Positions 1 through 64,000 of a DNA stretch of 64,000 nt are shown here, piece by piece. Numbering within the stretch: position 1 is the stretch's first letter; each line of letters begins with the position of its first letter. The stretch is from assembly GCA_009777615.1 (NCBI GenBank), contig WRLM01000001.1, forward strand, positions 62,001 to 126,000, in the 5' to 3' direction. This DNA comes from Candidatus Methanoplasma cognatum. GTDB lineage: Archaea > Thermoplasmatota > Thermoplasmata > Methanomassiliicoccales > Methanomethylophilaceae. The translations under genes were made by a program, and so were the position numbers. The notes under the pieces are model-generated. The model was not told the origin of the DNA and ran no database searches. It worked only from the letters and a program-made list of their open reading frames with translations.

Positions 1-490
1 GAGTTCCCAATGGAGCGCTTCCATCCTCTCCGCGCCCCTTAAAGCTCCCTTGCTCTTCAGCCTTTCGACCGAGTGTATGTGGCCCACCACCGTGTTGTCG
101 CTGACGAGGTTGTCCGCGTGCGCGACGATCTTCTCCTCGATCGTCCTGGGAATGTAGTCTCCCGGAGGAAGCCCCATCTCAGCTATGTCGAGGTCGTCCA
201 GCCCCGCGCCGGTGTGCTTCCTTATAATTTCGACCAGTTCCTCCGAGAGGCCCATCTTTTCTATCATCTCGCTGCCTCTGATTGCATGCATTATGCCGTT
301 GTCCACCGACCTTCCGATGTCGTGCAGGAGCGAGCCCGCCATCACGAGCGGCCGGTCAGCTTCGATCTTCTTCAGCATTTCGTCCGCGACAACGCCCACC
401 GTGCAGCAGTGAACGATCACTCTTTTTTTGCAGCCAGCTTCTTTCAGCATCCGCAGGCAGCCCGATTCATCTGGTACGCTTTTCGGCAAC
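1..490 (-). CDS. HD-domain phosphohydrolase-like protein (TIGR00295-type), 3' end outside window
   Basis: Reading the minus strand from a TTG at 490 gives about 163 residues before the window edge. The metal-binding HD signature is visible (His in HCCTVG, then LLHDIGR, then a later HADNLV), so this is an HD-superfamily hydrolase. The archaeal TIGR00295 group is of this size and has this layout; the substrate is unknown. The start overlaps the end of trm56 by 24 bp, so the two genes are probably co-transcribed and this may act in RNA or nucleotide metabolism. The alternative ATG at 450 would cut off the first conserved helix, so TTG is preferred. The C-terminus is not seen. Confidence 0.8.
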
Positions 491-988
491 TGTCTTTCCC
501 CTCTCGTTAGGTATCACTGTCACCAGCCCATCGCGGTCTGAGTATAGATTTTTACCGTCAGTGAACCTGTCAAGGAATATGGCGAGCGCGGCTATCTCCG
601 AATGCGGCTGATTTCCTACGGAGACATTATGGTCCGCCTCCCGATACACTTCGGGGGGCACTTTTTCCGCGCCGACGACGATAAGCAGGTCTCTGTCCCT
701 GGCGATCTTCGGAACGGCCTCATCCAGCCTCTGCCCGTACATTGTAAGATGGACGACCTCCCCGTCAAATTCCTTCAGCATCTTCTTCCACTGGACGCCC
801 GTCTCTATCTGATAATCGCCTCCGAACCTGCCCACGACGCTCCCGATGCTCTCTTCGAGTACTTTGTCTTCAGTGTCTACGAATATGCCGGCGGCGCCCA
901 GCGCGCGGGAGGAAAGCGCTACGTGAGTGGTCACCCGTTTATCCCTCTGCGGACGGTGGCCGATCCTCAGTATCCAAATGCGGGGCAT
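467..988 (-). CDS. trm56: tRNA (cytidine(56)-2'-O)-methyltransferase
   Basis: A 173-residue SPOUT-class methyltransferase that 2'-O-methylates C56 in the T-loop of archaeal tRNAs using S-adenosylmethionine. The N-terminus (WILRIGHRPQRDKRVTTH) and the C-terminal knot segment (LLIVVGAEKVPPEVY, then SVGNQPHSE) are the family hallmarks, and the length is normal. The ATG lies one base after the stop of the upstream HTH gene, and the 3' end overlaps the HD gene, so this is the middle of a three-gene operon. The reaction comes from the family, not from this sequence. Confidence 0.93.
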   Translation of the reverse strand: MPRIWILRIGHRPQRDKRVTTHVALSSRALGAAGIFVDTEDKVLEESIGSVVGRFGGDYQIETGVQWKKMLKEFDGEVVHLTMYGQRLDEAVPKIARDRDLLIVVGAEKVPPEVYREADHNVSVGNQPHSEIAALAIFLDRFTDGKNLYSDRDGLVTVIPNERGKTVAEKRTR

Positions 989-989
989 C

Positions 990-1490
990 TTACTCTTCTC
1001 TGATAAGTTCGATCCTGTGGCCTCGGTAGTCCATTCTGACGGATCTCCTTACGAGGCTCTTCAGCATTGTGGAGGAAAGACCCAGCGCTTCAGCCACATC
1101 GCCGGAGAACCGCCCTCCTTTGCCTACTTCCGTAAGTATCTTCGTCTCGACATCCGCATATTCCTCCTCATTCATCATGGCAGCCGCCAGGACGTCGCTT
1201 ATCTCATAAACGGGCCACTGCGCGTTTATGTTGAAAGAGGTGTAATAGGTGTGATAGGATTTTTCGGGGTAGCCGCCGTTAACGGACAGCCACCGGGTCT
1301 CAACGAGTTTCATCTTTTCAAAAAATATGATGGCGTTCCTGCCTTCCGGACCGAATTTTTTTTCTATGTCGTCGGCGGTCCTCCACTCTAAGGTCACCTC
1401 TTTCAATACGTCACGTTTCACTGACGTATCTACGGATCTGAGCATCGGAACCAGTTCTGAGGGCTCATTAATGACCTTAATCCTGTTCAT
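990..1490 (-). CDS. Winged-helix (ArsR-like) transcriptional regulator
   Basis: A 166-residue protein with two helix-turn-helix-like segments: an N-terminal one (about residues 25-60, KRDVLKEVTLEWRTADDIEK) and a C-terminal one (about 118-155, FSGDVAEALGLSSTMLKSLV). No ligand-binding Cys motif of classic ArsR metal sensors is visible. It is the first gene of the trm56 operon; on the minus strand a TATA-like tract lies at about 1513-1522, some 25-30 bp upstream of the ATG, so the message is probably leaderless or nearly so. The target is unknown; autoregulation is possible. Confidence 0.75.
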   Translation of the reverse strand: MNRIKVINEPSELVPMLRSVDTSVKRDVLKEVTLEWRTADDIEKKFGPEGRNAIIFFEKMKLVETRWLSVNGGYPEKSYHTYYTSFNINAQWPVYEISDVLAAAMMNEEEYADVETKILTEVGKGGRFSGDVAEALGLSSTMLKSLVRRSVRMDYRGHRIELIREE

Positions 1491-1760
1491 GAGAATTTCC
1501 CTTATGGTAATAAATGTATATAACGGTTCTTAACTCACGCTTCTTTCCGACAATTGACGGAACGGCCTGGGCCGGCCGGACTCTGCGGGAGAGAATAACC
1601 TCTCTGAGATCAGAGAAAAGTCCATAAAATGATCAAAAGGCGGCGGGGCGGCGCTAAAACCTCTCTGCAAAAAGAGGAGAGGGGCAATGCGGCATAGCCG
1701 TCAACCCGCGGCCGGCGGCCTTTGCCAAGATTTATTAATGGATTCGATAATCAGGTTTCA
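1491..1760. other. Intergenic region with two promoters and GC-rich hairpins
   Basis: This 270-bp gap holds the minus-strand TATA of the upstream operon (about 1513-1522) and the plus-strand TATA of the next gene (about 1730-1738). Between them are GC-rich inverted repeats near 1568-1582 and a CCTCTC/GAGAGG pair at about 1660-1682, with another AT-rich TATA-like tract near 1622. An undetected small RNA is possible, but I see no reading frame that looks coding. Confidence 0.35.
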
Positions 1761-1928
1761 ATGGCAAAAGAGAAGCCCCTCGAATTAAGATGGCAGTGTC
1801 TTAACTGCTATAAGACCCACACCGGCCCCGATGCGGAGAAGAAAGCTCTGGACTGCTGCGGGTCGTTCATACAGGGATACTGGAAGAACTATTCGAAGTG
1901 GGGAAAACAGAAGTGGTACGGGCGCTGA
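1761..1928 (+). CDS. Small four-cysteine protein, probable zinc ribbon
   Basis: A 55-residue basic, aromatic-rich protein with a CLNC pair near residue 12 and a CC pair near residue 33, which could bind one zinc ion. The ATG at 1761 was chosen over an in-frame TTG at 1722 because a TATA box (TTTATTAA) sits about 26 bp upstream of the ATG, giving a leaderless message typical of this lineage. The function is unknown; size and charge would suit nucleic-acid binding, but this is only a guess. Confidence 0.6.
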   Translation: MAKEKPLELRWQCLNCYKTHTGPDAEKKALDCCGSFIQGYWKNYSKWGKQKWYGR

Positions 1929-1999
1929 AAAGCCGCCCGCTAAGAATAAACCTTCTGTTCGGCACTATGATTAATAGCTGATAATGTATGTTCGTTTTC

Positions 2000-2302
2000 A
2001 TGGCGGAAGATGCATCTCTGTTCTCCAGCGTATTTGAAGAGGTAGATCTGCTCAGCAGGCACATTGAGATGCTGAAGGTCACCAAGGAGATGCAGCCGAT
2101 AGGAATAATACGGCTGTCGGAGGTTCTCGGCATACCTAAACACAAGGTCAGATATTCTCTCAGGCTGCTGGAAAAGGATGGGTTGATAATCGCCACTAAC
2201 GAAGGCGCCATGGTATCGGAAAAATATGAGGAGTTCATACGCGGACTGCCCGGACAGTTTGAAGATCTCATAGAGCGTATAGGCAAGATGAGAAAAAGCT
2301 GA
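2000..2302 (+). CDS. Small winged-helix DNA-binding protein
   Basis: A roughly 100-residue protein whose centre (IGIIRLSEVLGIPKHKVRYS, then LRLLEKDGLI) is a clear winged helix-turn-helix. The N-terminal helix (SSVFEEVDLLSRHIEMLKV) may be a dimerisation segment. An ATG at 1988 is in frame, but the TATA-like ATTAATAG at about 1968-1976 places transcription start close to 2000, favouring a leaderless start at the second ATG. It looks like a transcription factor; the target is unknown. Confidence 0.7.
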   Translation: MAEDASLFSSVFEEVDLLSRHIEMLKVTKEMQPIGIIRLSEVLGIPKHKVRYSLRLLEKDGLIIATNEGAMVSEKYEEFIRGLPGQFEDLIERIGKMRKS

Positions 2303-2312
2303 TCGTTCGTCT

Positions 2313-3230
2313 TCAGCCGATGAGTTCTCTTCTCTCGTATATCGACGACAGTACGGTGGACAACACTATCAGAAGGGCACCGATCGACAACGGAACGGTA
2401 ACGGCATCGTAGCCGAGGGCCCAGGAGAAGACCATGGCGAAAACAGACTCGCTGCAGCACATTATGGCTATGGTCGTCGACGGTATCTTCTTCTGAACGG
2501 CCGTCTGTACGAAGAAGCCCAATCCGGTAACGATGAGGCCCATGAACGCAAGCCCCGCCCAGGACCCGACAAGGTCCATGCCCGAATACTGGCCGTTTTC
2601 CAATGCGAGGCTTACGATCACTCCGGCCAGCGTCGCGGTGAGCATTTGGACCAAAGTGAAGTTTATCGTGTTAAGGTTCAACGAGAACTTCTCCAGAGTA
2701 ACAAAGTGCACCGCGAACGTAACGGCGCACACGATCGTCAGGAGATCGCCTATGTTCATCGAGCCATCCCCGCCGGTGACCCCCGACATCACCAGCACGC
2801 CGACGAACCCGATCGATGCGAACGCTATCGACCGCGTCGACAGTTTTCTCTGCATCATCGATATGATGATCGGCACGAACAGAACGTAGAGGACGGTCAG
2901 GAGGCCGCTCTTTGCCGGCGTGGTATACACAAGCCCCACGGTCTGGAGGCCGAAGGCTGTGAATATCAGCAGCCCGACCATCACTCCGTATCTCAATTCG
3001 TCCCGGCCGATGGCCGGAGTTGTTCTGATCGCGAGTTTTACGGAAAGGAGGGTCAGAGCGCCTATCCCGTATGTTATTGCGATCAGGAAGAATGGAGGTA
3101 TCCCCGTGTCGAGAAGGTCATAAGCGATGACAAGGCTCAGTCCCCAGACCATGCAGATAATCAGGAATGCCGACAGATGCGGCAGTCTTTCCTTTTCAAA
3201 TGTCAATTCCTCACGCTGGGCAAGAATCAT
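2313..3230 (-). CDS. DMT-superfamily (EamA) membrane transporter
   Basis: A 305-residue membrane protein with about ten hydrophobic segments arranged as two EamA repeats of about 140 residues each, the layout of drug/metabolite exporters. Conserved small-residue patches such as VYTTPAKSGLLTVLYV and the CCSESVFAMVFSW segment in the second repeat fit the family. The substrate cannot be read from sequence. The minus-strand TATA (about 3240-3250) lies some 22 bp before the ATG, so the transcript is probably leaderless. It converges with the HTH gene ending 11 bp away. Confidence 0.88.
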   Translation of the reverse strand: MILAQREELTFEKERLPHLSAFLIICMVWGLSLVIAYDLLDTGIPPFFLIAITYGIGALTLLSVKLAIRTTPAIGRDELRYGVMVGLLIFTAFGLQTVGLVYTTPAKSGLLTVLYVLFVPIIISMMQRKLSTRSIAFASIGFVGVLVMSGVTGGDGSMNIGDLLTIVCAVTFAVHFVTLEKFSLNLNTINFTLVQMLTATLAGVIVSLALENGQYSGMDLVGSWAGLAFMGLIVTGLGFFVQTAVQKKIPSTTIAIMCCSESVFAMVFSWALGYDAVTVPLSIGALLIVLSTVLSSIYERRELIG

Positions 3231-3344
3231 CGATTTCTTATTTTAATATGAGGGCGGCAGGTTTTTTTGCGGGCGGCGCCCCCCGCTAACATATAGAACC
3301 AACGTAATCATTTAATATTCGTCACTCTTTCGCTTTTTCCACAA

Positions 3345-3420
3345 GCCGTCGTAGCTCAGTAGGTAGAGCGTGTGACTGTTAATCACAAGGTCCACGGTTC
3401 GATCCCGTGCGACGGCGCCA
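3345..3420 (+). tRNA. tRNA-Asn (GTT), CCA encoded
   Basis: The cloverleaf is complete: acceptor GCCGTCG pairs with CGACGGC, the D-arm is AGCTCAGTAGGTAGAGC, the anticodon loop CTGTTAA carries GTT, and the T-loop is GGTTCGATCC. The discriminator G is followed by an encoded CCA (3418-3420). A TATA-like TTTAATATT lies at about 3311-3319. It is followed within 20 bp by another tRNA. Confidence 0.95.
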
Positions 3421-3436
3421 TTCTCCTTCTTAAAAG

Positions 3437-3510
3437 GGGCTCATAGCTTAGACAGGTAGAGCGCCTGGCTCATAACCAGGTGGTCGCTGGTTCAAATCCG
3501 GCTGGGCCCA
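3437..3510 (+). tRNA. tRNA with CAT anticodon (elongator Met, possibly Ile2)
   Basis: Acceptor GGGCTCA pairs with TGGGCCC with one G-T pair, the anticodon stem is CCTGG/CCAGG around loop CTCATAA, and the T-arm is GCTGG/CCGGC. The discriminator is A. The acceptor is not that of archaeal initiator tRNA. CAT tRNAs can also be tRNA-Ile2, in which C34 is modified to agmatidine; the sequence alone does not settle which. Probably transcribed with the preceding tRNA-Asn. Confidence 0.9.
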
Positions 3511-3530
3511 CTCATTCATTTCTTGCAACG

Positions 3531-3609
3531 GCGCATACCCAGACGGAAGACAGTATTATAAGTATATAGGTAGATATCTCTTTTCAGGGCTTATAAAAGG
3601 GGGAAACAA
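3531..3609 (+). promoter_or_regulatory. Copy 1 of the promoter cassette of the TM2 array
   Basis: An upstream element GCATACCCAGAC is followed about 14 bp later by a TATA-like tract (TATTATAAGTATATAG), then a TCTTTTCAGGGC-like stretch and a GGGGGAAACAA ribosome-binding segment ending at the ATG. The same order and spacing recur before the three following paralogs (4122, 4660, 5277), so the repeat is likely the functional promoter-leader unit. Confidence 0.7.
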
Positions 3610-4032
3610 ATGTATTGCAGAAGTTGCGGTAACCAGCTCAATGAGGGTCAGTCATTCTGTGACAAATGTGGAGTCAGGGCGGACGGCGCAGAAGGAGGGC
3701 CAGGCCCTCAATATGTGGTCCACATAAATGAAAAAAGCTCAGGCGTCGCGGCGGTGCTCTCGTTCCTATGGGCGGGCGCCGGACAGATATATGTCGGTAG
3801 GATAGGACGCGGACTCGCACTGATGTTCTCTTATTTACTGATCTATGCCGTTCTTTTCGTTGTCGGCTTCGTCATCGCATTGGAGATGGAAAGCTTCGGC
3901 GGCTTTATTGTCCTGATGATATCGATGGGGGTGTTCACTCTCGCATTTTGGATTTGGAACATCTATGATGCATACAAACTGTCGAACGAGTATAACGATT
4001 ACTTAAGGTCGCACGGAAAACGTCCGTGGTGA
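3610..4032 (+). CDS. Zinc-ribbon/TM2-domain membrane protein, paralog 1 of 4
   Basis: A 140-residue protein. An N-terminal zinc ribbon (MYCRSCGNQLNEGQSFCDKC, Cys 3, 6, 17, 20) is followed by a short linker and a TM2 domain (GVAAVLSFLWAGAGQIYVG, then RGLALMFSYLL) and a third hydrophobic helix ending in WNIYDAYKL. Three membrane segments are expected with the ribbon in the cytoplasm. The biochemical role of TM2 proteins is not established. It heads a tandem array of four paralogs, each with its own promoter, so they are probably transcribed separately. The C-terminal LRSHGKRPW and the 3' flank are nearly identical to those of paralog 3. Confidence 0.85.
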   Translation: MYCRSCGNQLNEGQSFCDKCGVRADGAEGGPGPQYVVHINEKSSGVAAVLSFLWAGAGQIYVGRIGRGLALMFSYLLIYAVLFVVGFVIALEMESFGGFIVLMISMGVFTLAFWIWNIYDAYKLSNEYNDYLRSHGKRPW

Positions 4033-4121
4033 TCCCGAATAAGAGTTCGCAGCCGTTCTCACATCAGGACAGCAATTAGCGGACGGTAAAACGGTCCGGA
4101 CCGGTCAATGGGTCGTCCTCC

Positions 4122-4208
4122 GCAACGGCATATACTCAGACAACGACGCTGTATTTTTAAGCGTATAGCGCGATATTCTTTCAGGAGCGCTTTGGGAGGA
4201 GGAAACAA
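4122..4208 (+). promoter_or_regulatory. Copy 2 of the promoter cassette
   Basis: GGCATATACTCAGAC is followed by a TATA-like TATTTTTAAGCGTATAG and a leader ending in GGAGGAGGAAACAA before the ATG. The spacing is like copy 1, with the most diverged upstream element of the four. Confidence 0.65.
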
Positions 4209-4613
4209 ATGTATTGCATAAACTGCGGCAACCAGCTCAATGAGGGTCAGGCATTCTGTGACAAATGCGGCGTGATGGCATCCGGCGAAGGAGGGCCGAC
4301 CCCTGTGTATGTTATCTCTGCCCCTAAAAAAAGCGCAGCACTCGCGGCAGTGCTTTCGTTTATGTTACCGGGCGGCGGGCAGATGTACGCAGAAAAGATG
4401 GGACGCGGACTCGCGCTGCTGCTTTCTTCCATCGTGATCGTGGTGTTCGGGGCCTTAATCAGTGTTGTGGCAATGGCGCCCGGCAGCAGGGGCGGCAACA
4501 GCGGCATTCCTGTAGTGATATTGGCGATCGCGTTCATCCTCGCATTTTGGATTTGGAACGTCTACGACGCATACAAGCAGGCGAACAAGTACAATGACAT
4601 GAGGTTTCATTGA
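4209..4613 (+). CDS. Zinc-ribbon/TM2-domain membrane protein, paralog 2 of 4
   Basis: A 134-residue paralog with the ribbon intact (Cys 3, 6, 17, 20). The TM2 core reads MLPGGGQMYAEKMGRG, replacing the WAG(A/V)GQ(I/L)Y of its neighbours, so its membrane part has drifted the most. It ends in YNDMRFH and lacks the basic SHGKRPW tail of paralogs 1 and 3. A GGAGG about 8 bp before the ATG supports the start. Function unknown; divergence among tandem copies suggests specialised rather than redundant roles. Confidence 0.83.
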   Translation: MYCINCGNQLNEGQAFCDKCGVMASGEGGPTPVYVISAPKKSAALAAVLSFMLPGGGQMYAEKMGRGLALLLSSIVIVVFGALISVVAMAPGSRGGNSGIPVVILAIAFILAFWIWNVYDAYKQANKYNDMRFH

Positions 4614-4659
4614 AACCGCCGGCGGTGATCGGTGATCGGTAATAACCTATCCCGGCCGC

Positions 4660-4740
4660 GCGCATACCCAGACAAAACACTGCATTTTTAAATATATAGA
4701 GTAATACTCGCTTTCGGAGCGCTTAGAAAGGAGGAAACAA
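4660..4740 (+). promoter_or_regulatory. Copy 3 of the promoter cassette
   Basis: GCATACCCAGAC, then TTTTTAAATATATAGAG (best TATA match of the four), then CTTTCGGAGCGC and GGAGGAAACAA up to the ATG at 4741. The TATA-to-ATG distance is about 50 bp, which gives a leader of about 25 nt carrying the ribosome-binding site. Confidence 0.7.
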
Positions 4741-5157
4741 ATGTATTGCAGAAGTTGCGGCAACCAGCTCAATGAAGGTCAGGCTTTCTGTGACAAATGC
4801 GGCGTCAGGGCTGACGGCGCAGATGGACCCGGCCCTCAGCACGTGATTCATCTCCGCGAAAAAAGCGAAGGCATCGCGGCGGTGCTTTCGTTCCTGTGGG
4901 CAGGTGTAGGGCAGTTATATCTCGGTAAGACAGGGCGCGGACTATTGCTGCTGTTCTTCTATATTCTGCTTACTGTAATCGCAATCGTCGTCGCCTTCCG
5001 CATGTGGGATATGGGCAACGTTTTAGACCTTTGGATAATGTCGATATTGCTTTCGGCGGTCCTCCTCGCGCTGCGGATTTGGAACACCTATGACGCATAC
5101 AAACTGGCGAAAGAGTATAATGATCATTTAAGGTCACACGGAAAACGTCCGTGGTGA
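4741..5157 (+). CDS. Zinc-ribbon/TM2-domain membrane protein, paralog 3 of 4
   Basis: A 138-residue protein closest to paralog 1: the first 27 residues, the GIAAVLSFLWAGVGQLYLG core and the HLRSHGKRPW tail match almost exactly. The downstream flank (5155-5220) also matches that of paralog 1, so the duplicated unit included the 3' untranslated region. The four Cys are intact and three membrane segments are expected. No catalytic motif is visible. Confidence 0.85.
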   Translation: MYCRSCGNQLNEGQAFCDKCGVRADGADGPGPQHVIHLREKSEGIAAVLSFLWAGVGQLYLGKTGRGLLLLFFYILLTVIAIVVAFRMWDMGNVLDLWIMSILLSAVLLALRIWNTYDAYKLAKEYNDHLRSHGKRPW

Positions 5158-5276
5158 TCCCGAATAAGAGTTCGCAGCAGGTTTCGTATCAGGACAGCGG
5201 TGAACGGAGGGTAAAACGGTCCCGACTTGTCAACGAATTGTTCGGTCGCAAGGAGATCGGTTAAGCGCGCGGTCGG

Positions 5277-5357
5277 CGCGCATACCCAGGCAGAACGCTG
5301 TGTTTTTAAATATATACCGTTATACTCATTTTCAGAGCCTTTTGAAGGAGGAAACAA
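5277..5357 (+). promoter_or_regulatory. Copy 4 of the promoter cassette
   Basis: GCGCATACCCAGGC, then GTTTTTAAATATATACC, then a CATTTTCAGAGCC-like stretch and GGAGGAAACAA directly before the ATG at 5358. The layout is the same as the other three copies. Confidence 0.7.
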
Positions 5358-5795
5358 ATGTATTGCAAAAATTGCGGCAGCAGGATGGAAGACGGTCAGG
5401 AGTTCTGTGTCAAATGCGGAACCGGGGCCGACAGCACCGGGACCGGAATAGTACAAGGATCTGCGCAGGTGGTCTTTTACTTCCGAGATAAAAGCCCCGG
5501 GATCGCGGCCATACTGTCACTTCTTTGGGTAGGTCTCGGACAGGTATATGTCGGCAAGGTCGCACGCGGACTGCTCCTTATGCTGGCAGTTATACTGCTG
5601 TCGCTTCCCAGTACGCTGATATTGTTTGCCGGGGTATATATGAACGATTTTGACGCCGTCACAGCGGCATTGATCGTCGCCATTGTTCTTATCGCAACGT
5701 ATATTGCGGTCTGGGTTTGGAACATATTCGACGCATATAAACTGGCGAACGAGTACAATGATTATGTAAAGGCGAACGGGGACCGCCCGTGGTGA
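5358..5795 (+). CDS. Zinc-ribbon/TM2-domain membrane protein, paralog 4 of 4
   Basis: A 145-residue paralog with a diverged ribbon (CKNCGSRMEDGQEFCVKCG) that keeps all four Cys. The TM2 core is LLWVGLGQVYVGKVARG, and the tail is YVKANGDRPW. It has a longer first linker and a longer central hydrophobic stretch than its neighbours. It ends the array; a TTTTTAAATC tract follows about 20 bp downstream and could help termination. Function unknown. Confidence 0.84.
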   Translation: MYCKNCGSRMEDGQEFCVKCGTGADSTGTGIVQGSAQVVFYFRDKSPGIAAILSLLWVGLGQVYVGKVARGLLLMLAVILLSLPSTLILFAGVYMNDFDAVTAALIVAIVLIATYIAVWVWNIFDAYKLANEYNDYVKANGDRPW

Positions 5796-5972
5796 CCGCA
5801 GATAATCATAAATCCCTTTTTAAATCTATTTCGTCCGGACGGCGTTTTTGTCAGATCGGACGCAGCAGGATCGGCGGAGGGAGCCCGCCGGGAGGCGCAC
5901 GCCGGTTTATACCTAAAAGGTATTATATACAATGAAGGATTCCATCCGCATTACAAGCTTTAAGATATCTAA

Positions 5973-6046
5973 GGGCCTGTAGCTCAGCTAGGTAGAGCAT
6001 CTGACTTTTAATCAGGTGGTCAAGGGTTCGAATCCCTTCAGGCCCG
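5973..6046 (+). tRNA. tRNA-Lys (TTT)
   Basis: Acceptor GGGCCTG pairs with CAGGCCC, the anticodon loop CTTTTAA carries TTT, the T-loop is GGTTCGAATCC, and the discriminator is G. A palindrome ATACCTAAAAGGTAT-like tract and a TATTATATAC promoter element lie about 40-60 bp upstream. A second lysine tRNA (CTT) lies at 47961-48034 on the other strand and shares most of its sequence. Confidence 0.96.
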
Positions 6047-6166
6047 CTGAGAGTCTTCATGAGCGATCAGCCGCAGATCAAGTATGAGGAAAGGAATGAC
6101 AAAAAGCGAATTTCTTAAACAAGGTCCCGCTGACCGGGAGCGGGGTATTAGCAGCAGGTGAATCAT

Positions 6167-6433
6167 TTGGCAACAGACAACATTTCATTTAATGTGCTCA
6201 AGCACGATCTTGTGCCCGAACACCATCTTTTATCCGAAGAAGAAGCAGAAAAGGTCCTATCAGGAATGGGGATAACCTGCGACCAGCTTCCGAAGATAAA
6301 GAACAATGATGCGGGCATAAGGGTGCTGGAGAGTATACATGGGCCGATCGCGGAGGGGCGCATCGTCAAGATCGTAAGAAAGAGTGAGACAGCGCAGGAG
6401 TTTGTGGCCTACAGGCTTGTGACCAAAGGGTGA
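6167..6433 (+). CDS. rpoH: DNA-directed RNA polymerase subunit H (Rpb5 homolog)
   Basis: An 88-residue subunit H, the C-terminal-domain equivalent of eukaryotic Rpb5. It carries the family core [17 protein letters not shown] and [21 protein letters not shown] and a VAYRLV end. The TTG at 6167 is preferred over an in-frame GTG at 6158 because AGGTGA lies five bases before the TTG. First gene of the polymerase operon rpoH-rpoB-rpoA1-rpoA2-rpl30e-nusA; rpoB starts four bases after its stop. It acts in the polymerase jaw near downstream DNA (family knowledge). Confidence 0.95.
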
Positions 6434-6437
6434 TCTT

Positions 6438-9400
6438 TTGAGAGATTTGGTTAAATTATATTTCGCAGAGAAGAACATCGTGAACCATCACATCTCATCG
6501 TTCGATGATTTCCTTGCAACCGCAGGGAACCCGAACAGCAGGATGCAGAAGATCGTCGACGATATCAGAGTGCCCACCGACGACGCCGAGCGCGGGGTCA
6601 TTAAATTGGATCCGGAACGCACGAGCGGCAGGAACATAGAGATCAGAATAGGAAGGGGGAGGGACGAGGACGGCAACATCGACCCCCAGGCAAAACCTAC
6701 GATCAGGATCGATCAGCCGAAGGTCATGGAGGCGAACGGCTACAGCCACGAGCTCACGCCGATGGAGGCGAGACTCAGGAATCTGAACTACCTTTCTCCG
6801 GTGTTCGTAAGGTTTGAGATATACGAGGACGGGATCGAGAAGGAAATGCCCGAGGGCGAGAGGTGGGTGCACGTGGGCGACCTGCCCATGATGGTCAAGT
6901 CGAATGGGTGCAACCTTAACCACCGCGTTCTGGACAATAACATGGACCGCAAGCTCTCGGAGGACGAATACCTCAAAGAGCTGATAAAACAGAAAGAGGA
7001 CCCCAGGGAGCCGGGAGGATATTTCATCATCGGAGGGACCGAGAGGGTATTGATCACCCTTGAGGACCTTGCGCCCAACAGGGTCATGGTCGAGTACAAC
7101 GAGAGGTACGGATCGTCAGTGGAGATCGCCAAGGTGTTCTCTCAAAAGGACGGGTACCGCGCGCTGACGCTCGTTGAGAAGAAGAAGGACGGCATGGTGA
7201 TGGTCTCCGTGCCCGTCGCGTCCGGCTCCATCCCGCTGGTCGCGCTCATGAAAGCGCTCGGCATGGAGTCCGACGCGGAAATTTACGACACGATCGTTTC
7301 AGACGAGGCGATGGCGAACATCGTCTACGCCAACATCGAGAGTTCTCTCGATAAAAAGAACTACCCCCCGAGCGGCTACCACACCAAGGAGGACGCCATA
7401 CTCTTCCTGGAAAGGAACTTTGCGGCCGGGCAGGCAAAGGAATACAGGACCAAGAAGGTCGAGAGCATCCTGGACCGCTCTCTTCTCCCGCACCTCGGGG
7501 ACACCGAGGCCGACCGCATGAAGAAAGCGATATTCCTCGGGCGCATAGCACGCTCCGTCCTCGAATTGTCTCTAAACAAAAGGAAAGAGGACGACAAGGA
7601 CCACTATGCGAACAAGAGGCTCAAACTATCCGGCGACCTCATGGAGGACCTGTTCAGAACGAGCTTCAGCAGTCTGATGAAAGACCTGAAGTATCAGCTG
7701 GAAAGGAACTGGGGCAGAAAGAAGAGCGAACTCAATATCTCCTCTTCCATAAGGCCGGACCTGCTGACGCATAAATTGCTCCATGCTCTGGCGACAGGCA
7801 ACTGGGTCGGCGGCCGCGCCGGCGTATCCCAGCTTTTGGACAGGACGTCCAATATGTCCGCGATGTCGCATCTCAGAAGAGTGACGTCCTCACTCACAAG
7901 GAGCCAGCCTCACTTCGAGGCCCGTGACCTTCACCCCACCCAGTGGGGCAGGCTGTGTCCGTCGGAGACCCCCGAAGGGCAGAACTGCGGTCTCGTGAAG
8001 AACGCGGCGCTGATCATCGATGTTTCCGAGGGATATCCGGAGCCGGACGTCAAATGGACGCTGAGGGAACTCGGCCTCGGATCGGTCAAAGAAGAAGGAA
8101 CCAGGATATACATAAACGGAGACCTGGTCGGTACCCACAAGGAAGCTGAAAAACTGGTATCCGAGATAAGGGACCGCAGAAGATACGGTCTCCTGTCGAA
8201 CTGCATCAACATACGCTATGATGAGGAAATGAAAGAAGTGATCATCAACTGCGACGAGGGCCGCCTCAGGCGCCCGCTTCTGATCCTGAAGGACGGCAGG
8301 ACGATGATAACCAGAAAACACCTCGAAGGCATGCGCGAGGGGAAAGTGACATGGAACAACCTTTTCAAGGAAGGTATAATCGAATGGGTGGACGCCGAGG
8401 AGGAAGAGGACCTTCTCGTGGTCGTGGACGCGTACGATGTTCCGAAGAGGTGCGAGCGCTGCGAGCACGCCCTGTCGCCGACGGACGTCGACTGGCTTAA
8501 TCCCGGGCAGGAAGAGGAACCCGTCCTTAAATGCAAATGGTGCGGCGACAACATCACCGTTCCGGCCAAGATCACCAGGAGGCACACTCACATGGAGATT
8601 GACCCCATGGTGATACTCGGGGTCGCATCGGGGATAGTTCCGTATCCGGAACACAATTCTGCACCCCGTGTCACTATGGGGGCCGGAATGGCCAAACAGG
8701 CGCTGGGGATACCCGCCGCCAACTACCGTATAAGGCCGGACACGAGAGGGCACATCATGCATTATCCGGAGGTCCCGATGGTGCAGACGCAGACCATGGA
8801 GTTCATGGGATACAATCACAGACCGGCGGGTCAGAACTTCTGCGTGGCCGTTCTGTCTTACCACGGATATAACATAGAAGATGCTCTCGTCATGAACAGG
8901 AGCTCCATAGAAAGAGGATTGGGGAGATCGACATTCATGAGGTCGTACCGCGCGGAGGAGCGCCGCTATCCCGGTGGCCAGGAGGATCATTTCGAGATCC
9001 CGTCCCCCGACATAATGGGCGCACGCGCCGACTCCGCATACGCCCTGCTGGGCGAGGACGGGCTGATCTCGCCAGAGTCAGAAGTGACGGGAAGCGATGT
9101 CCTGATAGGAAAGACATCCCCTCCGAGGTTCCTCGAAGAGGAAACGGACTTCCTGACGCCTCAGAAGAGAAGAGAGACGTCGGTGACCGTAAGGCCCGGA
9201 GAGAAAGGTTATGTCGACTCAGTCATGGTAACGGAATCCGAGAACGGGTCAAGGCTGGTACGCGTCAAGGTAAGGGACGAGAGGGTGCCGGAGCTTGGCG
9301 ATAAGTTCTGCTCGAGGTTCGGACAGAAAGGTGTGATCGGAAGACTGGTGGACCAGTGCGACATGCCGTTCACCGCCGAAGGGGTCACTCCCGATCTGGT

Positions 9401-10037
9401 GGTCAACCCCCATGGCATACCGTCCCGTATGACCATAGGGCACGTGCTGGAGATGATAGCCGGCAAGGTCGGGGCCATGGAAGGCCGCATCATCGACGGG
9501 ACGGCGTTCTCCGGAGAAAGAGAGGCCGCCATACGCGACGCCTTGGTAAAGAACGGCTTCGGCATGCACGGCAAAGAGACGATGTACGACGGAATGACCG
9601 GAAGGCTCATTCAGACCGAGGTCTACACCGGAGTGATCTTCTATGAGAAACTTCACCACATGGTCAGCGGCAAACTGCACGTTCGTTCGAGAGGACCCGT
9701 GCAGATACTCACGAGACAGCCCACCGAAGGGCGCTCAAGGCAGGGAGGCCTGAGATTCGGGGAGATGGAGCGCGACTGTCTCATCGGCCACGGCGCCGCG
9801 ATGGTCATCAAAGACCGTCTGCTTGACGAGTCCGACGGGACCCAGCAGTATATCTGCGGGAACCAGTCATGCGGCCATATTGCGATAATGGACAGACACG
9901 GAGCGCTGTACTGTCCGGTGTGCAAGAACAATTCCAGCATATACCTCGTGCAGACGTCATATGCTTTCAAACTGCTTATGGATGAGCTTCTGTCCCTTGG
10001 CGTCGCCATGAGGCTGCAGCTGGAGGACCTGACATGA
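6438..10037 (+). CDS. rpoB: DNA-directed RNA polymerase subunit B (unsplit)
   Basis: A 1199-residue Rpb2/beta homolog in one piece, not split into B' and B'' as in many methanogens. Visible features include the zinc site near residues 672-705 (CERC and CKWC), the hybrid-binding block [20 protein letters not shown] with [17 protein letters not shown], the [11 protein letters not shown] segment, and the C-terminal zinc site from about residue 1139 (CGNQSCG and CPVC). It starts with TTG four bases after rpoH and its stop overlaps the rpoA1 start, pointing to translational coupling. With A1 and A2 it forms the catalytic core. Confidence 0.98.
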
Positions 10038-12835
10038 TGCGCGGCATTACGAAAAGGATAGGATCTATCAAATTCTCCTGCGTCTCGCCCGAAGAGATAA
10101 GGAAGATGTCCGCAACCAAGATCATCACCGCGGACACGTACGACGACGAGGGCTACCCCATCGAGATGGGCCTGATGGACCCGCACATGGGCGTGATCGA
10201 ACCCGGGCTGAGATGCAAGACATGCGGATGCAAGGTCGACGAATGCCCCGGTCACTTCGGACACATCGACCTTGCTATGCCGGTCATACATGTGGGGTTC
10301 ATCAAGGACATAAAGCTGATGCTGGAAAGCACCTGCCGCAACTGCGGCAGGATCATGCTCACAGCGGAGCAGATAGAGGCCAGGAGGGACGACATGTCCG
10401 AAATGAAGGACCTCGGAGGAGGCACCATAGATCTGAAGAACTTCTCCAAGGAGACCGCGAAGGACGCGTCCAACAAAGGCGTCTGCCCATACTGCGCAAC
10501 AGAACAGATAAAGATAAAACTGGACAAACCCACCACGTTCAGAGAAGTGGACGACAATCACAAGCTCACCCCGAAAGAGGTGCGCGAAAGGCTGGAGCGC
10601 ATCTCGGACGAGGACCTCAGGACCCTCGGGATGGACCCCGCGACCTGCAGGCCGGAGTGGATGGTCCTGACGGCGCTCGCCGTCCCCCCCGTGACGGTCA
10701 GGCCGTCAATCACCCTGGACTCGGGGGACAGATCGGAGGACGACCTTACGCACAAGCTCGTGGATGTTCTCAGGATAAATCAGAGGCTGAGAGAGAACCG
10801 CGATGCGGGAGCACCCCAGCTGATAGTCGAGGACCTGTGGGAACTGCTGCAGTACCATGTGACCACATACTTTGACAACCAGACCTCCGGAATACCTCCG
10901 GCGAGGCACAGGTCCGGCCGTCCGCTGAAGACGCTGGCACAGAGGCTCAAAGGCAAAGAGGGGCGTTTCAGATCAAACCTCTCGGGTAAGCGTGTGAACT
11001 TCTCCGCCCGTACCGTGATATCTCCGGACCCCATGCTCTCGATAAATGAAGTTGGCGTTCCGTACATGGCGGCAAGGGAACTGACCGTTCCGGTGCACGT
11101 TAACGAGCACAACATCGAGAAGCTTAAAAAGATGGTCGCCCGCGGACCCGAACCCTCCATGGAGAACGGTTACGTTCCCGGCGTCAACTACGTCATAAGG
11201 TCCGACGGAAGGAGGATCAGGGTAACGGAACGCAATGCGGAAGAGGTTTCGGAGAACATCGATATCGATTATACAATAGAAAGGCAGCTGATGGACGGGG
11301 ACGTCGTTCTCTTCAACAGACAGCCCTCGCTGCACAGGATGTCCATGATGGCGCACCGCGTAAGGATGATGGAAGGCAAGACGTTCAGGTTCAACCTCTG
11401 CGACTGCCCCCCTTACAACGCTGATTTCGACGGGGACGAGATGAACCTCCATGTCCTGCAGTCGGACGAAGCGCGCGCGGAGGCCCGCATACTGATGCAG
11501 GTTCAGGAGAACGTTCTGTCGCCGAGGTACGGCGGCCCGATCATCGGTGCGATCCACGATCACATAACCGGGGCATACTTCCTTACGCACAGGAACCCCA
11601 GGTTTGACAGGTTCGAGGCCATGAACATACTTTCGAAGCTCCGCGACATAGAGGTACCGGAGCCGGAGGTCGACGGGGAAGGAAAGGAATACTGGACAGG
11701 GAAACAGCTGTTCTCGACGGTGCTCCCCGAGGATTTCAGGACGACGTTCAAATCCAACATATGCCAGAACTGCGACGTCTGCCTGAAGGAGGGTTGCCAT
11801 TCCGATGCGTATGTGAAGATACGCGGCGGTCAGCTGCTCTGCGGCACGATCGACACGAAAGGCATCGGCAACAGCAAAGGGAAGATCCTGGACAGGATAG
11901 CTCGCGACTACGGCTCCGACAGAGCCGCCAAGTTCATCAACGAGGTGACAAGGCTCGCTCTCGGCGCTCTCATGAACCACGGGTTCAGCACCGGCATCGG
12001 GGACGAGGACATTCCCGAAGAGGCCGCGCTCCAGATAGCGAACTACAACCAAGAATGCATAGACGAGGTGTCGGATCTCGTGGAATCGTATCAGAACGGG
12101 ACCCTCGACCAGATGCCCGGACGCTCGTTAAGGGAAACGCTGGAGGTCAGGGTCATGAAGGTCCTCGGACAGGCACGTGACGAAGCGGGCCGTGTCGCGG
12201 GGAAGCACCTGGGCCTTATGAATCCCGCAGTTATAATGGCAAAGGCGGGCGCCCGCGGGTCCATGCTGAACCTGTCCCAGATGGCAGGCTGCGTCGGCCA
12301 GCAGGCGGTGCGCGGCGAGAGGCTGTCCAGGGGATACTGGAACAGGACCCTGCCCCACTTCAACAAAGGGGACCTGGGAGCCCAGGCCAGAGGATTCTGC
12401 TCCAACTCATACAAATCGGGCCTGAACCCGACGGAGTTCTTCTTCCATGCAATGGGAGGAAGGGAAGGACTGGTCGACACGGCTGTGAGAACATCCAGAT
12501 CAGGATATATGCAGAGAAGGCTGATCTCCGCTCTGGAAGACCTGAAGCTGACGTCGGACGGAACGGTGAGGAACACCGTGGGAACTATAATACAATTCAA
12601 ATACGGAGAGGACGGGGTGGACCCGTCCAGAACGGTGAGGGGAAAAGCGATAGATCTCGACGATCTTTTCTCGGAAGTGCTCGGCGACGACGCCGACATC
12701 CTCCTCCGCATAGAGGACCTGAACGTAGGCGAGGACTACGGTTCCAAGGAAAAGGACGAGATGGAGTATATCGAAGAGGAAGACGGCGAAGAATACGATG
12801 ACATAGACACGGACTTCGAAGGAGGAGGTGAGTGA
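10034..12835 (+). CDS. rpoA1: DNA-directed RNA polymerase subunit A'
   Basis: A 933-residue Rpb1 N-terminal homolog. The clamp zinc site is near residues 61-75 ([17 protein letters not shown]), a second Cys group is near 100 and 155, and the absolutely conserved active-site motif [10 protein letters not shown] lies near residue 461, whose three Asp hold the catalytic Mg2+. The bridge helix block ([20 protein letters not shown]) is complete. It ends in an acidic tail ([17 protein letters not shown]). The ATG overlaps the rpoB stop in an ATGATG arrangement. Confidence 0.98.
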
Positions 12836-12836
12836 T

Positions 12837-14279
12837 ATGGCAAAGAAGGACACGCTTAAAGCGCTTCTCAGCAGAGATATCAGCGAAGAGGTCGGAGAGC
12901 TTCTTCTCACCAAGTACAACACCCTCAGCGCCATATCCGCGGCGAGCGTCGAGGAACTCGTTGAACTGGGAATTTCGGAGGAAGAAGCGGAATCCACCCT
13001 GCAGAAGATCGGCAAACGCACCACCCGCACGGCGGCCGGCGCGGCGAAGCCCAAGAAGGCAGCTCAGGAGCCGAAGGCAGAGCTCATGGAGGAAGTGTTC
13101 CGCGAACGTAAGCTCGGCCCGGCCGAGATCAAGCTCAAAGAGATAGCGGACAGGATCGCATCGCCCCTGCCTATGAAGATAATCACCGACATAGCCAACG
13201 TGATCGAGCGCGCGGAGCTCGGCGACGACATCTACGAAAAACTGATCGCCACCGCCAACCGCATGTATACCTCGCACATGATGGACAAGAACGAGTCCAC
13301 CGGGGTCATGGCGGCGCACTCGATAGGTGAACCGGGAACTCAGATGAACATGCGTACCTTCCACTACGCAGGGGTTGCGAACATCAACGTTACCCAGGGC
13401 CTTCCGAGGCTGATCGAGATCGTGGACGCGAGGCGCGTTCCCAGCACGCCTTCGATGGAGATACCGCTCACCGGCATCGCCGCGGAGGATGAGAGCGTCG
13501 CGAGGCACGTGGCGTCAGAGATAGAGGTCACTTCGCTTCTGGACATAGCATCGGTGGAAACGGACATAACCAACATGCGTCTGGTGATCACGCCGAACAC
13601 AAAGAAGATGACCCAGCGCGGTCTGGAACTGGAAGACGTCGCGGAGAGGCTGAACAAGGTAAAGATCATCCGCGGACTCGTCAAATCCTCTGATTTCCAG
13701 ATCGTCATCACGGCCGATGAGCCGTCGTATAAGAAGCTTCAGATGATGTATGACGCGGTCAGGAATGCCAAGATAAAAGGTATAGACGGCATCACAAGGG
13801 CCGTTCTCAGCAAAGCCGGCGGTTCCTGGAAGATAATCACCGAAGGAAGCAACCTCAAGGAAGTGCTGAAGATCGAGGGCGTGAATGCGAACAAGGTAAT
13901 GACCAACAGCATACTGGAGGTAGCGGACGTCCTCGGGATCGAGGCCGCAAGGAATTCCATCATACACGAGGCGATGGGAACCCTCGGGGAAGCGGGACTG
14001 GATGTCGATATCAGACACATCATGCTCGTTGCCGACCTCATGACCAATGACGGATTGGTCAAAGCGATAGGAAGGCACGGAGTATCAGGAAAGAAATCCT
14101 CTGTCCTGGCAAGGGCGGCGTTCGAGATCACTGCGGCGCATTTGCTGCACGCGGCGATGGTCGGAGAGGTCGACAGCCTCGAAGGAGTGACAGAGAACAT
14201 CATAGTCGGACAGCCGGTCACCCTAGGTACCGGCGCGGTAAACCTTATTTACACACCCAGAAAGGGGGAGAATCAATGA
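12837..14279 (+). CDS. rpoA2: DNA-directed RNA polymerase subunit A''
   Basis: A 480-residue Rpb1 C-terminal homolog. The first 60 or so residues (TLKALLSRDISEEVGELLLT, then the second hairpin AASVEELVELGISEEEAEST) resemble a helix-hairpin-helix unit, followed by an Ala/Lys-rich linker. The conserved part then runs from about residue 85, including the trigger-loop region GVMAAHSIGEPGTQMNMRTF. The ATG at 12837 is preferred over GTG at 12828 because GGAGGTG ends six bases before it. The usual archaeal A'' is about 390 residues, so the extension is extra. Confidence 0.96.
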   Translation: MAKKDTLKALLSRDISEEVGELLLTKYNTLSAISAASVEELVELGISEEEAESTLQKIGKRTTRTAAGAAKPKKAAQEPKAELMEEVFRERKLGPAEIKLKEIADRIASPLPMKIITDIANVIERAELGDDIYEKLIATANRMYTSHMMDKNESTGVMAAHSIGEPGTQMNMRTFHYAGVANINVTQGLPRLIEIVDARRVPSTPSMEIPLTGIAAEDESVARHVASEIEVTSLLDIASVETDITNMRLVITPNTKKMTQRGLELEDVAERLNKVKIIRGLVKSSDFQIVITADEPSYKKLQMMYDAVRNAKIKGIDGITRAVLSKAGGSWKIITEGSNLKEVLKIEGVNANKVMTNSILEVADVLGIEAARNSIIHEAMGTLGEAGLDVDIRHIMLVADLMTNDGLVKAIGRHGVSGKKSSVLARAAFEITAAHLLHAAMVGEVDSLEGVTENIIVGQPVTLGTGAVNLIYTPRKGENQ

Positions 14280-14560
14280 GCGAGAAAATAGATATAAGCA
14301 GAGCATTGAAAGCCGCGATCACCACCGGGAAGGTGGAGTTCGGGGTCGACCAGACAGAGAAAGCAATAAAGGCAGGAAAGGCGCAGATGGTCATCCTGTC
14401 AAGGAACTGCCCGAGCGAGATGCTGACAGGGAACATAGACGTGAAGGTGCACGTCTATGAGGGTAACAACATGGAGTTGGGAGCCCTCTGCGGAAAGCCC
14501 TTTTCGGTATCCGCCCTCGCGGTCATCGACAAGGGTTCCTCCAACATCTTAACGCTGTGA
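14276..14560 (+). CDS. rpl30e: 50S ribosomal protein L30e
   Basis: A 94-residue L7Ae/L30e-family protein. The core is seen in GKVEFGVDQTEKAIKAGKAQ, ILSRNCPSEM and VYEGNNMELGALCGKPFSVS, and length and gene position are those of archaeal L30e. The ATG overlaps the rpoA2 stop by four bases, so translation is coupled. It belongs to the large ribosomal subunit and, by family, binds kink-turn RNA. Confidence 0.95.
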   Translation: MSEKIDISRALKAAITTGKVEFGVDQTEKAIKAGKAQMVILSRNCPSEMLTGNIDVKVHVYEGNNMELGALCGKPFSVSALAVIDKGSSNILTL

Positions 14561-14564
14561 GACC

Positions 14565-14993
14565 ATGTCCACGGATATCGTACTCAATGAGGATACCCTC
14601 AGATACATAGCGCTGTTCTCAGCAATAACAAAGGCCAGTCCGATCGACTGCATGGACGCCGATGAAAAATTGGTCTTCGTGGTCGAGAAAGGGCAGGGGA
14701 ACATCGCCGTTGGGAAAAAAGGGGAACACGTAATAAAGCTCAAGGAGAAAACGGGTAAGAACATCCAGGTCGTGGAGTACTCGGAGGATCCTGAGCAGTT
14801 CGTGAAGAATGTATTCCACATATACAGCCCTCAGAAGGTCGTTATCGAGCAGCGCGGGAACATCACCCACGCCACGATCACGGTAGACCCCAAGCTCAAG
14901 GGGCGCGCGATCGGCAAGGCCGGAAAGAACCTCCGCATTGCGAGGGATATCGTGAACAGGCATCACGAGATCCAAAGCATAAGCGTTGACTGA
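14565..14993 (+). CDS. nusA: Transcription elongation factor NusA-like protein (KH domains)
   Basis: A 142-residue archaeal NusA homolog made only of the two KH domains; the bacterial N-terminal and S1 domains are absent, as is normal in archaea. RNA-binding GXXG loops are visible as VGKKGEH and AIGKAGKNLRIA. It begins four bases after rpl30e and ends the polymerase operon. The expected downstream neighbours rps12 and rps7 are not present here; a repeat protein with its own promoter follows instead. Confidence 0.95.
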   Translation: MSTDIVLNEDTLRYIALFSAITKASPIDCMDADEKLVFVVEKGQGNIAVGKKGEHVIKLKEKTGKNIQVVEYSEDPEQFVKNVFHIYSPQKVVIEQRGNITHATITVDPKLKGRAIGKAGKNLRIARDIVNRHHEIQSISVD

Positions 14994-15163
14994 AGCTCCC
15001 CCGACCGGTGTGAGAAACTCTTTAAAAACATCCTTCTTCGTTTTCATTCACGGACGGTCTTTTCAGAATCGTCACAGTATGCGGCTATATTTCTCCTTGC
15101 GCCCAGAGTTCCAAAGTAAAATATATATCAGGCACCCGTGTCGTAACATATCTGAGTGGCCAA

Positions 15164-17494
15164 ATGAGTGACGAATTCATTGATGATGAAAGGTATGAGA
15201 CATTTCTCACGTGCTACGCATTGGATGGTGCAGAGGTCATCGAGGAAACAGACTCGGATGCGGTGATCCGATATACGTTCAAACTAAAAGGTGAGGAAGA
15301 AATAAAAGAACCGATAGTGGTCTGCCGGCGTCTTGAGAGGTTTCATTCATCAGAATTTACAGAGCGTGACATCGGCGGCGTACTAAACCTCGACTCAAAA
15401 TTCGTTCCACCCGATGAAATAAAAAAGTGTCTGGATAAATTGAGAGAGGAAATGCCACAGGTAACTGCAAAATATGCACTTTTCGGCAACGAAACAAACT
15501 TCGACTGTGTCACCTTCGGAAACGGGACAAACTTTGGGGGTGCCACCTTCGGAAACGGGACAAACTTTGGGGGTGCCACCTTCGGAAACGGGACAAACTT
15601 TGGGGGTGCCACCTTCGGAAACGGGACATATTTCGGGGATGCTACATTCGATGACGAAACATATTTCGGGGGCGCCACCTTCGGCAATGGAGCAGACTTC
15701 GATGGTGCTACCCTCGGCAACAAAACACATTTCGGGCGTGCCACTTTCGGCAACAAAACACATTTCGGGCGTGCCACCTTCGGCAATGGGACAAACTTCA
15801 GGGATGCCACCTTCGGCAACGAAACAGACTTCAGGGATGCCACCTTCGGCAACGAAACAGACTTCGGGCGTGCCACCTTCGATAATGGAACAAACTTCAG
15901 GGATGCCACCTTCGATAATGGAACAAACTTCAGGGATGCCACCTTCGATAATGGAACAAACTTCAGGGATGCCACCTTCGGCAACGAAACAGACTTCGGG
16001 CGCGCCACCTTCGATAATGGAACAAACTTCAGGGATGCCACTTTCGGCAACGGAACAAGCTTTGGGCACGCCACTTTCGGCAACGAAACAGACTTCAGAG
16101 ATGCCACCTTCGGCAATGGAACAAGCTTTGGGCGCGCCAGCTTCGGCAACTGGACATATTTTGGGGATGCCACCTTCGGCAATGAAACATATTTTGGGGA
16201 TGCCACCTTCGGCAACGAAACATATTTTAGGGGTGCCACCTTCGGCAACGAAACAGACTTCAGAGATGCCACCTTCGGCAACAGAACATTTTTCTGGGAT
16301 GCCACCTTCGGCAATGAAACATATTTCTGGGATGCCACCTTCGGCAAAGAAACAGACTTCGGGCGTGCCACCTTCGGCAAAGAAACAGACTTCGGGCGTG
16401 CCACCTTCGGCAACGGAACAGACTTCAGAGATGCCACCTTCGGCAACGGAACAGACTTCAGAGATGCCACCTTCGGCGACGAAACATATTTCGAGGATGC
16501 CACCTTCGGCGATGAAACGTATTTTTTTAATGCAGAATTCAGCGGGAGGGTGACTTTCAGAGTCCTTCTCCCTGAAAGAACAACATCGGAAAACCCAGAC
16601 AGTATTTCAAATATATCCAGGGAGCCTATTTTTGATAAGGCCTTTATGGACTTCTCTGATTCTGAGTTTTTCAGAAGATCAGAAATAACAGCGGAAGGAG
16701 GAATTCTGTTAATGAGGGGCGCAGTTGTAAGAGATGTTCTGACAATTTTCGATTTTGAAAAGATCGACCTAAGCGGAACAGTGATACTTGAACGCTTGAA
16801 CATATCCTGGAATAAACTGTATGATGAAAGAAACGAAAGAAAAATTCTCAGAAAGAACAGAGAATCCAGTCTTATTGATATTGTTTCTTACTCCGCAGAT
16901 TTGATAAAAAGAGAAAATCAAGATTTAGATGAGAAATACAAAAACAAGATCCAAAAGGTCTTAGGTAGGCATGTCTTAGAGGGGCGAAAAGTATACGAAA
17001 GTGACTCCGCTGAGGCAGTTGAAGTCAAGAAAAAAACGCTTCAGGAACTGAAGGAAAATTACCGCAGGATCGGAGAATACAATTCAGAAGACCGTGCGTT
17101 TGTCGAATACATGAGAACGAAAGCGGCCGAGCCAAAATCATCCGGTACTGAAAAAGAACCGACAATAGGCAGACTGGAGAGGTGGGGGTTCAAGACTCTC
17201 GACCTTTTCGGCGAGTACGGGACCAATATTTTTCGCATCTTTGCATTTCTGATAATTATTCCGTTCATTATGTCGCTCTTAATACTAATTGCAATTTTCA
17301 CGACGGATACATCGTTCTTGGCATTGCTGGGGGAATCGCTGCGGAGCAGTTTTGAGGCATTCCTGACATTCGGGATCAATACAGCGGAGACCGACAACGG
17401 ATGGCTGCATACGTTATGCATAATCGACGGATATCTGGGGCTGTTCTTTGTAGCCTATTTTGTGGTCGCTGTCGCAAGAAGAACGCTGAGATGA
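15164..17494 (+). CDS. Pentapeptide-repeat protein with C-terminal channel-like membrane domain
   Basis: A 776-residue protein. Residues 1-104 form an acidic N-terminal domain. Residues about 105-456 are 32 head-to-tail copies of an 11-residue unit ATFGNxTxFxx, with Phe spaced alternately 6 and 5 apart, the pattern of the Pentapeptide_3 type, predicted to fold as a long right-handed beta-helix. Residues about 457-680 are a helical, charged region. The C-terminus has two membrane helices (about 687-711 and 752-771) around a short SFEAFLTFGINTA stretch placed like the pore loop of two-helix ion channels, but without a TVGYG filter. A TATA (AAATATATAT) lies about 40 bp upstream. Function unknown; it may be a surface or membrane-tension device. 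Confidence 0.85.
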   Translation: MSDEFIDDERYETFLTCYALDGAEVIEETDSDAVIRYTFKLKGEEEIKEPIVVCRRLERFHSSEFTERDIGGVLNLDSKFVPPDEIKKCLDKLREEMPQVTAKYALFGNETNFDCVTFGNGTNFGGATFGNGTNFGGATFGNGTNFGGATFGNGTYFGDATFDDETYFGGATFGNGADFDGATLGNKTHFGRATFGNKTHFGRATFGNGTNFRDATFGNETDFRDATFGNETDFGRATFDNGTNFRDATFDNGTNFRDATFDNGTNFRDATFGNETDFGRATFDNGTNFRDATFGNGTSFGHATFGNETDFRDATFGNGTSFGRASFGNWTYFGDATFGNETYFGDATFGNETYFRGATFGNETDFRDATFGNRTFFWDATFGNETYFWDATFGKETDFGRATFGKETDFGRATFGNGTDFRDATFGNGTDFRDATFGDETYFEDATFGDETYFFNAEFSGRVTFRVLLPERTTSENPDSISNISREPIFDKAFMDFSDSEFFRRSEITAEGGILLMRGAVVRDVLTIFDFEKIDLSGTVILERLNISWNKLYDERNERKILRKNRESSLIDIVSYSADLIKRENQDLDEKYKNKIQKVLGRHVLEGRKVYESDSAEAVEVKKKTLQELKENYRRIGEYNSEDRAFVEYMRTKAAEPKSSGTEKEPTIGRLERWGFKTLDLFGEYGTNIFRIFAFLIIIPFIMSLLILIAIFTTDTSFLALLGESLRSSFEAFLTFGINTAETDNGWLHTLCIIDGYLGLFFVAYFVVAVARRTLR
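15476..16531 (+). repeat. 33-bp coding tandem repeat, 32 copies
   Basis: Thirty-two in-register copies of a 33-bp unit (GCCACCTTCGGCAAC at its core) inside the pentapeptide gene. Identity between neighbours is high at the DNA level, and some copies are identical in tandem (for example 15541-15606 and three DNG-type copies near 15885-15975), which points to recent slippage or unequal exchange and likely copy-number variation among strains. Confidence 0.95.
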
Positions 17495-17525
17495 GCGTTG
17501 AGATAATGGGTCATTGTTCGGCAGT

Positions 17526-18590
17526 TCAAGGGCTCCGGCTCTTCAATGGTATCCTCTCCACTTCCATCCTGTCGAAGGTGGGATATTCTTCGATTATGTA
17601 TGACATGTAAGGCAGCTTCTTCGAGATCTTTCTGAGCTTCCATGAGGCCGTTTCTATCCTGTTCCTTTCCCGGTCGATGAAGATAAGTTCCTTCGGGACA
17701 CGTAATCTCATGAGCATTGCGGCCGCCTCATCCAGATCGTCGGCGTAAACGACGCCTTTGATGACCGTTCCGTCCTCGGTCACCACATCGTACTCCTTGG
17801 CGGTCACGCCGGCTCTTCTTATGAGTCTCCGCCTGAGCTGGACCCCGTCCTTGAAAGAGGAAGAGCAGAAATGGATCGGGCAACTGGGATATCTTTTCAT
17901 CAGGTCCGTTACCATCTCCTCAGAGCCTGCCACCGCGGAGGAAATGTCATCCTTCACTTTGTATCCCATGCCCTCCATCATGTTCCAGTTGCTCTCTGAG
18001 AATTCGAATTCGTTGATGTTAATGAAACCCACGCCCGCTTCCGCCGCGGACAGCACGAGCTTCTCCAGCCTGTCCTCGTTCCCGGGTATCGCCGGGACCT
18101 CGATGCCCACATCCAAGGTTGTCTCCGCGATTATCTTTGATATATCATCGAACCTCATTGTCTCCCACTGGGACATCGGAGGATGGAATCTTATCTCATC
18201 TAGGCCTGCGTCGCAGAGCTCCTTGGATCTGCCGACGTCTACGATCGAAGTGTACAGGTGGATGTGATGTTCCGGTCCGAAATGCTCCTTCAGCATCCTT
18301 ATCGCGGATACGGTCCGTTCCATCTCTGTAAGAGGGTCGCCTCCCGTTATGCCAGTCCCCGTAGCGTCCATCGACTCAGCCTCCTCCAGCATCTCGCTCA
18401 GATCCGATATCCTCCTCTCGTTTGCGAACATCACGTCCTTGCCCTTCTTCTCAGGCGATATCGGACAGTAGAAACAATCGGTACGGCATCTGCCGGTGAT
18501 CAGAAGGACCATCTTCGACCCGTTGACGCAATGTTCACATCCCTTCGGGAGAGGGCAGTTGGAGGCGGAGCCGTATTCGTACGCTTTCAA
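17526..18590 (-). CDS. Radical SAM protein (COG2108-like)
   Basis: A 354-residue radical S-adenosylmethionine enzyme. The cluster-binding motif CRTDCFYCP (CxxxCxxC) is near residue 34, preceded by an extra CPLPKGCEHC group that could bind a second metal site. The SAM-binding GGDPL motif follows near residue 84. Archaeal relatives are annotated as pyruvate-formate-lyase-activating-enzyme-like, but the substrate is unknown. It is divergent from pyrF, with the start codons about 60 bp apart, so the two share a promoter region. Confidence 0.85.
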   Translation of the reverse strand: MKAYEYGSASNCPLPKGCEHCVNGSKMVLLITGRCRTDCFYCPISPEKKGKDVMFANERRISDLSEMLEEAESMDATGTGITGGDPLTEMERTVSAIRMLKEHFGPEHHIHLYTSIVDVGRSKELCDAGLDEIRFHPPMSQWETMRFDDISKIIAETTLDVGIEVPAIPGNEDRLEKLVLSAAEAGVGFININEFEFSESNWNMMEGMGYKVKDDISSAVAGSEEMVTDLMKRYPSCPIHFCSSSFKDGVQLRRRLIRRAGVTAKEYDVVTEDGTVIKGVVYADDLDEAAAMLMRLRVPKELIFIDRERNRIETASWKLRKISKKLPYMSYIIEEYPTFDRMEVERIPLKSRSP

Positions 18591-18651
18591 TGTTATCGGC
18601 AGTGATATGTGCGATGTCTTAATAAACGTTGGAGGGCTAAAGCATTACTGC

Positions 18652-19296
18652 ATGAAAAGAGACACCGGGCTGATACTTGCGCTGGACGAGACGGATGCCG
18701 TCAAAGCCATGAGGATCGCGGCGGCCGTTTCTGACAAAGTGGATGCGATCAAGATAAACTGGCCGCTGATACTTTCCGCCGGGCCAGATGTGATAACTCA
18801 GCTCTCCGAGGTGTCTGACGTGATATGTGACCTCAAGGTCGCCGATATCCCGAACACGGTGCGTCTGATAGTCGAAGGGGCGGTGTCCAGAGGGGCGTCC
18901 GGCGTCATAGTGCATGCTTTCACGGGCGAGGATTCTTTGAGAGAAGCCGTTTCCGCCGCCGGCGATGCGGAGATATTTGCGGTGACGGAGATGAGTCATC
19001 CCGGAGGAGGGACATTCACGGCCAAGCACGCGGAGGAAATGGCCGAGATGGGCGTAAGATGCGGGGTGGCGGGATTCATCGCGCCGGCGACCAGGCCGGA
19101 CAGGATCCGGGCGATAAGGTCCATCGCAGGAGACCTCAAGATCCTCTCTCCCGGAGTGGGAGCACAAGGCGGAAGCGCTTTGTCGGCGATATCCGCCGGC
19201 GCCGATTATGTCATCGTCGGAAGGACGATATACGGCGCGGATGATCCCGCATCGGTCGCATCTTCCCTAGCGGATGAGATAAGGCCGTTTGTTTGA
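18652..19296 (+). CDS. pyrF: Orotidine 5'-phosphate decarboxylase
   Basis: A 214-residue TIM-barrel enzyme that decarboxylates OMP to UMP, the last step of de novo pyrimidine synthesis. The catalytic DxKxxD motif is visible as DLKVADIPNT, after ALDETD and KINWPLIL, and the phosphate-binding GxR end is VGRTIYGADDP. Length is typical of archaeal enzymes. The ATG at 18652 was chosen because homology begins right there (LILALDE); the open frame runs upstream, but those residues belong to the divergent promoter region. Confidence 0.96.
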   Translation: MKRDTGLILALDETDAVKAMRIAAAVSDKVDAIKINWPLILSAGPDVITQLSEVSDVICDLKVADIPNTVRLIVEGAVSRGASGVIVHAFTGEDSLREAVSAAGDAEIFAVTEMSHPGGGTFTAKHAEEMAEMGVRCGVAGFIAPATRPDRIRAIRSIAGDLKILSPGVGAQGGSALSAISAGADYVIVGRTIYGADDPASVASSLADEIRPFV

Positions 19297-19391
19297 GACC
19301 CTTAATAAAAATAATGCCCGCGCCTCTCTATAAAGCTATAAATAGACATTCAGGCATGGAGCCAATACTCTACTTTAATGGAGACTATAGA

Positions 19392-22300
19392 ATGCGCAAA
19401 ATTGGAAATAGGTCAGCCAGACCCACCACAGAGGGGGGCTTCCTGCCCGCATCGGATGCTGGCAAGGAAGTATGGTACAAAAGAGAATGGCGCCTGATAA
19501 CGCTGCTGGCGATAATGATCGCGGCTTTCGTCATCAGATTCATTTTTGCTTTCGGCGTATCCGCCGGCAGTGATTTCGCCCTTTCCGGCGGGACTGGGGC
19601 ATCCAGTCATGTTCATGTGATCGAAAGCATCCTCAACGGCTCGTTCGCGTTCACGGATCCTGCCCTCAACTATCCGCACGGATCCGTCAACATATATCCC
19701 CCGCTGATGGACTTCCTTCTGGCAGGTGTCGCAGGATTGGCATCCGCACTCGGCGTGTCAACAGGGACGGCGGCAGCCGGAGCGCTGGCATTCTCCGCAC
19801 CGATATTCGCAGCCCTCACCTGCTGGCCTGTGTACCTGATAGGAAGGAAGATGTTCAATGATGAGAAAATAGGTCTTCTGGCAGCGCTCTTGTACGCATT
19901 CTTTGCGCTGATGATCACGACCACTGCCTTCTCCAACGGTACGGAATATGCATTCGTAGGATTCCTGTTCGCTTTCATGATATACTTCCTGCTAAAGGCA
20001 ATGGAAGGCTGCGACAAGATCCAGCCCAGCGGATTCAGGGCCCTGATCAAAGACGGGGCAATGGTAAAGAATCTGCTGGTCGCGGGAATATTGTTTGCAA
20101 TGATAGCATTGTCATGGAACCAGTTCCGCGTCATACTCCTGATGCTCGTGGTCCTCATGGTCGTTCAGGCAGTGATCGACCGTCTCGGGTCCAAAGAGGT
20201 CTCGCCGACGGTCGGCATGTATTCGGCCGTAATAATGCTGGGGGTGCTGATATCCGCACCGTACTACATCATGGCCGGCCTTTGGGACCTTATCTTCTCC
20301 GGGCCGTTTGTGGTAGCGGTGATGTCCGTCGCCCTTGCGGTATTCTTCAGCAAGACCACTAAGGTAACGTGGGTGCTTATGATCCCGGTCACTCTGATAA
20401 TTGCGGCAGCCGTACTCACGGTGCTCGCCTTAATAGACAGCAGCCTGTTCTCGGCCGTCGTCAACGGCAACTCGCTATACGAGAGCGGGCTTATGCAGAA
20501 CCTCGCGGCGGGACTGACCAGAACATCCATCTCTTCAATGGCGGCATTCTTCGGATGGGTGACCGTATGGATGCCGCTGCTGATGTTCCTGTACATGGTA
20601 TACAAATACCGCAAGAACATCGAATCAAGAAAATACACTTTCACGATGTGGTGGCTCCTCATCATGTTCTGTATAGGGTGGTTTTCCACCGCATACGGGG
20701 CGGTCGCCGGCGCAGGCTTCGCCGTCGCTTCCGCGGCGCTGATCCTCATGCTTATAAGGACTGCGGACCTGAAAGGTTACTTCGCGGATATGAGGGGAAA
20801 CGGAATAAAGCACGCTTTGAGGAAGGCGCTTAAGCCGATACCGCTTGCTACGACCGTAGCCATCGTGGCGCTCATCATCGCACCGAACATAGTGAACGCG
20901 GCTGATGCAAGTATGCCCACCAATTCCAGCAGCGGAGGATACTTCGGAGGCTTGGGATATACGGTGATGACCGATGATCTGAACTCGATCAACAAGATGT
21001 GGAACGAATACAGCGACGTCGACAAGGACGGTGCGCTGGTAGTGTGGCTCGGATATTCCGCGAATGCGGTGTCGAGAGGCGGGTTCGAATCCGTGACGGA
21101 TTCATACGGCGGCGGTACATCCGCCATGGCCGCGATACTTCTGGCGAACGGCAGTTCGGCGGCGACGGCGGCAATGGCAATACGATTGATGCTTGCCCAT
21201 GATCTGTCTCAGTTCCGTTCTTCTATAACTGCCGCCGGGTTGAATTACAATGAGATCGAAAGATACATCAACAACCCTTCGACAGCCGTTGATGAGGTCA
21301 AGAACAATGTCGAAACCTATCCGGGGATGGGCACAAACATCACCGAGGAGAACGCCCTGTATCTGGTGCTCAGCAACTATATCACAACAACGATATCTGA
21401 GCCTAAGGTCAATGAACTCTACGGCAATATATGCAACATAAGCGGCGAATCAATAAACTACGTATCTGTGGACAGGAGCCTGCTCCCGATATACTACAAC
21501 GACGGATCGTATTTCAGCAGCGCCGCCTATCTCGGGAGCTATGCCCTTGACGTATACGGCGCTCCGTCTCATTTCTTCTACTACGACACATACTACGGAT
21601 ACGCAATGTACACTGATGCGTTCTACGAGACCTTCTTCTGGAAGGCGCTCATAGGAATGTCTCCATCAGAGGCGGGATTCTATTCGTCGATCGAATATCT
21701 CAATGCCCTTTCTATGAGCACAGGGCCGATAAAAGCGACACCCGGATACGGTCTATCCAACTACAAAATATCTTACTGGCACGTGTACTACAACCCTGAC
21801 GATGAAGCCACCAATTCATCCGACGGATGGGTGGACATGGACGCCTTTGAAGCAATAGATCTCCAGAACAAAGAAGGCGGAATTATAAATTACATCAACG
21901 GGGTCGTCATGCTGGAATATGACCCGTTGATGACGGAGGCTGTGGACGGAACCGTCAATTATGTCTCATCCGCCGGGCTTACGGGCGCGGAAGGCATCCA
22001 GGTCTCGGTGTTCGCGGAAACAACATATGATTCCTCCGGAGCGACGGGATATGTGAAGAGGTCCACCGTGTTCACGAAGGCCGACGGCTCATATACGATA
22101 TCGGTGCCGGCCGACGGCACCGACTATTATGTGGTGTTCTCATCGGGATCCACCACCATAGCGACAGGATCGATCATAGATACCCGCAGGAACGTGACAT
22201 CTTCCGATCCCCCCCTGAACATACCCGCGACAAGCCTTTCCGGAAGCGTCACGATGACCGAAGGCCTCTACTTAGGTGATTCATATGTGGTCATCGAAGG

Positions 22301-25133
22301 GGCGGCGTCCGGAAAAACTTATCAGACCGATGTCGTCAGCGGGAACTTCAGGTTTGACAATACCACGTCCGGCAACATAATACCCGATGTCTACAAGCTT
22401 ACGGTTTATTCGCCGACAGGGACAGCGATCAATTCGGGAAGCGTGACGGTCGGCACCGGAAACAATGTCGGGTACCGCATATCCGCAACGTCCGGCACCA
22501 TAACCGTGACGGTCACGACCGATGTCGGCGCAAAAGCGCCGAATGAAGTAAAAGGGGTCGCGGCACAGGATACGGCGACCGGCGACATATACTACGGGGA
22601 CATAGTGGACGGCCAGGCGAGGATCCAGGTCGTTCCTTCAACATACACAGTCTATGCCGCCGGAACGAAGGTCTCGGCCTCGAATCCGACCTCGACGATA
22701 TCGAGCGGCGGAAGCTCCTCGGCATCGCTGACCGTATATGATAAAAGGAACATCTCTGTATCGGGGGCTCCCGCAGGGGGTCTTGTAAGCATAATGTCAT
22801 ACGGATTCGTGACGTCATCCGTATCCTCTTCATTCGCTGTGCCGGCGTGCGGAGGGATCGCCAATGCGACGTACACAGCCTACTCAGTAAGCGGTAACAG
22901 CGTGTACTACGGAGTGACAACAGGGAATAACATAACAATGCTCAGCTCGACCGGATACAGTGTGAAAGGTACGGTGAACGACAGTAACGGCAATCCGCTC
23001 TCCGGCACGGTCTCATTCATAATGACAAGCGGGGCGGCAAGCGGAGCGACATTCATATTCGCATCCGGTGACGACGGCAAATTCGACGTCAGGCTGCCCG
23101 CCGGAACATACACAATGTATATCTACGGAGCATCGAGCGCGTCGATAACATCCTTAACAGTCTCCGGCAATGTCGATCTGGAGAACATCTCCACATCGAA
23201 ATCCCGTACGATCACCATGACCTTGAACTATAGGACGAACATATCGTCCCCATCCACAAGAGGGATCGCGTTCGTCGATGTCAACATGTCGATGACCATC
23301 GACGGCGTTGAGTATAACATTAAGGCTAAGACGGACACCAACGGAAACGCGGTGTTCACCGTCCCTCAGGAATATGGGGCGGAGATGACAACGTCTGGGT
23401 TCAACACATCCGTATTCTATATGGAGAACCAGTCGTACAGCGTGTCTTCGGGCACGGGCAGCTCTTCATATTCATGGAGTCTCGCCGCGAGTCAGAGCGC
23501 TGACGCTGAAAAGTATGTGAAAACGGTCAGTGTATCCAGCAGCATACCGGTGAAGATCACGCTTTACAACAGCTCATCAACGGAATACAACGTATCGGGC
23601 TCGACGACGGTGGTACCCGGACAGTACACAGCGGTCATAAGCGGCAACACCGGCTCCTACTACAACGGGACGATATATGTCTACCCCGGACAAAGCGGAT
23701 CTCTGAAAATAGACTACACGAACGTTGCGAGGGTGAACCTCAACGCACAGCCGACGGACAGAATATCCGTGACGCCCACCGACGGCGGGTTGTACTACGT
23801 AGATGCGGATGACCCTCTCGTATACTATCTGGAGAGAGGAAAGAGCTTCTATTTCGAGGCGGCATCAGGCACCGGCGGGACGGAGCAGATAGCGTATGCG
23901 TCCGTCACCAACATATCGAGTTCGACCACTCTGAACCTGCTCAATAAAGCAGCCGCGGCGACCATAAAGGGATATGTGGGAGTAACTGCGGACGGAGAGC
24001 TTACAGTGACATACGGCGGCGTGGCGATACCCTTCCCGATAATCGACGGCGCGTTTGAGATGACCGTGCCCGCCGGAACCGCGCTGCTGCTTACAGCCAA
24101 GCTCACTCAGACCATATTGTACACAGAGTACAGCTACACCGGGTCCACGACGATGACAGCGGGCGAAGTGGTCGACGGAGCGTCGATACACTTCCCGGTT
24201 ACGACCACATCATCATCCTCAACGACTCCCGATCTGTCCGGAAGCAACTTCAGTTTCTTGAACGGGGTCGGAAAGTTCACTTTGACGGTGAAGAACACCG
24301 GCGATTTCGACGCGACGTACATCATAACCGCAGGTTCCGCATGGACCCTCGATAAGAACTACACTGTCAACGTCGCAGGCAAAGGACAGAGCACCATTGA
24401 GATATCAGGCAGGTACGATCCCAAGCTGGTAGGCGCAGGGAACACGGACCTGTCGGTGACGGTAACTTCAATAAACGGCGCCTATTCAGGTATCTATATG
24501 CTGGATGAGAAGGCGTTCCCCACGACCGGCGCGGGCGTAACGACAACGGAAACATATGTGGACATAAGCGGGATCAAAGACACATTCGCCGACGCCGTGA
24601 ACGGTTACGAGTACATGTATGCGGTGACGGTCACCAACAACGACAGCTATCTTAAGATCGCATCCCTAACCGCAACGATAAGGGGCGGCAGCAGCAACTG
24701 GTACCTCACTTATTCCGATAAGGACGGAGGGAATATCTTCTCCCAGACCGGAACGAATTCGTTCAGTATAAACGGATTCGACTCCACGGTGATATACATC
24801 AAACTGATGTGCAGAGACGGAAATGACACCAGCGTTCCGGCCATCGACGTGGCGGTAACGGTAAGGGACACGACGTCCAAGAGCCAAGGGCTCAAGACAA
24901 ACAGCGCGGGAGTGTCGCTCGACGGCCTCAGTACTGTTGCTACGATCAACAATATGAGCGCACAGGAAGCCCAGATGGGGTCCGAGGAAATGTCCGCATC
25001 AGGCAATAACATATACGGCGGCCCGAGCCCGATACCGATATCGACATTAGCGATGATGGCGATAGTCATACTGGCTCTGATTGCGGTTGCATGGCTGGGA
25101 ATCAAGAAGGGGGTGTTCGTACGAAAAAGATGA
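19392..25133 (+). CDS. STT3/AglB-like membrane protein with very long extracellular region
   Basis: A 1913-residue protein. Residues about 30-500 hold some 13 membrane helices in the pattern of GT-C oligosaccharyltransferases (GSDFALSGGTGASSHVHV in the first outer loop, YPPLMDFLLAG after it). Near residue 550 the place of the WWDYG signature reads VVWLGYSANAVSRGGFES. Residues about 600-1880 are Ser/Thr/Gly-rich with repeated CarboxypepD_reg/Ig-like units (for example VKGTVNDSNGNPLSG near 1190), then one C-terminal helix and KKGVFVRKR. The start is set by GGAG eight bases before the ATG and a TATA (CTATAAATA) at 19336-19344. It may glycosylate, or scaffold, the cell surface; activity is uncertain. 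Confidence 0.8.
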   Translation: MRKIGNRSARPTTEGGFLPASDAGKEVWYKREWRLITLLAIMIAAFVIRFIFAFGVSAGSDFALSGGTGASSHVHVIESILNGSFAFTDPALNYPHGSVNIYPPLMDFLLAGVAGLASALGVSTGTAAAGALAFSAPIFAALTCWPVYLIGRKMFNDEKIGLLAALLYAFFALMITTTAFSNGTEYAFVGFLFAFMIYFLLKAMEGCDKIQPSGFRALIKDGAMVKNLLVAGILFAMIALSWNQFRVILLMLVVLMVVQAVIDRLGSKEVSPTVGMYSAVIMLGVLISAPYYIMAGLWDLIFSGPFVVAVMSVALAVFFSKTTKVTWVLMIPVTLIIAAAVLTVLALIDSSLFSAVVNGNSLYESGLMQNLAAGLTRTSISSMAAFFGWVTVWMPLLMFLYMVYKYRKNIESRKYTFTMWWLLIMFCIGWFSTAYGAVAGAGFAVASAALILMLIRTADLKGYFADMRGNGIKHALRKALKPIPLATTVAIVALIIAPNIVNAADASMPTNSSSGGYFGGLGYTVMTDDLNSINKMWNEYSDVDKDGALVVWLGYSANAVSRGGFESVTDSYGGGTSAMAAILLANGSSAATAAMAIRLMLAHDLSQFRSSITAAGLNYNEIERYINNPSTAVDEVKNNVETYPGMGTNITEENALYLVLSNYITTTISEPKVNELYGNICNISGESINYVSVDRSLLPIYYNDGSYFSSAAYLGSYALDVYGAPSHFFYYDTYYGYAMYTDAFYETFFWKALIGMSPSEAGFYSSIEYLNALSMSTGPIKATPGYGLSNYKISYWHVYYNPDDEATNSSDGWVDMDAFEAIDLQNKEGGIINYINGVVMLEYDPLMTEAVDGTVNYVSSAGLTGAEGIQVSVFAETTYDSSGATGYVKRSTVFTKADGSYTISVPADGTDYYVVFSSGSTTIATGSIIDTRRNVTSSDPPLNIPATSLSGSVTMTEGLYLGDSYVVIEGAASGKTYQTDVVSGNFRFDNTTSGNIIPDVYKLTVYSPTGTAINSGSVTVGTGNNVGYRISATSGTITVTVTTDVGAKAPNEVKGVAAQDTATGDIYYGDIVDGQARIQVVPSTYTVYAAGTKVSASNPTSTISSGGSSSASLTVYDKRNISVSGAPAGGLVSIMSYGFVTSSVSSSFAVPACGGIANATYTAYSVSGNSVYYGVTTGNNITMLSSTGYSVKGTVNDSNGNPLSGTVSFIMTSGAASGATFIFASGDDGKFDVRLPAGTYTMYIYGASSASITSLTVSGNVDLENISTSKSRTITMTLNYRTNISSPSTRGIAFVDVNMSMTIDGVEYNIKAKTDTNGNAVFTVPQEYGAEMTTSGFNTSVFYMENQSYSVSSGTGSSSYSWSLAASQSADAEKYVKTVSVSSSIPVKITLYNSSSTEYNVSGSTTVVPGQYTAVISGNTGSYYNGTIYVYPGQSGSLKIDYTNVARVNLNAQPTDRISVTPTDGGLYYVDADDPLVYYLERGKSFYFEAASGTGGTEQIAYASVTNISSSTTLNLLNKAAAATIKGYVGVTADGELTVTYGGVAIPFPIIDGAFEMTVPAGTALLLTAKLTQTILYTEYSYTGSTTMTAGEVVDGASIHFPVTTTSSSSTTPDLSGSNFSFLNGVGKFTLTVKNTGDFDATYIITAGSAWTLDKNYTVNVAGKGQSTIEISGRYDPKLVGAGNTDLSVTVTSINGAYSGIYMLDEKAFPTTGAGVTTTETYVDISGIKDTFADAVNGYEYMYAVTVTNNDSYLKIASLTATIRGGSSNWYLTYSDKDGGNIFSQTGTNSFSINGFDSTVIYIKLMCRDGNDTSVPAIDVAVTVRDTTSKSQGLKTNSAGVSLDGLSTVATINNMSAQEAQMGSEEMSASGNNIYGGPSPIPISTLAMMAIVILALIAVAWLGIKKGVFVRKR

Positions 25134-25921
25134 TCGCCGCGGTAGCGGTATTTGCAATGGTCTTCGCAGCAGGAGCGGTCCTGCTCGAAAACTCATCAAG
25201 CGTTGACGGAGCAAGCGCCACAATAGAGGGAGATACGAACCTCGTGAAGACAGGAGGCACGTTAGACTATCGGATAATGTTCTTCGAAGATGGGGAGTTC
25301 GATACGCTGGACATCTCATACACCGCCACGCTGAAGAACAGCGACGGCGTCACTCAATCCGGTGCGGTCTACCCGTCGTCGGGAACACTTACGAACGGTG
25401 TGGAAGCCGAGCTGACCATAACTGCGCCGTCGGCCGCCGGGAAGTATACCCTCACGGTAACTTTCACGGAGAGCATAGACAGCGGAGCGAGAACGACGAC
25501 AGAGAGGACACAGACCGTAACGGTCGCGGAACCGATCGTATTGTCGGCGGTCCTGACGAACAACAGCAAAGTGGATTTCACCGACTTTGCGGTCTATTTC
25601 TATGTTGACGGGGAGTTCGTAGAGGGAAGCAAGACCCTCATATCTGCGGCATCCGGGGACAAAACGACTGTCACGTATGATTGGGTGGCCGAATCGCTCT
25701 CGAACGGAAGGCACACATTCAAGATCGTGGCCGGAGAGGAGAACATCGGAGACTACAAGGATGTCATATTGGGCGGGAACGGTGAATTCTATGTCGGCCA
25801 TTCCGACTACGGTCTGCTGAACATACTGCTCATCGTACTCATTGTAGTTATGGTCATTGCGGTGGTCTATCTCTACCGCAAGCCTGTCAAGAACTACGGT
25901 AAGCCCAAATCAAGGCGCTGA
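25130..25921 (+). CDS. Secreted, membrane-anchored beta-sandwich protein
   Basis: A 263-residue protein with an N-terminal signal-like helix (MIAAVAVFAMVFAAGAVLL), two Ig/CARDB-like beta domains (about residues 30-130 and 135-225, the latter with VDFTDFAVYFYVDGEFVEG), and a C-terminal helix (LLNILLIVLIVVMVIAVVYL) with a basic tail. The ATG overlaps the stop of the STT3-like gene in an ATGA joint, so the pair is translationally coupled and probably forms one surface complex. An upstream in-frame ATG at 25091 would add 13 residues including two Lys, which would also make a good signal-peptide n-region. Confidence 0.78.
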   Translation: MIAAVAVFAMVFAAGAVLLENSSSVDGASATIEGDTNLVKTGGTLDYRIMFFEDGEFDTLDISYTATLKNSDGVTQSGAVYPSSGTLTNGVEAELTITAPSAAGKYTLTVTFTESIDSGARTTTERTQTVTVAEPIVLSAVLTNNSKVDFTDFAVYFYVDGEFVEGSKTLISAASGDKTTVTYDWVAESLSNGRHTFKIVAGEENIGDYKDVILGGNGEFYVGHSDYGLLNILLIVLIVVMVIAVVYLYRKPVKNYGKPKSRR

Positions 25922-25988
25922 GCGCCTGTCAAACCTTTTTCAAACTCTTCTTTTCATGATATTGTTATCGGTGCCGGTGTGTGCCGGA

Positions 25989-26765
25989 TCACAATGATGT
26001 GAAGAACATGCTTCCCAGCCTATTTTTGAAGACCTCTTCTTCGACCTTTCCCGCGAACACGTCCGATGATGACGCCGTGAACTCCACGTCTTTGTAGCAA
26101 ACGTCCAGGAGCGTAAGCGCGTCGGGCCTTGCGATGCCGAAGGAGACGTCCTTCCCGCCAAGCGCGTCCTTTATGTCGGAGACGGAGGAATCTCCTCTTC
26201 CCACTGCGATGATGGCGGCGGCGATGCGGCGTATCATGTTCCACAGGTAGTATCTTGCAGAGAAGTCGATGATGATCACGCCGTCCTCCTCCCGCACGGA
26301 GACAGAGTTCATGACAAGCGTCGCGGGGCGTCCTCCTGGCTTGCAGAACCTTGTGAAGTCGTGCTCTCCGACAAATGCTTTGGCACAGCTCCTCATCGCG
26401 GAGACGTCCATGCCGCGGGAGGGGAGAACGTATCTGTATATTCTGACATCGGCGAACCTGGGGTTGAACTCTCTCCCGACAAGTGCCGCGCTTCTGTAGA
26501 AGATCCCCTTTGATACTGCGTTCAGGGCTCTGAGCAGGATCTCCGGATCATCGATGCTGCTGTTGAATACAGCGACATTTCCGAGGGCGTTCACTCCCCG
26601 GTCCGTTCTGCTTGCGAGTTTCAGGTCTATGTCCTCATCCCTCATGTTCGTGACCGCTGTCAGATCGGAAAGGACATCTCCTCCCACGGTCCTGCAGCCG
26701 GGCTGTATCTGGGAGCCGGAGAAATGTTCGCCCAGGTAAGCTATCTTAACTGCCGCTCTGATCAT
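25989..26765 (-). CDS. truA: tRNA pseudouridine(38-40) synthase
   Basis: A 258-residue TruA-family enzyme that isomerises U38-U40 of the anticodon arm. The catalytic Asp lies in ASRTDRGVNALGNV, after the conserved YLGEHFSGSQ start, and the ARYYLWNMIRRI block fits the family. Its ATG overlaps the purD stop (ATGA), so the two genes are co-translated. Upstream in-frame residues up to 26876 overlap purD and have no homology, so they were excluded. Confidence 0.95.
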   Translation of the reverse strand: MIRAAVKIAYLGEHFSGSQIQPGCRTVGGDVLSDLTAVTNMRDEDIDLKLASRTDRGVNALGNVAVFNSSIDDPEILLRALNAVSKGIFYRSAALVGREFNPRFADVRIYRYVLPSRGMDVSAMRSCAKAFVGEHDFTRFCKPGGRPATLVMNSVSVREEDGVIIIDFSARYYLWNMIRRIAAAIIAVGRGDSSVSDIKDALGGKDVSFGIARPDALTLLDVCYKDVEFTASSSDVFAGKVEEEVFKNRLGSMFFTSL

Positions 26766-28081
26766 GACAGGAGGTTCTTCATGCGGTCCGTCTTCTTCTG
26801 TATCAGATCGCGTTTTCCGATGTCGTGCCGGGCCCAGATCATATCCCCTTTGACGAATTTCAGGGCCGCCTCGCATCTCTGCTCAGCCTCCTCTATCGTC
26901 TCGCCTATGCCCACTATCCCGATGGATCTGGATGTTCCCGTGAACAGCTTGCCGTCCCTTTCGTCGACATTCGCATAGAATATCTCCGCACCGCACTCGC
27001 GTATGCTTTCCTCATCGATCATTATCTCATATCCGGGTTCGGATTTGATACCGTAGCCTTTGGGGACGACATACTTGCAGACGGTAGCGAGATTCTTGAA
27101 TTTGACAGTGTCCTCTTTCAGTTTCCCCCCGGCCATATCTTTTATGACAGTATGGAAATTGGTCTCGAGTATCGGAAGAATATTCATTGCCTCCGGGTCT
27201 CCGAATCTGGCGTTGATCTCTATTAACTTGAGGCCGGTCCTCGTCAGCATGAATTGGCCGTACATAGGGCCGCGGTACGGGCATCCCTCCTCATTCATTG
27301 CATCCACTATCTGCCCGAGTATGTCCAGCGCTTTATCTTTCGCATCCGCGGGGATAAAAGGCAGAAGGTGATCCGCATCCGAATAGGAGCCCATCCCTCC
27401 CGTGTTTGGCCCCACATCCCCTTCGTACGCTCTTTTGTGGTCCTGGACCAAAGGCATGGGCACCAAGTGTCTGCCGTCGACGAAGACCATCTGGGTGAAT
27501 TCCTCCCCCACGACCTTTTCTTCTATGATGACGCTGTCCTCGTCTATCTCTCTCAGGATCTCTCTGACATAGGCCATTGTCTCCTCGTGGCCGTTGATGT
27601 GTTCTCCCTGGACCTTGACCCCTTTCCCCCCGGTCAATCCGACAGGCTTTACAACTATCTCTTTATTCAGCGTCTTAAGGTATTCCTCTGCGCTCTCCGG
27701 AGTTCTGAAAATGGAGTATTCGATGTTCCCCTCGATCTTGTATTTCGACATAAGATGCCTCATGAACGATTTGGAGGTCTCGATCATGGCCGCGTCCTTA
27801 GTAGGGGCCGCGCATTTTACGCCTATATGTTCCAGTGCGTCAACCAGACCGATCTCCAATGGGGCCTCGGGCCCGATGAAGGCGTAGCTCACGTCGTGCT
27901 CGATGGCAAATTCGCAGATGTCGTCAACAAGTCTTTCGTTAATGAGTTTGTATTCCTTGGCCCTTCTCATTATGCCAGGATTTGCGTTCTTCATTACGGA
28001 ATAGATCTCGGCTCCGGAACGGTACAGGGCCTCTACGGCCGCATGCTCCCTTCCTCCGCCGCCTACAGTCAAGATTCTCAT
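26762..28081 (-). CDS. purD: Phosphoribosylamine-glycine ligase
   Basis: A 439-residue ATP-grasp enzyme that joins glycine to 5-phosphoribosylamine in purine synthesis. The N-domain begins MRILTVGGGGREHA; the ATP-grasp core is seen in VVKPVGLTGGKGVKVQG, PLVQDHKRAYEGDVGPNTGG and LIEINARFGDPEA. The length is normal. It lies between hypB (9 bp upstream) and truA (4-bp overlap), an operon of mixed roles. purL lies elsewhere in this window at 57070-59373. Confidence 0.97.
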   Translation of the reverse strand: MRILTVGGGGREHAAVEALYRSGAEIYSVMKNANPGIMRRAKEYKLINERLVDDICEFAIEHDVSYAFIGPEAPLEIGLVDALEHIGVKCAAPTKDAAMIETSKSFMRHLMSKYKIEGNIEYSIFRTPESAEEYLKTLNKEIVVKPVGLTGGKGVKVQGEHINGHEETMAYVREILREIDEDSVIIEEKVVGEEFTQMVFVDGRHLVPMPLVQDHKRAYEGDVGPNTGGMGSYSDADHLLPFIPADAKDKALDILGQIVDAMNEEGCPYRGPMYGQFMLTRTGLKLIEINARFGDPEAMNILPILETNFHTVIKDMAGGKLKEDTVKFKNLATVCKYVVPKGYGIKSEPGYEIMIDEESIRECGAEIFYANVDERDGKLFTGTSRSIGIVGIGETIEEAEQRCEAALKFVKGDMIWARHDIGKRDLIQKKTDRMKNLLS

Positions 28082-28090
28082 TATCTCACC

Positions 28091-28741
28091 TCAGAGTTCC
28101 AGCACGGAGATTATCTCGTCTATGCCTTCCTCTGTTTTTGTGCTGCACTTATACATGGTCTTCAGTCCGCCCGTTAGCTTCCTATAGTCATCCGTGATGA
28201 CGTCCGGATCCACTCCCACCGCATCCGCGATATCCATCTTATTCAGTATGGCAATGTCGGAATGCAGGAATATGTCATGATGTTTTCTCACCATGTCGTC
28301 GCCCTCGGTCGTTGATATCACGACCACTCTGTAATCCGCCCCAAGCGGAAAATCGGCAGGGCACACTAGGTTGCCGACGTTCTCAATGAAGACCACATCG
28401 TATCCGTCCAAGTCTATTTTGTCAAGGCTCTTCTTTATGAGGTTGGCGTCAAGGTGGCATTCATGGCCGGTGTTGCAGTTCACTGCCTCAAGGCCGGACC
28501 CCCTCATCCTCCTCTGATCGTCATCGCCGGTGACATCCCCCGCTATCGCACACACTTTGAGGCCTTTGTTTCTCATTCTCTCGGCCAATTTGATTATAAG
28601 GGAGGTCTTTCCGGACCCGATGGAACCCATAAACTCTATCGCCCTGACGTTCTTCTCCTTCAGTAGGCGGTAGTTTGAGTTTGCTATCCTGTTGTTCTCT
28701 TTCAGAACATCATACTCCATCCCCACTTGGACGATGTGCAT
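28091..28741 (-). CDS. hypB: Hydrogenase nickel incorporation GTPase HypB
   Basis: A 216-residue SIMIBI-class GTPase that supplies Ni2+ to [NiFe] hydrogenases. The P-loop GSIGSGKTS is near residue 40, the metal-site block CNTGHECHLDANLI near 89-100, the switch ENVGNLVCPADFPLG near 120, and the base-specificity motif NKMD near 165. The N-terminal His-rich nickel store seen in some bacteria is missing, as in many archaea. hypA is not adjacent. A nickel hydrogenase in the organism fits a methanogen. Confidence 0.95.
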   Translation of the reverse strand: MHIVQVGMEYDVLKENNRIANSNYRLLKEKNVRAIEFMGSIGSGKTSLIIKLAERMRNKGLKVCAIAGDVTGDDDQRRMRGSGLEAVNCNTGHECHLDANLIKKSLDKIDLDGYDVVFIENVGNLVCPADFPLGADYRVVVISTTEGDDMVRKHHDIFLHSDIAILNKMDIADAVGVDPDVITDDYRKLTGGLKTMYKCSTKTEEGIDEIISVLEL

Positions 28742-28811
28742 AAGGGCGGGATGCGTTCTATGATAAAAACACTATCCTTATAGATATGTTAGCATTACAT
28801 AATTGAAGCAA

Positions 28812-30113
28812 ATGAGCTATTCGATTTCTCTATCCAAACTGTTGGAAAGCATCGGAGCTAAGGAAGGTTCCAAGCTTTCGGTGGAATCCAGAGGCAAAAC
28901 ATATATAGGTACGCTTATGCCGCATCATGATTTCAGCGGCGGCGACGTTGTGGTCCTTAAACTAAGCAGCGGATACAACATAGGCGTAAGGATCTTTGAG
29001 GATTCCGCAATAAAAGTGCTGGAACAGCCGCGGCCTTATGAAAAGAAAGAGGTTGCGGCTGAGTTCAGAGAGGGACTCCCGACGATCACCATAATTGGCA
29101 CAGGCGGAACGATCTCGTCCAACGCCGACCGCCGCGGGACGGGCGCCCTTCATCCCGCGCTCCCAGTATCGGAGCTGGTGGACTCGGTGCCGGGACTGAG
29201 GGAGAGCGCCAACATCTCCGCAAAGACCCTGTTCTCTGTATTCTCGGAGAACATCAGCACGGAACACTGGCAGGAGCTTGCGGAAGCCGTCGCGAACGAG
29301 ATCAACGGCGGCGCGGACGCGGTCATAATCCTGCACGGAACGGATACCATGGGGTACACTGCGGCGGCCCTTTCGTTCATGCTCGCCGGCGTCCCGAAGC
29401 CGGTGGTGCTGGTCGGCGCGCAGCGTTCTCCCGACAGGCCGGCGTCCGACGCCCCGTCGAACATCACGGCGGCCGTAAGGTTCTGCGTCAAAGGAGGAAC
29501 GGCGGGAGTGTTCGTGGTCATGCACAATACTCTGGAGGACGATTCGTTCGCCGTGCACATCGGAACAAGGGTGAGGAAGATGCACACTTCAAGGCGCGAC
29601 GCGTTCAAAAGCATCAATGCCGCACCGATCGCATTCCTGGATGAGAAAGGAACGATCACATTCACAAAAGAAGGAAGAGGCGTAACGTCGGAGAAAGCGT
29701 CCGCAAAGACAAAGATGGAAAGGTCGACGATACTCCTCCAATATTACCCCGGCATGGATCCGTCACTTTTCGAAGGGATGATGATGAAAAGCAAGGGGAT
29801 AGTCATATCCGGTTCCGGACTCGGTCACGTCAACGAAGGCATGATCTCTCTGATAAAGAAGGCCTGCGGCAACGGTTCGGTGGTGGTTGTGACCTCTCAA
29901 TGTTTCAGCGGCCGGACCAATCTTAACGTTTACAGCACAGGAAGGGACATGCTCTCGGCCGGTGCCGTTGCGGTCCTGGACATGCTCCCCGAGACGGCAT
30001 ATGTGAAGCTGATGTGGGCGCTTGCCAATTCCGAGAGCCCGGAGGAAGCGAAAAGGCTGATGACGACTTCCCTTGCGGATGAGATGGGAGATAGGAGGGA
30101 AGTGGATGTCTGA
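28812..30113 (+). CDS. gatD: Glutamyl-tRNA(Gln) amidotransferase subunit D
   Basis: A 433-residue archaeal GatD, an L-asparaginase-like glutaminase that frees ammonia for GatE. A small N-terminal beta domain (about residues 1-75) precedes the asparaginase fold, with the catalytic TGGT motif as IIGTGGTISSNADR near residue 97 and the second active-site motif HGTDTMGYTA near residue 175. The ATG at 28812 is about 28 bp after a TATA (CTTATAGATAT), so the message is leaderless; a TTG three codons earlier is possible. It overlaps gatE by 8 bp. Confidence 0.96.
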   Translation: MSYSISLSKLLESIGAKEGSKLSVESRGKTYIGTLMPHHDFSGGDVVVLKLSSGYNIGVRIFEDSAIKVLEQPRPYEKKEVAAEFREGLPTITIIGTGGTISSNADRRGTGALHPALPVSELVDSVPGLRESANISAKTLFSVFSENISTEHWQELAEAVANEINGGADAVIILHGTDTMGYTAAALSFMLAGVPKPVVLVGAQRSPDRPASDAPSNITAAVRFCVKGGTAGVFVVMHNTLEDDSFAVHIGTRVRKMHTSRRDAFKSINAAPIAFLDEKGTITFTKEGRGVTSEKASAKTKMERSTILLQYYPGMDPSLFEGMMMKSKGIVISGSGLGHVNEGMISLIKKACGNGSVVVVTSQCFSGRTNLNVYSTGRDMLSAGAVAVLDMLPETAYVKLMWALANSESPEEAKRLMTTSLADEMGDRREVDV

Positions 30114-31968
30114 ACGGGAACTGAAATGCGGCATCGAGATCCACCAGCAGCTTGACACGAAGAAATTATTCTGCGACTGCGAGAGCAATCTTGCGGACAG
30201 CGGATACGGGGCATTCTACCGCAGGCTCAGGCCCACCGCCAGCGAGCTGGGGGAGATGGACAGGGCCGCGCTGGCACAGTTCCAGAAGGACGAAGGGTTC
30301 AGGTACCAATGCTGCGAAGGCTGCACCTGCCTTGCGGACCTGGACGAAGAGCCTCCCCACTCGGTGAACGATGACGCCATGGATACGACGCTGACATTTT
30401 CGATGATGCTTGGCGCCCAGGTGATAGATGAGATACACTTCATGCGTAAGATGGCAATAGACGGCTCGAACACCACCGGTTATCAGAGGACGGCTCTGAT
30501 ATCTGTCGACGGGGCGATAGACGTCAACGGCAAGAAGATAGGGATACAGACGGTCTGTCTGGAAGAGGATTCCGCAAGGAAACTCGAATCCGACGGGAAC
30601 GAGGTGCTGTGGCGCCTTGACAGGCTGGGGATACCGCTGATAGAGGTTGCGACCGCGCCCGATATGGAGACGCCGGAGGAAGTGATGGAAGTAGCGCTCA
30701 GACTCGGAACGATCCTGAGAGCGACGAAGAGAGTCAAGCGGGGAATAGGAACGATCAGAGAGGACATCAATATCTCGATACCGGGAGGGGCCAGGGTCGA
30801 GATCAAAGGGGCCCAGGAACTCAGGCTGCTTCCAGACTATGTAAGGAACGAGATGGAAAGGCAGAAGATGCTCATCTTGATCAAAGGGATCCTGAACGGA
30901 AGAGGGACGAAACCCGCCGAATTCATACCGGTCGACGCGACCGAGGTATTCTCCAAATGCGGGTCGAAGGTCATCAAAGGCGCCATTGACGAAAAAGGAA
31001 AAGTGATCGCCGTAAGACTGCCCGGCTTCTCCGGAGTAATGAACGGCGACAACGGGAAATTAAGACTTGGATCGGAAATGGCGCAGTATGCCAGGGTCCA
31101 GGGTGTGAAGGGAATATTCCATTCCGACGAACTTCCCAACTACGGAATAGAAAAAGAGTTCATAGACGCTCTGAGGTCCCTGCTTGATCTTCCTTCCGAC
31201 GAAGCGTTCGTCATATGCGCCGCAAAGGAGAAGAAAGCGGTCAACGCGCTGAGGGCGGCTGTGAACAGGGCGAACCAAGCGATAGAAGGCGTGCCGGAAG
31301 AGACAAGGGACCCGCTGCCGGACGGCACCACAAGATACTCAAGACCGCTTCCGGGCGCGGCAAGGATGTACCCGGAGACGGACGTTCCGCCCATCTATAT
31401 GACCGAAGAGAGGCTGAAGGCAATAGAGGAGAACATGCCCGAATTGCCGGAGGAGATCGAGAAAAGGCTGGTCACATCATATGGCATAAACGCACAGCAG
31501 GCCGGTCAGATCGTGAGACAGAGCCGCGATGAGATATTTGTTAAGATATCGGAGGGAACGGGAATGACCTCGGCGGCGGCGACCGCCCTGACGAGCACGT
31601 ATGCGGAGCTGGAGCGCGAGGGACTCGATCCCGACTCGATCCCTGACGGAAAAATGCTGAAGGCGTTCGAGCTCCTGAGGGCGAACAGGTTCTCAAAAGA
31701 GGCGTTGCCGTCGCTGCTGAGGGAGGTCGCCAAAGGAACCGACGCAGAGGAAGCTATCGGCAGATTGGGACTGGAGACCGTAGGCAGCGACGAGGCGACC
31801 GGAGTGATATCGTCCATTGTCAAAGAGCGCGAGGATTTCGTAAGGTCAAAAGGCCTTGAAGCGATAGGGCCTCTGATGGGCCCGGTCATGGCTGCCCTGA
31901 GGGGAAAGATCGACGGAAAGCAGGCTAACGAACTCCTTGCCGAAGAGATAAAGAAGCTCATAGGCTGA
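30106..31968 (+). CDS. gatE: Glutamyl-tRNA(Gln) amidotransferase subunit E
   Basis: A 620-residue GatB/GatE-family kinase-transamidase that converts Glu-tRNA(Gln) to Gln-tRNA(Gln) with GatD. The core starts LKCGIEIHQQLDTKKLFCDC and includes GFRYQCCEGCTCL, EDSARK, the SIPGGARVEIKGAQEL block, and a C-terminal YqeY-like tail domain (about residues 470-620). An archaeal-only AspRS-like insertion fits the long length. AGGAGGGA lies before the ATG at 30106, inside the end of gatD. It converges with the methylase gene, overlapping by 11 bp. Confidence 0.97.
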   Translation: MSERELKCGIEIHQQLDTKKLFCDCESNLADSGYGAFYRRLRPTASELGEMDRAALAQFQKDEGFRYQCCEGCTCLADLDEEPPHSVNDDAMDTTLTFSMMLGAQVIDEIHFMRKMAIDGSNTTGYQRTALISVDGAIDVNGKKIGIQTVCLEEDSARKLESDGNEVLWRLDRLGIPLIEVATAPDMETPEEVMEVALRLGTILRATKRVKRGIGTIREDINISIPGGARVEIKGAQELRLLPDYVRNEMERQKMLILIKGILNGRGTKPAEFIPVDATEVFSKCGSKVIKGAIDEKGKVIAVRLPGFSGVMNGDNGKLRLGSEMAQYARVQGVKGIFHSDELPNYGIEKEFIDALRSLLDLPSDEAFVICAAKEKKAVNALRAAVNRANQAIEGVPEETRDPLPDGTTRYSRPLPGAARMYPETDVPPIYMTEERLKAIEENMPELPEEIEKRLVTSYGINAQQAGQIVRQSRDEIFVKISEGTGMTSAAATALTSTYAELEREGLDPDSIPDGKMLKAFELLRANRFSKEALPSLLREVAKGTDAEEAIGRLGLETVGSDEATGVISSIVKEREDFVRSKGLEAIGPLMGPVMAALRGKIDGKQANELLAEEIKKLIG

Positions 31969-32524
31969 TCTCAAGGACGCTGAGCCTCTCAAAGAAAAGG
32001 GGAAGTTCGGACAATGTCCTTACATCAAGCCCTTCCAGAACAGACTGCAGAGAGTCTTGGTCCATAAGCGACGATACAACGATGACCAGTCTCCCTTTTG
32101 GGAGAAGATGATCCTGCGCGCCCGTTATCAGGCCGGGAAGAGGCCCGAGGCCGTCGTCCCCGCCGGACCAGGCAAGCGCCAGATCCCCCTCCTCCTTGAC
32201 CGGGAGATACGGAATATTGAATATTATCGTGTCGAACCTTCCGCTGATATTCGAATAGAGGTCCGTTTCGACCACATCCGCGTCAAGCGAGTTCAGCGCC
32301 ATGTTCCTCTTTGTCAGGGCTACGGCTTTTTTGTTGATGTCCCCGCAGGTGACGACCCCTCCGTTCAGCGCACAGTGCATCGATACGATCCCGGAGCCGC
32401 ATCCGATCTCCAATATCCTTTCTCCGGCGCGGATGTTCAGCGAGCTTATCAAAAGAAAACTGTCGTCGGAGGGCGGATAGACTCCGTCATCATCTTCGAC
32501 GATCAGTTTCGGATCATACTTCAT
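31958..32524 (-). CDS. HemK/Mtq2-like class I methyltransferase
   Basis: A 188-residue Rossmann-fold methyltransferase. The SAM motif is ILEIGCGSGIVSMH and the substrate loop reads NIPYLP where HemK-type N5-glutamine methylases have NPPY. The archaeal/eukaryotic Mtq2-like group of this size modifies the GGQ glutamine of the release factor; that role is inferred. A leaderless ATG at 32524 is supported by the minus-strand TATA at about 32547-32554, 27 bp upstream; an in-frame TTG at 32563 would lie beyond the TATA. Confidence 0.8.
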   Translation of the reverse strand: MKYDPKLIVEDDDGVYPPSDDSFLLISSLNIRAGERILEIGCGSGIVSMHCALNGGVVTCGDINKKAVALTKRNMALNSLDADVVETDLYSNISGRFDTIIFNIPYLPVKEEGDLALAWSGGDDGLGPLPGLITGAQDHLLPKGRLVIVVSSLMDQDSLQSVLEGLDVRTLSELPLFFERLSVLEISL

Positions 32525-32546
32525 CGGAGGGAGATGGGCGTGCTCA

Positions 32547-32554
32547 GATATAAC
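32547..32554. promoter_or_regulatory. Shared bidirectional TATA element
   Basis: The tract GATATAAC sits 27 bp from the ATG of the minus-strand methylase and about 35 bp from the ATG of the plus-strand metallo-hydrolase. Both genes have no other AT-rich promoter candidate, so one element, or two overlapping ones, may serve both directions. This is inferred from spacing only. Confidence 0.5.
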
Positions 32555-32584
32555 TGGGGACAAAGAAACATAGTTCTAAATGCG

Positions 32585-33175
32585 ATGAGATACGGAGGCA
32601 TGATAAAACTGGACGTGCTGGCGATCGGAAACTTCCAAAGGGATCAGGAAGGAAAGGTATTCGACGCGCATTCTTCATCTGTTCTGATAAGAACAAACGA
32701 AAGGACGATAGTGGTCGACACCAGCACCAGCTACATGAGGCCGGCGATAAAGACGTCCTTCAAGCAGATAGGCGTGTTCCCGAAAGACGTCGACACGGTG
32801 GTGCTCACTCACTCTCATTACGATCATGTGGGCAACAACGACATGTTCGAGAATGCGGAGATACTGGTACATCCGGACGAGCACGGCCGAATCGACGGCG
32901 CCAAACCTATTGAAACAGACAAAGAGTTGGCGCCGGGAGTGAGGATCGTCCACACCCCGGGCCATACGAAAGGGTCCATAAGCGTTTTCGTCAGGGCCGA
33001 TATGAAATATGCGATCGCCGGGGACTCGCTGCCGAAGCAAGGAAACTATGAGAGGATGGTGCCTCCCGCGATAAACATAGACGCAGAGGTTGCACTGGAA
33101 AGCTTAAAGATGATAATCAGGTATGCCGATGTTATAATACCGGGACACGATCCCCCCTTCTTGGCAGAAAGGTGA
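32585..33175 (+). CDS. Metallo-beta-lactamase-fold hydrolase
   Basis: A 196-residue MBL-fold protein with the dinuclear zinc motif THSHYDHVG, then HTPGHTKGS, the bridging Asp in AIAGDSLP, and a final His in IIPGHDPPF. It resembles small archaeal glyoxalase-II-like hydrolases, but the substrate is unknown. A second ATG at 32600 is possible; 32585 is used because the TATA spacing fits it. The next gene begins 4 bp after the stop with a GGTGATATA leader, so the two form an operon. Confidence 0.85.
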   Translation: MRYGGMIKLDVLAIGNFQRDQEGKVFDAHSSSVLIRTNERTIVVDTSTSYMRPAIKTSFKQIGVFPKDVDTVVLTHSHYDHVGNNDMFENAEILVHPDEHGRIDGAKPIETDKELAPGVRIVHTPGHTKGSISVFVRADMKYAIAGDSLPKQGNYERMVPPAINIDAEVALESLKMIIRYADVIIPGHDPPFLAER

Positions 33176-33179
33176 TATA

Positions 33180-33845
33180 ATGGTGAAAAGAGAGATGCCG
33201 GAGTGCCTATACGTTCAATGTCCGGACTGCGATGACGTCACGGAGCATGATATACTGAAAGGAAGGGCCGGAAAGGACAATGTCACAGGCACATTCAGGT
33301 GCACCGAATGCGGGAGGGTGTTCTCGGAGACGATAAGGCTGCCCGAGACCCTGAAATTGAAGGTCCTTTTCAGCGACGGCAGCGTAACGGAGACGACCGA
33401 GACGGAGATCGAATCGGATGAGATCCTGGCGGTTGGGGACGAGTTCGTCATTGATGACGGAAGGATGGTATGCATAACCCACGTAGAGACGAAGGACGGT
33501 AAGAAGGGGAAGAAGTGCCGGGCGGACGGGATCAAAGCGCTGTGGGTCAAGCAGTATGATGTTCTAAGTGTGAAAGTATCTGTCAACGACGGGCAAAGGA
33601 CATATTCGGTGAGGACGGACGCCGAACCCGACGATGAGTTCACTGTGGGAATGGTCCTGCCGTTCGAGGATTTCGACGCCCTCATACATGCGATAAAGAC
33701 CAAGGAGCGCCTGCTGAAGAATGGTTCCGCAGAGGCAAGGGACATCACCAGGATCTACGGAAAAATAAGAAAGAAGAGATATGAGGTCCTTGACCTGGAA
33801 GAGGATGACGATCAGGACGGGTTCGACTTCGAAGAAGACGATTGA
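33180..33845 (+). CDS. HVO_0476-family zinc-finger protein
   Basis: A 221-residue archaeal protein with an N-terminal zinc ribbon (CPDCDD near residue 14 and CTEC near 41), a central beta-rich domain (about residues 50-180) and an acidic tail (LEEDDDQDGFDFEEDD). Proteins of this make-up are conserved in euryarchaea without known function; zinc and acidic tail suggest a nucleic-acid or ribosome partner, which is a guess. Its 3' end overlaps the convergent HAD gene by 34 bp. Confidence 0.82.
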   Translation: MVKREMPECLYVQCPDCDDVTEHDILKGRAGKDNVTGTFRCTECGRVFSETIRLPETLKLKVLFSDGSVTETTETEIESDEILAVGDEFVIDDGRMVCITHVETKDGKKGKKCRADGIKALWVKQYDVLSVKVSVNDGQRTYSVRTDAEPDDEFTVGMVLPFEDFDALIHAIKTKERLLKNGSAEARDITRIYGKIRKKRYEVLDLEEDDDQDGFDFEEDD

Positions 33846-34501
33846 GCGTCTTCCTGCGGAAGTATATGGTCCAGGATGTCGGCAAGATTGTCCGATCTTA
33901 CCGTGAACGTAGCCGCCTTGCTTGTGAATTCGTCAGTGGGGTTGAACGCTATGGACATCCCGGAATTTTTGAACATAGGTATGTCAATGAATGAGTTGCC
34001 GACCGATACCGTCCTCTCCTTAGTAGTGCCGTACTTTTCAATGAAATGCCTGACGTTGATTCCCTTGTCCTCAAGATCTACGTTCATCCGCCCCTCGCCG
34101 GTCAGACTCCCGTCTGGATGGCTGCATATCTCATCCGCGACATGATCGTCGAATCCGAACTCTTCGCAGATCATCCTGGCGGCAAGACTGATGCCGCCGC
34201 TGACTATCACACATTTCATTCCGTTGCTCTTCAGACATGCGATCGTTTCCTGTATACCTCCGGTGAGCGGCAGTTTCTGGAGGATCCTGATGAGGTCCGA
34301 TATCCTGATGTCGGGGTTGACCATTTTCCATTGAGCTATGTCCCTCCTCATAAACTCAACCTGATCTATCTCCCCGTTGACGTATGCTTGGTATGTCGGA
34401 CCGTTATCGACGTCGAGGCACAGGTTGATCCAGTGCCAGGAGCTTCTGATCGATGTCAGGACGCCGTCCATATCAAAACAAACAAGGTCGTATCTTCTCA
34501 T
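33812..34501 (-). CDS. HAD-superfamily phosphatase, phosphoserine-phosphatase-like
   Basis: A 229-residue HAD hydrolase. Motif I is FDMDGVLTS (nucleophile Asp and acid Asp), motif II is the Ser in VIVSGG, the Lys of motif III lies in LEDKGINV, and motif IV is TVSVGNSFIDIPMF, which has Asn where many members have Asp. The SerB-like cap order suggests a small phosphate ester substrate. The last residues (SSSSKSNPS) are coded inside the convergent zinc-finger gene. Confidence 0.8.
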   Translation of the reverse strand: MRRYDLVCFDMDGVLTSIRSSWHWINLCLDVDNGPTYQAYVNGEIDQVEFMRRDIAQWKMVNPDIRISDLIRILQKLPLTGGIQETIACLKSNGMKCVIVSGGISLAARMICEEFGFDDHVADEICSHPDGSLTGEGRMNVDLEDKGINVRHFIEKYGTTKERTVSVGNSFIDIPMFKNSGMSIAFNPTDEFTSKAATFTVRSDNLADILDHILPQEDAQSSSSKSNPS

Positions 34502-34857
34502 CGCAGAGGGTATATCGGGTTTCGGATAAAATGGTTGGCGGTTCCCTTCCTATTGGACACACATGTCGGATTATTATGTAAGATCATTTACAATTCATAC
34601 TGATTTAATGCAACTCATAAATAATTTCTCAATAAAAAGCAGTAATAAGAAAAAGGCCGAAGGAGAGAACAAAGATAGGAAAAGTGTCATCCTCCCGAGA
34701 AGATAAAGAAATTGAATAGTTTCTCTTGAGGGCCGCAAAGTTGAGAAAAAGGAGGTTTATGCCGCCCTCGGACCCACCGTTATTATGCGGATATGGGCGG
34801 CGTATTGTTCGATCTCTCTTTTCCTCTGACCTTTCCGAACCGTGAGGCGCTGTGTTA
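34502..34857. other. Intergenic region, mostly AT-rich, no convincing gene
   Basis: This 356-bp gap separates divergent-to-tandem minus genes. It holds AT-rich stretches (34580-34640) fitting a minus-strand promoter for the HAD gene, and a strong AAGGAGGT at about 34748-34756 followed by an ATG at 34759 with a 28-codon frame to 34845 that is Pro/Leu/Ser-rich and lacks recognisable features. I do not call it a gene. Confidence 0.4.
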
Positions 34858-36414
34858 TCACTCCAGGATTACTGTCCTGTTCTTCGGGTATGTGACCATG
34901 TATTTTACGGATAGGACCTTGGAATCGGCGGGACTCAGCGTGAACTTCCAGGTCAGCTTCCCTGTTTCTTTGTCAAGCTCCGCCCCGGACACATTGACGG
35001 CGTCCACCGTGATGTCCTTGTTAGCAGACACAGGTATCTGATCCTCAATGGTTATATCGATATCCTGTTTCCTGAGGTTCCTCGCGTTGATCGTCCACTC
35101 CCTGCTGGCCTTGGCCGAGGAACCCATTGTGGATGTCGACGTATAGTCCTTTCCTCTGACCCTCGTGACGATGATGTTCTTATCCCTTCCCAGGGATATC
35201 CGGAGTCCTTCCTCCGCCTTTCTCGGGTCCACGTGTATCTCGCCCACGTACTTGTCCTCAAAGAAAACGTTCGCATTCCCGGCGAGGAGGTTCAGGTGCG
35301 TCCAGTCTTTGACTTCCGCGACAAGGAACACATCCTTTTCCAACTTCCTTACGCACCTGTACTGGTAACTGGCCTTGAGCTCATGCGTCAGTATGTCCAC
35401 GGTCTTTCCAGTTTCCGACGACAATACTGTGTACGGAACGGGCAGCGTGTACTCCACACTTGCCACACTTTCAGTCTGGACTGCGAGAGGAGCGGCAGGT
35501 TTCACAGTCAATGCATCGCTGGCACATTCCTCCACGCATAGATCCGCACAAACCGGCATCTCGGCGGACTTCCTCAGCCTCATGGACGGCGCCGCTTGGT
35601 ACGCCGTGTTCCATTCGGGACTGGGCTCGGGGGCATAGGGTACGTAGAAGTCTATGTACCATGGCCTCAGGTCGGGCAGGTTGCCGCTCAGCGACGGGTT
35701 CCCGGTGGACAGTATTATGTCAATGTTGTTCCAGTCTTCTCCTGTGTTCTGGTACACGATGGCCTTGGAAGCGAGGGACAGGGGACTTCCTATATCCTTC
35801 ACTCTTATGTCGTAATACGGTATCCATCTTGCATTGTGAATGAAATAGGATATCGTGAGCTCCGATTCGGTGTCGCCGTCGCAATGCACCTCTATTTCCA
35901 CCTGGGACCTTCTTCGGCCCCGGTCGTCCGCGCCGATCTGTGATTCTATTTTGGATATCTCGTATGAAAGCTTCTCGATCTTCTTCTGCGATTCGAACTT
36001 CTCGCCGCAAAGCGATGCCATCCTTTCTCTGAAAAAGAGGACGGCGTCTTTCATGTCTTCGGATCTGAATGTCTTTCCGTCAGGTGTCTGGGCGTTCTTC
36101 CTTATCAGGTTCTCTTCTTCTGTGAGCACGCCGAACATACTCCTTTCTATACTCAGCTCGCCCTTGAGCTTCTCCAGCTTCGCATAGAGTTCCGATATGC
36201 GCTTGTTCTCCGTCTTTGCGTATACGGTGCTGTGTGAAACGGACTGCACGAAACACTTCCCGTCCGAGGATGCGGTTATGCTCCGCCCGTTCATGTCGAG
36301 CGGGAGGTCGCCGAATGCCACTTTATTGGTCCCGCTTTTAAGTTTGAAGGTCCGCGTCCTTGTGATCTGTGCGCCGCTCAGGTACACTACTGCTTGTGTG
36401 ATCTCGCTTGCCAT
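34858..36414 (-). CDS. DUF4140/DUF4139 (mucoidy-inhibitor-like) protein
   Basis: A 518-residue protein. The N-terminal part (VVYLSGAQITRTRTFKLKSG) is the DUF4140 beta domain, followed by a coiled-coil (about residues 70-160, rich in Lys/Glu) and a large DUF4139 beta region with ISYFIHNARWIPYYDIRV, ILSTGNPSL and WTINARNLRKQDIDI. No signal peptide or membrane helix is visible, so it is probably cytoplasmic. Bacterial relatives are named MuiA-like; the archaeal role is unknown. It reaches the usual family length and appears intact. Confidence 0.85.
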   Translation of the reverse strand: MASEITQAVVYLSGAQITRTRTFKLKSGTNKVAFGDLPLDMNGRSITASSDGKCFVQSVSHSTVYAKTENKRISELYAKLEKLKGELSIERSMFGVLTEEENLIRKNAQTPDGKTFRSEDMKDAVLFFRERMASLCGEKFESQKKIEKLSYEISKIESQIGADDRGRRRSQVEIEVHCDGDTESELTISYFIHNARWIPYYDIRVKDIGSPLSLASKAIVYQNTGEDWNNIDIILSTGNPSLSGNLPDLRPWYIDFYVPYAPEPSPEWNTAYQAAPSMRLRKSAEMPVCADLCVEECASDALTVKPAAPLAVQTESVASVEYTLPVPYTVLSSETGKTVDILTHELKASYQYRCVRKLEKDVFLVAEVKDWTHLNLLAGNANVFFEDKYVGEIHVDPRKAEEGLRISLGRDKNIIVTRVRGKDYTSTSTMGSSAKASREWTINARNLRKQDIDITIEDQIPVSANKDITVDAVNVSGAELDKETGKLTWKFTLSPADSKVLSVKYMVTYPKNRTVILE

Positions 36415-36546
36415 GTATATTCCTCTGCAATAGAAAGTAAATAGTCAATATAAAACGTATTATCGCAACGTCGTCGCCGCAGGGCTTTTTCATGAATCTC
36501 TGCTGCGCTTGAGCTATGACCTAACCCCAAGAAGCCTGCATGCGGA

Positions 36547-36705
36547 TCATTTCTTGAGTTCCTTCAGTCCCTTTTGAATGTTATTCAAGAATCCTTTGCC
36601 GACATCGCCGCCGCTGCCACCCATGAAGGAATACGTAAGCTCCCGGCCTTCTGATGCCTTCCGCGCATGTTCGGAGGGCGCTGTATGGGGCGGATATTCA
36701 GGCGA
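36547..36705 (-). pseudogene. Out-of-frame coding-like tail after the YbjQ-type gene
   Basis: Just after the stop of the YbjQ-type gene, another minus-strand frame is open for 53 codons and reads like a real C-terminal tail: PEYPPHTAPSEHARK, then FMGGSGGDVGKGFLNN and a basic end KGLKELKK before TGA. It has no start codon except an internal ATG. One extra base near 36700 would join it to the upstream gene. It could be a frameshifted extension, a sequencing slip, or chance. Confidence 0.35.
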
Positions 36706-37009
36706 ACCTTACGGCCGTCCCGTACACAATGACCTCTGCCGCGCCGGCAACGATCGATGACGTTGAATAACGGACATTCACGATAGCGTCCGCCTTGAGG
36801 GCCTCCGCCTCTCCGACCATTCTCTTTGTCGCTATGGCCCTCGCCTCGTCCATCATCTCCGTGTACGCTTTCAGCTCCCCGCCCACCACGCTCTTGAGTC
36901 CCTGCGTGATGTCCTTTCCGATGTGCTTTGTCTGGACAGTGCTGCCCTTTACGAGTCCAAGCATTTCCAGTTCCTTTCCTGTGATATAGTTAGTACTTAC
37001 CAAGATCAT
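36698..37009 (-). CDS. YbjQ/DUF74 heavy-metal-binding-domain protein
   Basis: A 103-residue protein of the YbjQ (DUF74) family, small pentameric beta proteins of unknown role. The start MILVSTNYITGKELEML and the end ADAIVNVRYSTSSIV with AAEVIVYGTAV are typical. The ATG at 37009 is preferred over 37018 because GGTGA lies five bases before it. It begins inside the last codons of the small membrane protein upstream, so they are coupled. A coding-like tail follows out of frame (36547-36705). Confidence 0.85.
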   Translation of the reverse strand: MILVSTNYITGKELEMLGLVKGSTVQTKHIGKDITQGLKSVVGGELKAYTEMMDEARAIATKRMVGEAEALKADAIVNVRYSTSSIVAGAAEVIVYGTAVRFA

Positions 37010-37211
37010 CTTCTTCACCGCTTCTTATTTCTTTTACTCTTTCCCACAGCACGAAAACACAGACGCCGATGGCCACAAGTAAGAATGCCAGGGTCAGGAT
37101 CTGTACCCAAAGGCCCATAACGTCAAAGATAAGGAACGGAATCGCAAAAAGAATGCACAATAGAATCATGCAAAACGTTATTATCGCGGGGGCGACCAGT
37201 CTTTTTTCCAT
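36990..37211 (-). CDS. Small two-helix membrane protein
   Basis: A 73-residue protein with two hydrophobic helices (APAIITFCMILLCILFAIPF and VQILTLAFLLVAIGVCVFVL) and a charged C-terminus (WERVKEIRSGEEDDLGKY). It overlaps the YbjQ-type gene by 20 bp, and both are likely one transcript. No family recognised. A partner role at the membrane for the YbjQ protein is possible but unproven. Confidence 0.6.
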   Translation of the reverse strand: MEKRLVAPAIITFCMILLCILFAIPFLIFDVMGLWVQILTLAFLLVAIGVCVFVLWERVKEIRSGEEDDLGKY

Positions 37212-37438
37212 GTTTCCTCACCGGGTTTGTTCTTTATACGGCTTTCAGGAAGACCTGAAGGATTCAGCCCCCCGAATGCCATCAAAGTACGCTATATATC
37301 TTCAGCATTTAAATTCTGGGCCAGCTCTGTTATGAAAAACGCCCAAGAGGCCCTGGGATTCCATCCGCCTCTGATCAATTCCAGTTTGTGCGGAAGTCTT
37401 GCAGCTTGATTTATATCCGCAGAAGGGGGTTCATTATT

Positions 37439-37810
37439 ATGAAAATGATCACAATAAGCGAGTATGTTAACAGCTTAAATGAAAACGGAGGAAAAGCTGT
37501 GATCAAATTCATAGATTTTATGAATGCTGAATTTCCCGACATCGAACCCGCGATAAGCTACGGTATGCCGATGTGGAAGTTTGGGGCGAAGCTATACGAC
37601 GGATATGTGGCAATATCCGCCGCGAAAGGACATTTTTCAGTGCATTTTTATGACGAGGCCAGAATATCGGACCTATCTGAACTGTTACCGGGCTGCACTT
37701 TCGGCAAACGGTGCGTGAGCATCAAATACGGAGATGAAAATTCCACAGCCAGAGTGATGCAAAGCGTAAAGGAATATGTCATCAAATCATTTGCATCTCT
37801 CGGCAGGTAA
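37439..37810 (+). CDS. DUF1801/YdhG-like protein
   Basis: A 123-residue protein with the YdhG/DUF1801 pattern: PAISYGMPMWKFGAKLYDGY, then AISAAKGHFSVHFYD and an end KEYVIKSF. Members share an iron-chaperone-like fold related to frataxin, but the function is unclear. The ATG at 37439 is about 26 bp after a TATA (TTTATATC) and is thus probably leaderless. It converges with nadE; the stops are 75 bp apart. Confidence 0.75.
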   Translation: MKMITISEYVNSLNENGGKAVIKFIDFMNAEFPDIEPAISYGMPMWKFGAKLYDGYVAISAAKGHFSVHFYDEARISDLSELLPGCTFGKRCVSIKYGDENSTARVMQSVKEYVIKSFASLGR

Positions 37811-37884
37811 AAGAAGCGCAGACGGCCTTTTTTCAGACGCCGCCATCCTTTTTTCAGACCCCGTTGTCGCCCCGAGCATTGCTT

Positions 37885-38658
37885 TTACACTCCTTTTTTG
37901 ACCGTCGTCTCTTTGGATACCTGACTGCCCAACCGGAACGTTGGCAAAGGCCTTACTTTATGCAGGCCGGCCTCGTGGAGCTTATCGATCCTTTCTTTCA
38001 CACTTTTGTCTTCGCAGATGCCTTCACGCAAATATCGGTCCAGAACATCATATGTAAAGCCGAAGCTCTCCTCATCGGTCTTACCGCAGAGGCCGTCTAT
38101 AGGCGTTTTGTCTATGAACGTAGAAGCAAGGCCCAGCTCTCTGCCTACGGCTTTCACTTCCGATGCGGTCAGATCTGAAAGGGGACAGAAGTCGCCCGCC
38201 GAGTCGCCGAATTTCGTCACGTAACCGACCCAGTCCTCGCTGAGGTTGCAGGTATTGGCAACTCTTCCGCCCACAATTCCTGAAACGGCATAAAGTGCCG
38301 CCATCCGTATCCGTGCGGGGGTATTGAACACGGCGACATCGTTCAGGATCAGTCCGGCAGCGGCAGTCTCGTCGTACAGGCCCCGTACTGAATCTTTGAT
38401 GTTGATAACTACGTATTCCATTTCCAAAGTACTGCAGAGATCGAACGCCACGTCGATATCATCCTGATCCCCGTGCGGCATCAGAACACCCAGCACCCGG
38501 CCCTTGCCAAGCGCCTCTTTGCACAATGCCGCAACAACGGAGCTGTCCTTGCCGCCGCTTATGCCGATGACAGCTTTTGTTTTGGGTGAACCGTTGTTGT
38601 AAAAATATTCTCGTATCCATTCCACTATCTGTTGCTTTACTTCTTTTGCGTCGAACAT
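37885..38658 (-). CDS. nadE: NAD+ synthase, ammonia-dependent type
   Basis: A 257-residue PP-loop ATP pyrophosphatase that amidates nicotinate adenine dinucleotide to NAD+. The PP-loop is GISGGKDSSVVAAL (Lys where many have Ile), and the CNLSEDWVGYVTKFGDSAGD with PLSDLTASEVKAVG blocks match the family. No glutaminase domain is fused, so free ammonia is expected. GGTGA lies five bases before the ATG at 38658. It is the last gene of a five-gene NAD operon (nrtR, pncA, prs-like, transferase, nadE). Its substrate is nicotinate-, not nicotinamide-based, which matters for the neighbour's role. Confidence 0.93.
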   Translation of the reverse strand: MFDAKEVKQQIVEWIREYFYNNGSPKTKAVIGISGGKDSSVVAALCKEALGKGRVLGVLMPHGDQDDIDVAFDLCSTLEMEYVVINIKDSVRGLYDETAAAGLILNDVAVFNTPARIRMAALYAVSGIVGGRVANTCNLSEDWVGYVTKFGDSAGDFCPLSDLTASEVKAVGRELGLASTFIDKTPIDGLCGKTDEESFGFTYDVLDRYLREGICEDKSVKERIDKLHEAGLHKVRPLPTFRLGSQVSKETTVKKGV

Positions 38659-38669
38659 TTTTTCACCTT

Positions 38670-40154
38670 TCAAAACCTGCCATCGTGCAGTATGCCGCGA
38701 ATCTCCTGCAGGGTCTGCTCTTTCAGTATCCTGCCGTCGCGGAATACAGGCTTCAGCAGGTTCTCACCTTCGAACGACCCAACGGTCGCCGAATCGTAAC
38801 CGTCCTGGTAACTCAGGCTGCCGGCGTTATCACGGTACACAACGCACATGCCCCTCTGGGACCTCTTGAAGTTCCCGGTGTCGGTCTTAGGATCTTTGAA
38901 TATCTGTACCGGTCTGCCCTCGACCTCGCAGTAGGTAGCCTTTATCGCAATGCCAAAGGTATCTCTCGTGAAAGGCTTCAGCACGCCGTCCTGCTCAAGG
39001 CACTGCATGGAGAAGCTGCCCACGCCCAGCAGCACATTGTTGCAGGCGAACCCGTTCTTTATGAGTATGTCGTATATCCTTTCCGCCCTCTGAGGAGTAA
39101 TACTATCTCCATAGATTACTTTGATATGCGGGTCCAGTACTCTGTAGCCTTTGCTGTTCACTCTTCCGCCGAACGTCTCCCACAGCCTTTTGACAGTTTC
39201 AGTACTTATCTCCACAGGGTCACCGCTGTCGCCTCTGATCCCGATGTATCCGTCGTGCCTCAGTATGTCCTCTTTGCATGCGGGGATGATTTTATCTACC
39301 ATGTTCCAGTAGTCGTAGCTGTCGGACACCATACTGAAGCCGTTCGCCGGATATATGTCGTTCAGCAGCCTTCTGACCATTGTTATCTCGTTGCCGTCCA
39401 CGGCGTAGTTGCTGTTCATCACCGAATGCTCAGTGGAGATAGCACCGAATGCGACAGGTTCCTTCTCGCAGTTGCAGTTGTAGTACCTCTCCAGGAAAAG
39501 GACCGTCGGGACAGTGGCAGTGTTGACGAAGGACAGGCAGAACCCCGCGCTTGACTTAACGGCGCTCTCGCAGCTTTCCTGTCCTCTCATGCTGAAATCG
39601 CCCAGGGCACGGTTGCGCGGAATGTCATCATCAACGCTGACACTGTAGTATTCATCGACTATCCTTCTGTACATGTACCCCACATTGGCCGAAATCTGTG
39701 TGTGCCACAGCGAACAGCTCAGTGCCGTCTCCAGCGTGTTAACTAACCAGGCAAAGTCCGTGTGGGTGTTGGTGATCTCGAACATCGGCACTTTGACCGG
39801 GACCCTCGTACCTTCGTCCACCGCTTTGATCTCGATCGGAAGATAACCAAGGTCGTGCAGCCCCCCGATCTTCTCGTAGTTAACGATGTCCCTGCCGAGG
39901 GTGTTGTCGATCACGCGTTCGTATTCGCTCAGCACTTCCTCCTTCGGTCTGCCGAAGAAGTTCTTGTTGAAGGACCCTATCAGATACTCCTTGACGAATG
40001 CCTGCAGGCCGAACATGATCAGTTCATTCTCCCCGGTGATGCGGGACATGCGCGGAGTGTAATAGGATACTATCTTCGTGATCCCTTCGGGATACTGCTC
40101 GTTGTGTGTCGTCTTGTAGTAGTCCAGCAGGAGCAGGGGGTTCAGATCATCCAT
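38670..40154 (-). CDS. NAMPT-fold pyridine phosphoribosyl- (or ADP-ribosyl-) transferase
   Basis: A 494-residue type II phosphoribosyltransferase of the NAMPT/NadV family: FSMRGQES, MVSDSYDYWN, IRGDSGDPVE, VIYGDSITPQ, GVGSF, TRDTFGIAIKATY and IFKDPKTD are all present. Aligned from memory with human NAMPT, the GTDT containing Asp219, which binds the nicotinamide amide, reads NTAT here, so nicotinate may be the better substrate. That agrees with nicotinamidase and nadE in the same operon. GGAGGTG precedes the ATG at 40154. The gene pairs with a prs-like gene (8-bp overlap), as in phage and bacterial NAD salvage cassettes. Confidence 0.85.
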   Translation of the reverse strand: MDDLNPLLLLDYYKTTHNEQYPEGITKIVSYYTPRMSRITGENELIMFGLQAFVKEYLIGSFNKNFFGRPKEEVLSEYERVIDNTLGRDIVNYEKIGGLHDLGYLPIEIKAVDEGTRVPVKVPMFEITNTHTDFAWLVNTLETALSCSLWHTQISANVGYMYRRIVDEYYSVSVDDDIPRNRALGDFSMRGQESCESAVKSSAGFCLSFVNTATVPTVLFLERYYNCNCEKEPVAFGAISTEHSVMNSNYAVDGNEITMVRRLLNDIYPANGFSMVSDSYDYWNMVDKIIPACKEDILRHDGYIGIRGDSGDPVEISTETVKRLWETFGGRVNSKGYRVLDPHIKVIYGDSITPQRAERIYDILIKNGFACNNVLLGVGSFSMQCLEQDGVLKPFTRDTFGIAIKATYCEVEGRPVQIFKDPKTDTGNFKRSQRGMCVVYRDNAGSLSYQDGYDSATVGSFEGENLLKPVFRDGRILKEQTLQEIRGILHDGRF

Positions 40155-40953
40155 TGAAAGCACCTCCGATAACTTCTATCAGCGGGTGCTCCCCGGTGTA
40201 GATGCTTCTTGTCGTGAAGATTCTCTCAAGCAGACCGCTGTCTATCAGTTCACCCTTCAGAATGGAGTTCTCGCAGTGGGTTACGTACAGATACACCTTA
40301 TCTGCGCCGAGTTCCTTCAGTTTCTTGGCCGAACGGAGGAAAGTGCCGCCGAAGCTCGATATGTCATCCACTATGAGCACATCGAAGGGGGCGGCTGGCA
40401 GTTCGCCCTGTACATCAAGGCCGGTGATCATTCCTGTGTTCCAGTCGCGGGCCTTAACTCCGAACGCATATGGGAGATCCATCATTCCCGAATACCGCAT
40501 GCAGCTTCCCTTGTCCGGGTAAAAGACAATGTCCTTCTGCGGATCGAGCAGACGCAGGGCCAGTTCCTTGACGGTCCCGTCTATAGGCTCGGAGACCACG
40601 TTGTTCAGCAGCGACAGGGAGACATCCGAATGGGCGTCCCTGACGATGACCTTATCGAACTCCATGAGGTTGACGAATTCGCAGAAATATTTGAGCGTGA
40701 ACACTTCCTGTTCGTTCTTTACACGGTCCATCCGGGCGTGAGGGATATAGGGCATGTACAGCGTCAGCTTACTGACCGCACGCTGTTCGCGCAGGTGCCT
40801 CGTTATGAAATAGAGCATCATCTCCTCATCTTTCTCATAGAGCCACTCTATCTCTGCCTCACTGGAATCGACAGTGATATTCAGCCTCGGCGTCCCGTCC
40901 GGATACCGCTCTATCTGCACAGGAACACCGTTCAACTTAAACATCATTCTCAT
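40147..40953 (-). CDS. Ribose-phosphate pyrophosphokinase-like protein of the NAD operon
   Basis: A 268-residue PRPP-synthetase-family protein. It keeps the ATP loop HARMDR, the RDAHSD segment (canonical DLH) and the PRPP loop as VDDISSFGGT, but differs throughout from the normal Prs at 54032-54892. In-frame ATGs follow each other at 40953, 40947 and 40944; the true start is one of these, overlapping the pncA stop. Two roles are possible: local PRPP supply for the next enzyme, or the ADP-ribose pyrophosphate synthesis known from phage NARP1 systems, whose enzyme is routinely misnamed Prs. Confidence 0.82.
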   Translation of the reverse strand: MRMMFKLNGVPVQIERYPDGTPRLNITVDSSEAEIEWLYEKDEEMMLYFITRHLREQRAVSKLTLYMPYIPHARMDRVKNEQEVFTLKYFCEFVNLMEFDKVIVRDAHSDVSLSLLNNVVSEPIDGTVKELALRLLDPQKDIVFYPDKGSCMRYSGMMDLPYAFGVKARDWNTGMITGLDVQGELPAAPFDVLIVDDISSFGGTFLRSAKKLKELGADKVYLYVTHCENSILKGELIDSGLLERIFTTRSIYTGEHPLIEVIGGAFNG

Positions 40954-41470
40954 CCCCGTTGATCATATTTACCTGGCACATCTTCATGGTCAGAACTGCG
41001 GCCTTGTGGCTTTCTTCGGTCACGCCTGCGCAGCACCCGGCGTCAACGGTTATCACGGTCTCCGGCAGCTGTGCCTTGAGGATGAGCGCGTTGGAAACGA
41101 CGCAGATATCCGTGCAAAGGCCGCAGAGTTCGATCTCATCATAGCCGCCGGCGGCAACCTGTTCTGCAAGTTCCAGCGAACCGAAGGTTGGTTTATCGAA
41201 CATGAGGCAGCCTTCGGTATCAAGCTCATCCGCGATCGAATGTCCTTCCGTGCCTTCTATGCAGTGGACCACAGGCAGGAACCTTCCTTCCTGGGTATCA
41301 AGATAGTCATCGCTGTGGGTATCCCTGGTGAAAAGTACATCGTCACCGTTCTTTTTGTAAAGTTCGATCTTCTTCTTCACATTCGGCAGGACCGCCTGTG
41401 CCTGCGGCGAGCCGAGCGACCCCGTGATGAAGTCGTTCTGCATATCGACCACTATCAACAGTCTTTTCAT
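40937..41470 (-). CDS. pncA: Nicotinamidase-type cysteine hydrolase
   Basis: A 177-residue isochorismatase-fold amidase that would hydrolyse nicotinamide to nicotinate. The catalytic Asp is in VVDMQNDFITG and the nucleophile Cys in LCGLCTDICVVSNAL; metal-binding Asp/His lie in TRDTHSDDY. GGAGG precedes the ATG, which shares a base with the nrtR stop (TAATG). The operon context makes nicotinamide the likely substrate; other small amides cannot be excluded. Confidence 0.88.
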   Translation of the reverse strand: MKRLLIVVDMQNDFITGSLGSPQAQAVLPNVKKKIELYKKNGDDVLFTRDTHSDDYLDTQEGRFLPVVHCIEGTEGHSIADELDTEGCLMFDKPTFGSLELAEQVAAGGYDEIELCGLCTDICVVSNALILKAQLPETVITVDAGCCAGVTEESHKAAVLTMKMCQVNMINGDENDV

Positions 41471-42186
41471 TACTGAACCTCCTTTCTTTTTGTATACAGC
41501 CTTGCGGGACGGTGCCCTTTGTCGCCGGTGTATCTGTCTGTCTCTTGGACCATATCCACGATCTTGCGCCGGAAATTGGCCGCCTGGTCCTTTTTTCCCA
41601 GGATGGTCTCATAGACGTTCTGAAGCTGCGTTAGGGTGAATTCTTCCGGCAGCAGGTTGAAAACGATATCTGTGTAAAGGATCTTCGACCGCATCCGTTC
41701 TAAAGCGGCCTCAATGATGCTGAGGTGGTCGAACCCGATATCCTTGCTTTTGAGCAGGAGGTCCCCCCTCCTGAAGGTCGGTTTCTGACCGGCGTCGAAC
41801 ACGACCGTGAACCATACCGCTTTGTCCTCGTACTTCATGGCTCCGGCCTCGTTCATGAGTCCGAGATATGCTATCGAAAGCACCCTTGCACGGGGATCCC
41901 TCTTCAGATCGCAAAAGGTATAGAGCTGTTCCAGCCAGCATTCGTCGACGTACGACTTCTCCGACATCTTCCGGCGTATGTTGTCCTCCGGCATCTCGTC
42001 TATGTTCAGGAATCCGCCGGGCAAACACCATTTGCCCCGATACGGCTCGGCCGTTCTTTTGTAGAGCAGTATCTGCAGGTCCGTTCCGGGAAGTTTCCTG
42101 TAATTGTCCGATTCCTCGGTCTTTACAGTAAAAATGACCGCATCGGTACAGACGAACGGGTGCTCATAATCGAATATGCTGTCCAT
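41470..42186 (-). CDS. nrtR: NrtR-type Nudix transcriptional regulator of NAD metabolism
   Basis: A 238-residue protein: an N-terminal Nudix domain (about residues 1-150) and a C-terminal winged helix (about 155-235, FTLTQLQNVYETILG, then NFRRKIVDMV and GHRPARLY), which is the NrtR layout. The Nudix box GGFLNIDEMPEDNIRRKMSE lacks the REXXEE glutamates, so it should sense rather than hydrolyse ADP-ribose. It is first in the NAD operon, and a palindrome at 42206-42224 in front of it is the likely operator, giving autoregulation. Confidence 0.88.
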   Translation of the reverse strand: MDSIFDYEHPFVCTDAVIFTVKTEESDNYRKLPGTDLQILLYKRTAEPYRGKWCLPGGFLNIDEMPEDNIRRKMSEKSYVDECWLEQLYTFCDLKRDPRARVLSIAYLGLMNEAGAMKYEDKAVWFTVVFDAGQKPTFRRGDLLLKSKDIGFDHLSIIEAALERMRSKILYTDIVFNLLPEEFTLTQLQNVYETILGKKDQAANFRRKIVDMVQETDRYTGDKGHRPARLYTKRKEVQ

Positions 42187-42205
42187 GAAGATCCCTCGTT
42201 TATGT

Positions 42206-42224
42206 TATTATCATTTTGATAATA
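42206..42224. promoter_or_regulatory. Candidate NrtR operator palindrome
   Basis: TATTATCA, three bases, TGATAATA: a perfect 8+8 bp inverted repeat 20 bp before the nrtR ATG. The minus-strand TATA (GATATATTAAAT, about 42229-42240) puts transcription start at about 42210, inside the palindrome, the standard place for an archaeal repressor. Assignment to NrtR rests on position. Confidence 0.65.
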
Positions 42225-42280
42225 TCACATTTAATATATCAAACTTTCTCTATCGAATTTATTCAAAAAGTATTTTGTTT

Positions 42281-42308
42281 AGGAAAAATGTATGGACGCA
42301 AAGCGTCC
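42281..42308 (-). terminator. Hairpin plus T-run downstream of hom
   Basis: On the minus strand GGACGC-TTT-GCGTCC is followed within a few bases by ATACATTTTTCC. This resembles a bacterial intrinsic terminator and would separate hom from the NAD operon downstream. Archaea usually terminate on T-runs alone, so the stem hints at bacterial origin. Confidence 0.5.
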
Positions 42309-42320
42309 CGAAAAGTGTCC

Positions 42321-42352
42321 GTTGCGGCTCATGCGCGCTTGCGGGATGCAAC
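42321..42352. repeat. 32-bp direct repeat, copy 1
   Basis: Exact match to copy 2 at 42386-42417. The ends GTTGC and GCAAC are inverted, and the two copies are separated by 33 bp. No third copy is seen in the window. Confidence 0.85.
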
Positions 42353-42385
42353 GTCGCCGGCGGCGCTGTCAGAGTACGCCGCAGC

Positions 42386-42417
42386 GTTGCGGCTCATGCG
42401 CGCTTGCGGGATGCAAC
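42386..42417. repeat. 32-bp direct repeat, copy 2, overlapping the end of hom
   Basis: Identical to copy 1 over all 32 bases, with no similarity in the flanks. It supplies the last eight codons and the stop of hom (VASRKRA), so the repeat has either invaded or redefined the gene end. Confidence 0.85.
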
Positions 42418-43365
42418 TATGCCCCGGGCGATCTCGATCACATCGCCCATGACCGCGCTGGAGGTCGCTCTTCCGCCGGCACCGTGCCCGTAGAACATGG
42501 CATCGCCGATGAAGTTGCCCCGAACGACAATGGCGTTGTACACACCGTCGACAATCGCCAAAGGATCGCTCAGGGGTATGAGCTCGGGAGCAACGGTGCA
42601 ATGGGCCTTGCCATTGATCAGTTTGGCCCGGCCGATAAGTTTGATCACGCAACCGGCGGCCTTTGCTTTTTCCATGTCGTCTGACGTGATATTGCTGATT
42701 CCCGTTCTGTCGATCTTTTCGCTATCAACAGTCTGCCCGAACGCGACCCAGGACAGAATGCTTATTTTTCTGCCGGCGTCATGGCCTTCGATGTCGGCGG
42801 TGGGGTTGTTCTCGGCATAGCCCTTTGCCTGTGCTTCTTTCAGCGCCTCGGCGAAAGGTTTCCCTTCCTCGCGCATCATCGTCAGAATATAATTGGAGGT
42901 TCCGTTCAATATCCCGTATATTTCTGTGATTTCGTTCGCCGCCAGACACTGTTTGAGGGGGCGGATTATCGGAATTCCGCCGCCGACGCTGGCCTCGAAA
43001 AGATAACTGATGTTGTTCTTCTTTGCGATCTCTGTGAGTTCCACGCCGTGCATGGCCACAAGCTCTTTGTTGCTTGTTACGACGCTTTTGCCGCCCATCA
43101 ATGCCTTTTTGGTAAACTCGTAAGCATGGCGAACCCCGCCGATCGTTTCAATGACGATCGATATCGTCGGGTCGTTCATAACGTCATCAAAGTTCTTGGT
43201 CAGCAGCTCCGGTGCGGGGTGATTCTCAAAGTCGAGTATGTCCACTATTTTTTTGACTTTGACCGAATCGCCGACCCGTTTCTCGATCAGTCCGGCATTC
43301 TGAACCGCAACCTCATATGCGGCGGAACCTACAATGCCGAACCCGATTATCGCAATGTTTATCAT
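42394..43365 (-). CDS. hom: Homoserine dehydrogenase, no ACT domain
   Basis: A 323-residue NAD(P)-dependent enzyme that reduces aspartate semialdehyde to homoserine for Thr and Met synthesis. The Rossmann motif is IGFGIVGSAA; the catalytic block is GILNGTSNYILTMM, then YAENNPTADIEGHDAGRK. The protein stops after VMGDVIEIARGI plus seven residues coded by a 32-bp repeat, so there is no feedback ACT domain; many archaeal enzymes also lack it. The ATG at 43365 is preferred over GTG at 43374. A minus-strand TATA lies near 43426-43434. Confidence 0.93.
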   Translation of the reverse strand: MINIAIIGFGIVGSAAYEVAVQNAGLIEKRVGDSVKVKKIVDILDFENHPAPELLTKNFDDVMNDPTISIVIETIGGVRHAYEFTKKALMGGKSVVTSNKELVAMHGVELTEIAKKNNISYLFEASVGGGIPIIRPLKQCLAANEITEIYGILNGTSNYILTMMREEGKPFAEALKEAQAKGYAENNPTADIEGHDAGRKISILSWVAFGQTVDSEKIDRTGISNITSDDMEKAKAAGCVIKLIGRAKLINGKAHCTVAPELIPLSDPLAIVDGVYNAIVVRGNFIGDAMFYGHGAGGRATSSAVMGDVIEIARGIVASRKRA

Positions 43366-43530
43366 GGTACCCACTTCATTTTTCCACTTGCCAAAGCGTA
43401 TTTGCCGACTCTGTATGTGTTTTTGATATATATCGTCTCACTTTTGCTGTCGGGCAGATCTCTGATCCCAACAACCCTACGAATGTTCATGTTTGTTACT
43501 ATCAATGAAGACAAAAAGATCTGATGACAA

Positions 43531-43553
43531 AGCGGGACTGAAGGGATTCGAAC
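43531..43553 (+). repeat. tRNA-Lys 3'-end fragment, site A
   Basis: Twenty-three bases match the last part of tRNA-Lys(CTT) at 47959 onward (AGCGGG-CTGAAGGGATTCGAAC) with one mismatch. It opens a 360-bp non-coding stretch before the first ATPase gene. The following 150 bp also match the stretch after site C, so A and C are ends of a longer direct repeat. Confidence 0.75.
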
Positions 43554-43625
43554 GCAGGCTCTTTAGCTGAAAGAAGTATTCTGAGCATTTTTCTTACAGG
43601 TTCGAAAGTGGCATATGTGGTTTTT

Positions 43626-43712
43626 ATTCGTGGGATATAATAGGGAATTTAACCTATTATTCGTGGTATATAATAGGGAATTTAACCTATTATTCGTGGG
43701 AAGTAATAGTAA
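43626..43712 (+). repeat. 33-bp tandem repeat in the promoter of the first ATPase gene
   Basis: Copies begin at 43626, 43659 and 43692 (ATTCGTGG...), two full and one partial. Each holds a TATA-like tract (TATATAATAG) and an inverted pair AATAGG/CCTATT with eight bases between. The last copy ends about 30 bp before the ATG at 43742. Repeated promoter or operator units are the simplest reading. Confidence 0.75.
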
Positions 43713-43741
43713 TAAATACTTGCTGGCCATTACTTAACATT

Positions 43742-45097
43742 ATGCTGAGAAGAAAGATGACCGATTATCTTATCGAATGGAAGAATAAACCTAAGAAAAA
43801 CTGTCTTCTCGTGAAAGGCCCTCGCCAAGTAGGAAAGACCTTCATCATAGAAGACTTTGCAAAAAAGAACTACGACAATTACATCTACATTAATTTTGAG
43901 ACCATGCCTCAAATGACAGAAATATTCAATGGGAATCTCGATACGGACACATTGGTGAGGGAGTTGAGTTTACATTTCCCATGGGTGAAATTTGAACCCG
44001 GAAACCTTCTGATCTTTTTTGATGAGATACAATCCTGCCCCAACGCACGCGTATCGCTGAAGCCGTTCTCCATTGACGGGAGGTTCGATGTGATCGCTTC
44101 AGGCTCCTTGTTGGGGCTGAATTACAAAAAGGTGTCCTCATACCCAGTGGGATATGAGACAAAGGTAGAGATGCGCTCTTTGGATTTTGAGGAGTTTCTA
44201 TGGGCATTCGGCATAAGTGAAGATGTAATATCATATGTTTCCGAAGCGATCCTGGAAAAAAAGCCGATATCGGATTCAATTTTAAACAAGATGGATGAAT
44301 ATTATCGATGGTATATGATCCTTGGCGGTATGCCAGAAGTCGTGAATAGGTTCTTGGGGACCAATAGTTTTGCCGAAGCCGCTCTGGTGCAGAAGGTGAT
44401 CGTTGATGGTTATGAGGATGACATCTCAAAGTATGCTGCGACAGAGGATAAGTCGAAGATAAGGGAAATACTGCGTTTGATACCCATACAGCTGGCAAAA
44501 GACAATAAAAGGTTCAGGTATTCGGACATATCGTCTTGGAAACAGGGAGAGGGGGCGAGGGAATACGGCAACAGCCTCGACTGGCTGCATGATGCAGGCA
44601 TAATAGACTACTCCTACAATCTTCAAGAACCGTATGCACCGCTGGCAGCGAACCTTAGGTTGAACAGTTTCAAAATATATTTTCATGACACCGGCTTGTT
44701 GATGTCGATGATGGAGCACGGAGTGGCCATTGCGATAAATAATGGGGAGATAAAGGTGAACAAAGGCGCGATCGCGGAGAACATAACTGCCGAAGAGCTT
44801 TCGAAGAACGGCGTCATGCTGACCTATTTTGAGAGGAAAGGCAAGCTGGAATTAGATTTCGTACTCAATCCCGACGGCAGGGTCACGGCGGTGGAGGTCA
44901 AATCTGGGAACAACACGAAGGCAAAGTCGCTTGATTCCGTAATGTCGGAGAAATATGGGGTCGAGAGGGGGATAAAACTGGAAAAGACCAACATATATGT
45001 CGATGAGAAGGGGGTGGAGCATTATCCTTTGTTTGCGGTGGCATTCCTGTTCAGGATCGATATAGACAAACTGATGGTACGCAATGAGCGGGCCTGA
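43742..45097 (+). CDS. AAA ATPase with DUF4143 C-terminal domain, copy 1
   Basis: A 451-residue protein of the AAA_14/DUF4143 family. Walker A is LVKGPRQVGKTFIIEDF (residues about 23-40), Walker B LLIFFDEIQSCPNAR near 90, and sensor ASGSLLGL near 118. The C-terminal part has a PD-(D/E)xK-like pair (ELDFVLN, then AVEVKSGN near residue 380), suggesting a nuclease-like fold. Family members are common in gut prokaryotes and of unknown role. The last codons ERA and the TGA come from a tRNA-Lys fragment (site B). About half-identical to copy 2 by eye. Confidence 0.88.
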   Translation: MLRRKMTDYLIEWKNKPKKNCLLVKGPRQVGKTFIIEDFAKKNYDNYIYINFETMPQMTEIFNGNLDTDTLVRELSLHFPWVKFEPGNLLIFFDEIQSCPNARVSLKPFSIDGRFDVIASGSLLGLNYKKVSSYPVGYETKVEMRSLDFEEFLWAFGISEDVISYVSEAILEKKPISDSILNKMDEYYRWYMILGGMPEVVNRFLGTNSFAEAALVQKVIVDGYEDDISKYAATEDKSKIREILRLIPIQLAKDNKRFRYSDISSWKQGEGAREYGNSLDWLHDAGIIDYSYNLQEPYAPLAANLRLNSFKIYFHDTGLLMSMMEHGVAIAINNGEIKVNKGAIAENITAEELSKNGVMLTYFERKGKLELDFVLNPDGRVTAVEVKSGNNTKAKSLDSVMSEKYGVERGIKLEKTNIYVDEKGVEHYPLFAVAFLFRIDIDKLMVRNERA

Positions 45098-45167
45098 AGG
45101 GATTCGAACCCTTGGCCGATCGATCAAGAGTTGACCGTTCTACCTTCCCGTAGCAGATAGCTGTCCC
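45087..45167 (-). pseudogene. Degenerate tRNA-Lys (CTT), site B
   Basis: On the minus strand the T-arm and anticodon region of tRNA-Lys are recognisable: 27 bases from the 3' end are exact, and the anticodon CTT remains (CTCTTGA). The 5' third is scrambled (GGGGACAGC... instead of GGGCCTGTAGC), so the acceptor stem cannot form. A broken full-length tRNA copy, more complete than sites A and C. It overlaps the end of the first ATPase gene. Confidence 0.8.
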
Positions 45168-45174
45168 CTTCAAA

Positions 45175-45262
45175 AAATTTGTATGCAAAAAAGTGTCATT
45201 TTTAAAAATTTCATACGCAAAAATGCGCTATTTTTAAAAATTTCATACGCAAAATTATGTAT
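45175..45262 (+). repeat. AT-rich 31-32-bp tandem repeat before the second ATPase gene
   Basis: Units start with AAATTT at 45175, 45206 and 45238 and contain TTT(C/G)ATA(C/T)GCAAAA. The third unit runs into TTATGTATATCATG, a TATA-like region about 50 bp before the ATG at 45308. The layout matches the repeated promoter of copy 1, but the sequence differs. Confidence 0.7.
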
Positions 45263-45307
45263 ATCATGTCTTCGTTATATCTATCTGGATATATTCGGAG
45301 GCCGATC

Positions 45308-46633
45308 ATGCTCAAGAGAAAGTTCATGGATACACTTTCGCAATGGAAGAAAGCAAAGAAAAAAGAGTGTCTTTTAGTGAAGGGCGCCAGGCAGGTCGGG
45401 AAGACATTCATCATCAGAGAATTTGCAAAACAGAATTACGAGAACATAGTCGAACTCAATTTCTTTTCTGAACCGCGATACAAAGAGGTATTCGCGGGCA
45501 GCTTAAAAATGGATGAGATCATCAAAAGGATCACTGCCATAGACGGATCCGTACGTTTCGAGGAAGGTAAGACCCTGTTGTTCCTGGATGAGATACAGGA
45601 GTGCGGGGACGCAAGGACCGCTTTAAAATTCATCGCTGAGGATGACAGATTTGACTGTATCGCTTCCGGATCCATGCTGGGGGTTGCATACAAAACAACA
45701 AGGTCCATCCCCGTGGGGTATGAAAGACAAGTGGAGATGTTCTCCCTTGATTTCGAAGAGTTCCTATGGGCGATGGGCTACGATGACACTGCGGTCGGAT
45801 ACATTAAAGAGTATTACGATAAGAAAGAGCGGATTCCCGCATCCAGTAACGATGTGCTGATGGAAAGATTAAGAGAATATGCGATAGTGGGCGGCATGCC
45901 GTCTGTCATCAATATTTACAATGAAACGAAGAACTTCGGGCTGGTTCAAGAAGAGCAGGAGAGGATAATCGATAGCTACAAAAACGACATCGCAAGATAC
46001 CTTTCCGAACCCGAGAAGGTCAAGGCAACCCATTGTTATGAATCCATACCGTCGCAGTTAGCAAAGGAGAATAAAAAATTTCAATATTCCAAGGTTGAAA
46101 AGGGAGCTAGAGCAAGTAAATACGAGAATAGTCTGGACTGGCTCAGTGACGCAGGTCTTATAAAATTCTGCTACAGGGTCCATACGCCCATCTTCCCGCT
46201 GCCTGCATACAGGGATGCTGAACATTTCAAAGTGTATGCGACCGACGTAGGCATATTGAACGCAATGTATGGTTTTGAGATGAAGTCACAACTTTTTTAC
46301 AATACGCTGAAAGGTCCGGCGAAGGGAGGCGTATATGAGAATTTGATCGCCGACTTTTTGATCAAAAAGAAAATCCCCTTGTACTACTACAAACCAGGTG
46401 AGAACAGACAGGAGATCGAATTTCTTTTGACCGAGAAAGGAGGGATCGTTCCTTTAGAAGTCAAAGCGGGGAACGGAAGGACCCCGTCGCTGGATGAGTT
46501 CGTGGAAAGATACGATCCGCAGTACGCACTGAAATTGATCAACGGGAACCTTGGCGTGGAGGGAAAGAAGGTGACGATGCCCCTCTACATGGCAATGTTC
46601 ATCCAGAATCCAATTGATGCAGAGCGGGCCTGA
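45308..46633 (+). CDS. AAA ATPase with DUF4143 C-terminal domain, copy 2
   Basis: A 441-residue paralog of the preceding gene. Walker A is LVKGARQVGKTFIIREF, Walker B LLFLDEIQECGDART, and the sensor ASGSMLGVAYK; the C-terminal nuclease-like pair is EIEFLLT with PLEVKAGNGR. GGAGG six bases before the ATG at 45308 and the match to the start of copy 1 (MLRRK/MLKRK) fix the start. The final ERA and TGA again lie in a tRNA-Lys fragment (site C). Confidence 0.88.
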   Translation: MLKRKFMDTLSQWKKAKKKECLLVKGARQVGKTFIIREFAKQNYENIVELNFFSEPRYKEVFAGSLKMDEIIKRITAIDGSVRFEEGKTLLFLDEIQECGDARTALKFIAEDDRFDCIASGSMLGVAYKTTRSIPVGYERQVEMFSLDFEEFLWAMGYDDTAVGYIKEYYDKKERIPASSNDVLMERLREYAIVGGMPSVINIYNETKNFGLVQEEQERIIDSYKNDIARYLSEPEKVKATHCYESIPSQLAKENKKFQYSKVEKGARASKYENSLDWLSDAGLIKFCYRVHTPIFPLPAYRDAEHFKVYATDVGILNAMYGFEMKSQLFYNTLKGPAKGGVYENLIADFLIKKKIPLYYYKPGENRQEIEFLLTEKGGIVPLEVKAGNGRTPSLDEFVERYDPQYALKLINGNLGVEGKKVTMPLYMAMFIQNPIDAERA

Positions 46634-46650
46634 GGGGATTCGAACTCAGG
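46623..46650 (+). repeat. tRNA-Lys 3'-end fragment, site C
   Basis: AGCGGGCCTGAGGGGATTCGAAC matches the tRNA end with one change. The next 120 bp (TCTGAGCATTTTTCTTACAGG, then GTGGCATATGTGG and a TAGGGAATTTAAC tract) match the flank of site A with a roughly 20-bp gap, so the 3.1 kb between A and C is bracketed by long direct repeats. Confidence 0.75.
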
Positions 46651-46944
46651 CTTCTGAGCATTTTTCTTACAGGTTTGAAAGTGGCATATGTGGTTTTCAT
46701 TCGAGAGATATAGTAGGGAATTTAACTCATTATTCGTGGGATATAGTAGGGAAGTAGGTCTGCTGGCGGAAACGATAAAGATTCAGGGGGACTTGAGGAG
46801 ACTGCATACTGTGGAGCGATATGCGCAAAACTGATTTCAAAAACGGCAAATCATAAAAACATGTAGAATAATGTGTAAGATAATGTGTAAGATATTTAAA
46901 CCGATACGACCATAGGCACGAAGAGGCCATGGAGGCACAAGCAG
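46634..46944 (+). other. Non-coding stretch before fic with promoter
   Basis: Besides the site-C repeat, it holds two copies of AATGTGTAAGAT at about 46868-46892 and a TATA-like ATATTTAAACC at about 46889-46898. GGAGG at 46931 is the ribosome-binding site of fic. No gene is seen. Confidence 0.5.
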
Positions 46945-47928
46945 ATGGGATATATTCCGCCGTTCAGTATAACCGTCGAGATGCTCGATCTGATATCGGA
47001 GATATCGGAGATGCTGGGCAGCATCAAAGGCGTTGAGAACTTAGAGAAATTCCCACGTCTTCGAAGGATCGGTCGCATTAAGACGATACACTCATCACTT
47101 GCGATAGAGAACAATACGCTGTCAATAGGGCAGGTAACGGACATAGTCGACGGGAAACGGATCCTCGGACCACCGGATGAGATATTTGAGGTAAAGAATG
47201 CCATAGCCGCCTACAACGAATTGGAGAAGATCAACCCATTCGATATGAACGATCTTCTGCACGTGCATAAGATATTGATGGAAGGCCTTGTCGAAGAGAA
47301 CGGCAGGCTGCGCACGGTCGATGTGGGAGTATACAACTCCGATGGAAAAAAGCTCCTCACTCCGCCAGGACCGACAATGTTGCCGGGATACATGAACGAT
47401 CTGTTCGAATGGCTGAGGGCCTCAGATGTGCATATTCTCATAAGATCCAGCATATTTCATACCGAATTCGAGCGTATCCACCCGTTCCGCGACGGTAACG
47501 GAAGAATAGGAAGATTATGGCAGACCGCCGTATTGATGAAATGGAAACCCATTTTTGCATGGATACCTGTCGAAAGCATCATTCGCGAACGGCAGACAGA
47601 GTATTACAACACTCTGATGGAATCACAGAAAGGTTCGAATGTGAATATATTCATAGTTTTCATGCTGGAAGCGATACGTGATGCAGTAAAGGCCATAGTT
47701 TCAGACACACAGGCGCACATAGATCACATCGATACAAGAGTACGCCAGCTGATGGCTGTATTGGAAACATATCCCCAGAGTGCGGCAGAATTGATGGAAC
47801 GTTTGAATCTTAAGTCCCGCGATACTTTCCGCAATAACTACCTCAGGCCCGCAATGGAGGCAGGGTTAGTTATGCTTACAGAACCGAACAAGCCCACAAG
47901 CAAAAATCAGAGATATTTCAAAAGATAA
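46945..47928 (+). CDS. Fic/DOC-family protein with C-terminal winged helix
   Basis: A 327-residue Fic protein, which usually transfers AMP from ATP to protein hydroxyls. The catalytic motif HPFRDGNGRIGR is complete near residue 178. The N-terminal helix carries the inhibitory (S/T)xxxE(G/N) motif as SSLAIENN near residue 50, so activity should be self-restrained (class II). A small winged helix (AAELMERLNLKSRDTFRNNY) ends the protein. It is the unit nearest the intact tRNA-Lys. No antitoxin is needed or seen. Confidence 0.92.
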   Translation: MGYIPPFSITVEMLDLISEISEMLGSIKGVENLEKFPRLRRIGRIKTIHSSLAIENNTLSIGQVTDIVDGKRILGPPDEIFEVKNAIAAYNELEKINPFDMNDLLHVHKILMEGLVEENGRLRTVDVGVYNSDGKKLLTPPGPTMLPGYMNDLFEWLRASDVHILIRSSIFHTEFERIHPFRDGNGRIGRLWQTAVLMKWKPIFAWIPVESIIRERQTEYYNTLMESQKGSNVNIFIVFMLEAIRDAVKAIVSDTQAHIDHIDTRVRQLMAVLETYPQSAAELMERLNLKSRDTFRNNYLRPAMEAGLVMLTEPNKPTSKNQRYFKR

Positions 47929-47960
47929 GCTATTGAATTTTGATATCTGACAATAGTAAG

Positions 47961-48034
47961 CGGGCCTGAAGGGATTCGAACCCTTGACCGATCGATTAAG
48001 AGTCGATCGCTCTACCTAGCTGAGCTACAGGCCC
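47961..48034 (-). tRNA. tRNA-Lys (CTT)
   Basis: Acceptor GGGCCTG/CAGGCCC, D-arm AGCTCAGCTAGGTAGAGC, anticodon loop CTCTTAA (CTT), and T-arm AGGGTTCGAATCCCT are intact, with discriminator G. It is the intact member of a set whose 3' ends recur at 43531, 45087 and 46623, and so the likely attachment site of the island to its left. Confidence 0.96.
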
Positions 48035-48146
48035 CGTGCGCCTCTTGATTGCATCATGGTAAATAAAACTGTCTGTTTTGCACTGAGCCACAGAGTACGG
48101 CGATCATCGAATACAAACGCATATATCTTCTGTGGCATATCTGGAA

Positions 48147-48632
48147 ATGATGACAGAACTCAGAGTCAGGGACCTAATGACCACTCAGGTGCTGACTGTC
48201 AAGCCGACAGACACGATAAAGCGGGCTACGATAAAGTTTGCTGTGGACAACACTACCGGCGCGACGGTAGTGGATAACAGGAACCATGTCATCGGCGTAA
48301 TAACCGAGAATGACGTTCTCGGTCTGATCCTAAGATACCAGGACAAACTGGACAGGGACACGAGCCCCCACTCCCTTCTCAGCCTGCCGATGGACGGCGT
48401 CACCGCAGACCCGGCCCTCGCCGAGGCCAACAGGGCGATATCGGAAATGAAGGTCGAAGAGCTGATGACAAGAACAGTTCTTACCACATCCCCTGACGAA
48501 AAGATCGTCGAGGCCCTCAAAAAAATGATGCAGCTCAACGTGAACCGTCTCCCCGTTCTGGAGAAGGGAGTGCTTGTGGGAGCTATCTCGAGATCGGATA
48601 TTATCTTCTACATATACAAGAAAAAGGTCTGA
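48147..48632 (+). CDS. Two-CBS-domain protein
   Basis: A 161-residue protein made of a CBS pair: repeat one about residues 5-70 (RVRDLMTTQVLTVKPTDTIK, VIGVITENDVLG) and repeat two about 95-155 (VEELMTRTVLTTSPDEKI, LVGAISRSDII). Such stand-alone pairs bind adenine nucleotides or SAM and regulate partners. TATA (CATATATC) at about 48119-48126 is 25 bp before the ATG pair, so the message is near leaderless. The metallo-hydrolase gene starts 6 bp after the stop. Confidence 0.85.
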   Translation: MMTELRVRDLMTTQVLTVKPTDTIKRATIKFAVDNTTGATVVDNRNHVIGVITENDVLGLILRYQDKLDRDTSPHSLLSLPMDGVTADPALAEANRAISEMKVEELMTRTVLTTSPDEKIVEALKKMMQLNVNRLPVLEKGVLVGAISRSDIIFYIYKKKV

Positions 48633-48638
48633 GGGCCG

Positions 48639-49400
48639 ATGTTCGAGGTTCATGTCCTTGCAAGCGGAAGCGACGGGAATTGCACAGTCATACAGTTCGA
48701 AGACGATGCCATAATGATAGACGCCGGGATCAGCTGTAAAAGAATAACGAAGCTGATGGAGCAGGAAGGCGTCGACAGCAAAGCCCTGAGGGCCCTGCTG
48801 GTTACCCATGAGCACACGGACCACATTGCCGGCGCCGGCGTTGTGTCCAGAAGGTTCGGCATCCCGGTAATGTGCAACAAAGCGACCTTCGAATGCAGCG
48901 AGATCGGCAATGTGGAGTATGCGGAGATCAAAACGATGGGATCCTTCTGCATCGGGAGCATGAACATCACCCCCCTTCCCACATCCCACAATGCGGCGGA
49001 GCCGAACGCCTTCCTGGTCGAAGCGGAGGACAGGAGGGTGCTTGTGGCAACCGATACGGGAAAACTGACCTTCCAGGTGGAGCACGCGCTGAAGGAGGCC
49101 GACGTAGCTGTGATCGAATCCAACTATGATAAGAAAATGCTCGCGGAAGGCCCTTACCCGCTGTACCTGAAAAGGCTCATCGCAAGCGAGGTGGGCCATC
49201 TGTCCAACGTCGACTGCGCCGGAGCGATAAAAAGGACGATGAACGACAGCCGACAGATATTCCTGGCACATCTCAGCAAAACGAACAACGCCCCGGACAT
49301 AGCAAGGGAAACGGTGGCGGAGATAACAGGGATGAAGAGGATGCGCATAGACTGTCTCGAGTTCCAGGGAGACACGAGGACACTCAGGGTGCGGGGCTGA
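48639..49400 (+). CDS. MBL-fold metallo-hydrolase (YycJ/WalJ-like)
   Basis: A 253-residue metallo-beta-lactamase-fold enzyme. It begins VHVLASGSDGNCTVIQ, the typical YycJ-like start, then has the metal motif THEHTDHIAG, the LPTSHNA histidine, the bridging Asp in LVATDTG and SNYDKKML, and an end HLSKTNN. Relatives are 5'-3' exonuclease-like or repair hydrolases. It forms an operon with the CBS gene and converges with the GINS gene, overlapping by 17 bp. Confidence 0.85.
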   Translation: MFEVHVLASGSDGNCTVIQFEDDAIMIDAGISCKRITKLMEQEGVDSKALRALLVTHEHTDHIAGAGVVSRRFGIPVMCNKATFECSEIGNVEYAEIKTMGSFCIGSMNITPLPTSHNAAEPNAFLVEAEDRRVLVATDTGKLTFQVEHALKEADVAVIESNYDKKMLAEGPYPLYLKRLIASEVGHLSNVDCAGAIKRTMNDSRQIFLAHLSKTNNAPDIARETVAEITGMKRMRIDCLEFQGDTRTLRVRG

Positions 49401-50121
49401 TCAGCTCTGCCTTATCCCTATGGATGAGCGCCATGGCCATTGTCTTCGGCATTCTGACGATGTCCTCTTTTGATAACTCATAATTGCGGTCCGGACCGGA
49501 GAACGGCGGCAGGTCCTCCAATATCCTTATGACCATCGTCTCGTCCTCTTCAAAGATCTCTTCTTTCGGTTCAGACATGTCCGCAGGTGCTTCCTCCGCC
49601 GCCGTCGGCGGTTCGGCCTCATTCCCTGCGGCCGGTTCGATCACCGGTTCTTCTTCGACCCTGACCGGTTCCGGAACCTTGATCGCAATTGGTTCCGGGT
49701 CAATGTCCGGAGTATCATACTTCTTCTTGCCGCTCAGCTTATCCATCAGGCTGAGATGCTTTTTTGATATGTTCAGGACATCATTGTAATACTCCCTCTC
49801 TTCGGGAGTAAGGTGGTCGAGCACATTCTGTCCGCCTCTCGCGCCGATAAGAGCCAGCGATGCTATCTTACTCATCCGGATCTCGGCGATCTCTTTAGAA
49901 AGCGACACCGCCTTTTTGCGCCGCTGGTTCACTCCCTCGCATATTATCGAGTCCGGATCGGCGGAGAGATGTTTCTCATATTCGGCTCTGAGACCTATGA
50001 CCACGCCAGCCATCGCCGGGTACAGGTCCTTCCTTACCGCCGACAGCATGGGGGATTTCTTTTCCACCCTGTATACGGCGCCGAGGTCTTCGAATGACAT
50101 GGGGTCAGAGCTCTTTGACAT
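49384..50121 (-). CDS. GINS replication complex subunit (Gins51 type)
   Basis: A 245-residue protein: a helical A domain (about residues 15-125, EIAEIRMSKIASLALIGARG, LTPEEREYYNDVLNISKK), a long Pro/Glu-rich linker (about 140-190), and a C-terminal B domain (MVIRILEDLPPFSGPDRNYE, then LSKEDIVRMPKTMA). A-linker-B order is that of Gins51. It forms part of the CMG-like replicative helicase with MCM and GAN/Cdc45. Divergent from the DUF167 gene. Confidence 0.88.
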   Translation of the reverse strand: MSKSSDPMSFEDLGAVYRVEKKSPMLSAVRKDLYPAMAGVVIGLRAEYEKHLSADPDSIICEGVNQRRKKAVSLSKEIAEIRMSKIASLALIGARGGQNVLDHLTPEEREYYNDVLNISKKHLSLMDKLSGKKKYDTPDIDPEPIAIKVPEPVRVEEEPVIEPAAGNEAEPPTAAEEAPADMSEPKEEIFEEDETMVIRILEDLPPFSGPDRNYELSKEDIVRMPKTMAMALIHRDKAELISPAP

Positions 50122-50250
50122 CTGTACCCCTATTTTCCTGTCGATATATGGTTTTATTCACACCGCCCCGAACAGACCGAAGGGTCCGTTGCGGTTCCGG
50201 GGCCGAGACACGAAAACAAAGATAACGGCCGACGAGGATACCGAGAGCGA

Positions 50251-50550
50251 ATGTCTGTTGAAGAAGTGGTCAGGATCAGGGATTCGGGGATCGAGGTGGA
50301 CGTGCTGGTGTCTCCCAGATCGAGCAGGTCCGGCACGGAAGGGATCGACGGCTGGAGAAAGAGGCTGATCGTCAAAGTGAGATCCCCGCCCCTTGACGGA
50401 AAGGCCAATAAGGAGGTGGAGGAAGTGTTCCTCAAGGCCACCGGATCGCCGTCAGCGGTCATATCAGGGCACACGAGCAGGCAGAAAACGGTATTCATAG
50501 AAGGCGATCCCGCCGCTATAATTTTGAAGCTGAGGGAGCACAACGAATGA
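50251..50550 (+). CDS. DUF167/YggU-family protein
   Basis: A 99-residue protein with the YggU core: IEVDVLVSPRSSRSG, then VRSPPLDGKANKEVEEVF and SGHTSRQKTVFIEGD. The family is a conserved alpha/beta fold of unknown function. Its TGA overlaps an ATG (ATGA at 50547) that is probably the original start of the next gene. Confidence 0.87.
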   Translation: MSVEEVVRIRDSGIEVDVLVSPRSSRSGTEGIDGWRKRLIVKVRSPPLDGKANKEVEEVFLKATGSPSAVISGHTSRQKTVFIEGDPAAIILKLREHNE

Positions 50551-50623
50551 CGAGGAGAGGCTGGCCGAGATAGAGGAAGTACTTGAGGATCTCAGAGAGC
50601 TTTCTAGGGACCGCGTCGTTCTG

Positions 50624-51571
50624 GTGGAGGGGCTCAAGGACAAAAGAGCACTGAGGATGATCGGGGTAACGGGCGAAGTTTTCATGATACAATCGGAAGG
50701 CGGACCGATGAAAGCCGCCGAGTATGTGGCAGATCTTGGTAAAAAAGCGGTGATACTGACCGACTGGGACCGCAGGGGAGGGACAATCGCCCGAGAACTT
50801 GGGCGCCAATTATCTTCGCTCGGACTGGAATATGATAATGAGATACGGGCGAAACTGTCATTCCTCTGCAAGAAGTACATCAAGGACCTGGAATCATTGG
50901 GTACGCTGCTGGAAAGGCTGTCCGCCAACGCAAGCGGTATTAAAGGCGTATATGATACCATCTTGGAGAGTGTGTTTTTGGGAGGAGCATTCCTTGTCAT
51001 CGAAGGTATTGACGGAGCGGGGAAGTCGACGCTCTGCAGGGCCATCGAGAAGAGACTCGCGGAAGAGGGTTACGATGTGGTCGTGACCCAAGAGCCTACC
51101 CATGACGAGATAGGGAGCTTCATCAGAGAGAAGAGAGTGAAGGACATCTCCCAAAAGGCGGAGGCGCTCCTGTTCGTCGCCGACCGCGCCGTTCACACCG
51201 AAAGGATACTTAAGTGGAAAGAGGAAGGCCGCGTCGTGATATGCGACAGGTATTTCGCATCCACGGTCGCATACCAGTCCTCCGGACTGAACGGAGAGGC
51301 GCTGGACAGGGAGTGGCTGATATCCCTTAACATGCCGGTCATTGCCGCGCCGGACCTCACCGTGCTTTTGGACATAGACCCGAAAAAGGGCCTGAGCAGG
51401 ATAGGAGAAAGGGGGGAGCTTAGCAAATTCGAGGAATCCAAGTTCTTGGAGAACACAAGAAGGGAGTACCTGAGGCTCGCCGACGAGTTCGACTTCATGA
51501 TAGTGGACGCCGAAGAGAGCCAGGCAGAGATAGCCGACAAGATAATCAAAAAGTTGAAGGAGAGATCATGA
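50624..51571 (+). CDS. tmk: Toprim-domain protein fused to dTMP kinase, N-terminus possibly frameshifted
   Basis: A single frame codes a Toprim domain (about residues 1-105; LVEGLKDKRALRM with the acidic Glu, ILTDWDRRGG with DxD) followed by a complete thymidylate kinase (P-loop VIEGIDGAGKSTL, TQEPT, then CDRYFASTVAYQSSGL with the DRY motif, and the ERGELSKFE lid). The kinase makes dTDP from dTMP. In the same frame, codons upstream of GTG 50624 also read as Toprim protein, but contain no start; the expected ATG at 50547 is one base out of frame. One added base near 50553-50558 would give a 341-residue-scale fusion. A separate kinase start (GGAGGAG before it, near 50990) is possible. Confidence 0.8.
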   Translation: MEGLKDKRALRMIGVTGEVFMIQSEGGPMKAAEYVADLGKKAVILTDWDRRGGTIARELGRQLSSLGLEYDNEIRAKLSFLCKKYIKDLESLGTLLERLSANASGIKGVYDTILESVFLGGAFLVIEGIDGAGKSTLCRAIEKRLAEEGYDVVVTQEPTHDEIGSFIREKRVKDISQKAEALLFVADRAVHTERILKWKEEGRVVICDRYFASTVAYQSSGLNGEALDREWLISLNMPVIAAPDLTVLLDIDPKKGLSRIGERGELSKFEESKFLENTRREYLRLADEFDFMIVDAEESQAEIADKIIKKLKERS

Positions 51572-52761
51572 TGCACCCGTCAGAAGAGATATTTTGTGAG
51601 AAGAGCAGCAGACTGAGAGGAAAGACCATAGTCATCGGGATAACCGGAAGCATAGCCGCGACGGAATGCTTCTCCGTGATACGGGAACTGGTGAGGCACG
51701 GGGCCAAAGTGATCCCGGTGATGACCCCGAGCGGAGCTAAGCTTGCGGCGCCGGATGCGGTAGAGTTCGCCGCTGGAATAAAACCGATCACGGAGCTCAC
51801 CGGACAGACGGAGCACGTCACCCATCTCGGGGACCCTTCCGCCGCCGACCTGTTCATCGTCTATCCCGCGACAGCCAACACAATATCGAAGATGGCGCAC
51901 GGAATAGACGACACAGCAGTGACGTCGATGGCGGTGATCGCGCTCGGAGGGAAGATACCCGTAGCGGTCGCGCCCGCAATGCATGAGCTGATGTACGACA
52001 ACCCCGCGGTGTCGAAGAACCTCGAACTCCTCGCGGAGTGGGGAGTGCATATAATAGGGCCGCACAGGGACGGGGTCAGAGCAAGAGCCGCTTCCAGGGA
52101 TGAGATAGTATCGTGGGCGGTGAAACTCCTGTCGAGGAACGATCTCGCCGGCCGCCGCATACTGGTGATAGGAGGAAGGAGCGAGGAGCCGATAGATTCC
52201 ATGAGAATGATAACCAACAGGTCCACAGGCCAAATGGCTCTGGCACTTGCGCAGCGCGCCTTTGAGAGAGGGGCGGATGTGGAGCTTTGGATGGGAGGTT
52301 GCAACGTAGCGCTGCCGGACTTCCTGAAGGTAAAAAGATTCTCCGCAGTGTCCGATCTAGTAGAGATGGTAGACGGAATAGACCACGATATTACGATAAT
52401 GCCTGCCGCTTTGGCGGATTTCACCCCGGCAATTAAGAGAGAAGGAAAGATACCCAGCGATAAGCCCTTCGATCTGGAGCTGATGCCGGTCCCGAAGGTC
52501 CTTCCCATGATAAGGAAAAAATGCAGGAACGTCATCGGATTCAAGGCGGAAGCGGGGCTCACCCTGGCCGAACTGGAAAAGAAGGCGAGGGCGAGGATGG
52601 AGGAATATGATCTCAGGGCGGTGGTCGCCAACGACGTCGATGACGCGGGCAGGTCAACATCCTCGGTGATCCTGGTCACGAGCAAGCAGTCAAAGAACAT
52701 CACGGGCACGAAGATCGAAGTGTCCGACGAGATACTGAACCACTGTGCGGAAATAGTATGA
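51568..52761 (+). CDS. coaBC: Phosphopantothenoylcysteine decarboxylase/phosphopantothenate-cysteine ligase
   Basis: A 397-residue bifunctional enzyme of coenzyme A synthesis. The N-terminal FMN-dependent decarboxylase (about residues 18-190) has GITGSIAATE, the active-site His in TEHVTHLGDPSAAD, and PAMHELMYDNP in place of the usual PAMN. The CoaB part (about 200-397) has IGGRSEEPIDSMRMITNRST and GFKAEAG. Starts inside the tmk stop (ATGATG) and overlaps the pantoate kinase start: an archaeal CoA gene pair. Confidence 0.95.
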   Translation: MMHPSEEIFCEKSSRLRGKTIVIGITGSIAATECFSVIRELVRHGAKVIPVMTPSGAKLAAPDAVEFAAGIKPITELTGQTEHVTHLGDPSAADLFIVYPATANTISKMAHGIDDTAVTSMAVIALGGKIPVAVAPAMHELMYDNPAVSKNLELLAEWGVHIIGPHRDGVRARAASRDEIVSWAVKLLSRNDLAGRRILVIGGRSEEPIDSMRMITNRSTGQMALALAQRAFERGADVELWMGGCNVALPDFLKVKRFSAVSDLVEMVDGIDHDITIMPAALADFTPAIKREGKIPSDKPFDLELMPVPKVLPMIRKKCRNVIGFKAEAGLTLAELEKKARARMEEYDLRAVVANDVDDAGRSTSSVILVTSKQSKNITGTKIEVSDEILNHCAEIV

Positions 52762-53618
52762 CATCGGCGTTCTGCCCGGCCCACATAACCTGCTTCTTCA
52801 CCCCCGCCGCTTCCGAGAACACCCTGGAGAGAGGATCAAGAGGCGTCGGCGTAAGGCTGAGCTTGGGCACGACCGTCCATGCGGATGAGATAACAGGAAG
52901 AACAAAGGTCCTGATCAACGGAAAGGCCGACGGCGCGAGGATAACCAGGCATGTCCTGGAGCATATGGCGCCGGACCGAAATTTCGAGGTGAACGCCGAG
53001 TGCGGTCTCCCTCTGGGTCAAGGGTTCGGGATGAGCGCATCGGGGGCCGTCGCCGCGGCTCTCTGCTTATCGGATATCACCGGCAAAAGCAGGAAGGAGG
53101 CTTTCGAAGCGGCGCATACGGCGGAGGTCGTCTGCGGAGGGGGGCTAGGGGATGTCGCCGGGCTGATGCACGAAGGGGATGTTCCGATAAGGATTAAGGC
53201 AGGATTGCCGCCCATCGGGAGTGTTATCGATCGGGGGATAGTATTTGAGAGAATGACCCTGGTCGTTCTTGGGCGCAAGCTGAGCACCGCCGGCGTTCTC
53301 GGCGATGATGAAAGACTGAGAGTGATATGTGACGCGGGCGACGCCGCAATGGGTGCATTCCTTACTAACGGGACCAAAGAGAGGCTTTTCGAAATATCCG
53401 GCAGATTCTCAGCCGAAGCCGGCGTAAGAGGCAGGGAGGTGGCCGAAGCGATGAACATACTCGAAGGCAACGGAATAAGGTCATCGATGTGCATGCTCGG
53501 CAACAGTATTTTTACCGATGTCTCCGACAAAGATGTCGAGGAAATTCTGGGAGATGGTAACAGGATGTTCTCAGCATCGTCGACCGGCGAGCCGGCCCGA
53601 ATCATTCGAAAAGCGTGA
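52758..53618 (+). CDS. Pantoate kinase
   Basis: A 286-residue GHMP-superfamily kinase, the archaeal enzyme that phosphorylates pantoate before beta-alanine is joined to it. It begins AFCPAHITCFFTP, has the GHMP ATP loop GLPLGQGFGMSASGAVAAAL near residue 90, and ends with the MCMLGNSIFTD motif. The four-base overlap with coaBC links the two in CoA synthesis. The convergent DUF357 gene overlaps its last 17 bp. Confidence 0.93.
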   Translation: MTSAFCPAHITCFFTPAASENTLERGSRGVGVRLSLGTTVHADEITGRTKVLINGKADGARITRHVLEHMAPDRNFEVNAECGLPLGQGFGMSASGAVAAALCLSDITGKSRKEAFEAAHTAEVVCGGGLGDVAGLMHEGDVPIRIKAGLPPIGSVIDRGIVFERMTLVVLGRKLSTAGVLGDDERLRVICDAGDAAMGAFLTNGTKERLFEISGRFSAEAGVRGREVAEAMNILEGNGIRSSMCMLGNSIFTDVSDKDVEEILGDGNRMFSASSTGEPARIIRKA

Positions 53619-53895
53619 AAAGAACGTCATCTTCCCCGACGTCAAACAATCCTATCCTGGCGCCGCAGTCCAGCCAGCCATGCGCATAGTTGACCGCCGC
53701 GAACGCCGTGACAAGGTCTCCCGATCCCCTGAAATGTTTCGCATCATTGTAATATGAGGTCGCCATCTCAAGGAAATCGTCGGCAAGCCTTTTGCCGAAC
53801 GACCTGTCAGGGGCGGCTATCCTCAGCTTTTCCAGCGCTTTCTTTGTGATCTCAAGATATCTGTCAATCCTTTCTTCTGAAATGGTATCTTTCAT
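53602..53895 (-). CDS. DUF357-family protein
   Basis: A 97-residue all-helical archaeal protein with the DUF357 pattern: DRYLEITKKALEKL, then FLEMATSYYNDAKHF and VTAFAAVNYAHGWLDCGARIG. The family is archaea-specific and of unknown role. The gene converges with pantoate kinase with a 17-bp overlap of coding ends. Confidence 0.88.
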   Translation of the reverse strand: MKDTISEERIDRYLEITKKALEKLRIAAPDRSFGKRLADDFLEMATSYYNDAKHFRGSGDLVTAFAAVNYAHGWLDCGARIGLFDVGEDDVLFTLFE

Positions 53896-54031
53896 CGGTT
53901 ACGCAACAATGCCCGATGATAAAAGTTTGACTATTGCCGCCATACCGCAAGCGGCGGGCGGTTTTCAGAGAATCGCGGATTCTGCGTCCCTTATGCAAAT
54001 TCAATTATAATATCAAAGGAATCAGGGCATT

Positions 54032-54892
54032 ATGATAATAGTCGGCGGGTCGTCATCCAGAGATCTAGCTAAGGAGCTGTCGAACACACTCGGATGCACA
54101 TATGTGCAGGCGGCGACCACAAGGTTCCCGGACGGTGAATGTTACACACGGATCGACATAGGGTCTCTGAGCGACGATGTGGTGATAGTGCAGAACACCT
54201 ATCCCGACTCCAACCTCATCGAGATGTTCCTGCTGCAGGATGCGGTGAAGAAAATGGGCGCGGAAAGAGTGACGCTAGTCATCCCCTATTTCGGATATGC
54301 CAGACAGGACAGGGTGTTCAAGCCCGGAGAGCCGGAAAGCGCCAAGGTGATGATAAATCATCTGGGCTTGATGTGCGACCGCGTTCTTACCGTGGACATC
54401 CACAAGGAATCCGTGCTGGATTACTTCAAATGTCCGCACAAGGACCTCAAAGCGGCGCCCGCGATCGCAGATTACTTCAGAAATAAGAACATCGATCTGG
54501 TACTCTCTCCGGACCTTGGGGCAAAGGACAGAGCAAAGGCCGTCGGCGAAATGATGGGAGTACCGTACGATCATCTTGAGAAAGTGCGCCTTTCGGGATC
54601 GGAGGTGAAGATATCTCCCGCGCAGATGGACTGCATGGGGAAGAACATCCTTATCGTTGACGATATGATATCCACAGGCGGCACCATTGTGGCCGCGAAA
54701 CAGGCTTTGAGGGAGGCCGAGGCCAAGAGCGTATCAGTCGTATGCACGCACGGGCTTTTCGTGAGCAATGCTTTGGAGAGGCTCACCGGCAATGCTTTGG
54801 AAGCGGTCCTCTGCTGCAATACTCTTGAGAACGAAGTATCTCACATATCAGTTGCCGGCATAATATCCAATGCATTGAAAGAGAGCTGGTGA
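54032..54892 (+). CDS. prs: Ribose-phosphate pyrophosphokinase
   Basis: A 286-residue archaeal PRPP synthetase with the canonical motifs: PYFGYARQDRVFKPGE (ATP loop and Arg), TVDIHKESVLDYF, SPDLGAKDRAKAVGE and the PRPP loop IVDDMISTGGTI. It makes PRPP for purines, pyrimidines, His and NAD. Its intact motifs contrast with the prs-like gene at 40147-40953, so the NAD operon does not need that gene merely as the cell's only PRPP source. proS follows 4 bp downstream. Confidence 0.97.
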   Translation: MIIVGGSSSRDLAKELSNTLGCTYVQAATTRFPDGECYTRIDIGSLSDDVVIVQNTYPDSNLIEMFLLQDAVKKMGAERVTLVIPYFGYARQDRVFKPGEPESAKVMINHLGLMCDRVLTVDIHKESVLDYFKCPHKDLKAAPAIADYFRNKNIDLVLSPDLGAKDRAKAVGEMMGVPYDHLEKVRLSGSEVKISPAQMDCMGKNILIVDDMISTGGTIVAAKQALREAEAKSVSVVCTHGLFVSNALERLTGNALEAVLCCNTLENEVSHISVAGIISNALKESW

Positions 54893-54896
54893 TCCG

Positions 54897-56300
54897 TTGG
54901 AGAAAGAGGACAACTTCGGCGACTGGTATCTGGAGATAGTGGAGAAGGCAAACCTCTCCGACAAAAGATACCCGATAAAGGGAATGAACGTCTGGACCCC
55001 CTATGGCTGGAAAGCGATGAGCAACATCGACCGTTTCATCAGGCAGGAGCTTGATGCGACGCATCACGATGAGGTCTGTTTCCCGCTGATGATCCCGGAG
55101 ACCGAGTTCAAAAAAGAGAAGGACCACATCAAAGGGTTTGATTCCGAGGTATACTGGGTGACCCACGCCGGGCTGAACGAGCTTGACGTGAGATTGGTGC
55201 TGCGGCCAACCTCGGAAACAGCGATGTACCCCATGTTCGCCCTTTGGGTGAGGTCGCACCAGGACCTTCCGCTGAAGGTCTACCAGATCGTGAACGTTTT
55301 CCGCTATGAAACGAAGCAGACAAGGGCTTTCATGAGAGTGAGGGAGATACATTTCTTTGAATCACACACCTGCCACGCGTCCGAGGAGGACGCGCAGAGG
55401 CAGATCGAAGAGGATGTCGAGATGCTGTCAAAGATAGCGAAGAGGCTGTGCCTGCCGTACTTCCTTTCCGTCAGGACCGAATGGGACAAATTCCCCGGCG
55501 CGTACTACACCGTAGGAATAGACACAGTCATGCCGAATGGAAAGACGCTGCAGATCGGTTCTATACACCACTACCGCACGAACTTCTCCGAGCCGTATGA
55601 GATAACTTATGAGGATGAGAACAGCGAACACAAACATGTGCACCAGACGACCTACGGCATGAGCGAGAGGCTGCTCGGGGCCCTGATCGGAGCTCACTCT
55701 GATGACAAGGGGATGATAATGCCGCCCGACATAGCGCCTTTCCAGACAGTGATAATACCCATCTTTTCAAAAGACAACAGCACACAGGTGCTGGAGGCCG
55801 CGCGTGCGCTCGCGGAAGATCTCTCAGATCACGGCATAAGGGTAAAGCTTGACGACAGAGACACAAGGCCCGGAAGCAAATATTACGACTGGGAGATCAA
55901 AGGAGTGCCGCTGAGGCTGGAGATAGGCGGAAGAGACATCGAAAAGAACGTAGTCTCGTTTGCCAGAAGGGACACGGGAGAAAAAGGACAGATCGAGCTG
56001 AAGAGCGCGGGAAACGGAGTGAAGCTTCTTCTTAATATGATATCCTCCACGCTCCTGGAGAAAGCAAAGGCGTCTCAGATGTCCAAACTGCAAGAGATCG
56101 ATTCCCTAGACAGCATACCGGAGGGGAGGATCCTGAGGTTCGGATGGTGCGGCTGCGAGGAATGCGGCCACAAGTTCGAAGACACATACGACATGAAGAT
56201 ACTCGGTACCCCATACCCCGCGGAAGAAGGGTACAAAGGAAGCTGCATCATCTGCGGCAAGGATGCCGGACAACCTACGCTGGCCGCCCGTACGATGTGA
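54897..56300 (+). CDS. proS: Prolyl-tRNA synthetase, archaeal/eukaryotic type
   Basis: A 467-residue class II synthetase that charges tRNA-Pro. Motif 2 is in FRYETKQTRAFMRVREIHFFESH, the LRPTSETAMYPMFALW block and the HQTTYGMSERLLGALIG motif-3 region are present, followed by an anticodon-binding domain (about residues 275-380) and a C-terminal zinc-binding domain (GWCGCEECGH, then CIICGK). The TTG start follows GGTGAT by three bases and lies 4 bp after prs. Confidence 0.97.
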   Translation: MEKEDNFGDWYLEIVEKANLSDKRYPIKGMNVWTPYGWKAMSNIDRFIRQELDATHHDEVCFPLMIPETEFKKEKDHIKGFDSEVYWVTHAGLNELDVRLVLRPTSETAMYPMFALWVRSHQDLPLKVYQIVNVFRYETKQTRAFMRVREIHFFESHTCHASEEDAQRQIEEDVEMLSKIAKRLCLPYFLSVRTEWDKFPGAYYTVGIDTVMPNGKTLQIGSIHHYRTNFSEPYEITYEDENSEHKHVHQTTYGMSERLLGALIGAHSDDKGMIMPPDIAPFQTVIIPIFSKDNSTQVLEAARALAEDLSDHGIRVKLDDRDTRPGSKYYDWEIKGVPLRLEIGGRDIEKNVVSFARRDTGEKGQIELKSAGNGVKLLLNMISSTLLEKAKASQMSKLQEIDSLDSIPEGRILRFGWCGCEECGHKFEDTYDMKILGTPYPAEEGYKGSCIICGKDAGQPTLAARTM

Positions 56301-56304
56301 TCAC

Positions 56305-57069
56305 ATGACCTTTCAGGAAGGCGAGACCGTATACCTCGTGGACAGGTCCGGGAAGAGGATCTGGCTGAAAGTATCCTATGAGATGCTGAAGATAGCGTCG
56401 CTCGGGACCGTTGACGGAGTAAGATTCAAGGACCTGGACGACGGGTCGCAGATGAGCATCGTCGGAAAGGACTACTTTGTGTTCAGGCCGGGCGCCGTCG
56501 AACTCATGGAATCTCTGGACAGAGGGGCGCAGATCATCACTCCGAAGGATGCGGCGACGATCATTTTCAATTGCGGAATAAGGTCCGGCGATACGGTGCT
56601 GGAGGTCGGCGCGGGGTCCGGAGGGCTGACAACCGCTCTTTTGAGCGCCGTAGCACCCGCCGGAACGGTCCATACGCTGGAATTCAAAGAGGAGAACGCA
56701 AAGCTTGCGCTTAAGAACGTGAAACGCACAGGGTTGGACAGATATTGGAAGTATACGATAGGCGACGCCAGATGCGCTAAGGTCGATATAACGGCCGATG
56801 TGCTCGTCATGGACATGCCGGACCCCTGGCTTGCTTTGAACAACCTCTGCGGGAACCTCAGGCCGGGAGGGCGCGTATGCTCATATGTTCCGAACATGAA
56901 CCAGGCGGAGACGGCGGTCGCCGCCCTCAGGGAGAAAGGGTTCGCAGAGGTATACGCGCTGGAGAACATACAGCGCGGCCTGGAGGTCCATCCCGGAGGC
57001 GTAAGGCCGTCATTCGAAATGCTGGGACATACGGGATATCTTATCTTCGGAAGGAAGACATCAGGCTGA
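56305..57069 (+). CDS. trmI: tRNA (adenine(57/58)-N1)-methyltransferase
   Basis: A 254-residue TrmI-type methyltransferase that makes m1A in the T-loop (positions 57 and 58 in archaea). An N-terminal beta domain precedes the SAM fold: VLEVGAGSGGLTTALL, HTLEFKEENAKLA and the substrate motif DMPDPWLAL are clear. The ATG at 56305 lies 4 bp after proS; upstream in-frame codons belong to proS. Its TGA abuts the purL stop in a TGATCA palindrome. Confidence 0.93.
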   Translation: MTFQEGETVYLVDRSGKRIWLKVSYEMLKIASLGTVDGVRFKDLDDGSQMSIVGKDYFVFRPGAVELMESLDRGAQIITPKDAATIIFNCGIRSGDTVLEVGAGSGGLTTALLSAVAPAGTVHTLEFKEENAKLALKNVKRTGLDRYWKYTIGDARCAKVDITADVLVMDMPDPWLALNNLCGNLRPGGRVCSYVPNMNQAETAVAALREKGFAEVYALENIQRGLEVHPGGVRPSFEMLGHTGYLIFGRKTSG

Positions 57070-59373
57070 TCAGCCGTTCATTATCTTTCCCAGCGGCTCC
57101 TTCCATACGGCTCTCATATCACTGACGGACAGATTGACCGATGCCTCTTTGATCTTCAGACGCGCGCCGCCGGTCGTTCCGACGCGGACAGCCTTCCTGC
57201 CGAAGATCTTTTTGAACGCGGCCTCATCATCCTTAGCGATCTCGACGATCCATCTTGTGTTGCTCTCAGAGTACAACTTAACCATCTCAGTGCCTTTGAC
57301 CTTCGAAAGGTCTATGTCAGCGCCTACGCCGCCGGCGATGCACATCTCGGCCATGGCGACAGCGAACCCTCCGTCAGAACAGTCGTGACAACTTTTTACC
57401 AATCCTTTGTCCATAGCTGTTAGCATCCTGCTCATAAGCCTCTTGAGGTTGGCAGGGTCTACGCCGGGGGCATCGCCGCCCGCGCCTCCGAACTTGCGGA
57501 AAAGCAGCGAGCCGCCCATCTCATCTTTGGTCTCGCCGACCAGGAACAACAGATTGTTCTTCCCCTTAAGGTCCGCAGTGACGGCCTTCCTGCTGTCCTT
57601 GATCAATCCCGTGCCGATGACCATCGGGGTCGGCAGTATGCAGACGCCGTTGGATGATTCGTTGTAAAGGCTTACGTTGCCTGATGGTATCGGGATCCCC
57701 AAATGACGCGCGACCTCTCCCAGTCCCCTTACGGATTCTCTGAGCTCTCCCATGCGGTCCGGTCTCTCGGGGTTACCGAAATTCAGACAGTCAGTGAATG
57801 CATGGGGTCTCGCTCCGGTTGCCACTAAGTTGCGGCATGCCTCATCGATGCACCCCATACCTCCGCGGTACGGATCGGCAGAGACGATCCATGGGTTGCA
57901 GCCCACGGCCACGGCAAGGCCTTTGTTAGAGTCCTTTACCGGTGTGATTATGCTTGCGTCGCCCGGCCCGTCCCCCGCATCGGGCCCCGACGCGGTCCTT
58001 TTACCCTTCATCCGGAATTGTTTGATCGCCCATTCCCTCGAAGCGATGTTCAGGTCGGACAGCAAAGCGGTCATGACCTCATTGTTGGACGGCAGCTTTG
58101 GCACTTTTTCTTCCGCTTTCGTGGACACCTTTGGTTCTGTATAGGGCCTGTTGTAGACAGGGCCGCCGGTAAGGAACTCCAGGTCCATGTCGAATATCAA
58201 CTCGCCCTCCCAGAAGATCCTTGTGCGCTGTGTGTCCGTGCTCTTTCCGACAACCGTCGCCGGAACGTTGCGTTTCTTGAATATTTTAAGGATCCTCTCC
58301 ACGTCGTTTTCCTTCGCGGCGAGCATCATCCTCTCCTGTGTTTCCGATACCCAGGCTTCCCACGGGGCCATGCCCTTCTCCCTAAGCGGGACCTTTTCAA
58401 GGTCCACGTCGGCGCCGCACTTTCCTCCCAGCGCCATCTCGCCGACCACGCAGCTCAGTCCGCCGCCGCCGAGGTCCTTCATCCCCGTTATGAGGCCGGC
58501 CCTGTTCGCTTCAAGGCAGGCGGCCAGTACGAAACGTTTCGGTATCGGGCTCACGCCGTGTTTGGCGCCTTTGTTCTCCGCCGCCGCCGAAAAATCGGCG
58601 GATGCGAAGTTCACTCCGTGTATGCCGTCCCGTCCGGTCGGTTCGCCGCATAATATGAATGTCTCTCCGGGGCCGCCGACGAAGTTGTTCCTGAGCTCTT
58701 TGTTCTTTACGATGCCCAGCGCGCCGACGTTTATCAGGCAGTTCCCGGTGTATCTTTCGTCAAAGAAGAATGCGCCGGAGACCGTAGGCACCTTCAGCGT
58801 ATTGCAGTAGTCCTTTCCTCCGCTGACAGCCCTTTCGAGCAGCTCGCGGGGATGTATGGTTCCCTTTGGTAATTTTTTCTCGGTATCGATCTCGCCTATG
58901 CAGAACGGATCGATGATGCCCACAGGTTCCGCGCCCATGCACACGACGTCTCTCAATATTCCTCCGACGCCGGTCGCGGCGCCTCCGTACGGCTCTACGG
59001 CCGAAGGGTGGTTGTGGCTCTCTATTCTCAGCGCGTATCCGTGTCTCCCGTCGAATCTCATTATCCCGGCGTCGCCGCGTGACATTACGTCGGGATGGTC
59101 GATGCCGAAGACGAATTCCTTCAGGACAGCCTTGGAACTTTTGTAGCAGCAGTGCTCGCTCCAGGCCTGTCCCAGAGACTGCAGTTCTATGTCGGTGGCG
59201 TCTCTTCCTTCCTTGACGAAGTGTTCTCTGACGGTCTTCATTTCGTCAAGCGAAAGGCCCAGGCCCAGGTCCTTCGAGATCTTCTCGAGGTCGCTGTCCG
59301 CGGCGTCCCTTATTTTTATATCATACAATTGGAAAGGAGCTTTGCGTTTTACTGTAAGTTTTATAGAAGCCAT
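57070..59373 (-). CDS. purL: Phosphoribosylformylglycinamidine synthase subunit PurL
   Basis: A 767-residue PurL of the small, archaeal/Gram-positive type that needs separate PurS and PurQ. The core includes LGQAWSEHCCYKSSK, the ATP site in RIESHNHPSAVEPYGGAATGVGG (split motif), DLGGGGLSCVVGEMALGG, and HDCSDGGFAVAMAEM. GGTGAT lies before the ATG at 59373; the frame is open 28 codons further up, but those have no homology. Acts at the fourth step of purine synthesis; purD is at 26762-28081. Confidence 0.95.
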   Translation of the reverse strand: MASIKLTVKRKAPFQLYDIKIRDAADSDLEKISKDLGLGLSLDEMKTVREHFVKEGRDATDIELQSLGQAWSEHCCYKSSKAVLKEFVFGIDHPDVMSRGDAGIMRFDGRHGYALRIESHNHPSAVEPYGGAATGVGGILRDVVCMGAEPVGIIDPFCIGEIDTEKKLPKGTIHPRELLERAVSGGKDYCNTLKVPTVSGAFFFDERYTGNCLINVGALGIVKNKELRNNFVGGPGETFILCGEPTGRDGIHGVNFASADFSAAAENKGAKHGVSPIPKRFVLAACLEANRAGLITGMKDLGGGGLSCVVGEMALGGKCGADVDLEKVPLREKGMAPWEAWVSETQERMMLAAKENDVERILKIFKKRNVPATVVGKSTDTQRTRIFWEGELIFDMDLEFLTGGPVYNRPYTEPKVSTKAEEKVPKLPSNNEVMTALLSDLNIASREWAIKQFRMKGKRTASGPDAGDGPGDASIITPVKDSNKGLAVAVGCNPWIVSADPYRGGMGCIDEACRNLVATGARPHAFTDCLNFGNPERPDRMGELRESVRGLGEVARHLGIPIPSGNVSLYNESSNGVCILPTPMVIGTGLIKDSRKAVTADLKGKNNLLFLVGETKDEMGGSLLFRKFGGAGGDAPGVDPANLKRLMSRMLTAMDKGLVKSCHDCSDGGFAVAMAEMCIAGGVGADIDLSKVKGTEMVKLYSESNTRWIVEIAKDDEAAFKKIFGRKAVRVGTTGGARLKIKEASVNLSVSDMRAVWKEPLGKIMNG

Positions 59374-59506
59374 AACATCACCATGCCGCTGTGAGCGCAC
59401 CTTGACGGCCGTATCCCAAAAGTTCCGGAAGCCGTCCGAATGTACAACGTCACACACCCGTTCGGAGCGATGTATTTAACGCTTTAATATGTTTTGTTCA
59501 CAGATC

Positions 59507-59647
59507 ATGGCAAACACCGAGCGTGCTACAGCTACTGATAATCCTTCCGGTGACAGGACGGCGGTTACAGAACCGCAGGTATCCACTAGCCGGTGTAAGG
59601 ACCATCCGATGGGGAAGGAGGCGGCATATCGCATCTGTGTTTGGTGA
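59507..59647 (+). CDS. Possible 46-residue leaderless small protein
   Basis: An ATG at 59507, 26 bp after a TATA-like CTTTAATATG, opens a 46-codon frame rich in Thr/Ala with a C..H..C end (STSRCKDHPMGKEAAYRICVW). Its TGA abuts the ribK stop in a TGATCA joint, the same geometry as trmI/purL. Promoter spacing and neat packing support a gene; there is no recognisable family. Confidence 0.45.
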   Translation: MANTERATATDNPSGDRTAVTEPQVSTSRCKDHPMGKEAAYRICVW

Positions 59648-60304
59648 TCATACCTTTATCTTGATCTCAACATGGTCGCCGTTCCCGATGCTGAGCGTTC
59701 TTCTCAGATGGTACTGGCAGACAACCTCTATCACATTATCGTAATGCGACCTTTCGGGCATAACTACCGCGCACTCGATGCTTCTTATCCTCGCTTTGTG
59801 CGCGGTCACTTTTCCGAATGATCTTCCTTCGCTTGAGAAGCCGTATATGGTCTCCCCGGGTGCACTTCGGATAATGTCCAATTTACCGACATCCTCTCTG
59901 TCGATCACTATGTTGAGTGTACCTTCGTACGGTTTGAATCCCAGTTTCTCTTCGAACTGGGCCATATAACCGATCTGGCATATGTAATAACCGCCTTCCC
60001 CCATACCGTCGGTGATTACTCCGCGCAGGTTGATCTGATCATCCACCTCGAATACCCTTCGGTATTCGCTGTATTCCTGTTTGATCTCGTCTATCCCCTT
60101 GGGAGTAAGCTTTATGCGCTGTTTTCTCGCGCCCATATCCCTTATGATCAGTTTCTCGTCCAAAAGTTCCAAGATTCTTTTCGATGCGGATTGCTGACTC
60201 ATCTCCAAGGCATCGCCCAGTTCTCTTGAAGAGAGGACGACATAGTCCTCTATCCCGCCGAGCAGAGCGATCTTCCTTAAAGCGAACGTGTATTTTGAGT
60301 CCAC
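59648..60304 (-). CDS. ribK: CTP-dependent riboflavin kinase with HTH domain
   Basis: A 218-residue archaeal riboflavin kinase. The N-terminal winged helix (about residues 20-80; LSSRELGDALEMSQQSASKR) precedes the RibK barrel, with LRGVITDGMGEGGYYI, KLGFKPYEGTLNI and a HYDNVIEVVCQYHLR block. It makes FMN from riboflavin using CTP; the fused HTH suggests it also controls flavin genes. TATA-like sequences lie upstream in the AT-rich 60340-60410 region. Confidence 0.93.
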   Translation of the reverse strand: MDSKYTFALRKIALLGGIEDYVVLSSRELGDALEMSQQSASKRILELLDEKLIIRDMGARKQRIKLTPKGIDEIKQEYSEYRRVFEVDDQINLRGVITDGMGEGGYYICQIGYMAQFEEKLGFKPYEGTLNIVIDREDVGKLDIIRSAPGETIYGFSSEGRSFGKVTAHKARIRSIECAVVMPERSHYDNVIEVVCQYHLRRTLSIGNGDHVEIKIKV

Positions 60305-60444
60305 AGTTATGTATGTAAGGCATAGAATTTAAACGTACCCGATGAAAAAAAAGAGAGTGGCACTATATAAGCAATTTATAAACCACAAATAACCTAGTTA
60401 TATAGGCCGTATTTAAAAGTGGTAATGCCCATGCGGGCACATTT

Positions 60445-60810
60445 TCAAATCCTTATTCTGTCCGCCCAGTTCTTAGACGCCGGTACGGCCAGGTTGGCAA
60501 CGATCAGCACGCCTATCACAACGAGTATCACGCCGACATAAAGGTCTATCGCTCCAAGTATGACCGAGCTGCCCGCCGCGCCTATCGTCAGGAAGGTCAT
60601 CAGCAGCAGTACGTTCCAGGACCACTGCCCGCCTTTGGCGAACCCTCCCGCAAGAGCGAAGAACATGACGGCCGTGAGCATGCATGCGCCCATTTTCATA
60701 AGGGCACTTTCCTCCGCCTCAAAGAAAACGGCCATGCAAACGACGGCGACAACCCCGCCGAGCAATCCCAGCGCACCGCCGATCTTTACATTTTTAGGTA
60801 CAGTTTCCAT
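60445..60810 (-). CDS. Small membrane protein, about four helices
   Basis: A 121-residue hydrophobic protein with four predicted membrane helices (GGALGLLGGVVAVVCMAVFF; ACMLTAVMFFALAGGFA; WSWNVLLLMTFLTIG; LYVGVILVVIGVLIVANLAV) and a basic end KNWADRIRI. No family recognised. It lies 34 bp after a second membrane-protein gene on the same strand, so they may be co-transcribed. Confidence 0.65.
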   Translation of the reverse strand: METVPKNVKIGGALGLLGGVVAVVCMAVFFEAEESALMKMGACMLTAVMFFALAGGFAKGGQWSWNVLLLMTFLTIGAAGSSVILGAIDLYVGVILVVIGVLIVANLAVPASKNWADRIRI

Positions 60811-60844
60811 TTTTACACCTGCCTTCTTAATATTGTAATCTCTA

Positions 60845-61420
60845 TTAACCCTTCCTGCTTGAAAGGACCATATTCACGCTTTCAGCAAGGAACCACATCA
60901 TTACCAGTATTATGCCGTATGCCTCAAGCTCTGCAACATCGAAGACCAATGCCATGGTGGCCAGCAAGAAGATGAGGACGATACCTATTCCCGCGAAGAT
61001 CTTCTTGTCCGCGATCCAATTCCCTGCCGCAAAGGCGATCATTGCCAAGAATATGAGCAGCGCCGCGGACACCGCAGCGAAGCTGTGCAGATCCCCATCG
61101 TTCATCGTGTATACGCCGACAAGGGCAAGGGCAACCCCGCCGAGAACAAGGAGAGCGCCGCCGACGGCGCGGCCCATATTCTTTGCGTATACGGCGCATC
61201 CGACCCCGAACACAGCAACAAGTGCGCCTGTGATCATGCAGCCGTAGTTGAAGTAAAGGCTCGCGTCCGTGTCCGAGATCCCGAATTCAGAGAGTTTGTT
61301 GACGCCGAATTCCCAGGCGGTATCGATAGACGCTGCGCAGACCCATGCGATGATGAATGCCGCAACCCCGATCATTCCGAACCAGGCGAACGCGACACTA
61401 TGGTCCTTTGAGATTTTCAT
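60845..61420 (-). CDS. DUF998-like membrane protein
   Basis: A 191-residue protein with six membrane helices. The outer-loop motif KLSEFGISDTDASLYFNYGCM after helix one is characteristic of DUF998 proteins (LSxLG plus FNxG). The role of the family is unknown. No signal peptide. The gene is followed by the four-helix protein and preceded by a 320-bp intergenic region. Confidence 0.75.
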   Translation of the reverse strand: MKISKDHSVAFAWFGMIGVAAFIIAWVCAASIDTAWEFGVNKLSEFGISDTDASLYFNYGCMITGALVAVFGVGCAVYAKNMGRAVGGALLVLGGVALALVGVYTMNDGDLHSFAAVSAALLIFLAMIAFAAGNWIADKKIFAGIGIVLIFLLATMALVFDVAELEAYGIILVMMWFLAESVNMVLSSRKG

Positions 61421-61743
61421 AGCCCCTGAACATGCTTATTGTTTAATTATGTTTACGCTGGGAAAGAGCTTCAGGAAATCAAGCTGTCGAGGTCAGACAG
61501 AAGATGGGGTCTCAGTGAGGGGGCCTTCTTATTGGACTGCATATGGAACTATCCGCAGAGGATGAAGGGATCCCTCAGAAATAGGTTAGATCTGTATTAT
61601 GTATTTCAATAAAATGTAAATTAACCGTGGAAATTCGGGCTGTCCTCTGCCACACTGCTCACGCTTCGGTATGAATATTAAGGGAAAATTATATTAAGCA
61701 TGTTTAATATAAGTATGCTTAATAATATTTGGAGGTAATAAAA
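61421..61743 (+). other. Intergenic region before the MarR pair
   Basis: It contains the minus-strand upstream region of the DUF998-like gene and, at its right end, the plus-strand operator and promoter of the SRPBCC/MarR pair. AT content rises sharply from about 61590. No other gene seen. Confidence 0.4.
61691..61723. promoter_or_regulatory. Candidate MarR operator, 10+10 bp palindrome
   Basis: TATTAAGCAT and ATGCTTAATA are perfect inverted arms around a 13-bp spacer that itself contains a TAATATA tract. A TATA-like ATTATATTA starts just before the left arm, so a bound dimer would cover the promoter. GGAGGT at 61730 then serves the SRPBCC gene. Confidence 0.7.
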
Positions 61744-62157
61744 ATGTTTCAGTATGAAAACACTGTCAGAGGAAAAATGAACATTGAGAAAGTATGGGAG
61801 TTATATGCTAATGTAAACAAGTGGTCTGAATGGGATTCAGATATGCAAAACGTTGTGCTGGAAGGCAAATTTGTCACAGGAACCAAAGGCACAATGTACA
61901 TTAAGGAAATGCCCCCCTTGCCTTTTGTGTTAGATGAGGTGCAAAATGGTAAAGTGTTCATAAATTCATCAGTACTTGGAGAGATAGTCGTCCAATTCGG
62001 ACACTTTATTTCCGAAGATGGAAACGGTGAGTGCACATTAAAACACACTGTCACAATCACAGGACCAAATGAAGCACAGTTGCAGGGAATGGGGCAAGGG
62101 ATTGTATTAAATATCCCCGGCAACATGGAAAGGCTATCTCAACTCGCAAGGATGTAA
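61744..62157 (+). CDS. SRPBCC (polyketide-cyclase-like) protein
   Basis: A 137-residue START/SRPBCC-fold protein: MFQYENTVRGKMNIEKVWEL, then WSEWDSDMQNVVLEG and a C-terminal long helix (AQLQGMGQGIVLNIPGNMERL). Such proteins bind hydrophobic ligands in a deep pocket. GGAGGT lies eight bases before the ATG. It is AT-rich compared with its surroundings and is co-transcribed with the MarR gene, which starts 3 bp after its stop. Likely acquired from bacteria. Confidence 0.8.
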   Translation: MFQYENTVRGKMNIEKVWELYANVNKWSEWDSDMQNVVLEGKFVTGTKGTMYIKEMPPLPFVLDEVQNGKVFINSSVLGEIVVQFGHFISEDGNGECTLKHTVTITGPNEAQLQGMGQGIVLNIPGNMERLSQLARM

Positions 62158-62160
62158 TGG

Positions 62161-62604
62161 ATGAAATACTCGAAATTCCAAAATTCTAATGAAAGTCCGG
62201 GGCTATTGTTCTGGCAAGCATCCGTCCTATGGCAAAGAAAAATAAAGGACGCGCTACGCCCATTCGACATTACCCACACACAGTTTGTAATTCTGGCCGT
62301 CACGCATGAATTAAATGAGGTTAATTCTTGTGTGACGCAGAATGACATCTCAGATTTTTCCATGATAGATGTTATGACGGTTTCAAAAACGTTGCGTCTA
62401 TTAGAAAAGAAGAATCTTATCACAAGAGAAAACCACCCGACGGATACGAGAGCAAAGCGTATATTGAATACAATCCAAGGGGAGGAAATAATCAAAACCG
62501 TAAACCCGATTGTTGAAGCTGTAGACAATGAATTTTTCTTCAGTGATAAAGAAACACTTGCCGTTTTCATCGGTTTGCTTAGTCAGCTTAAAAGAAGGGC
62601 TTAA
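62161..62604 (+). CDS. MarR-family transcriptional regulator
   Basis: A 147-residue MarR-type winged-helix protein: LLFWQASVLWQRKIKDAL, FDITHTQFVILAV, the recognition region DVMTVSKTLRLLEKKNLITR and the wing NHPTDTRAKRIL. It probably represses its own operon through the palindrome at 61691-61723 and responds to a small ligand, perhaps the one handled by the SRPBCC partner. The gene is AT-rich, and the stop is followed by a T-rich tract. Confidence 0.88.
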   Translation: MKYSKFQNSNESPGLLFWQASVLWQRKIKDALRPFDITHTQFVILAVTHELNEVNSCVTQNDISDFSMIDVMTVSKTLRLLEKKNLITRENHPTDTRAKRILNTIQGEEIIKTVNPIVEAVDNEFFFSDKETLAVFIGLLSQLKRRA

Positions 62605-62622
62605 GTTTTCTCTTTTTTTCTT
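62605..62622 (+). terminator. T-rich terminator after the MarR gene
   Basis: The stop of the MarR gene is followed at once by TTTTCTCTTTTTTTC, a T-rich run of the kind that ends archaeal transcription without a stem. Confidence 0.55.
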
Positions 62623-62930
62623 CATGCATAAGTATCAAGTAAGCAGATACCAAATTTGCGCTCGAAACACGTTTCAGCATGAGTATCGAGATTTATTTAA
62701 GTAAGCGTAAGGCCCCGTCCTCCGATGTCATTCGGTGCTGAGATTGCTGCCGTTGCGTGGCCAAATGCAATATGATCAGCTGTCGGACTCAAACCTAACT
62801 CAAGGAGGTGATGATTTCCTGAAAGCTGAGTTGCTCTAAACATATAAATCAGAGGCGGGATATAATCACGATCTTAAGAGGAACATTCTGCCTGTTGCCT
62901 TATTCGGCACCTATAACTGTCTGACTCAGG
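62623..62930 (+). other. Non-coding region with possible promoter and hairpin
   Basis: A TATA-like GATTTATTTAAG at about 62691-62702 has no good reading frame behind it. Near 62795-62835 a nested inverted repeat (AACTCA-AGGA...TCCT...TGAGTT) encloses a GGAGGTGATG. The region could specify a small RNA or hold remnants; I cannot assign it. Confidence 0.3.
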
Positions 62931-63554
62931 TTAAAAAAGACCAAAGAAGAATTTCATTGCCAGGAACATCATTATCAGCGGGGGCACTCCAAAAAGTACC
63001 CCTCGACGTGTGTAATCAATATTATATTTGCGGATCTTCTCATAAGAGGCCATCAAATCACTCTCATCAAAGACTGCGTCTCTGTTCAGGATGGTCACAT
63101 GGTATTTGGGGAAAACAGAATTGTCTGACCATACTAATAAGGAACATCCCTTCTCCACGAGTCCTTCTTCGATCACCATGGCTTTTTTACTGCGGTAAAT
63201 AGATATTCGGTTCGTCCCTGCAGGAAGCAGGATGCGCGCCGACCCGCCCCTGTGTATCTTTCCTATCCTTGCTTCGTTAATATCAATATAGATGGCTCCA
63301 TTTCCCATTAGATATTTTGTACAGACAATCTCTACCTCAACATCCCCGTTTGGTGAATTGAATAATTTTGTCCGGTTGCTTGGGTCCAGACGGTCGTCAA
63401 AGCAACTAAAGACGTTATAAAAAAGCAAAACCAGGAGTATTATAAAAACCATATACGCTAACGGCGACCAGTCACCCTTTGCGAACCCGTATATTGATGC
63501 CGCAATAGTAACAACTATTCCGACAATAACTCCAATCATTTCAGAAGAAACCAT
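62931..63554 (-). CDS. Membrane protein of unknown function
   Basis: A 207-residue protein with two N-terminal membrane helices (MIGVIVGIVVTIAASIYGFA and LAYMVFIILLVLLFYNVF), a soluble beta-rich middle domain (about residues 65-165; KYLMGNGAIYIDINEARIGK, RILLPAGTNRISIYRSK) and a C-terminal helix. The middle resembles small lipoprotein-like beta sandwiches, but no family is recognised. The start codon is supported by GGAGGT in the AACCTCCT-like leader upstream. Confidence 0.6.
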   Translation of the reverse strand: MVSSEMIGVIVGIVVTIAASIYGFAKGDWSPLAYMVFIILLVLLFYNVFSCFDDRLDPSNRTKLFNSPNGDVEVEIVCTKYLMGNGAIYIDINEARIGKIHRGGSARILLPAGTNRISIYRSKKAMVIEEGLVEKGCSLLVWSDNSVFPKYHVTILNRDAVFDESDLMASYEKIRKYNIDYTRRGVLFGVPPLIMMFLAMKFFFGLF

Positions 63555-63787
63555 TCCTTACACCTCCTGCAAAACGAAAAGATAGCCACAATCATATCCG
63601 ATAGGAGGTTATATCACTAATATATGTGCTTTGAGATTTGCTACTCCGTTGCATAACTCCTGAATCAGGAGGCATGTCTGCAGAATACTTTCGCATACCT
63701 GGTCCGATGGCCGTCTTGACTGTTTTCGTGCCGATACCGCATACACAGCGGGATGTCCTGTTCAACTTGAAATCCGTGTGCAAACAA

Positions 63788-64000
63788 TCATGCACGCAGC
63801 ATGATTCTTATAAGCAGATACACAACGCCTATTATCAGCAATACGGTAAGGAGCACAAAGCCTACAATCTTAAGAAGAGGCAAGCTGTCGGCATTGGGAT
63901 ATAGATCGTATGTATTTGGTTCGAATTCCACTGTGATGTCTGCGGCGGATGAGATATCCGGTAGTGTAAGAGTGCTCGATGTGTGCCCGGGCACAACAGT
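63788..64000 (-). CDS. C-terminal part of a membrane-anchored protein, 5' end outside window
   Basis: The minus-strand frame is open to the window edge, so the gene continues to the right. The visible 70 residues form a Ser/Thr-rich beta stretch (HTSSTLTLPDISSAADITVE), an acidic linker and a C-terminal helix (LLKIVGFVLLTVLLIIGVVY) with a basic tail. It resembles the anchor end of a surface or domain-sensing protein. No function can be given. Confidence 0.55.
   Translation of the reverse strand, partial: TVVPGHTSSTLTLPDISSAADITVEFEPNTYDLYPNADSLPLLKIVGFVLLTVLLIIGVVYLLIRIMLRA

What the first reader, a model, noticed from the sequence alone, without database searches (positions are those of the whole stretch)
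43531..48034. Array of single-gene cassettes delimited by copies of a tRNA-Lys 3' end
Three same-strand units lie between four copies of the tRNA-Lys(CTT) 3' end: site A (43531) + AAA/DUF4143 gene + site B (45087) + AAA/DUF4143 gene + site C (46623) + fic + intact tRNA (47961-48034). The unit lengths are close: 1556, 1536 and 1336 bp. Each unit has its own repeated promoter and one gene, and no integrase is present. This looks like successive insertion of small cassettes at a tRNA attachment site, each restoring the tRNA, which would be an integron-like way of collecting stress or conflict genes in archaea. The sequence pattern is seen directly; the mechanism is inferred.
Basis: partly seen in the sequence, partly recalled or inferred. 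Interest (0 to 1): 0.82.

Follow-up and report, generated by a model that had tools for sequence, protein, structure and literature searches.

The report
Single-gene defence cassettes stacked at tRNA
In a methanogenic archaeon, three defence-type genes without any integrase of their own have been inserted one after another at the end of a lysine tRNA gene, and similar single-gene inserts sit at other tRNA genes in related archaea and in at least one bacterium, so this may be how small immunity genes travel.

Summary
Three copies of the tRNA-Lys(CTT) 3' end (A 43532, B 45088, C 46624), all in the tRNA's orientation and all ending at its exact 3' base, separate three one-gene units (1556, 1536, 1336 bp) from the intact tRNA (47960-48034, minus strand). 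The tRNA-CBS gene order is conserved in the family, but the cargo beside the tRNA varies between genomes. G021/G042 give an empty/occupied pair for an integrase-less 1310-bp insert. Scanning all 44 tRNAs in each of two genomes found eleven 3'-end copies on the 3' side and none in three control classes. G050 has an independent four-unit array at tRNA-Arg(CCG). Much of the cargo matches PADLOC single-gene defence candidates: PDC-S01 (both window ATPases), PDC-S27, PDC-S09, and SoFic-like Fic. Relatives carry tyrosine integrases directly beside tRNA-Lys(CTT), using the same core; the window array has no integrase or detectable remnant. Best reading: stepwise site-specific insertion of non-autonomous cassettes, integrase supplied in trans. 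Integrase loss after insertion is the main rival. The att anatomy is of a known kind; integrase-less single-gene defence arrays at archaeal tRNAs were not found described in the papers searched.

The parts
42394..43374 (-). homoserine dehydrogenase gene, left chromosomal flank
   Evidence: Pfam Homoserine_dh 1.8e-64
43532..43553 (-). site A: tRNA-Lys(CTT) 3'-end copy, oldest boundary
   Evidence: 21/22 identity, ends at the tRNA 3' base
43579..43680 (+). left arm of unit 1, shared with unit 3 (93/102 bp)
43624..43709 (+). 33-bp repeats, 2.6 copies, upstream of ATPase gene 1
43742..45097 (+). unit 1 gene: AAA_14/DUF4143 ATPase, PDC-S01; stop codon inside site B core
   Evidence: Pfam; PADLOC PDC-S01 2.6e-141
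45088..45167 (-). site B: full-length tRNA-Lys relic, perfect over its 3' 27 nt
45173..45254 (+). 32-bp repeats, 2.6 copies, upstream of ATPase gene 2
45308..46633 (+). unit 2 gene: AAA_14/DUF4143 ATPase, PDC-S01; stop codon inside site C core
   Evidence: Pfam; PADLOC PDC-S01 8e-151; open frame can start at 45257
46624..46645 (-). site C: tRNA-Lys(CTT) 3'-end copy
   Evidence: 21/22 identity
46652..46753 (+). left arm of unit 3, homologous to the unit 1 arm
   Evidence: 93/102 bp
46868..46894 (+). 12-bp repeats ATAATGTGTAAG upstream of fic; similar repeats seen by eye upstream of fic in G057 and G068
46945..47928 (+). unit 3 gene: Fic protein, SoFic-like
   Evidence: Pfam Fic 3.4e-22; PADLOC SoFic 4e-44
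47960..48034 (-). intact tRNA-Lys(CTT), the insertion target
48132..48632 (+). CBS-domain gene, right chromosomal flank, conserved next to this tRNA in the family

Best explanation
The three units are non-autonomous integrative cassettes that accumulated one after another at the 3' end of tRNA-Lys(CTT). Each carries one defence-type gene with its own upstream repeats and a copy of the tRNA 3' end as attachment site. A tyrosine integrase supplied by another element recombined that site with the chromosomal tRNA 3' end. Each insertion rebuilt the tRNA from the cassette's copy and pushed the old 3' end outward, so the order was unit 1, unit 2, then unit 3 next to the tRNA. SHOWN: site geometry and polarity, variable cargo at the same tRNA in relatives, one empty/occupied pair, the same architecture at other tRNAs, no detectable integrase in the array, and integrases beside the same tRNA in relatives with the same 14-22 bp core. 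INFERRED: recombination in trans, a circular intermediate, the insertion order, and an antiviral role of the genes.
For: Anchored 3'-end copies, one orientation; 11 against 0 in controls over 88 tRNAs. Empty/occupied pair G021/G042, 1310-bp insert exactly at the tRNA 3' end. Different cargo at the same tRNA: DUF4143 in G006, OmdA-type in G009, an AAA gene in G016, another fic in G001. Closest fic homologues in units at tRNA-Arg(CCG) in G057 and tRNA-Leu(CAG) in G068; the G057 fragment fits the Lys core better than the Arg one. Independent four-unit array at tRNA-Arg(CCG) in G050. Gene 1 is closer to genes in other genomes (63-69%) than to gene 2 (43%), so the array is not a duplication. Integrases against tRNA-Lys(CTT) in G005, G019, G037, G040, G053, G069, G070, in four of them with a 14-18 bp far copy of the same core. 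No integrase trace in the window array at E 0.1. Several cargo genes stop between 10 bp inside the core and 38 bp from the tRNA end, unlike what random deletion would leave.
Against: No circular form or excision was seen. The window genome has only one integrase-family match, a 118-aa frame on another contig, so a helper must be absent now or missed. Integrase decay is visible in G055 and G068. Not all units are single-gene: 3.4 and 3.8 kb units in G000 hold several ORFs. No empty site was found for the window's own locus.
Confidence: 0.62

Rival explanations
1. Each unit entered as part of a larger element that encoded its own integrase. The integrase and other genes were deleted after insertion, leaving the useful defence gene between the att sites.
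For: G055 has an integrase interrupted by other genes, with a 36-aa C-terminal piece left at the tRNA; the G068 fic unit keeps an integrase fragment (E 1e-4) between fic and tRNA-Leu. Integrase loss after integration is the published explanation for integrase-less archaeal elements (PMC8371274).
Against: No integrase trace in the window array, G006, G009, G016, G042, G050 or G057 units. Units cluster near one gene and about 0.9-1.9 kb. The genes tested in the integrase-bearing elements at tRNA-Lys(CTT) were not DUF4143 or Fic; those elements were only sampled.
Confidence: 0.28
2. The fragments come from old tandem duplications of the tRNA gene, with unrelated genes later falling between the decaying copies.
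For: Site B aligns with the whole tRNA.
Against: A and C stop sharply at 22 nt; relatives lack the copies or have them at other distances with other genes; the G021/G042 pair shows a single clean insertion; the pattern recurs at other tRNAs and only on the 3' side.
Confidence: 0.03
3. Part of the array was assembled by homologous recombination between existing cassettes, for example unit 3 by placing fic behind a unit 1 type arm.
For: Units 1 and 3 share 93/102 bp of left arm, with gene-1-type repeats although unit 3 carries fic. Module exchange between tandem elements is proposed in PMC8371274.
Against: Unit 2 shares no such arm with units 1 or 3, and the G042 insert and G050 array need no shared arm. 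It would modify, not replace, site-specific insertion.
Confidence: 0.07

Closest known systems
tRNA-gene genomic islands made by tyrosine integrases (Islander, PMC4383910; archaeal review PMC8371274; Thaumarchaeota survey PMC6563490)
   Same: Intact tRNA at one end, displaced 3' fragment at the other, insertion in the 3' part of the tRNA, tandem insertion at one site
   Different: No integrase inside, one gene per unit, total 1.3-1.6 kb; the Thaumarchaeota cryptic elements are 2.6-98 kb with an integrase as their most conserved gene
Integron cassette arrays without integrase (CALIN, described in PMC11389934)
   Same: Array of single-gene units, each with a recombination site, that would need an integrase from elsewhere
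   Different: Sites are tRNA 3' ends, each unit has its own upstream repeats, and insertion is at a tRNA; attC sites were not searched for with a model
Phage satellites and other helper-dependent elements, including tycheposons (PMC11389934)
   Same: Dependence on a helper element for movement is the proposed mode
   Different: No packaging, replication or integrase gene in the units
PDC-S01 and SoFic single-gene defence families (PADLOC; archaeal survey PMC12988326)
   Same: Both ATPases match PDC-S01 models over their length; the Fic protein matches the PADLOC SoFic model
   Different: No protection shown here; the Fic protein is far below the NCBIfam SoFic equivalog cut-off (57 against 550 bits); the archaeal survey text has no mention of tRNA or integrase

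Membership tests
tRNA-integrated genomic island | Intact tRNA at one end and displaced tRNA fragment at the other | tested here: met
tRNA-integrated genomic island | Empty site in a relative | tested here: inconclusive
   Met for the G042 insert; not found for the window's own locus
tRNA-integrated genomic island | Integrase gene inside the element | tested here: not met
   Translated search with eight query sequences taken from tRNA-proximal regions of relatives (seven integrases and a non-integrase G055 frame) plus one fragment found none in the array; PF00589 has one match genome-wide, on another contig
Integron or CALIN | Array of single-gene units in one orientation | tested here: met
Integron or CALIN | attC recombination sites | not tested
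   No attC model was run; the repeats found are tRNA 3' ends
SSV-type element with integrase split by insertion | Two integrase halves at the ends of the element | tested here: not met
   No integrase piece in the array
PDC-S01 | Match to the family models over the protein | tested here: met
   2.6e-141 and 8e-151
SoFic | Match to the PADLOC SoFic model | tested here: met
   4e-44
SoFic | NCBIfam equivalog cut-off | tested here: not met
   57.4 bits against 550
Antiviral defence system | Demonstrated protection against a virus | not testable with these tools
   Needs an experiment; PDC families are mostly unvalidated (PMC12988326)

The most novel reading that the evidence does not exclude
tRNA 3' ends serve as common docking sites of a dispersed cassette system in which tRNA-targeting tyrosine integrases move integrase-less, single-gene defence units in trans and stack them in arrays. 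This would be an archaeal counterpart of the integron cassette pool, reaching bacteria too, and a vehicle of the abundant single-gene candidates PDC-S01, S27, S09 and SoFic-like Fic.
Probability: 0.38. Interest if true: 0.88.

Novelty: new variant of a known kind. Interest (0 to 1): 0.75.

Why it matters
Single-gene defence candidates are among the commonest in archaea, and many are not associated with known defence islands (PMC12988326), so how they move is open. tRNA-bounded single-gene units give a concrete, testable vehicle and a simple sequence signature (a tRNA 3' end repeated 0.5-2 kb away on its 3' side) for finding more such genes without protein homology. The array also records an order of acquisition.

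Tried and rejected
Tandem tRNA duplication: rejected, because A and C stop at 22 nt and the pattern recurs at other tRNAs. Duplication of one ATPase gene: rejected, 43% identity to each other against 63-69% to genes in other genomes. The left arm of units 1 and 3 as a general element end: no other strong match in 121 genomes, one weak 42-bp match in G011. An empty site at the window's own locus: not found; homoserine dehydrogenase has no tRNA core next to it in G001, G006, G015 or G016. DUF4143 genes next to a tRNA without a convincing second fragment (tRNA-Ser(TGA) in the own genome, tRNA-Pro(GGG) in G009, tRNA-Ser(CGA) in G065) were not counted as cassettes. Viral contigs: two full-length relatives of the ATPase at 41% and a short match, and one fic relative at 65%; no tRNA near the fic relative. 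Coordinate errors of mine. No paper in the library holds both DUF4143 and archaea.

Full report
Observation. The window is G000:C1:62001-126000 of a 1.62-Mb genome in 7 contigs. tRNA-Lys(CTT) lies at 47960-48034 on the minus strand. Three copies of its 3' end, in its own orientation and ending at its terminal base, begin at 43532, 45088 and 46624. Between them are two AAA_14/DUF4143 ATPase genes and a fic gene, one per unit.

Anatomy. Sites A and C match the tRNA over 22 nt only. Site B aligns to the whole tRNA, perfect over 27 nt at the 3' end and worse toward the 5' end; the G042 fragment is a similar full-length relic. Both fit a crossover near the 3' end, with the rest of the relic carried in by the element (inference). 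The stop codon of both ATPase genes is the TGA within GCGGGCCTGA of the core. In G001 the sequence next to the same tRNA, read by eye as the end of a different fic gene, also runs into that TGA in frame. Each gene has its own iterated repeats upstream. Units 1 and 3 share 93/102 bp of left arm, including repeats of the gene-1 type, although unit 3 carries fic.

Is it chance? All tRNAs found in G000 (44) and G006 (44) were scanned for terminal-anchored copies of their own 3' end. Within 8 kb, eleven lie on the 3' side in sense and none in the three control classes (5' side in sense, either side in antisense), p = 2.4e-7. At a wider reach of 10 kb one control match of comparable score appears. 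Lys(CTT) holds three of the seven in G000. The score threshold was chosen after seeing the first survey, so the p-value is indicative.

Relatives. tRNA-Lys(CTT) next to the CBS gene is conserved in much of the family, but what lies on its 3' side differs. Copies of its 3' end occur 266 bp to 8.2 kb away in ten genomes. G006: a 1558-bp unit with one DUF4143 gene. G009: 909 bp with an OmdA-type gene. G042: 1310 bp with one ORF over 100 aa (219 aa, no Pfam match). In G021, same genus as G042, the fic gene that flanks the G042 insert lies directly against the tRNA: an empty/occupied pair with the junction at the tRNA 3' end.

Other tRNAs. The two closest fic homologues are also in tRNA-bounded units: G057 at tRNA-Arg(CCG), 1274 bp; G068 at tRNA-Leu(CAG), 1643 bp. 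The G057 fragment matches the tRNA-Lys core better (22/23, by eye) than the Arg one (20/23), suggesting that the fic cassette brought a Lys-type core (inference). A Tenericutes MAG has a fic gene (45% identity) in a 1654-bp unit at its tRNA-Lys(CTT). In G050, tRNA-Arg(CCG) is followed by four 15-bp 3'-end copies (two exact, two with one mismatch) bounding a DUF4143 gene, an ATPase_2/DUF234 gene, a DUF6290 gene and another DUF4143 gene: an independent four-unit array. G006 has further single-gene units at tRNA-Gly(TCC) and tRNA-Arg(CCT). Those genomes were partly found through cargo homology, so only the G000/G006 survey is unselected.

Cargo. Both window ATPases match PDC-S01 over their length; the Fic protein matches the PADLOC SoFic model but not the NCBIfam equivalog cut-off. 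[quoted passage not shown] the OmdA-type, AAA_16 and DUF6290 genes have no PADLOC match. These are named candidates; protection has not been shown for most PDCs (PMC12988326). The Fic protein has HPFRDGNGR and, from general knowledge of Fic classes, SLAIEN fits an N-terminal inhibitory motif, which would make it self-regulated; this was not tested.

Integrases. In G019, G040, G053, G069 and G070 an integrase of one family (57-95% identical) lies directly against tRNA-Lys(CTT), and in G005 and G037 one of a second type. For G019, G040, G053 and G069 the far boundary is a 14-18 bp copy of the same tRNA end. Among the genes sampled in those elements are a replication-like protein and a type II restriction enzyme (G019), and none is DUF4143 or Fic. 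The window array and the G006, G009, G016, G042, G050, G057 and Tenericutes units have no integrase trace at E 0.1. A CCAGA/TCTGG motif lies within 45 bp outside the tRNA end in 17 of 38 loci against a mean of 2.8 in farther windows, both beside integrases and without them. The motif was noticed first and counted afterwards, and some loci are related, so its p-value (4e-10) is optimistic.

Mechanism. Stepwise site-specific insertion is close to certain (about 0.9, my estimate). Whether units move as integrase-less cassettes in trans (favoured, 0.62) or lost their integrases after insertion (0.28) is open. For trans: near-uniform one-gene size, cargo abutting the core, no traces, the same gene types at many tRNAs. 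For loss: G055 has an integrase split by other genes with a 36-aa end left at the tRNA, and G068 keeps a fragment beside fic.

Known or new. tRNA-bounded islands, tandem integration and integrase-less archaeal elements are known (PMC4383910, PMC8371274, PMC6563490), and so are integrase-less integron arrays mobilised in trans (PMC11389934). The searches run here found no description of integrase-less single-gene defence arrays at tRNAs in archaea. The library lacks most subscription journals and preprints, so this is not proof of novelty.

Noticed in passing
43624-43709, 45173-45254, 46868-46894: Each cargo gene has its own iterated repeat just upstream; similar repeats precede DUF4143 homologues in other genomes. 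They may be operator sites of the genes themselves.
   Followed up: partly
L437:4215-10043: G050 array at tRNA-Arg(CCG): four 3'-end copies bounding DUF4143, ATPase_2/DUF234, DUF6290 and DUF4143 genes.
   Followed up: yes
L277:2394-4124: G068 fic unit at tRNA-Leu(CAG) keeps a short tyrosine integrase fragment between fic and the tRNA.
   Followed up: partly
L098:13954-18530: G055 element: integrase-like N-terminal part and a 36-aa C-terminal piece separated by radical SAM and dehydrogenase genes.
   Followed up: partly
L331:5457-7186: Tenericutes MAG with a fic gene in a 1654-bp unit at its tRNA-Lys(CTT).
   Followed up: partly
L128:656-2163: In the own genome another DUF4143 gene starts just behind the 3' end of tRNA-Ser(TGA), without a second tRNA fragment; its C-terminus resembles the G006 cassette protein.
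   Followed up: partly
G000 C5:109486-113330: tRNA-Gly(TCC) with a 3'-end copy 3.4 kb away, two unknown ORFs between, and the genome's only integrase-family match just outside it.
   Followed up: no
loci left of the tRNA-Lys(CTT) 3' end in 38 genomes: CCAGA/TCTGG lies within 45 bp outside the tRNA end in 17 of 38 loci; possibly an integrase binding site.
   Followed up: partly
L082:12766-18049: G019 element at tRNA-Lys(CTT) with a replication-like protein, a type II restriction enzyme and an integrase: a candidate helper element.
   Followed up: no
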